DNA of 23,106 nucleotides from a virus: IMG/VR virus record IMGVR_UViG_3300023223_000093, positions 1 to 23,106 of that record, one strand, 5' to 3'. Under the pieces are notes generated by a model. It was not told where the DNA came from. It was given only the letters and a program-made list of their open reading frames with translations, and did not search any database. Of the stretch, positions 1-23,106 are shown piece after piece (position 1 is the stretch's first letter; the number at the start of each line of letters is the position of its first letter). Position numbers and translations under genes: made by a program.

Positions 1-55
1 GTTAGCTATACTCTTAGTAAAATCTTCTATCGGTCTTTTTATAAAAAAGGTTCAT
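1..55 (-). CDS. Possible start of the next tail gene (partial)
   Basis: After the baseplate J stop there is an overlapping ATG at 55-53, but its frame closes after 13 codons. The frame that stays open to the window edge is that of the J gene itself (17 codons after its stop, reading ...KRPIEDFTKSIAN). The latter resembles the N-terminus expected of a Mu gp48/DUF2313 protein, which normally follows gp47. A +1 shift across the T6/A5 run near 35-50 would join the ATG to this open frame. Alternatives are a non-ATG start, a true frameshift or a sequencing error. Too short to decide. Confidence 0.25.
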
Positions 56-1377
56 GGATAAACCACATTCCCCAAGGTTCCTATTTCTCCAGAGGATATA
101 GTAATATCTCCGGTAGGACTTGATAAAGTAAAGGAATCTACTCCAGCTCCAGTATTATCTATGGTATTTTGAATAGCCGCTGAATATTTTTCCTTAGTAA
201 TATCTACCCCCACCTCTGTCTCCTCGGCATAGAACTGAGCCAAGTTTGCTGAGATGGCCGTTTGCATAGGAACACTATTAGGGAAGAGGGCAGAAAACGT
301 AAAGTCAGTAGGCACAGCTGTAGGAGCTAAGACTATAACGTCATCACTTGCAGTATTAGCCGGCTTGATTAATAGTATTTGATTCTTAACCTGAATTACT
401 TCACTAGCTGTGGGTATTGGGTCATCATCATTATCTCTCATGAAGTAGATAGTAACCTGTCCTATAGTGGGAGTAACCTCCTCAACAAATACCCGAGTCA
501 CTCCATTAATCTCACGAGCCTGTTCTTCAATATCTGAAACATTGAAATGGGCTACTGGATCCTGTATTCTTTGTAACAGTCTTAATCTTAGATCCCCATC
601 AGTCTCCTGATCAGAACCCCCACCAACTTCTCCAAAGTCAACATTAGCTACGGTATCCACCCCAACTAAAGGGCTCTGTAAGGATAGGGGGCTATCCAAT
701 GTTAAGTTTACATTGATATCAGAACTAGAATCCTGGAAATCTTGAGACTCCACAGGAACTGGGACTGAGTCATAAGCACTGCTAATGGTACCTGTGGCTG
801 GAGTGGCTGGAGCTCCAATAACAGTATAAGTAAAAGTATCTAACCCTGTTACCTGTATTAAAGTATCCGATACATTGTACTCCGTCTCATTAGCTCCGGA
901 GATAGTCACCAATATATTACTGGCTAGTCCGTGATCCACATCAGTAACCACAGTAGCTACTTGAGACACTCGATTAATAGAGGTAATCGAAGTTACATTA
1001 GCTACGATGGATACGCTACTAGTAACTTCAAATACCAGCCCATCGCTAGTAGCGTATAGAGTCCCCAGGTTTATGGCAGACAGAGCAGTTCCTGTAGCAA
1101 CAATATTGCCTGAGGATTTGGTAGCAGCCAGTCGAGTCTTTCCAAAGATTGCTGACCATCTCTCCAAGAAGGTACCAGTAGCAGTATCTGGAAAGCTCTG
1201 CCTTATGGCCTCTTTTAATTGGAGATAGAAGTCAAAGACTCTATTGGCGTATCCAACTACTATAGCTGATATAACGCTGTTCTTAAGGAAGGGGTTTGAT
1301 CCCAGCCAGGCCCTTCTAACATCCGTCTTAGCCCGTTGTTCTACTTCTTCTGAGGTTGAGGGTATGTCAAGTGCCAT
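52..1377 (-). CDS. Baseplate wedge protein, baseplate J / Mu gp47 family
   Basis: A 441-aa protein with the baseplate J pattern: helical N-terminus (about 1-85), then a beta-rich middle with a GSDQETDGDLRLRLLQR stretch near 254-270 and the following DIEEQAREINGVTRV segment, and a C-terminal alpha/beta part. In the family it forms the wedges that join the central hub to the baseplate periphery and triggers sheath contraction. Residues about 131-200 look like an extra beta module with a DHGL...ISGA...TFTYTV pattern; a related module occurs in the tail terminator-like gene at 10189-11286. The start overlaps the stop of the gp46-like gene by 11 bases. Its place after gp46 matches Mu. Family assignment is secure. 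Confidence 0.92.
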   Translation of the reverse strand: MALDIPSTSEEVEQRAKTDVRRAWLGSNPFLKNSVISAIVVGYANRVFDFYLQLKEAIRQSFPDTATGTFLERWSAIFGKTRLAATKSSGNIVATGTALSAINLGTLYATSDGLVFEVTSSVSIVANVTSITSINRVSQVATVVTDVDHGLASNILVTISGANETEYNVSDTLIQVTGLDTFTYTVIGAPATPATGTISSAYDSVPVPVESQDFQDSSSDINVNLTLDSPLSLQSPLVGVDTVANVDFGEVGGGSDQETDGDLRLRLLQRIQDPVAHFNVSDIEEQAREINGVTRVFVEEVTPTIGQVTIYFMRDNDDDPIPTASEVIQVKNQILLIKPANTASDDVIVLAPTAVPTDFTFSALFPNSVPMQTAISANLAQFYAEETEVGVDITKEKYSAAIQNTIDNTGAGVDSFTLSSPTGDITISSGEIGTLGNVVYP

Positions 1378-1834
1378 TGCTACTTATTCCTGTATTATTC
1401 CAGAGTTCAAAAAATCTTTGATCGACTGGAGAGTTGGGTCTCTGTATATTAATTAATACTCCAATACCATTCTCATCCGTGAGTACTGCTCTAGCTGAGA
1501 TACTACCCACTGCTAGTCGATCATCAATCATCCATTTAAGAGCTACTACACACTCAGTCTCTATGCTATTCATTACAGTTCGAGTTAACTTTGCTTGTTC
1601 ATAAAGCCATAACTTAGAACCATTTTCATAATCACTAAACTCATTCCCTATCCATCCTCTCCGTCTACTAGACAAAGGAACCTCCGAGGGTAGGGCTCTT
1701 CGTTCCCCCAGAATACTGTAGATTAAAGAGGAGTCAAAAAAATCCCCGTTAACTATGTCTCCACTCTTATCCAGATTAATATCGTAGCAACTCTCTTCAT
1801 CCAATCTTATTAAAAGGTCAGTCGTCATATTCAA
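1367..1834 (-). CDS. Mu gp46-like baseplate protein
   Basis: A 155-aa protein. The segments RRGWIGNE (about 57-65) and GSKLWLYEQAKLT (about 72-84) are typical of the Mu gp46 family, a baseplate component that links the spike/hub to the gp47 wedge and resembles a T4 gp25-type lysozyme-fold protein. It starts in an ATGA overlap with the preceding gene; a second in-frame ATG two codons later is also possible. It overlaps the baseplate J start by 11 bases, implying coupled translation. Position between a spike-type gene and gp47 agrees with the Mu order, apart from the extra gene at 1831-2655. Confidence 0.85.
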   Translation of the reverse strand: MNMTTDLLIRLDEESCYDINLDKSGDIVNGDFFDSSLIYSILGERRALPSEVPLSSRRRGWIGNEFSDYENGSKLWLYEQAKLTRTVMNSIETECVVALKWMIDDRLAVGSISARAVLTDENGIGVLINIQRPNSPVDQRFFELWNNTGISSNGT

Positions 1835-2655
1835 GCCTCTACTATAACTAAACAGAAAGTAGGTAAATCGAAACTTAAAGGGGGATCAAGGTTATCAATG
1901 AAATCAATAATTAACGTTACTAATTCTGTTGATAGCCCAGAGTATAAGTTTCTTAGCCCCTGTAAAAAATCGTAGTCTGGGGTGTTCATAGTAGGTATTA
2001 AAGGTTGGGGCATGGATAATTGAAAACTGAATCCCGGAATGCTTATTGTAAATAAGTCATCTATTGTAGGTACGGCAGGTAAAAGCGCTTGTATCTCAGC
2101 AAGAGTGGGGTAGGTGGGAAAGGCAGGCATTCCCGGTATTTCAAGAATGTCAGTCACCTGATTTATCAAACCTTGAATTATATTAGTCAGAATCTGGTAG
2201 TACTCATTTATTGCTGTCTGCACAGTCACCAGTGCTTGCCAGTCAGGAATCCCCAGAGTAGGATATATTGGATTAGGAAGCAATGTAACTAGACTAAAAT
2301 CAAAGTTAGGAGTAATTGAATCTATCATATCCTGTAGCTCGCCATTCAGTATACTGATAAAATTAAACCCCGGAAATCCCGGTATATCTGGAATAATATC
2401 TTCAATCGACAGACTTAAGAAGTCAGTCAATACAGAGAGAAGTTCATTATATAGTCCGCTAGCTTGCGACTGTATCATTTCAGTAATACTAGCCTCCAGA
2501 TCTTGAAAGGGGCTTTCTATAGAAGGCCAAACTGGACTTGGTAATGTCTGTTGTAAAGGTAGTATTATACTTGGGAGTTCTAGATAAAAGGGTGATAATA
2601 AGTCATGTAAATCATTATAAGTAGGAACTAGGGACGGAGAACATATTGTAGCCAT
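1831..2655 (-). CDS. Unrecognised Pro-rich tail protein with three internal repeats
   Basis: A 274-aa protein that I do not recognise. It consists of three repeats of about 88 residues. Each opens with [LM]-P-x-P-[VIL]-x-P-[ST]-x3-P (residues 38-49, 126-137, 215-226), continues into an amphipathic helical stretch of 30-40 residues rich in Leu and Ile, and ends in a Pro-rich turn (IPGFPGF at 91-97, IPGMPAF at 173-179, LDPPLSF at 256-262). It has no signal peptide and almost no basic residues, and is strongly acidic and hydrophobic. It begins one base after the stop of the spike gene and its stop overlaps the gp46-like start (ATGA), so it belongs to the baseplate operon. Mu has no gene at this place. 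A structural role in the spike/hub is inference from position only. Confidence 0.75.
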   Translation of the reverse strand: MATICSPSLVPTYNDLHDLLSPFYLELPSIILPLQQTLPSPVWPSIESPFQDLEASITEMIQSQASGLYNELLSVLTDFLSLSIEDIIPDIPGFPGFNFISILNGELQDMIDSITPNFDFSLVTLLPNPIYPTLGIPDWQALVTVQTAINEYYQILTNIIQGLINQVTDILEIPGMPAFPTYPTLAEIQALLPAVPTIDDLFTISIPGFSFQLSMPQPLIPTMNTPDYDFLQGLRNLYSGLSTELVTLIIDFIDNLDPPLSFDLPTFCLVIVEA

Positions 2656-2656
2656 G

Positions 2657-3052
2657 TTATACTCCCTTGTTCAAGTTTATCTGGGGGGCGTTTATATTTA
2701 CTTCTCCCCCCGTTGAAGTTATATTAACATCCTTATCCGTGTTAATAAGAATGTTACCGTCTACATCAAATTTGATAATGGTATTAGTTTCTGGCTGATA
2801 AAAAGCAACCTCACCTTCTTTAAGGTCAGGCCTTACTTGGGCATCCCAAGCAAACCCCAGTTTATTCGAAGCATCACCATTAACCCCAATCCATACACAG
2901 CTAGATTTGTTAGACTTAGCATTAGCGTGAAACCCATAAGGGTAGTAGATGATGGATTTAGAGACTCTCCCCCTGTAAGTAATCTGCTGCCTAAACCATT
3001 GAGCAGTACTGTCACCAGCAGCAGTTATTTTTGCCCATCCACTCTTAAACAT
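2657..3052 (-). CDS. Short baseplate spike protein, gpV / Mu gp45 family
   Basis: A 131-aa protein. The N-terminal part (about 20-75) fits the OB-fold domain of gpV/gp45 spikes. The segment RPDLKEGEVAFYQPE (about 74-88) followed by alternating short strands (IIKFDVDGNILINTDK, then VNITSTGGEVNINAPQINL) fits the triple-stranded beta-helix of the membrane-piercing needle. It is shorter than I would expect for Mu gp45, and the protein ends just after the last strand without the HxH iron-binding tip motif found in many members. The tip may therefore be simpler or supplied by another protein. The ATG overlaps the upstream stop (TAATG). Confidence 0.85.
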   Translation of the reverse strand: MFKSGWAKITAAGDSTAQWFRQQITYRGRVSKSIIYYPYGFHANAKSNKSSCVWIGVNGDASNKLGFAWDAQVRPDLKEGEVAFYQPETNTIIKFDVDGNILINTDKDVNITSTGGEVNINAPQINLNKGV

Positions 3053-4143
3053 TATATAAACCCCTCGCCACTTACGGGCTCTTCAAGAGCCAGGGTATAG
3101 GAGTCTGGTTCTACGAAGGTAATCTTTGATATACTACCGCTGTTATCATCAACACTGAACACCACAGAATTGATTAACATCTTTCCAAAGATTCCAGCGA
3201 AATCATCAGAGATGGGAACCAACTTATTAATAATCCAGATATTACTTCCCTCTAGACTACCATCTATGGTATAGCCTTTAAAGTTTACAGTGTAGAGTCT
3301 ACCCCTAGCTCTTCTAATATTGGCTTCCCACTTAGCTCGGTCAAAGCTGTCATCATCACTAAAAGAGGACTCCGCACTTAGTACTAATTGACGACCTGCT
3401 TTAACCTCGTCGTCTAAGGCCCCGCCTCCCCGGCTAATAATGGAGTCGAGGTCAGTCTCTCCAGTACTCGCCAGGGCGGAGGGGTTACCCTGTGAAGTAA
3501 GCCTATACAGATTATATCTTCCTGTATTGTCATAGCTTACTGTAGCGCTCTTGACGTTATTACCAACAGCGCCTATAAGATTCTGTACTCTAGCGTTTTG
3601 TAAAAGGTCCGCTACTCCCTGAGTGATTACTATATTACCTTCACCATTAGAAGTTAATAGAACCTGTCTCTGACGAGCTAATCCTTCTATAAAATCAAAG
3701 GCATTATCTCCGGGTTCTGGACTAGCAATATCATTGATCGGGTTGAACTTCTGAACCTCTGTCCCTTGAACCACTTTTAAACTAGATCCTATGTGAGCTA
3801 TTACCTGTTCAATAATAGATTTTAAAGTGGGGCCCTCTTCAATATCGGAGAGCTCGTCTATACTAGAATCCAGTATGTCTGAGGTGTTATCCCTACCGGC
3901 CAATTCTATGGTATGGGTTTCTTCTGCAAAGCTAACGGTCATCAGTTCTATAGTGCCGGTTAGCACCAGTTGGCCATTAACTCTTATCTTACAGGGATCT
4001 CCCACTCTAAAGGGAAGTGGCTGTAATCTACTACGAGATATAACAAAGTTAAAAGTATTGCATAGAACATCCAGTCTAATCTCCACCTCCCCAGATATAA
4101 AATTACCGTAAGGATCCCCATTAACTTCTATCACTAAACTCAT
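3052..4143 (-). CDS. Baseplate hub protein, Mu gpP/gp44 (gpD-like) family
   Basis: A 363-aa protein. The N-terminus (about 1-110) shows the beta-barrel pattern of this family: a GEVEIRLDVLCNTFNF strand, PFRVGDPCKIRVNGQLVLTG and TIELAGRDNTSDILDSS, which resemble Mu gpP and late control gene D. A second domain (about 115-215) includes NAFDFIEGLARQRQVLL, and the C-terminal third carries the conserved RARGRLYTVNFKGYTID region. It forms the trimeric hub connecting the tail tube end to the spike. It lies between gpN-like and gp45-like genes as in Mu and starts in an ATGA overlap with the preceding gene. Confidence 0.9.
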   Translation of the reverse strand: MSLVIEVNGDPYGNFISGEVEIRLDVLCNTFNFVISRSRLQPLPFRVGDPCKIRVNGQLVLTGTIELMTVSFAEETHTIELAGRDNTSDILDSSIDELSDIEEGPTLKSIIEQVIAHIGSSLKVVQGTEVQKFNPINDIASPEPGDNAFDFIEGLARQRQVLLTSNGEGNIVITQGVADLLQNARVQNLIGAVGNNVKSATVSYDNTGRYNLYRLTSQGNPSALASTGETDLDSIISRGGGALDDEVKAGRQLVLSAESSFSDDDSFDRAKWEANIRRARGRLYTVNFKGYTIDGSLEGSNIWIINKLVPISDDFAGIFGKMLINSVVFSVDDNSGSISKITFVEPDSYTLALEEPVSGEGFI

Positions 4144-5594
4144 GAGGTTATTATCTCCAAGTCACCCTCCACAAAGGAAGCATCACTGAGCCCATTCAAA
4201 ACTGCAATCTCTTCACCCAGTTGGGAAGATCCATAGTATTGATAGGATAATAATCTAGCACTGGTTAGAGGAGTTGATATACTAACCAATCTGCCCAGTG
4301 TGACTTTGTTAGCCTGTGATAAACTATCCCCCTGAGCATCCGTAGAGAGACTCTCGGTATCAGATCCAGTAGTCCCCAAAGGAATTAGGGAAGAACTAAG
4401 CAGAGACCCGGGGGAGGAGCTAATCAGAGACCTCGGAGAAGAGCCACTAGTTAGAAAGGCGTTTAAGGCTTCAACCCTATCAATCCCCGATACTGATCTA
4501 TCCTCCTCAAACAACTTCTCCACAGTAATTCTTTGATTAGTTATTAGGGATTTAGACTTATTGGTTATGCCTACCAAGAATGAAGTTCTACCTGGATCAT
4601 TAGGAGGAAGGACTCCCCCCACCTCAGAGACTACAACCTTATTAGCTATAACCTTGTCATACTGGACCTCTAGAATATCAGCTACTTTCTGTTGATCTGG
4701 TATGGTATTAAAAGGTATGTTACTGGCAATGGTGTAGGCATGGGTTAAAGCATAAGCTTGAACTGATTCTTTTAATAGTTCTCGATTCTGGATCCTCTCT
4801 ACCCTACTAACGGTATTGGGCTGGATATCAACGTCATCATCTCCGAAATCAAAGAACTCCTGGATTACTCCAAAGGCTGCCTCAAAAGTAACAAACATTC
4901 CAGCGGTAGTATTGAATAGGTTCTCGATACTCTGAGCCAATGCAAGGGGTTGTCTAACCAGGCTTACTACATTATTTGCTAAATCTGATAATTGGTTGGA
5001 GAATGCGTTTAACTTATCAGCTCCAATAGTAAACAACTCAGTCTTCTCTTTAAAGGTATCTACTAAATCATTAACCTGGTCTATGCGATCAGAGATATTA
5101 TTAAAGAAGTTATCCTCAGACTCCTCAGCTAAGTCCTCCGTTAGAGATTCAGACGTCTCCTCCTCAGAATTAATAACCTGACTTAGATTGTTACCCTGGA
5201 TGGTAGGGACGCTCTGGGTTAGATCAACTTCAAAAGTAATACTAAACTCCCCTATTCCCAGGGAAGTGAAGTCCTCAATTAAAGTCCAAGAGGTAGCAAC
5301 TATATCATCCAATCTTCCAAATAAAGGATGGATCAGTACTCCTTTCTCCCCTGAATCCAGGATAGCTATAAACTGGTCTCTTTTTTCCTTATAGTCGTCT
5401 AACTCTGGGTCATTCGTTATCAATGCTTGTATCTTATAACTGTGCTGTTTAGTACCCAGGTTTTCTATAATTTGATTACTGCTATTGGGGAATTGATGTT
5501 TGACGTTCTTAATCCCACCCTCAGTATCAGCTTTATCTACAAGGAAGGGAACTCCTTTATAGGAAGCTAGTAGTGTCTGATCTAAAATGCTCAT
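4140..5594 (-). CDS. Mu gpN-like DNA circularisation/baseplate protein
   Basis: A 484-aa protein. Residues 1-125 match the DNA circularisation N-terminal domain: YKGVPFLVD, a His and Pro-containing GIKNVKHQFPNSS segment, then IHPLFGRLDDIVATSWT. The middle (160-300) is mostly helical. Residues 380-425 form a Ser-rich low-complexity linker, and the last 50 residues (ARLLSYQYYGSSQLGEEIAVLNGL) match the LysM-like C-terminal segment that tail proteins use near the hub. In Mu, gpN is a baseplate protein, and the name refers to an older proposed role in DNA circularisation. It follows the tape measure through an ATGA overlap. Confidence 0.88.
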   Translation of the reverse strand: MSILDQTLLASYKGVPFLVDKADTEGGIKNVKHQFPNSSNQIIENLGTKQHSYKIQALITNDPELDDYKEKRDQFIAILDSGEKGVLIHPLFGRLDDIVATSWTLIEDFTSLGIGEFSITFEVDLTQSVPTIQGNNLSQVINSEEETSESLTEDLAEESEDNFFNNISDRIDQVNDLVDTFKEKTELFTIGADKLNAFSNQLSDLANNVVSLVRQPLALAQSIENLFNTTAGMFVTFEAAFGVIQEFFDFGDDDVDIQPNTVSRVERIQNRELLKESVQAYALTHAYTIASNIPFNTIPDQQKVADILEVQYDKVIANKVVVSEVGGVLPPNDPGRTSFLVGITNKSKSLITNQRITVEKLFEEDRSVSGIDRVEALNAFLTSGSSPRSLISSSPGSLLSSSLIPLGTTGSDTESLSTDAQGDSLSQANKVTLGRLVSISTPLTSARLLSYQYYGSSQLGEEIAVLNGLSDASFVEGDLEIITS

Positions 5595-7405
5595 CCAGCT
5601 GTCCTCTCCATGTTAACTCCTACATTAAGGTTCGGTGTTCTAGCCACAGATTTAACAGAACTTATTACACCCTTGGGAGAGGATATATTTATATTCACGT
5701 CTGCCTGTGATCTAACCTCAATTAACTTTTTAAGTGGCTCCACCGGAGAAGGTTGATTAGCGGCCTTAAAGTTTTCAGGGATAGTGGGAACTCCGATGGG
5801 GGTCTTCTTATCAATCTGAGGATTAACCGTAACAGGTACTACGGGAGCAACTTTAATCTGGGGAGCTACATTAATTATAGGAGCTACATTAACCTTAGGA
5901 GCTACATCAATTATAGGAGCCACATTAACTTTGGGATTTATAGGAACTACCTTAACATTAGGGACTACGGGAGTTACGTTAGTAACCACTTTAACGTTGG
6001 GTACTACGGGAGTTACCTTAGCGTCTATGTTGATATTGGGATTTATGGTTATTACATTATCTGGTATCACTGGAGTAATTGTAATTGGCGGAGTCTTTTG
6101 AGATACATTCTTCAAGGCTTCTCTGGCCGCCTTCCGTTGCCGCTCCACGTTTATAACTCCACTAGCATCACCAGTAAAGGTCAATACCGTTCTAGCTGCC
6201 TCCTCCCCCAAGAATCTGCCAACTCCTACAAAGCCTGATTTTACTAGCCCCAACCCCTTAGTAATAATAGATATAGAATCCGCCATGGATTTAATAGAGT
6301 CGGCCAGCTTTTGAATGTCCCCTTCTTTTATCGATTGTACCCACTTGGCAAAATCGTTAGCAAGATTAGTGAATACTTTTTTCTCTTCCAGCTTTAGAAA
6401 GGTTTTAATCAGAACCTCATTGATTATTATACCTAACCCCCTAAGCTTAGCACCAAAGGTAGCCAGACGTATCTTAGCTTGTTCGGTGGCCACTTGAGTA
6501 TTACTAATTGAAATTGTCCACTCATCAACAAGCTTTCTACTGTTAATTAAAGTAACGCCCTGCTTAATGGCCTCCTGGCCAAACAACTTAGTAAGTTTAG
6601 AGGTGCTAAGATTTTTTCTTGCTAGATTTTCTAGGGCCTTGGATAATCCTACTATGGAAGGCTTGAACCTTTTATTACTTTGAGCTTCTAGTTTCAAGAA
6701 TACCGATTGTAATCCAGTGCCGGCTACTTCCCCTTTAATACCACCCTTGGCCAAGACCTGGATGGCAGCATTTAACTCTTCAAAAGATACCCCTGCTAAT
6801 CGAGCAGAAACAGCAGACTTTACAATAGCCACCCCAGTCTCGGAGACCTCGGAAGCTCCTACTTTAGCACCAGCAGCTAACACGTTGACAAACCGGCCAG
6901 CTTCATCAGCTCCAGCACCAAATTGGTTAAGGGATTGTATAACTATATCGGAAGCTTGAGCTAGATCTAGTCCGGTTGCATTCTTCAGTAGCAGAACTTG
7001 TTCTGTAACTTTAATTAAAGCCCCTTCGGTTTTCAGTAGTTCTGATTTACCCGAGGCCACTACCTTGAAGGAGGTAGCCACTTCCGCAGCAGAAATCTTA
7101 GATACCCGGGCTAATCTTAAGGACTCATCACTGAGAAACTTCAAATCCTTACCAGCTGCTCCGGTAATGGATGATAGGTCTGCAATAGCCTCTTCAAATT
7201 TAATACCTTCAGTAAAGAATTTCCTAATTCCAAAGAAGGCTATTGCAGCACCGGCCAACTGCTTGAACTTGGAGGTAGCTCCCCCCAAGCTCTTATCAAG
7301 TCCCTTAAATCCCTTACGCATTTTCTTAGTACTGGCAGCTACTTTCCTGGCTACATTAGTGAAAGCATCTTTAGCAATAACAACAAACGAAACTCTATTA
7401 GCCAT
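5591..7405 (-). CDS. Tail tape measure protein (TP901 family core)
   Basis: A 604-aa protein that sets tail length and is packed inside the tail tube before DNA ejection. Residues about 65-330 match the TP901 tape-measure core: LSSITGAAGKDLKFLSDESLRLAR, the ASDIVIQSLNQFGAGADEAG segment and GGIKGEVAGTGLQSVF near 221. A possible hydrophobic segment lies near 51-60. Residues about 439-535 are a Pro/Val/Asn repeat tract that includes five VAPxx[NDK]-type hexapeptides at 495-524. For a myovirus this is a short tape measure, so a tail of roughly 90 nm or less is inferred from about 0.15 nm per residue. The ATG lies inside the end of the frameshifted chaperone reading frame (8-base overlap). Confidence 0.9.
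   Translation of the reverse strand: MANRVSFVVIAKDAFTNVARKVAASTKKMRKGFKGLDKSLGGATSKFKQLAGAAIAFFGIRKFFTEGIKFEEAIADLSSITGAAGKDLKFLSDESLRLARVSKISAAEVATSFKVVASGKSELLKTEGALIKVTEQVLLLKNATGLDLAQASDIVIQSLNQFGAGADEAGRFVNVLAAGAKVGASEVSETGVAIVKSAVSARLAGVSFEELNAAIQVLAKGGIKGEVAGTGLQSVFLKLEAQSNKRFKPSIVGLSKALENLARKNLSTSKLTKLFGQEAIKQGVTLINSRKLVDEWTISISNTQVATEQAKIRLATFGAKLRGLGIIINEVLIKTFLKLEEKKVFTNLANDFAKWVQSIKEGDIQKLADSIKSMADSISIITKGLGLVKSGFVGVGRFLGEEAARTVLTFTGDASGVINVERQRKAAREALKNVSQKTPPITITPVIPDNVITINPNINIDAKVTPVVPNVKVVTNVTPVVPNVKVVPINPKVNVAPIIDVAPKVNVAPIINVAPQIKVAPVVPVTVNPQIDKKTPIGVPTIPENFKAANQPSPVEPLKKLIEVRSQADVNINISSPKGVISSVKSVARTPNLNVGVNMERTAG
5801..6091 (-). repeat. Tandem repeat tract inside the tape measure gene
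   Basis: Five tandem 18-bp units run from 5844 to 5933 (plus-strand unit about GGAGCTACATTAATTATA, diverged) and encode VAPxx[NDK] hexapeptides. Next to them, at about 5943-6020, is a longer imperfect repeat that encodes TPVVPNVKV twice. Together they code for residues about 439-535 of the tape measure. Such repeats can expand or contract in units of six residues. Confidence 0.85.
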
Positions 7406-8005
7406 TTGAGTGAGCCTTTATTATTTCTTGAGAATCCTGCATAAAGTCACAGAGTTCAGGGAGAGGCATGTCCAGGAGGTCGAAGTAGTTAACTCCGCCT
7501 CCATAGAATTTAGTTATCCAGAGTAACTCTGAGTTTAGTGAGCCCTCTCCTATTACAGAGAAGGAAGGATAAAATTTACCAGGAAGAATCCTGTAATACC
7601 GTAGACGTCTTTAAGACTAAGATCCTCAGCAAGTGGTTGGGTAAATCTAAATTCTCCATCCACTTTACCAAGTCCCCCCACTAGCATAGCCCTAACATGA
7701 AGAATCACTTTAGCTACGTCTATGTTGGGAGCAAGCTCGAGAGTCTGCATCATGGAGCTGGGGTCAATTTGCTTGCTGTCCTCATTGTCCTCAGCCCCAT
7801 CTTCCACAGTTTCCACAGTCTCCACAGTCTTCACAGAATCCTGGTTCTGTGCCCAGTTAACCGCCTTCATAACCTCACACTTTACTGGGGCTATGTCGGT
7901 AATATTGCGAGCAGTGGGTGGAGTAATAGAGATAAACTGAGCTGTCTCCATACCCCCTTTATCTTTATTCGCGTACTCAAAACCTTCTTGTAGTTTGTAT
8001 TCCAT
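7398..8005 (-). CDS. Frameshifted long form of the tail assembly chaperone
   Basis: Slipping back one base at the heptamer AAATTTT (7577-7571) joins the 145 codons upstream to a 57-codon open extension (7571-7398), giving a 202-aa product. The extension begins YPSFSVIGEGSLNSELLWI and contains KFYGGGVNYFDLLDMPL; a tryptophan-containing helix followed by LDMPLPELCDF is typical of the T-type (gpGT-like) domain. By analogy with lambda gpG/gpGT, the short form coats the tape measure while the extension recruits tube subunits. The extension has no start or ribosome site of its own and fills what would otherwise be a 150-base gap. Its stop lies 8 bases inside the tape-measure gene. Confidence 0.85.
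7543..7577 (-). promoter_or_regulatory. Programmed -1 ribosomal frameshift signal
   Basis: On the minus strand the zero-frame codons GTA AAT TTT contain the slippery heptamer A AAT TTT (7577-7571), which fits X XXY YYZ. Six bases later an 8-bp stem can form: CCTTCTCT (7564-7557) with GGAGAGGG (7550-7543) around a 6-base loop, including two G-U pairs. The zero-frame stop TAA (7555-7553) lies in the loop. Heptamer, spacer and hairpin all have the usual geometry, and the -1 frame is open exactly where needed. Confidence 0.85.
7553..8005 (-). CDS. Tail assembly chaperone, short form (Mu gp41-like position)
   Basis: A 150-aa protein, the product of normal termination at 7553. The N-terminus (EYKLQEGFEYANKDKGG) and the central ITPPTARNITDIAP pattern fit the G-type tail assembly chaperones encoded between tube and tape measure. 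An acidic linker at about 57-78 contains three tandem TVE triplets from a 9-bp DNA repeat (7802-7837). A second helical part includes AKVILHVRAMLVGGL and the LSLKDVYGITGFFL segment just before the frameshift site. The ATG is preceded by GAGG at suitable distance. These proteins are not expected in the mature virion. Confidence 0.88.
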   Translation of the reverse strand: MEYKLQEGFEYANKDKGGMETAQFISITPPTARNITDIAPVKCEVMKAVNWAQNQDSVKTVETVETVEDGAEDNEDSKQIDPSSMMQTLELAPNIDVAKVILHVRAMLVGGLGKVDGEFRFTQPLAEDLSLKDVYGITGFFLVNFILPSL

Positions 8006-8027
8006 GATGACCTCGCATTATAAAGTT

Positions 8028-8420
8028 TTAGATTGCAGGATTAGCTTTAAATTCAATCGGGATAGTAGTGTCAGCGCCTAAAGCCTTCTCAGGATCAGTC
8101 AGCAAAGCTGCTTTAGTGAAGGTTCGAGTGATTCTACCCTCCGGAGTTGACCCAGTAATCTGTACTACGTTATTATTTCGATTGGATTTAGCTACTTTAC
8201 TATTATCAATATTGTCAACCGTAGCATGGAGCTCAAACTTGACCATCGAGAAATTGCTTTCTACATTGTGAGAGTAGACCTGCTCAACAACTCCCCCTCC
8301 AATTGAAGCCGCTTTAATCTCCTGCTCCCCCTGGCCTTCGGTAAAGACCAGAGTATTGGGTACAATACCCCATATATCATTATTAACCGTTACTGTAGCA
8401 TCTGCTAATTGAGTAGCCAC
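8028..8420 (-). CDS. Tail tube protein (Mu gpM-like)
   Basis: A 130-aa protein whose size and pattern (NDIWGIVPNTLVFTEGQGEQEIKAAS, ending TTIPIEFKANP) match the tube proteins of Mu-type contractile tails, which stack as hexameric rings inside the sheath. It starts with GTG at 8420; the GGAGG in the last codons of the sheath gene serves as its ribosome site. It follows the sheath immediately (3-base gap) and precedes the chaperone, the standard order sheath-tube-chaperone-tape measure. Confidence 0.9.
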   Translation of the reverse strand: MATQLADATVTVNNDIWGIVPNTLVFTEGQGEQEIKAASIGGGVVEQVYSHNVESNFSMVKFELHATVDNIDNSKVAKSNRNNNVVQITGSTPEGRITRTFTKAALLTDPEKALGADTTIPIEFKANPAI

Positions 8421-8423
8421 TGA

Positions 8424-9968
8424 TTACGCCTCCGCTGAGAATGAGATTTTTTGGGTTACTAAGATGATTCTTAGTTGAGTGACAATAGGGGTGATCATCT
8501 GGACAGTAGCCTTGCCTAGCGCCAGGTCCAGAGTAACAACCAAGTTATCTTTGAAGAACTTAATTGCATCGTCTCCATCTTGTACCAATACAAAGCCAGG
8601 CCCAGCGAGGTCTTGATACAGTCTCTCAATGAAGGCTGCAATGGTTAAGTCATTAGCCTGATCTCGGCCTCTAACTACGCTACCCAGTGTAAGCCGAGAC
8701 TGAGCAAATCGAGACTTCAAGTTATTGAAGAAGTATTCTCGAGAGCCTGAAGCTGTATCCCGATAATTCAAGAACTTAAAGGTGAGATCTGGATTACCCG
8801 CAGTATCAGTCTTAAAGGTAGTTAATACCTGTCCTAGCACAGACTCGGTACCCGAGGTGTTATTGCCGATTATAGTACCACCCGCATCCTCCAGTTGACC
8901 GATCTCCGTAGGAGTCCAGCCTCGATTAGTTCCAATTAAAGGAAGATCAGGGAAAGGAGTATTAAAATAAGGTTTGCTTGCCAAGGCAGGACCCCCGAAA
9001 GAGTCAAGAGGACCGTTAGCGCTAAGAACAAATTGCCCAATGCTCGCATCTTCAGTCAGCCTTAGGGCTCTTATGGCCGCAAGCTGAGAGATTTTGACAG
9101 CAGGAATCTCTAGTTGAGCCGGCCCCGCAAAGTTGGTTTCGGACTCTAGCTTATCAACGACCTCCACCAAATTTTCACTATTAAGAGCTCCCAATCGTGT
9201 AAGATGATTGGCTAGAGTATCCGTCACAGAAACAAATCCTGCTCCATCCAAGACATCGTTATCTACATTAAATCGAGGATCAAGAAATCCTGTTAGCTCA
9301 GACACGATAGCGTAGGGCCATGCTACTCCTTGATAGCGACGATTACCCACCACATCAAAGACTCCAGTGAGGGTAGGATCAGTTGCTCCCGATGCCATAC
9401 CTGTCACAGCAGTAGTAATGCCGGCTACCGTACCCTCGATGGATAGTCCTAAGGTATTACCGAAGGTACCATCATGAACTGCTGTAACATCCACATCTCC
9501 TATTGTTACTATACTGGTAACGGGGAGTTGAGTGTCCAAGTCCATAGCAGCTTTAATGGCAGTAGCCACTGCAGCAGCGGTATCGGTATCAGCAACCTCG
9601 ACGGTGAACCGATGGTTAGTCTCTGAGGCGATATTGATTATCAGAGTACCGGCTTCAGTAGCGGTACCTGTAATAGCCAATTGACCTGAAGCATTAGTTC
9701 CTGAGGCATCGTCTAAACCAATGGCATCAAACTGCGACACTTTATTAACTTTACGAGCAGCCCGGATCATAGAGGCAAGCATGGAGTTCTCACCATACAG
9801 AGTATCCCAGGATTTATCATCCAGAATATTCTGAGTAAGAGCTCCAGATACAGCAGTCGCCGCTGCAGTTTGTTGTCCTACAAAAATAACTTTCTGTGGA
9901 GTATTACCTACTGCTGCAGAAGCATTAACAATGTTTACTGTAGTAAACGGGTTAGAAACTATGGACAT
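8424..9968 (-). CDS. Contractile tail sheath protein (Mu gpL-like)
   Basis: A 514-aa protein. The N-terminal part (NTPQKVIFVGQQTAAATAVSG), the central variable beta domain (about 95-195), NRRYQGVAWPYAIVSEL near 208 and the C-terminal region with NLKSRFAQSRLT and KISFSAEA fit the Mu gpL/sheath family. The conserved C-terminal domain forms the inner contacts with the tube, whereas the central insertion faces outward. The ATG overlaps the stop of the gp38-like gene (TAATG). This gene establishes that the particle is a myovirus. Confidence 0.92.
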   Translation of the reverse strand: MSIVSNPFTTVNIVNASAAVGNTPQKVIFVGQQTAAATAVSGALTQNILDDKSWDTLYGENSMLASMIRAARKVNKVSQFDAIGLDDASGTNASGQLAITGTATEAGTLIINIASETNHRFTVEVADTDTAAAVATAIKAAMDLDTQLPVTSIVTIGDVDVTAVHDGTFGNTLGLSIEGTVAGITTAVTGMASGATDPTLTGVFDVVGNRRYQGVAWPYAIVSELTGFLDPRFNVDNDVLDGAGFVSVTDTLANHLTRLGALNSENLVEVVDKLESETNFAGPAQLEIPAVKISQLAAIRALRLTEDASIGQFVLSANGPLDSFGGPALASKPYFNTPFPDLPLIGTNRGWTPTEIGQLEDAGGTIIGNNTSGTESVLGQVLTTFKTDTAGNPDLTFKFLNYRDTASGSREYFFNNLKSRFAQSRLTLGSVVRGRDQANDLTIAAFIERLYQDLAGPGFVLVQDGDDAIKFFKDNLVVTLDLALGKATVQMITPIVTQLRIILVTQKISFSAEA

Positions 9969-10192
9969 TAGTCTTCTCCTTTAGATGACTTTTTAGGTTT
10001 ATCCGAGGCCTTTTCCTTGGGAGAAGGTTTAGACTTGGATTCTTTAACTACCTCACAACAGCCATCGATCTTAGAATCTTTAAGTCGACGGCGCCAGTAC
10101 TCGGAGGTGGGCACTCCCTTCACATCAGGGATAGTAATAATATCTCCGGGGCTAGCAATATCCCCCAGAGGCTTGTTAACTTTTATTCTCAT
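9968..10192 (-). CDS. Mu gp38-like small protein (DUF2635)
   Basis: A 74-aa protein. The segment SEYWRRRLKDSKID (about 30-43) is the hallmark of DUF2635 proteins encoded directly before the sheath in Mu-like phages. The last 25 residues are Lys/Ser-rich and probably disordered. It overlaps the tail terminator-like gene by ATGA and the sheath start by one base. The molecular role is unknown; tail assembly is inferred from its fixed position. Confidence 0.8.
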   Translation of the reverse strand: MRIKVNKPLGDIASPGDIITIPDVKGVPTSEYWRRRLKDSKIDGCCEVVKESKSKPSPKEKASDKPKKSSKGED

Positions 10193-11286
10193 GGTAATGG
10201 TTCCTCGTCAAGATTGATTTCGGCAGTAAAAGTTTCGCTACCAGTAGTTTGATTCATGATTAAACTGATATCTCGGAAAGCAACGTCTACGTCATGGCCT
10301 ATGGTATCCTCAAAGGTAAGATCACTGGTTTGCTCAAAGCTATACTGGTGGATATAGAAAGCAGAGTTATAGCCTTGAAAACCATGGTTAGTAAAAATCA
10401 GTGCTTCCTGATTAGGTGTTGAAAGTCCAGACTCAAAACTATTGAACAGTATGGAACCACAGATACTGGGGAATAGATCCTCAGATTCATCACGAGCTTT
10501 CCTAGCAGATAGTTCATCAGCTGTAGGAATAAATGTGTAGATAGTAACCGGCTGGATTATCTGCTGTCGAAAGTTATCTCCTTGTTGTCCTCTCGTCTGA
10601 GAGTCTATGGAGTCGTTCTCAATGTTTCTACTCTTGGATGCTACAACATCTCCAAGAATTACGAACATCCAATTCTCTGTGGGGGGCTGAGTGGTATAAG
10701 CAGCTATTATTCTTTCTATACTCGTACCTCCAGAAATCCTTATCCCATTATTAACGCTAATGATTCCAGTAGCATCCTTAAGTCCAGATCCAGTCAGGGT
10801 ATAAGTAAAGCTGGTAGTAGTGGGGACTGTGATCACAGTCTGGAGTCCATTGTATCCCCGGAAGGCGGACTCACCATTTACCAAAACGGGAGATCCAGTA
10901 GCAACGGTAGGACCACTATCAACCATGATAAATGTGATAGTTCTACGGTTAGCTACTGTGATTATCTTGAAGGTACCATTGAACTCAGACTCTGTTGCTC
11001 CGGCTATCTCTATATTAATTAATCCATTAGTCACATCATGATCAGTTAGAGTAATCAGTTCCCCCACTATTCCAGATCGAGTAAGAGAGGTAATGTCTAT
11101 ATTGGACTGAGCTCCTTTAATGACGGACAGGTCTCCAATAACTAAGCCATGAGCAGAATCGGTTTCTACCAGAGCTTCGGTACCTGAAGGATTAGTCAAG
11201 CTAGTCACAGAAACTGAGTCACTAAAGCTATCAGTAAACAGTGGCAGTCTTGCTTGCAACAGCGATACAATTTCACTAGCTTTCAT
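10189..11286 (-). CDS. Tail terminator-like protein (Mu gp37 position) with inserted beta module
   Basis: A 365-aa protein. The N-terminal helix (KASEIVSLLQARLP) and the C-terminal half from about 185 (ERIIAAYTTQPPTENWMFVILGD, then a Gln-rich strand with QPVTIYTFIPT and a helix with ARDESEDLF) fit a tail terminator of the Mu gp37/DUF1834 type, which caps the tail and binds the neck. Between them, residues about 26-180 are extra beta sequence with AHGL, IEIAGATESEFNG and TTTSFTYTL patterns, related to a segment in baseplate J. The insert roughly doubles the protein and probably projects from the tail-neck junction. It overlaps the gp10-like gene by 11 bases and the gp38-like gene by ATGA. Confidence 0.75.
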   Translation of the reverse strand: MKASEIVSLLQARLPLFTDSFSDSVSVTSLTNPSGTEALVETDSAHGLVIGDLSVIKGAQSNIDITSLTRSGIVGELITLTDHDVTNGLINIEIAGATESEFNGTFKIITVANRRTITFIMVDSGPTVATGSPVLVNGESAFRGYNGLQTVITVPTTTSFTYTLTGSGLKDATGIISVNNGIRISGGTSIERIIAAYTTQPPTENWMFVILGDVVASKSRNIENDSIDSQTRGQQGDNFRQQIIQPVTIYTFIPTADELSARKARDESEDLFPSICGSILFNSFESGLSTPNQEALIFTNHGFQGYNSAFYIHQYSFEQTSDLTFEDTIGHDVDVAFRDISLIMNQTTGSETFTAEINLDEEPLP

Positions 11287-11746
11287 TTAATTTGTCCAGT
11301 TCTTCTTTGAAGTAAGTTTCTGCATTACCCAGAGTACCGTTTATAGCATTCTCTATACTGGGCCTAGGTTTCATCTTGAAAGTACCAAACTCCACAAACC
11401 CATCGTAGTCGGGAGTGTCCTTACCATCCACACCATAACCGAACTCCAACCTGTCCGAGCCCGTTACTTTCCATCCTATTGACCTGCGTAGTGCACCAGA
11501 CCTATTAGCGTGAGACTGGCCAGGACCGGAGGATCTATGGCGTCTCCTACGACCCCCCGGAGTTCTACGAATATAAACGATACCAGTCTTATCATTGGCA
11601 AGGATGGAAGCACTGGCTGTGGACTTTAAATCCTTACCCCACTTAAACATCCCCTTACGAGTGGCCTTTTTAGTTAGCCGGCCAATACCATCGAGTTTAG
11701 CATAGACCTTAAAGTTACCAGGATTTTCAACCGCCTTAACTCTCAT
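11276..11746 (-). CDS. HK97 gp10-like neck / tail completion protein
   Basis: A 156-aa protein. The basic stretch RRTPGGRRRRHRSSGPG (about 61-77), the SHANRSGALRRSIGWKV helix/strand and YDGFVEFGTFKMKPRPSIENAI near the C-terminus are the hallmarks of the HK97 gp10/virion morphogenesis family, which helps join tail to head. Its ATG lies in an ATGA overlap with the head closure gene. The position between head closure and tail terminator is standard. Confidence 0.85.
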   Translation of the reverse strand: MRVKAVENPGNFKVYAKLDGIGRLTKKATRKGMFKWGKDLKSTASASILANDKTGIVYIRRTPGGRRRRHRSSGPGQSHANRSGALRRSIGWKVTGSDRLEFGYGVDGKDTPDYDGFVEFGTFKMKPRPSIENAINGTLGNAETYFKEELDKLNES

Positions 11747-12126
11747 ACTCTACCCGCTACCTTAGCACCTCGATCTGTACACTGAGCTCTCATCCACTGA
11801 TGTCGATTATCGAGGTCCTCTAGATTTAGAATGTCAAGTCTCCTACCATCTTCTAATAAGATCCAGGACTCAGCACTTACAGTATCATCAAACCTGAATC
11901 CTATCTCATGGGTAATCGGAGTGTCTGTTTCCACTCCATCAAAGAACGTCTGACCACTAACAGTATTAATAGCAGACATGACAACCCTATCAGCATCAAA
12001 TTTAATACCGAAATCAGTACCAGAGCTGGGGGGCGTAATACTTCTCTCTTGAATATTGATAGGATCAATTAAATCTCCTGAGCAGTATTGACGTTTCTTT
12101 TTCCTTATCTTCTGACATCTACCCAT
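11743..12126 (-). CDS. Head closure / head-tail adaptor (SPP1 gp16-like)
   Basis: A 127-aa small beta-barrel-type protein. The segment ESWILLEDGRRLDILNLEDLDNRHQWMRAQCTDRG (about 85-118 in total) shows the Trp-hydrophobic-DGRR, ED-D-RH-W pattern of phage head-tail joining proteins, which bind below the connector ring and close the DNA exit channel. A strong AGGAGG precedes the ATG at 12126 and overlaps the stop of the LamG gene. The N-terminus is basic and has two Cys (4 and 15). Confidence 0.8.
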   Translation of the reverse strand: MGRCQKIRKKKRQYCSGDLIDPINIQERSITPPSSGTDFGIKFDADRVVMSAINTVSGQTFFDGVETDTPITHEIGFRFDDTVSAESWILLEDGRRLDILNLEDLDNRHQWMRAQCTDRGAKVAGRV

Positions 12127-12135
12127 GGGAGCCTC

Positions 12136-12795
12136 CTATGGAGCTACTATACTGTTGGGTATTGGGGGTTCTTCAGATTTAGTGGATCCTACAACTGTTA
12201 AGTCCAATCCACCAACAACATCGTACTCTGGGTCTTGCCCGTTGATTGGCGCATAGAATAACAAGTTTTCACTTTGTATTTTTGGTGGTGAAATTCCTGA
12301 TGCCAATGACTTTATCGAACCAGCTGCAAGGCCTATGCCGTAAATCGCGCAATGACCAATATCCCCATCCATTGGGTCTTCAGTTCCAGCCCCACCTGAC
12401 CCTGCACCAATTCTAACTGGTGCCGTTGTTGACGACATATTTCCAGTTGCTGGGGTAACTGCTTCTTCTATTCCATCACAGTAAACTCGAATATCTGTTC
12501 CATCATACACCCCTGCAATATGATGCCATGTTCCAACAACTAAAGTAGTTGTTCCTACGGCGATTTTAGTGCTGCCATTGAAGATGGCAAATTGACATTT
12601 ATCACCGCTATCAGTTGATAAGAGGTATTGAAAATCACCGCCTGCATCTGACCATTTAGCAAGAATCTTACCTTCGCTGGAAGAGGATTCCAATCTTATC
12701 CGTGCTGATAAAGTAACTTCATCTCCTGTAAGGTTTAGAGCTGACGGATTACCCGCATCTAAATGGTCGTTTGTGCCGTTAAAATTCCTAGCCAT
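12136..12795 (-). CDS. LamG / concanavalin A-like lectin domain protein
   Basis: A 219-aa protein made of one laminin-G-like jelly roll: FNGTNDHLDAG at the start, EVTLSARIRLES, GTWHHIAGVYDGTDIRVYCDG (in two parts, about 86-107) and DGDIGHCAIYGIGL near 144-157. The last 60 residues hold a second short strand set typical of such proteins. These domains bind glycans or other virion proteins. No catalytic residues are visible. Its place between a fibre-like gene and the head closure gene is unusual, because LamG proteins are more often coded beside tail fibres. A role as a neck- or head-attached adhesin is inference. Confidence 0.8.
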   Translation of the reverse strand: MARNFNGTNDHLDAGNPSALNLTGDEVTLSARIRLESSSSEGKILAKWSDAGGDFQYLLSTDSGDKCQFAIFNGSTKIAVGTTTLVVGTWHHIAGVYDGTDIRVYCDGIEEAVTPATGNMSSTTAPVRIGAGSGGAGTEDPMDGDIGHCAIYGIGLAAGSIKSLASGISPPKIQSENLLFYAPINGQDPEYDVVGGLDLTVVGSTKSEEPPIPNSIVAP

Positions 12796-12797
12796 GA

Positions 12798-14519
12798 TTA
12801 TTGCTCCAGCGATACGCGTAACACTTCAGCGTCATTAGTCATGGTATCACTACCACTTGCTGCAACACGCTGTACTCTAAGTCTAAACGCATCGCCTGTT
12901 GTCCAGCTATCCGCTTGCGCTTGAGTTAAAGTGATAGTAGTTCGAGTAACAATTCCTGAAGTGCCTGATGTGGTATCGGTTCCAGTTTGTTGAGCAGCAA
13001 AACTATCACTATCAATATCCGTCACACCCTGATCAATACGCTCAATCTCAATACCCCAGACAACATCGCCAGTTGTTGCAGTTTCAGCAACCCAATCAAT
13101 ATTCACTGAGACATCGCCGTCAGAGTAGTCTGTTGATATAACTCCGTGGAAGACTACAGATTCAGCTGTTGCGTCATCAAACGCTAGTATTGGGTGTGCG
13201 TTTCTTGAATTGGCAACAGCTGGATTGGAGCTTGGGAATGTCGCGTCATTAGCATCAAAGTCGCCAAGATAGCTTCCTTCACCCAGCGTTGTATAAACCA
13301 AAGGCGTTACAGACCCCTTAGCAGTCTCCCAATCACCACTTGTATTAGAACGGATAACCGATACTTCAACCTTCGTGATTACAGCATCATCAGTTTCTGG
13401 GAAGAAATCAACACCTGTGAAGTCCTCAACAGTAGCGACCGTACCAATACCACGAACAGTCAGCAGTGTTCCAACATGGGACTCCACCTCGTAGTAATTG
13501 TTATTATTCCTGGTGTCAGATATTTGAACGATATTGTCTTGAGCAAACGTTGCAGAACCATCAGTAACCACAGTGGGATTAGATGTTGAGGCCACACCAA
13601 CCACAAATGGCCCACCCGTAACCGTGTCAGTTGTAGCTGTACCTTCAATGGTAACAGCGACCCCGGAAGTAACACCAACGGCTGTAGTATAACTGGAATT
13701 CAGTCGAGCGTAAGGGGTGAGCCCAATGTGACCCATTACGTTATCTGCTGTAGAGTTCTCGTTCCTTTGAACCGCAAAACCTTTAATATCCGCTTTCGCA
13801 ACAAACACGGAAGGGTTTACTTGTTCACCTTTCAGTGTGAATGAACCAGTACCAACCGGGAACGTTCTAGAGAAATATGTTTCCCCCACTCTGAATGTTT
13901 GTGGGTTAGGTGGGGCAAGTTTGGTTAAGCCAACAGAGATATCAAATACTTCGTCGAATATTTTAAAACCTGTGTCGTCTGTGCCTATGTATATCTGGTT
14001 TCTGAACTGGCCGCTAGGCGGTACTGAAGCAAAATCGTTAGTGTTCTCTATTACTAAGAATTCAGTTGTGGGGATACTGGAAGAGAATATGCTTGGGTCT
14101 AGTACAAACTCAATGGGGTTAGCTATTGTGAATTCTTCGCTCGTGTCTGCGTCAACCGTAGTTACAAGGAATTGTTCAAGAGGAGGGGCTTTGGGTGGTA
14201 GTTCATTAAGAATCCCTACTGTTTCGGACACAGTATTGCCAGTCCCCATGAACTGTATACTGGTGGCGTTATTGAATGCCCCAACGCTTTCGCCAAAATC
14301 ACTGATTACTATATTAGTGCCAAGTTTCAACGAACCCGCAGGCACATTGATAGACTCGTCAAAAGTCCATTCTAAAGTACCGGGGTCAACAGTAGCCCCG
14401 CCAAAGACTAGCGCACCTGATGCATCAGCCTTGGGCACTTGTCCTTCTGTCAATGTGGTGAACGTAGGATCAACTCCGCCTCCACCAGCTCCGGGGCCTT
14501 TACCTTTATTAAGAGTCAT
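12798..14519 (-). CDS. Fibre-like virion surface protein
   Basis: A 573-aa protein, rich in Thr, Ser, Val, Asp and Gly and poor in Lys and Cys. It opens with a Gly-rich KGKGPGAGGGG segment, then LTEGQVPKADASGALVFGG, a pattern common at fibre N-termini. The middle holds a beta module around NIVQISDTRNNNNYYEVES. The last 135 residues (GDVVWGIEIERI, GDAFRLRVQR, SDTMTNDAEVLRVSLEQ) form a C-terminal beta domain I associate with phage structural and fibre proteins. A good ribosome site (AAGGGG) lies just after the stop of the 84-aa gene. Placement in the neck genes suggests a head or neck fibre, but this is not shown by the sequence. Confidence 0.65.
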   Translation of the reverse strand: MTLNKGKGPGAGGGGVDPTFTTLTEGQVPKADASGALVFGGATVDPGTLEWTFDESINVPAGSLKLGTNIVISDFGESVGAFNNATSIQFMGTGNTVSETVGILNELPPKAPPLEQFLVTTVDADTSEEFTIANPIEFVLDPSIFSSSIPTTEFLVIENTNDFASVPPSGQFRNQIYIGTDDTGFKIFDEVFDISVGLTKLAPPNPQTFRVGETYFSRTFPVGTGSFTLKGEQVNPSVFVAKADIKGFAVQRNENSTADNVMGHIGLTPYARLNSSYTTAVGVTSGVAVTIEGTATTDTVTGGPFVVGVASTSNPTVVTDGSATFAQDNIVQISDTRNNNNYYEVESHVGTLLTVRGIGTVATVEDFTGVDFFPETDDAVITKVEVSVIRSNTSGDWETAKGSVTPLVYTTLGEGSYLGDFDANDATFPSSNPAVANSRNAHPILAFDDATAESVVFHGVISTDYSDGDVSVNIDWVAETATTGDVVWGIEIERIDQGVTDIDSDSFAAQQTGTDTTSGTSGIVTRTTITLTQAQADSWTTGDAFRLRVQRVAASGSDTMTNDAEVLRVSLEQ

Positions 14520-14528
14520 GTGGCCCCC

Positions 14529-14783
14529 TTACACGTTTGGAGTTATAGAGATGTTATGGTTATCGCCTGACTTTAGACGTCCCCACAATGAATTACCAGT
14601 AAGGTTATAGGATACAAAGTCACCTGGAGGTAAAGAATGTCCCTCTACCGTAGCAGTTGGCTGTGTAGCAGCTTCCCTATAAAATAAACTTGTACTTGCC
14701 TCGTTAGTAACAAAGCCAGATCCACTTGAAGCGATTAGTGTCCAACTATCCTTGTTCATTTCTATCTCATTTGTGTCAGCCAT
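14529..14783 (-). CDS. Small beta-rich protein of the neck block
   Basis: An 84-aa protein beginning MADTNEIEMNKDSW. I choose the ATG at 14783 because AAAGGAG lies 8 bases upstream (14798-14792) and because longer in-frame starts would run deep into the connector gene. The pattern SWTLIASSGSGFVTNEAS, then EGHSLPPGDFVSYNLTG and a final WGRL...NISITPNV is that of a single small beta-sandwich, as seen in many short proteins coded next to phage fibres. It may be an attachment base or a decoration protein for the neighbouring 573-aa protein. The function is not known. Confidence 0.7.
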   Translation of the reverse strand: MADTNEIEMNKDSWTLIASSGSGFVTNEASTSLFYREAATQPTATVEGHSLPPGDFVSYNLTGNSLWGRLKSGDNHNISITPNV

Positions 14784-14796
14784 TTCTACTACTCCT

Positions 14797-15420
14797 TTAT
14801 ATCCTAGGTATCCTAAATAAATCGTAAATTGGAATTGCACCAGAAGCTTCAGCTCCAGCACAGCTTCCACAGTCTCCGCAGTCACCTCGATTCTCAAACA
14901 TGAAGGCAACGTGTCTCTTAATAGCATTGATAGCCATATCCAACTGATTAACGGGAATGGCCTTAGTGGTAAAACTAATTTCAATTCCCTGCTCAATATC
15001 TAGGCCATCAGTGGGCCATTCTTGATCAGGAAGTAATAAAATCTCAGAGAGTTGAACTCCTCTCTTCAAATAGAAAACCGTTGTAGCTACCGTTGTATCA
15101 AAGACAGTAGCCACAGAATGCTTCACAGAATCTATGGTGTCAATCGGATTACGTCTAACTGAGATTCGATCCTCGAACTCATCTATCAATAGAGTGTAGG
15201 CGTTATCCGTAAAGTCCCTGCTGGTATATGACTGTCCCCATGCGGTACAAGAGTCAATCAATGTTTGCAGTAGGGCATCAAAAGCCGCAGTAGTCACTCC
15301 CAAGTAAGTTTTCATATCAGCCAGAGATACCGGGCTAGTTCCAGCCGTAATCATCTCATACAGTTGATAGTTCTTGAGGGTGGAATCGTCTGAGCTATTT
15401 CTTAAATTACTTTCTAACAT
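14797..15420 (-). CDS. Head-tail connector, HK97 gp6-like
   Basis: A 207-aa protein beginning MLESNLRNSSDD. AAAGGAGAG (15436-15428) fixes the ATG at 15420; an upstream in-frame GTG would add 26 unlikely residues. The core, LADMKTYLGV followed by FDALLQTLIDSCTAWGQSYT and a helical C-terminus with MAINAIKRHVAFMFENR, is the gp6/gp15 connector fold that docks a ring under the portal. The C-terminus carries three Cys spaced C-x2-C-x2-C (residues 181, 184, 187), which is unusual in this family and could bind a metal or form disulfides. The stop overlaps the ribosome site of the next gene. Confidence 0.85.
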   Translation of the reverse strand: MLESNLRNSSDDSTLKNYQLYEMITAGTSPVSLADMKTYLGVTTAAFDALLQTLIDSCTAWGQSYTSRDFTDNAYTLLIDEFEDRISVRRNPIDTIDSVKHSVATVFDTTVATTVFYLKRGVQLSEILLLPDQEWPTDGLDIEQGIEISFTTKAIPVNQLDMAINAIKRHVAFMFENRGDCGDCGSCAGAEASGAIPIYDLFRIPRI

Positions 15421-15520
15421 CTTTGTACTCTCCTTTCTTGGGCCCTTGGTCGTTAGCCTTCTGCTTATCCTTAGTAGGAGGGGGAGTCCGTTCCCCACTT
15501 TTCACAGGATCAATCTTCAC
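15407..15520 (-). CDS. Possible 37-aa hydrophilic protein
   Basis: An open frame from GTG at 15520 to TAA at 15409-15407 codes for 37 residues, starting VKIDPVKSGERTPPP and ending KKGEYKDVRK. It overlaps the stop of the HeH-like gene and the start of the connector, filling exactly the 89-base space between them, in a window where such spaces are rare. The composition is highly charged without hydrophobic runs. The start is GTG and its ribosome site (GAGAG, or AGGA too close) is weak, so it may instead be untranslated leader for the connector. Confidence 0.35.
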   Translation of the reverse strand: MKIDPVKSGERTPPPTKDKQKANDQGPKKGEYKDVRK

Positions 15521-16040
15521 TTTCCTGACTCTCGAGGATGGCATTGACGAGAGACTGAGTTTCTTCGTCAGTCAATTCCTCTTCGTCCTCAGGCTCATTC
15601 TCATCAGTGACCAACTCTTTAGCGATAGCCAGAGTTAATAGGTCAGCATCTGGAAGACTATCCAAGTAGTCCAGATCATAGACCTGAATCTCCAAGACCT
15701 CATTAATCAAGGGCTCTTTCTTATTACCCGTTAGATCAAACTTCTTAGCCAGTTCTTTAAGAGCCGGCATCTTCAGGCTGTTAAGCTCGGAGGGAGAGAA
15801 CAGGGAAGTAGTAATTACGTCATCATTTGCAGAGTCGTCTTCGCCCTTTTCTTCCTCACTACCTTCGTCTACTTCTGGTTCTGGAGTCTCAACAATCTCA
15901 CCTCTACCTGCATCTTGTACGATGTGAGCAAACACTACAGGTAACCCGTTAACTACCTCACCTTCTTTAACTTCAATCTGTTTCTCGAGGGTGACAGCCC
16001 ACTTACCGTCTTTGTTGAATTTTACTGAAACCTTTTTCAT
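15510..16040 (-). CDS. Acidic protein with HeH/SAP-like domain
   Basis: A 176-aa protein starting MKKVSVKFNKDGKW. I choose ATG 16040 because GAGG precedes it, while the longer frame to 16094 would read through a strong hairpin. Residues about 1-45 look like a small beta domain. A long acidic linker follows (about 50-75, mostly E/D). Residues about 84-118 (LNSLKMPALKELAKKFDL, then NKKEPLINEVLEI) match the two-helix HeH/LEM/SAP-like fold, often found in phage head genes near the connector and possibly involved in contacts with DNA or other proteins. The C-terminus is again very acidic. The precise role is unknown. Confidence 0.7.
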   Translation of the reverse strand: MKKVSVKFNKDGKWAVTLEKQIEVKEGEVVNGLPVVFAHIVQDAGRGEIVETPEPEVDEGSEEEKGEDDSANDDVITTSLFSPSELNSLKMPALKELAKKFDLTGNKKEPLINEVLEIQVYDLDYLDSLPDADLLTLAIAKELVTDENEPEDEEELTDEETQSLVNAILESQESED

Positions 16041-16049
16041 ACTGAAAGA

Positions 16050-16092
16050 CCTCATCATAATGAGGAGACCCGAGGTGTTACCCTCGAGCCTC
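16050..16092 (-). promoter_or_regulatory. Tandem RNA hairpins between head and neck genes
   Basis: Minus-strand RNA can form an 11-bp stem, GAGGCUCGAGG (16092-16082) with CCUCGGGUCUC (16075-16065), with a 6-base GUAACA loop and two G-U pairs. A second hairpin, CCTCAT (16065-16060) with ATGAGG (16055-16050) and a 4-base loop, covers the GAGG that would serve the gene starting at 16040. No T-run follows, so this is not a classical terminator. It may slow translation of the next gene, or mark an mRNA processing or stabilising site that keeps capsid expression above connector expression. Confidence 0.55.
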
Positions 16093-16101
16093 ATTACCTA
16101 C

Positions 16102-16515
16102 TTAGTCAGCAGTAGGACGGGTTTGTGGGTGTCCAAGAACCGCCACAGCTGAGAACTCACCAACCGGAGTGTTAGCTCCTAAGAGGGTGAGTCGCTGAAA
16201 GCGAGCTTTACTAATCGTGCCCTGACGTTTAGCTACATCATCATCAGTCACAGCAAAAACAACCGCAGGACCCAAGACCAGATCTGAACTCACAGTAGTG
16301 AAAGCCAGAGGAGTTCCGGGGTTAGCAGGATCGTCTTCAGCCTGTTCTAGAAGCAACGTAAAATCACCTGTAGTGATAGTACCTGAAGTGATGACATACT
16401 CCATAGACTCGAAGCCGCGAGTGTCGATAGTGTTACCGACAGTACTAGCACCAGCAGCTGCAGCGAGGTCGATAGCTACCTCTTGCTTGATGCTGTTATG
16501 TAGATCGTACTCCAT
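16102..16515 (-). CDS. Probable head-surface (decoration-type) protein
   Basis: A 137-aa protein immediately after the capsid gene. It shows a pattern I associate with small beta proteins in this position: an N-terminal helix-strand, IDTRGFESMEYVITSGTIT (about 31-49), DFTLLLEQAEDDPA, and a final strand with VAVLGHPQTRP. Such proteins are generally assumed to bind the capsid, but no function is established here. The ribosome site TAAGGAGGT (16529-16521) is a perfect complement of the 16S rRNA tail at good spacing, fitting a protein needed in high copy number. Confidence 0.7.
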   Translation of the reverse strand: MEYDLHNSIKQEVAIDLAAAAGASTVGNTIDTRGFESMEYVITSGTITTGDFTLLLEQAEDDPANPGTPLAFTTVSSDLVLGPAVVFAVTDDDVAKRQGTISKARFQRLTLLGANTPVGEFSAVAVLGHPQTRPTAD

Positions 16516-16550
16516 ATTAAACCTCCTTAGGGTTTATTTGGATTTAAACA

Positions 16551-17744
16551 TTAAGCCTTAATTTTGATACCAGTCAGGGCTTCAGGAAGAGTAACTTGAC
16601 CAGTGTTCCAGCGATTCATAGTGAATTCTACAATCGCTTTTTTCTTCTGGGTAAGCTCATCACGAATCACAGACATGCCTGTACGGTCGATAATGGTATA
16701 GCCTCGCAAGAAGTCGCCGAAAGCAACAGCGAAGGCATTAGCCGCAATGTCTGGCATATCGTTAGCGATAACGTAGGGTTCACCCGCAATGGTGTTCTGG
16801 ACTACGCCATTGATGCCTGGCTGCCAGATGAATTGACCAGTAGTAGACTTCTCGGTACGAAGCTCCGCCAGAGTTCGACGGTTGAAAACGAATACAGGAT
16901 TGTAGCCAGTCTTCAAATCACCAGTAACTCGGATGATATCTTCTGCCAATAGTTTACCGCTAGTAGCGGATTCGCGGAAGGAGTCAGTCACTTGGGTATC
17001 AGACAAGTAGCCGAAGGGTTGCTTAGAACCAGTACCTAGAACGAAACGATTACCTTCTCGAAAGGCAAAGGCTTCAGCTGCATCAGTCAGGATCTCAGAC
17101 TCCATATCGAAGGCAGCATCCATCAGCATATCCATAGTAATGGGTGCTGTGTAGGTCAGACGGAAAGGGGTAAGAGTTTCTGACTCATATTTAGAGTTAC
17201 TGTCATCTCCTTCCTCGCCTTCCCCTTCATAGTTAGCTGTGGGGATACTGGCTCGTACTGGAATGTCCAGAGTCTTACCAGAGGTAGTACGCACTCGAGC
17301 AATAGATCGAATGGGACTGATCTCAGTAATCTTTTTGACGATGATAGTATCGAGTTCACGGGGAACTAGGAAACCCCCCTGAGGATCGATATCAGTACGG
17401 AGAGCTTCCTTGACTTCTGCCTCCAGTTGCTCTATACCTTTCTCGCCTCCAATACAGAAAGCACTCAAGGCTTTGTACTCATTGGAGTCTCGGAAGTCAG
17501 CTTTACCAGAACCGGAGCTCTTACGAGCAATCTCCACTTCCAGCCCATCTAGCTTCTCCTGGAGTTCAATCTGCTTCTGTTTAGCCTCAGTCGACTCAGC
17601 AACCGCTTTCTGGTTTGCCGCCTCAAGGCCATCCAGAAACTGATTCATCTTCTCCATCTTCACAGGATCAGGAGTAGCTTTCTTTACTTCTTCTCGTAAG
17701 CCTGTAACGGCTTCCATGATTTCTGCTGTAGTTTCACCAGCCAT
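16551..17744 (-). CDS. Major capsid protein, HK97 gp5 family
   Basis: A 397-aa protein. Residues about 1-80 are a charged coiled coil (the delta domain that acts as built-in scaffold and is removed by the protease). LRTDIDPQGGFLVPREL (115-131) marks the start of the HK97 fold; SPIRSIARVRTTSGKTLDIPV begins the first conserved block, and the P-domain ends with RWNTGQVTLPEALTGIKIKA. A GEGEEGDDSN acidic insertion at about 174-183 may be in the E-loop. No separate scaffolding gene is seen. GGAG lies 7 bases before the ATG. It is preceded by a 94-base spacer with direct repeats. Confidence 0.93.
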   Translation of the reverse strand: MAGETTAEIMEAVTGLREEVKKATPDPVKMEKMNQFLDGLEAANQKAVAESTEAKQKQIELQEKLDGLEVEIARKSSGSGKADFRDSNEYKALSAFCIGGEKGIEQLEAEVKEALRTDIDPQGGFLVPRELDTIIVKKITEISPIRSIARVRTTSGKTLDIPVRASIPTANYEGEGEEGDDSNSKYESETLTPFRLTYTAPITMDMLMDAAFDMESEILTDAAEAFAFREGNRFVLGTGSKQPFGYLSDTQVTDSFRESATSGKLLAEDIIRVTGDLKTGYNPVFVFNRRTLAELRTEKSTTGQFIWQPGINGVVQNTIAGEPYVIANDMPDIAANAFAVAFGDFLRGYTIIDRTGMSVIRDELTQKKKAIVEFTMNRWNTGQVTLPEALTGIKIKA

Positions 17745-17838
17745 AGTCTTTCTCCAAAATTTAACAAAAGTTTAACAATAAACCCACACTAGCATCTCAC
17801 CAGTGAAGACCTTTAGCATCTCACCAAAAGTCTCCAGG
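17745..17838 (-). promoter_or_regulatory. Repeat-bearing spacer upstream of the capsid gene
   Basis: This is the longest non-coding stretch of the window. It holds a 13-base direct repeat, minus-strand TGGTGAGATGCTA, at 17826-17814 and 17802-17790, exactly 24 bases apart, then the AT-rich repeat TGTTAAA at 17777-17771 and 17766-17760. I see no convincing -35/-10 pair and no terminator. It could be a binding site for a late regulator, or a leader that raises capsid expression. Confidence 0.45.
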
Positions 17839-18651
17839 TTATTTCTTCATAGAATCCGTAATCCCTGTGAGGGAGTCACGAATACCTTTAAGTTCTTTCT
17901 CTTCTTGCTTAGACTTAACTTCCTCAGCCAGACGGGCTTCCTTCTGATCCTCCGTCTCTGGAGGAGCTTTACCCTCAAATAGAGAAGCAACGGTTTTAGC
18001 AGCTTGCTTGGTAAACCCTCGTCCTGCACGAAGAGAATCTTCCAAGTCTCGTTTAGTCATGCTTTTAACTTCTTCTTCTGTTACTTCCTCCATCTGTCCA
18101 TCCTCGTTTTTAACATCAGTAATTTGAGCTTCTGGATTCATGGGCTCATCTACAATAGAACCCTCCCAAGCGATTGCTTCCGTAATAGTACGGATATCAT
18201 TCTGTTCATCACGATTAGACTTGACCACAGAAAACCCAATGGAGAAGTCCTCAAGTACGCCTTGCTTAGCCAGGGAGAAAGCCTCAGCTCCTTGCTGTAC
18301 TTCAAGATTAATCTCGCCAATACCGAAGAGACCTCGATCATCCTCTTTAAGAGTCTCCGGAGGAAAGCCCCCCACTGTTCTACCGTGATGATCCTTAAAC
18401 CTTAGGTTTCGTTTACGTTTCTTGAGGTCTCTAATGGATTTACGGAAAGCACCCTTGACAAATTGGTCTCGGAGGAAGCCGTTACCCCTGTCTAAATCCC
18501 ATGTGGCAATGTAGCCTTCAATGATTCCTACATTGACCCCATTTCTTTCTTCGATCTTACACTCAACTACCTGGCCGCCTAACATCTTAGTCTCAACGTC
18601 TTTACGACCCGAGTCTTTATGTTCTAACCCATCATTCTTAGGTCTGCTCAT
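17839..18651 (-). CDS. Prohead maturation protease (peptidase family S78)
   Basis: A 270-aa protein. The protease domain spans about 28-180: IIEGYIATWDLDRGNGFLRD, the catalytic His in FKDHHGRTVGGF (88-89) and the catalytic Ser in EDFSIGFSV (137), with AWEGSIVDEPMNPEA (161-175) completing the fold. It cuts the capsid delta domain and itself after assembly. The C-terminal 90 residues are very charged and helical and may act as an internal scaffold. The gene overlaps the minor head protein by ATGA. Confidence 0.9.
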   Translation of the reverse strand: MSRPKNDGLEHKDSGRKDVETKMLGGQVVECKIEERNGVNVGIIEGYIATWDLDRGNGFLRDQFVKGAFRKSIRDLKKRKRNLRFKDHHGRTVGGFPPETLKEDDRGLFGIGEINLEVQQGAEAFSLAKQGVLEDFSIGFSVVKSNRDEQNDIRTITEAIAWEGSIVDEPMNPEAQITDVKNEDGQMEEVTEEEVKSMTKRDLEDSLRAGRGFTKQAAKTVASLFEGKAPPETEDQKEARLAEEVKSKQEEKELKGIRDSLTGITDSMKK

Positions 18652-19520
18652 TGTCCCACCTCTGCAAAGGGTCGCTGTCCAGGCCTACGCCTAATAGCAA
18701 CAATCTCTTTATCATTAAACACTGCTGCACATCTGCAGTTAGCCGTTTCTTTTAAAGGAGCTCCAAGACTACTGTCTCCAGGTACTTTCAAAAGGAACCC
18801 TCCTACACTGAAGGGCTTGTTAGCCTTACGCTCCTGACCATCTGCATTAAGGTGGGTATCTCGAGTAGCACTGTCTCCTATCGCCACCCAAATCTTAGTT
18901 ACCTCAATCTGTGTAGGTTCTCCACCAAATATACTGGGGATAATGCCAGACAGTATTTCTGCTTCCGTTAGCTTAGCAACCTCAGCCGGCACTTGAGTTT
19001 CAGTGGTAACAATAGTCGGCCTTCTTCCTCTTAGCTTACGCCTAAGGATTGCCCCAGCCGTGAGGATAAGTTCAAACCCTACTAAGAAGGCTTTACGAAC
19101 AACCTGACCATCTTCAAGCTTATCAGTGTCCGTATCGAATTCTCGAGCCTGTTGCAATGACTGTTCAAGATTTCTCTTGGTAGTGTCATTTATATTCTTG
19201 GCTTGAAGCTCAGCCCTTATCCTACTAAATTGGTCCAAGGTCCGAGTGATTGTTCGGTCTTCCTCCACAGTAGACAGTACGTCTTTAGGAAGAACTGGCC
19301 TAATGCGATTACTGAAAGGGCCTGTTACTCTTTGATAATGAGTAAGCAGTATGTTCCTCAGCTCATCATGAAATAGCTCATCCAGATTAAACGGCAATCT
19401 GTTTCTAGACCTAAGGATAAAAGCCCTAACCACTTTCTCAAAGTACTCATCGAGCTCTCGGTTGAACTGGGCCTCGAACCTCATTTTATCTCGGAGATCA
19501 TTCTGTGCAGCATTAGCCAT
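18648..19520 (-). CDS. Minor head protein, SPP1 gp7 / Mu F-like
   Basis: A 290-aa protein. The N-terminal half is helical and basic. The C-terminal part from about 205 (KIWVAIGDSATRDTHLNADG, KPFSVGGFLLKVPGDSSLGA, ETANCRCAAVF) is the conserved head morphogenesis domain, with the RDTHLNADG and NCRC motifs intact. In the family a few copies bind the portal inside the head and assist DNA delivery or portal incorporation. Its start overlaps the 86-aa gene by 8 bases. The order portal-minor head-protease-capsid is usual, except that five small genes intervene. Confidence 0.88.
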   Translation of the reverse strand: MANAAQNDLRDKMRFEAQFNRELDEYFEKVVRAFILRSRNRLPFNLDELFHDELRNILLTHYQRVTGPFSNRIRPVLPKDVLSTVEEDRTITRTLDQFSRIRAELQAKNINDTTKRNLEQSLQQAREFDTDTDKLEDGQVVRKAFLVGFELILTAGAILRRKLRGRRPTIVTTETQVPAEVAKLTEAEILSGIIPSIFGGEPTQIEVTKIWVAIGDSATRDTHLNADGQERKANKPFSVGGFLLKVPGDSSLGAPLKETANCRCAAVFNDKEIVAIRRRPGQRPFAEVGQ

Positions 19521-19773
19521 TGTCTCTTACTCTTTTAAGTATGTCTTGGGCTAATATGGCTTCATCACCAGCAATCCGTTTACCACTCCAGTATTGTATA
19601 TAGGATTGGCTATCATTCCCATGTCCACAGCAGGCATTCATAATCAGGCCCGGCAATGTACCAAGACAACCATCATGGCCTTCCTCGGTTGGGCCTTTCT
19701 TACACTTTTTGCAAATCCCATACTGTCCACTTCCAGCCATTTCGCTTGTATAGAGTTTAATTGGTTTATCCAT
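19513..19773 (-). CDS. Cys-rich small phage protein
   Basis: An 86-aa protein with C-x2-C at 21/24, Cys 36, and a CCGHG motif at 48-52, followed by SYIQYWSGKRIAGDEAI. The CCGHG plus YIQYW combination recurs in small phage proteins of unknown function. The Cys and His spacing suggests a zinc site. A possible internal start at Met12 also exists, but AGGAAGG lies about 8 bases before the first ATG. It overlaps the 57-aa gene by 8 bases upstream and the minor head gene by 8 bases downstream. Confidence 0.7.
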   Translation of the reverse strand: MDKPIKLYTSEMAGSGQYGICKKCKKGPTEEGHDGCLGTLPGLIMNACCGHGNDSQSYIQYWSGKRIAGDEAILAQDILKRVRDNG

Positions 19774-19939
19774 GACTAACCCTTCCTACAAAACCACTAA
19801 GCGGATTAGGGACTATCAAGTATCCAAGCCTTTCGAGGTTGGTAACTATTCGTTGCTGTCGCTCATCGAGTGTGTGCCAATCTATCTCAGCATACACTCT
19901 AGCAAGTTCTCGACAAATCCCTTCTTCATTTAGTGGCAT
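19766..19939 (-). CDS. Small hypothetical protein, 57 aa
   Basis: A 57-codon gene starting MPLNEEGICRELARVYAEID and ending GFVGRVSHG. It begins 5 bases after the stop of the DUF6527-like gene and its TAA lies inside the start of the next gene (ATGGATAA). This exact fit and the helical amphipathic composition argue that it is real; the space would otherwise be a rare 171-base gap. The ribosome site is weak (AGAGAA). It is not a family I recognise. The DERQQRIVTNLERLGYLIVP segment suggests a small helix-turn-helix-like shape, without evidence for DNA binding. Confidence 0.65.
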   Translation of the reverse strand: MPLNEEGICRELARVYAEIDWHTLDERQQRIVTNLERLGYLIVPNPLSGFVGRVSHG

Positions 19940-19944
19940 TGTTT

Positions 19945-20247
19945 TTATTCTCTGATGATTTCCATGGGAACTTCTTTACCAGCCAGTTCATGAGTACAAT
20001 CGTTTAAGAACCTCCATACTCCATTAGTGATGAAGCTATGGCACCTTCTCTTCTCGTGTTTCTCTCCCCAGTCCCAAGTGACAAGTATGCTGGGGGTGAA
20101 GGTAGGCTTTTCTAAATTACCATTCCACCCCCACGTAGCACTCCTCTGATTCTTATAACCATCAACAGTAACACTGTGACTCATCTTACAGCCAGGACAT
20201 GGGAACGTGTAATGATGATCTTCTAGGAGTTCTATGACATTACTCAT
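19945..20247 (-). CDS. DUF6527-like metal-binding phage protein
   Basis: A 100-aa protein. FPCPGC at 15-20 with CHSF at 69-72 and DCTHELAG at 83-90 gives Cys17, Cys20, Cys69, His70, Cys84 and His86, a likely zinc site. The central WGWNGNLEKPTFTPSILV (39-56) is the best-conserved part of DUF6527, small phage proteins often mislabelled as ammonia monooxygenase. No enzymatic role is supported. It starts in an ATGA overlap with the Tat-signal gene. Confidence 0.75.
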   Translation of the reverse strand: MSNVIELLEDHHYTFPCPGCKMSHSVTVDGYKNQRSATWGWNGNLEKPTFTPSILVTWDWGEKHEKRRCHSFITNGVWRFLNDCTHELAGKEVPMEIIRE

Positions 20248-20498
20248 GGGGGTGTACCAGTTATTCCTGCAAAAGACTCGATATGAGTATGGAGCTTCAG
20301 CCTATCGGATATTCGTTTTCTTAGTATCTCGTCAGTCTCCCCTGCCATTCGAGTTACCTGAGCTGGATAAGAGATACCTTTAAACGATGCCTCCACTTTC
20401 TTATCCATAACATCCCAAGAGGGTTGAGAAGCATTGGATCCTGCAACTGCTACGCCTGTAGCAATTACTGATAGCTTTAGAAATCCACGTCTGTCCAT
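20244..20498 (-). CDS. Small protein with a twin-arginine (Tat) signal peptide
   Basis: An 84-aa protein. Its N-terminus MDRRGFLKLSVIATGVAVAG has the Tat motif (D-R-R-G-F-L-K against S/T-R-R-x-F-L-K), a moderately hydrophobic h-region (9-20) and a plausible signal peptidase site after SNA (residue 23). The mature part of about 61 residues contains TRMAGETDEILRKRI and has no Cys or transmembrane segment. Export to the periplasm of the host is inferred; I do not recognise a family for the mature part. Overlaps of 1 and 3 bases with both neighbours tie it into the late operon next to the portal. Confidence 0.65.
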   Translation of the reverse strand: MDRRGFLKLSVIATGVAVAGSNASQPSWDVMDKKVEASFKGISYPAQVTRMAGETDEILRKRISDRLKLHTHIESFAGITGTPP

Positions 20499-20725
20499 CA
20501 GTCAGCTCCTTCATATATCATTCTAACTTCTAAGGGTTTATCAAACATTACCCCAGGATGAGTATTATTCATTTCAGGAAAAACATTCATACAAGATAGC
20601 TGAGCTTCGATCACCTCCTTTCTATTACTAGCGTAAAGCATACATTGGTAATCACCCACCCAAGTTTCTGTGCAGGTATTGTATATTCCCCATACGGTTT
20701 GATCTTCATCAAATATGGTAATCAT
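20498..20725 (-). CDS. Hypothetical protein, 75 aa
   Basis: A 75-aa protein with three Cys, several aromatic residues (VWGIYNTCTETWVGDYQCM at about 11-29) and an acidic overall charge. It overlaps the portal stop by ATGA and the Tat-signal gene by one base, which supports translation. The family is unknown. It lies first in the five-gene run between portal and minor head protein. Confidence 0.6.
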   Translation of the reverse strand: MITIFDEDQTVWGIYNTCTETWVGDYQCMLYASNRKEVIEAQLSCMNVFPEMNNTHPGVMFDKPLEVRMIYEGAD

Positions 20726-22029
20726 TCCTCATCCTCGTGGCTACTCATTCCAGGATTCTCATCAAGCCCTGTTAAGTCAGTACCAGCCGGCACTAAATTA
20801 GCGGGAATATAAACAACGTCTCCACCATCAACGTCTTCTCTGTTAGTCAATCCATCTCGTAGCTCGTTAATGGTTTCAACTCCGATCTCACTACGAAGTT
20901 TAAGTTCTTTATTCCGTCTCATCTTCAGAGCGGGAATAGAATCCAGATCTACACCGAGTCGTATCTTGCTAGGATCCTCACCGAATCTCGGTAGCAAGAA
21001 ATCACTGAGTCCACCCAAAATGACTGATGCCACAGGAAGTGCTGCATCATCATACAAAGCTTCTTTAGCCGTTGAGTAGTTATTGAAGGTAGCAGCGTCA
21101 GTATCCAGTAGAACTAATGGGAATCCGTATTGATTAGCGATAGCAATCTTGGCCATCTGCTGAAGCTTTACGAAGTCCATGTCTTTATTCTTGGAGCCAA
21201 TGTCGTTAATCTTGAGTGCACCATCTCCAGCGGTTACTCCAATCTCTCCTGCTTTCTGAGCTCCACCATACTGAGACCGTACTCGTTCCTTGGCAACTTC
21301 AAAGTCATCGTCATTCATTTCTTGCTCAAAGTGAAAGACAAGACTAACCCGTCCACCCCTTTCTAGAAGACTGGTATTATGAACACCCCCTAGGATATGT
21401 TGACGAACCTCAGACGAAGCAGAAACTAATAATGACTGGCCTCGTAGCAAGGAGTTATTCCTGGTCTTGAAGTTACGAGTCATATGGATCTCAGAAAGAC
21501 TGTCCCTTATATATCTAACCTGATTACTTTTTCGTATTGAGGGATACTGACCAGCCATAGTGTTACCACTAACGATCAGGCTAGTAGCCAGTCCATTCTG
21601 TCCTTCGGGGACTGTTATCTTGTCAGGACTAATCGGCTGGAGTTCAATAGGGGGTCGAGCAATACCGCCAATACCCACTACCTGGTATTCTCCAGTGATC
21701 ATGAAGTTCTTAGCAAGAGTTTCAAAGAACAGGTCTTTAGTATAATAGGGAGAAGGCTTTCTTAAGAGATCCAGTATGGGATGGGTGTTAGTGACAGTAC
21801 CGTCTTCCAACTCCAGTACCATCTTCATGTCAGCGATGGCGGTAGCAATACGGTTAATAGGAATACTTACAGCAGAGGACTGGTCATATAAAGCCAAAGC
21901 AGAAGCAGCAGTGGTTCCTCTACCACTAGACCCTAACACCAAGAATGAGCCAAGTTCCTGGGAAGTCCCTAGGACCATGCTCTTCTTCTCGGTCTGTGAT
22001 TTAGTTATTTTGTAGCCGAAGACTTCCAT
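20722..22029 (-). CDS. Portal protein, HK97 gp3 family
   Basis: A 435-aa protein that forms the dodecameric ring through which DNA is packed and leaves. Visible family segments are NRIATAIADMKMVLEL near 58-75, HPILDLLRKPSPYYT, NFMITGEYQVVGIGG, LQPISPDKITV, the stem helix region with MAKIAIANQYGFPLVLLD (about 290-310) and the NNYSTAKEALYDDAALPV block. The length is normal. It starts 3 bases after the terminase stop. The acidic C-terminus may be flexible. Confidence 0.92.
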   Translation of the reverse strand: MEVFGYKITKSQTEKKSMVLGTSQELGSFLVLGSSGRGTTAASALALYDQSSAVSIPINRIATAIADMKMVLELEDGTVTNTHPILDLLRKPSPYYTKDLFFETLAKNFMITGEYQVVGIGGIARPPIELQPISPDKITVPEGQNGLATSLIVSGNTMAGQYPSIRKSNQVRYIRDSLSEIHMTRNFKTRNNSLLRGQSLLVSASSEVRQHILGGVHNTSLLERGGRVSLVFHFEQEMNDDDFEVAKERVRSQYGGAQKAGEIGVTAGDGALKINDIGSKNKDMDFVKLQQMAKIAIANQYGFPLVLLDTDAATFNNYSTAKEALYDDAALPVASVILGGLSDFLLPRFGEDPSKIRLGVDLDSIPALKMRRNKELKLRSEIGVETINELRDGLTNREDVDGGDVVYIPANLVPAGTDLTGLDENPGMSSHEDEE

Positions 22030-22032
22030 TGG

Positions 22033-23106
22033 TTATCCTATATGAACTTTCTTACTGAGTTTAAAGAGATCGGTTAAGGCCCAGACTAAAGCGTCCAGTC
22101 TGTTAGGAGATGCTTGCTCGTTAGCAAACACGGTCTCAGTTAGTTCTTCCTCAAGGTCTAGGAAGGGTCGTCTGTGTGAAACTTTGCCCTGTTCGTAAAG
22201 CACAGAAGCTGGTTCTGCTCGAGCGAACTTCCCTTTACTAGCATGAACCAGTTTAATCTTGGGGGTGGCTATGCCTTCCGCTTCTGCGTACTTCTCCAAT
22301 ACCTCTTGAACGAGCTCACCACCTTGGTTTGACTCAGCAACAATGTAGTTAGCGTCATAATCGTTGTAGGCCCTAATGACTTCTTTAGCCCAAGCCTTAG
22401 GACGTACCGCAGTGCTTGGAGTACGGTCTGCCTCAATAATACCTTTCTTTTTATCCGTTAGAGAAGCAACCACGATACCACATTGATCAGAGCCCGGGTT
22501 AGCAGTAGTAGCAGGATCCACAGCTACGATGGTTTTAATAACTGTTCCCTGATCTTCCTCGGGCATGTTGTTAGCCCAAGATACCATCTCGTCAGTCCAG
22601 AGAGCTCCTTCCACTTCTGTTAAAAACTTACCTAAAAGGAATCGATCCCTCTCACGTTTAGGTAAAGCATCCAAGTCATCGAGATAGTCCGCAGGTAGAT
22701 TAGCCAGGTTACCCTTGGGATTCATTAACATGTAAGCCAGATCAAGCCGGCTCTTGTCATGGCTACCAGGAACTAATCCTTGAATGAATTCTTGATAGGT
22801 CCAGTGCTTCTTGCTTGGAGGGTTACAGTCATAATAGAACTTAAGTTTTAATCCCTCATTCTCAGCGAGTCGAGTACGCAGAGTAGTGATAGCACCGTAA
22901 GCAATCTGGCTACACTCATTGGCGTAGATAGTGGAGTACTCATTACCGAGGATCTTTTCTACTCGTTCCTTATCATCAACTCCACCTAGCCATATCTGAC
23001 TGGTCTTATTAAAACCAATCTTGAACTCCATGTACCAATCGGCCTTGTTCCACTTAGGCGTATACTTCCCATAATCAAAACACATCCCCAATACTTTGGG
23101 TACAGT
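22033..23106 (-). CDS. Large terminase subunit, C-terminal 357 residues (partial)
   Basis: The frame is open to the window edge, so the N-terminus with Walker A lies outside. Present are the Walker B region IYANECSQIA, the coupling segment with KLKFYYDCNPPSKKHW, and the RNase H-like nuclease domain with its acidic residues in VAVDPATT, VAESNQGG and NRLDALVWALTDLF. The protein cuts concatemeric DNA and drives it into the prohead through the portal coded next. The Walker B line has Asn before the catalytic Glu rather than Asp. Confidence 0.92.
   Translation of the reverse strand, partial: TVPKVLGMCFDYGKYTPKWNKADWYMEFKIGFNKTSQIWLGGVDDKERVEKILGNEYSTIYANECSQIAYGAITTLRTRLAENEGLKLKFYYDCNPPSKKHWTYQEFIQGLVPGSHDKSRLDLAYMLMNPKGNLANLPADYLDDLDALPKRERDRFLLGKFLTEVEGALWTDEMVSWANNMPEEDQGTVIKTIVAVDPATTANPGSDQCGIVVASLTDKKKGIIEADRTPSTAVRPKAWAKEVIRAYNDYDANYIVAESNQGGELVQEVLEKYAEAEGIATPKIKLVHASKGKFARAEPASVLYEQGKVSHRRPFLDLEEELTETVFANEQASPNRLDALVWALTDLFKLSKKVHIG

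Follow-up and report, generated by a model that had tools for sequence, protein, structure and literature searches.

A predicted programmed −1 frameshift site with a conserved hairpin in a new family of phage tail assembly chaperone genes

In phage lambda, the short product of the tail assembly chaperone gene binds the tape measure protein, and the rare long product has an extension that binds the tube protein, perhaps recruiting it (PMC5009743). Tailed phages use −1, −2 or +1 shifts variously, that of Mu being −2 (PMC5009743); −1 is the majority direction and the −2 shift of Mu the exception (PMC4378225, PMC2628397, PMC5009743). Hairpins are reported to be rare at phage sites (PMC3091744, citing Xu et al. 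2004).

Reading the DNA of Mu, Shewanella phage MuM16-2, and Vibrio phage 1.136 revealed CGG GGG CGA together with an open −2/+1 frame. This and PMC5009743 agree with the −2 shift that had been ascribed to Mu in an initial interpretation of our locus (the sequence-only reading). Two other phages, both with the Mu-type order sheath, tube, chaperone, tape measure, N, and P, carry −1 sites in their DNA: Shigella phage SfV has an in-frame T_TTT_TTC and Bordetella phage PBb001 an in-frame T_TTT_TTG, each followed by an open −1 extension. Because these phages have open −1 frames in the same tail module, the −1 direction is no novelty for Mu-type tails. As −1 is also the published norm, the suggestion that a −1 heptamer in such a module would be a notable variant had to be dropped.

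The chaperone locus and its frameshift signal

The stretch of DNA analyzed here (the window) comprises 23,106 bases from a virus record, with the frameshift site on the minus strand. It encodes a terminase, a portal protein, a protease (PF04586), an HK97-type capsid protein (PF05065), and connectors, followed by the tail genes for sheath, probable tube, chaperone, tape measure, N-like, P-like, and baseplate J proteins, which is the tail order of Mu. The features relevant to the frameshift are as follows.

8424–9968, minus strand: tail sheath protein, 514 aa (phrog_165, E 3e-47)
8028–8420, minus strand: probable tail tube protein, 130 aa, next to the sheath gene and the upstream neighbor of the chaperone gene
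7553–8005, minus strand: tail assembly chaperone, frame-0 product, 150 aa, gpG-like, with an ATG start
7571–7577, minus strand (read 7577–7571): slippery heptamer A AAT TTT, in frame 0 and in the correct X_XXY_YYZ phase
7565–7570, minus strand: spacer ATCCTT, 6 nt
7543–7564, minus strand: putative stimulatory hairpin, 8-bp stem and 6-nt loop
7553–7555, minus strand: frame-0 stop codon TAA, within the hairpin loop
7398–7571, minus strand: −1 frame extension, T-like domain, 57 codons and a stop, with base 7571 predicted to be read twice
5591–7405, minus strand: tape measure protein, 604 aa (PF10145, E 7e-25), with its ATG at 7405 and its first 8 bases shared with the end of the extension

The chaperone gene is thus placed between the tube and tape measure genes, the tube gene being named by its position and conservation only: Pfam and PHROG searches with the probable tube protein gave no match, and tblastn matches to its gene occur at the same place in nearly all relatives. 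Pfam and PHROG searches with the chaperone were likewise without a match, and tblastn with the 202-aa fusion gave none among named phages. Its AlphaFold model is confident (pLDDT 89). A fold search with this model returned two significant matches, both uncharacterized or unnamed, with named chaperones at a non-significant E of 0.5–1.4, and a fold search against the PDB gave no significant match. Because there is no Pfam, PHROG or significant named fold match, the role as a chaperone is assigned from synteny and from the shared extension.

The 3′ end of the chaperone gene reads, in frame-0 codons, CTG GTA AAT TTT ATC CTT CCT TCT CTG TAA. The hairpin stem is formed by CCUUCUCU (7564–7557) paired with GGAGAGGG (7550–7543). 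From base 7571 the −1 frame is open to 7401 and stops at 7400–7398, 8 bases into the tape measure gene (ATG at 7405). The predicted fusion product has 145 + 57 = 202 aa, with LVNF/YPSF at the junction. Heptamer, 6-base spacer, 8-bp hairpin, 57 open codons, product length, and junction had all been given by the sequence-only reading and proved exact to the base, as did the position of the stop inside the tape measure gene.

Taken by itself, the window sequence supports a signal beyond chance only partly. The fold of the 58-nt segment is unremarkable (z = −0.56), and the −1 frame stays open in 4% of shuffles of the stretch; none of 20 shuffles gave an equally good hairpin at the allowed distance. 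When the relatives are included, the signal is clearly beyond chance.

Several further observations concern the neighborhood. Among the head-tail connector genes are those for a Laminin_G_3/ConA-like lectin domain protein (PF13385, E 3e-23; 12136–12795) and for a 573-aa protein without a Pfam match (12798–14519); both are possible candidates for capsid decoration proteins. The tape measure gene carries, in its C-terminal part, tandem repeats of 18–39 bases (5844–6021), which encode V-A-P/N-V rich repeats and could be a site of tail-length variation. Within the chaperone gene, a 9-base tandem repeat of about 3.8 copies (7803–7836) encodes TVETVETVED, which falls in a low-confidence stretch of the AlphaFold model (residues 60–74); its copy number may be variable.

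Conservation of the −1 frame in relatives

With the chaperone alone as query, no match was obtained against viral contigs. The sheath protein was used instead and retrieved 68 IMG/VR loci. The region was readable in 60 sequences including the window, which form 53 clusters at 85% identity (the window and 52 relatives). A scan of genome contigs returned only two sheath relatives, from two different phyla.

Each of the 53 non-redundant sequences has a −1 frame that continues past the chaperone stop, over 30–67 codons (median 52) and over at least 40 codons in 52 of them; the median for the +1 frame is 6.5 codons. Most of the −1 frames finish no more than about 15 bases from where the tape measure gene starts. 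An in-frame AAATTTT is found near the chaperone end in 37 of the 53 clusters, compared to 0.19 expected from the sheath and tape measure genes (6 occurrences in 49,976 control codons). The remaining clusters hold T_TTT/T_TTC at the same codon. Their sites are T_TTT_TTG/A, T_TTT_TTT, A_AAT_TTC, G_GTT_TTT, A_GTT_TTT, C_AAT_TTT, G_AAT_TTT, G_ACT_TTT, A_ACT_TTT, and T_GAT_TTT, of which some, such as G_GTT_TTT (L051), G_ACT_TTT (L015), and T_GAT_TTT (L007), lack canonical re-pairing in the P site. The copy in a Zixiibacteriota MAG has A AAT TTC and an extension that finishes at the tape measure start. In the 52-member chaperone alignment, the slippery phenylalanine (F145) is the sole invariant column. 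In E. coli, A_AA.U_UU.U falls into the efficient class H_HH.U_UU.Y, with U_UU.U one of the better tetramers (PMC4066793). A P-site half that varies, next to an A-site T_TTT/T_TTC that is lost in no relative, fits this ranking of slippery sites in E. coli.

The extensions align as one protein family with the motif FFEGGxxYxxLxxMPxxEL. An AlphaFold model of the extension alone shows a short helical domain (pLDDT 73). Over 14 disjoint pairs of sequences, the nucleotide differences past the frame-0 stop number 273, 176, and 467 at −1-frame codon positions 1, 2, and 3, so that the third position takes 51% of them (p = 4e-28). This distribution indicates that the extension evolves as coding sequence of the −1 frame, under selection at the protein level. 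An open frame that is merely a chance overlap, or a sequencing artifact of one metagenome contig, might have been considered on the basis of the shuffles, about one in 25 of which stay open; it is refuted by the comparison, as the frame and the slippery codon are kept throughout the 52 non-redundant relatives, the end point in nearly all of them, and the codon-position bias is strong, so we regard it as extremely improbable. The conservation of heptamer and −1 frame, on which the sequence-only reading had staked its proposal, held in these relatives.

The overlap of the −1 frame with the chaperone stop is also what would be seen for translationally coupled genes, and the extension might then be a small gene in its own right, reached by re-initiation or equipped with its own start. 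The first ATG in the extension of the window, however, is at codon index 34 of 57, inside the conserved part, so that separate initiation at an ATG could not yield that part. The open reading frame list of the window has no ATG, GTG or TTG start that would cover the −1 frame, and an ATG near the junction occurs in only 7 of the 53 sequences. What is conserved is a slippery codon with a downstream hairpin rather than a start with a ribosome binding site. An independent gene is on these grounds very improbable. As had been anticipated, gene callers miss the extension, no listed start covering the frame in the window; gene calling that is based on starts overlooks it in all these genomes.

Several relatives differ in other respects. 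The locus from a Zixiibacteriota bin (L071) has an additional ORF of 212 codons between the sheath and tube genes (6548–7186), possibly an inserted gene. In L060, sheath and tube gene are about 3.4 kb apart (7620–10983), unlike in the other relatives. In L023 (5939–8609), as well as in L025, about 2.5 kb ahead of the slippery site read open in the −1 frame, and the +1 frame stays open far downstream, perhaps as an effect of high-GC codon usage.

The hairpin and the proposed mechanism

Hairpins of −5 kcal/mol or better that start 4–9 nt past the heptamer were found at 39 of the 53 sites, 17 of them at exactly 6 nt; the spacing is 4–7 nt in 38 of these 39 sequences. With the same energy cut-off, six offset positions gave 10–20 of 53. 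The median hairpin energy is −9.4 kcal/mol at the site vs. −1.2 to −2.9 kcal/mol at the offsets, and the mean z of the site hairpins against dinucleotide shuffles is −1.9. There is no obvious hairpin in some relatives (L048, L060).

In a subgroup of 11 sequences, both sides have changed in 5 of 12 pairs (14 cells vs. 4.2 in shuffles, reached in 0 of 500), and an offset of one base makes the pairing collapse. A subgroup with CCATCC/GGATGG is paired, yet has no double changes. Stem sequences are entirely unlike among the subgroups (e.g., CCUUCUCU, GCCUCUGUG, and UACGUCUG). The occurrence of unrelated stem sequences at the same place therefore also favors selection on structure. We take the comparative data to mean that the hairpin is under selection as RNA, with its spacing kept. 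The stem conservation for which the sequence-only reading had called is borne out with regard to spacing, and compensatory pairs are clear in one subgroup.

Whether weak slippery sites are offset by strong hairpins was considered separately. Sites with only the tetramer have a median of −12.0 vs. −7.75 kcal/mol (p 0.01). Such a trade-off was not supported after correction for relatedness, since the sheath tree gives only 7 independent contrasts and the hairpin is mostly the same.

Transcriptional slippage usually requires longer homopolymer runs. Slippage by RNA polymerase, instead of a shift by the ribosome, could be suspected for a few relatives with runs of T6–T8 (L023, L039). The dominant AAATTTT has no run longer than 4, however, and both the hairpin kept 4–7 nt downstream and the conserved X_XXY_YYZ phase fit tandem slippage of tRNAs. 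We consider polymerase slippage highly improbable.

Programmed −1 ribosomal frameshifting in the chaperone gene, which would give a gpG/gpGT-type pair, is the explanation that we hold to be very likely; as the sequence-only reading had proposed, it would join chaperone and extension, and it is supported by the conserved site and −1 frame in the relatives. Judged by comparison across the family, the frameshift signal is almost certainly real, conserved, and functional. Most ribosomes would terminate at 7555–7553 and release the 150-aa chaperone. A minority would pause at the hairpin, where tRNA-Asn and tRNA-Phe on AAU UUU may slip in tandem one base back onto AAA UUU, and these ribosomes would read 57 further codons to give the 202-aa protein. 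Following the lambda model, the short form would coat the tape measure protein, and a few long copies might recruit tail tube subunits via the extension, upon which polymerization of the tube would start. We infer the slippage itself, its rate, and the roles of both products.

The conserved hairpin is the most interesting part of this chaperone family. It is an evenly balanced proposition that a large uncultured lineage, with an HK97-type head in the window and a Mu-type contractile tail, sets its chaperone ratio by an RNA hairpin. Compensatory changes would preserve this hairpin even as its sequence and the slippery motif too are replaced, so that T_TTT tetramer and hairpin together would be the real signal. 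If true, this would contrast with the published view of hairpins as rare at phage tail chaperone sites.

Comparison with known tail chaperone systems

The mechanism is a known one in phages and of a well-known kind; the chaperone family is new and unannotated. A classic case of recoding gains a well-supported chaperone family that is absent from Pfam and PHROGs. Its natural slippery-site variants with hairpins (A_AAT_TTT, A_AAT_TTC, T_TTT_TTR, G_GTT_TTT, G_ACT_TTT, and others) form a set for side-by-side comparison.

With lambda gpG/gpGT, the locus shares a chaperone gene between the genes for the major tail (tube) protein and the tape measure protein, a common N-terminus of both products, a −1 slip near the frame-0 stop, and an extension finishing at the tape measure gene. 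It differs from lambda in its A_AAT_TTT heptamer, its conserved hairpin, its contractile-tail module, and the lack of a Pfam or PHROG match. The contractile-tailed phage P2 also shifts by −1 in its chaperone gene (E/E+E′), but its site is TTTTTTG, without a hairpin (PMC3091744).

SfV (orf13 continued into the −1 extension) has the same order of sheath, tube, chaperone, tape measure, N, and P, the same −1 direction, and a homologous extension: the profile of our extensions matches that of SfV with E 2.8e-7 in hmmsearch (database size set to 100) and with a probability of 93% in hhalign. The slippery site is T_TTT_TTC in SfV as opposed to A_AAT_TTT here, and the chaperone parts have no detectable sequence relation. 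Mu gp41 and its extension correspond in the order of the tail module and the position of the overlap; the similarity of the extensions is weak and non-significant (E 0.012 at database size 100). Mu uses CGG GGG CGA with a −2 (or +1) frame as opposed to −1 here; the window has no site resembling CGG GGG CGA, and its +1/−2 frame closes 14 codons past the stop. Within the Mu-type tail module, the direction of the shift thus varies by lineage, being −1 here and in SfV and −2 in Mu.

A literature search for AAATTTT in phage tail frameshifting found none, the sole phage-related match being a hydrolase in a Wolbachia gene transfer agent. Compared to the known Mu-type tails, this family differs in its dominant heptamer and its conserved hairpin.
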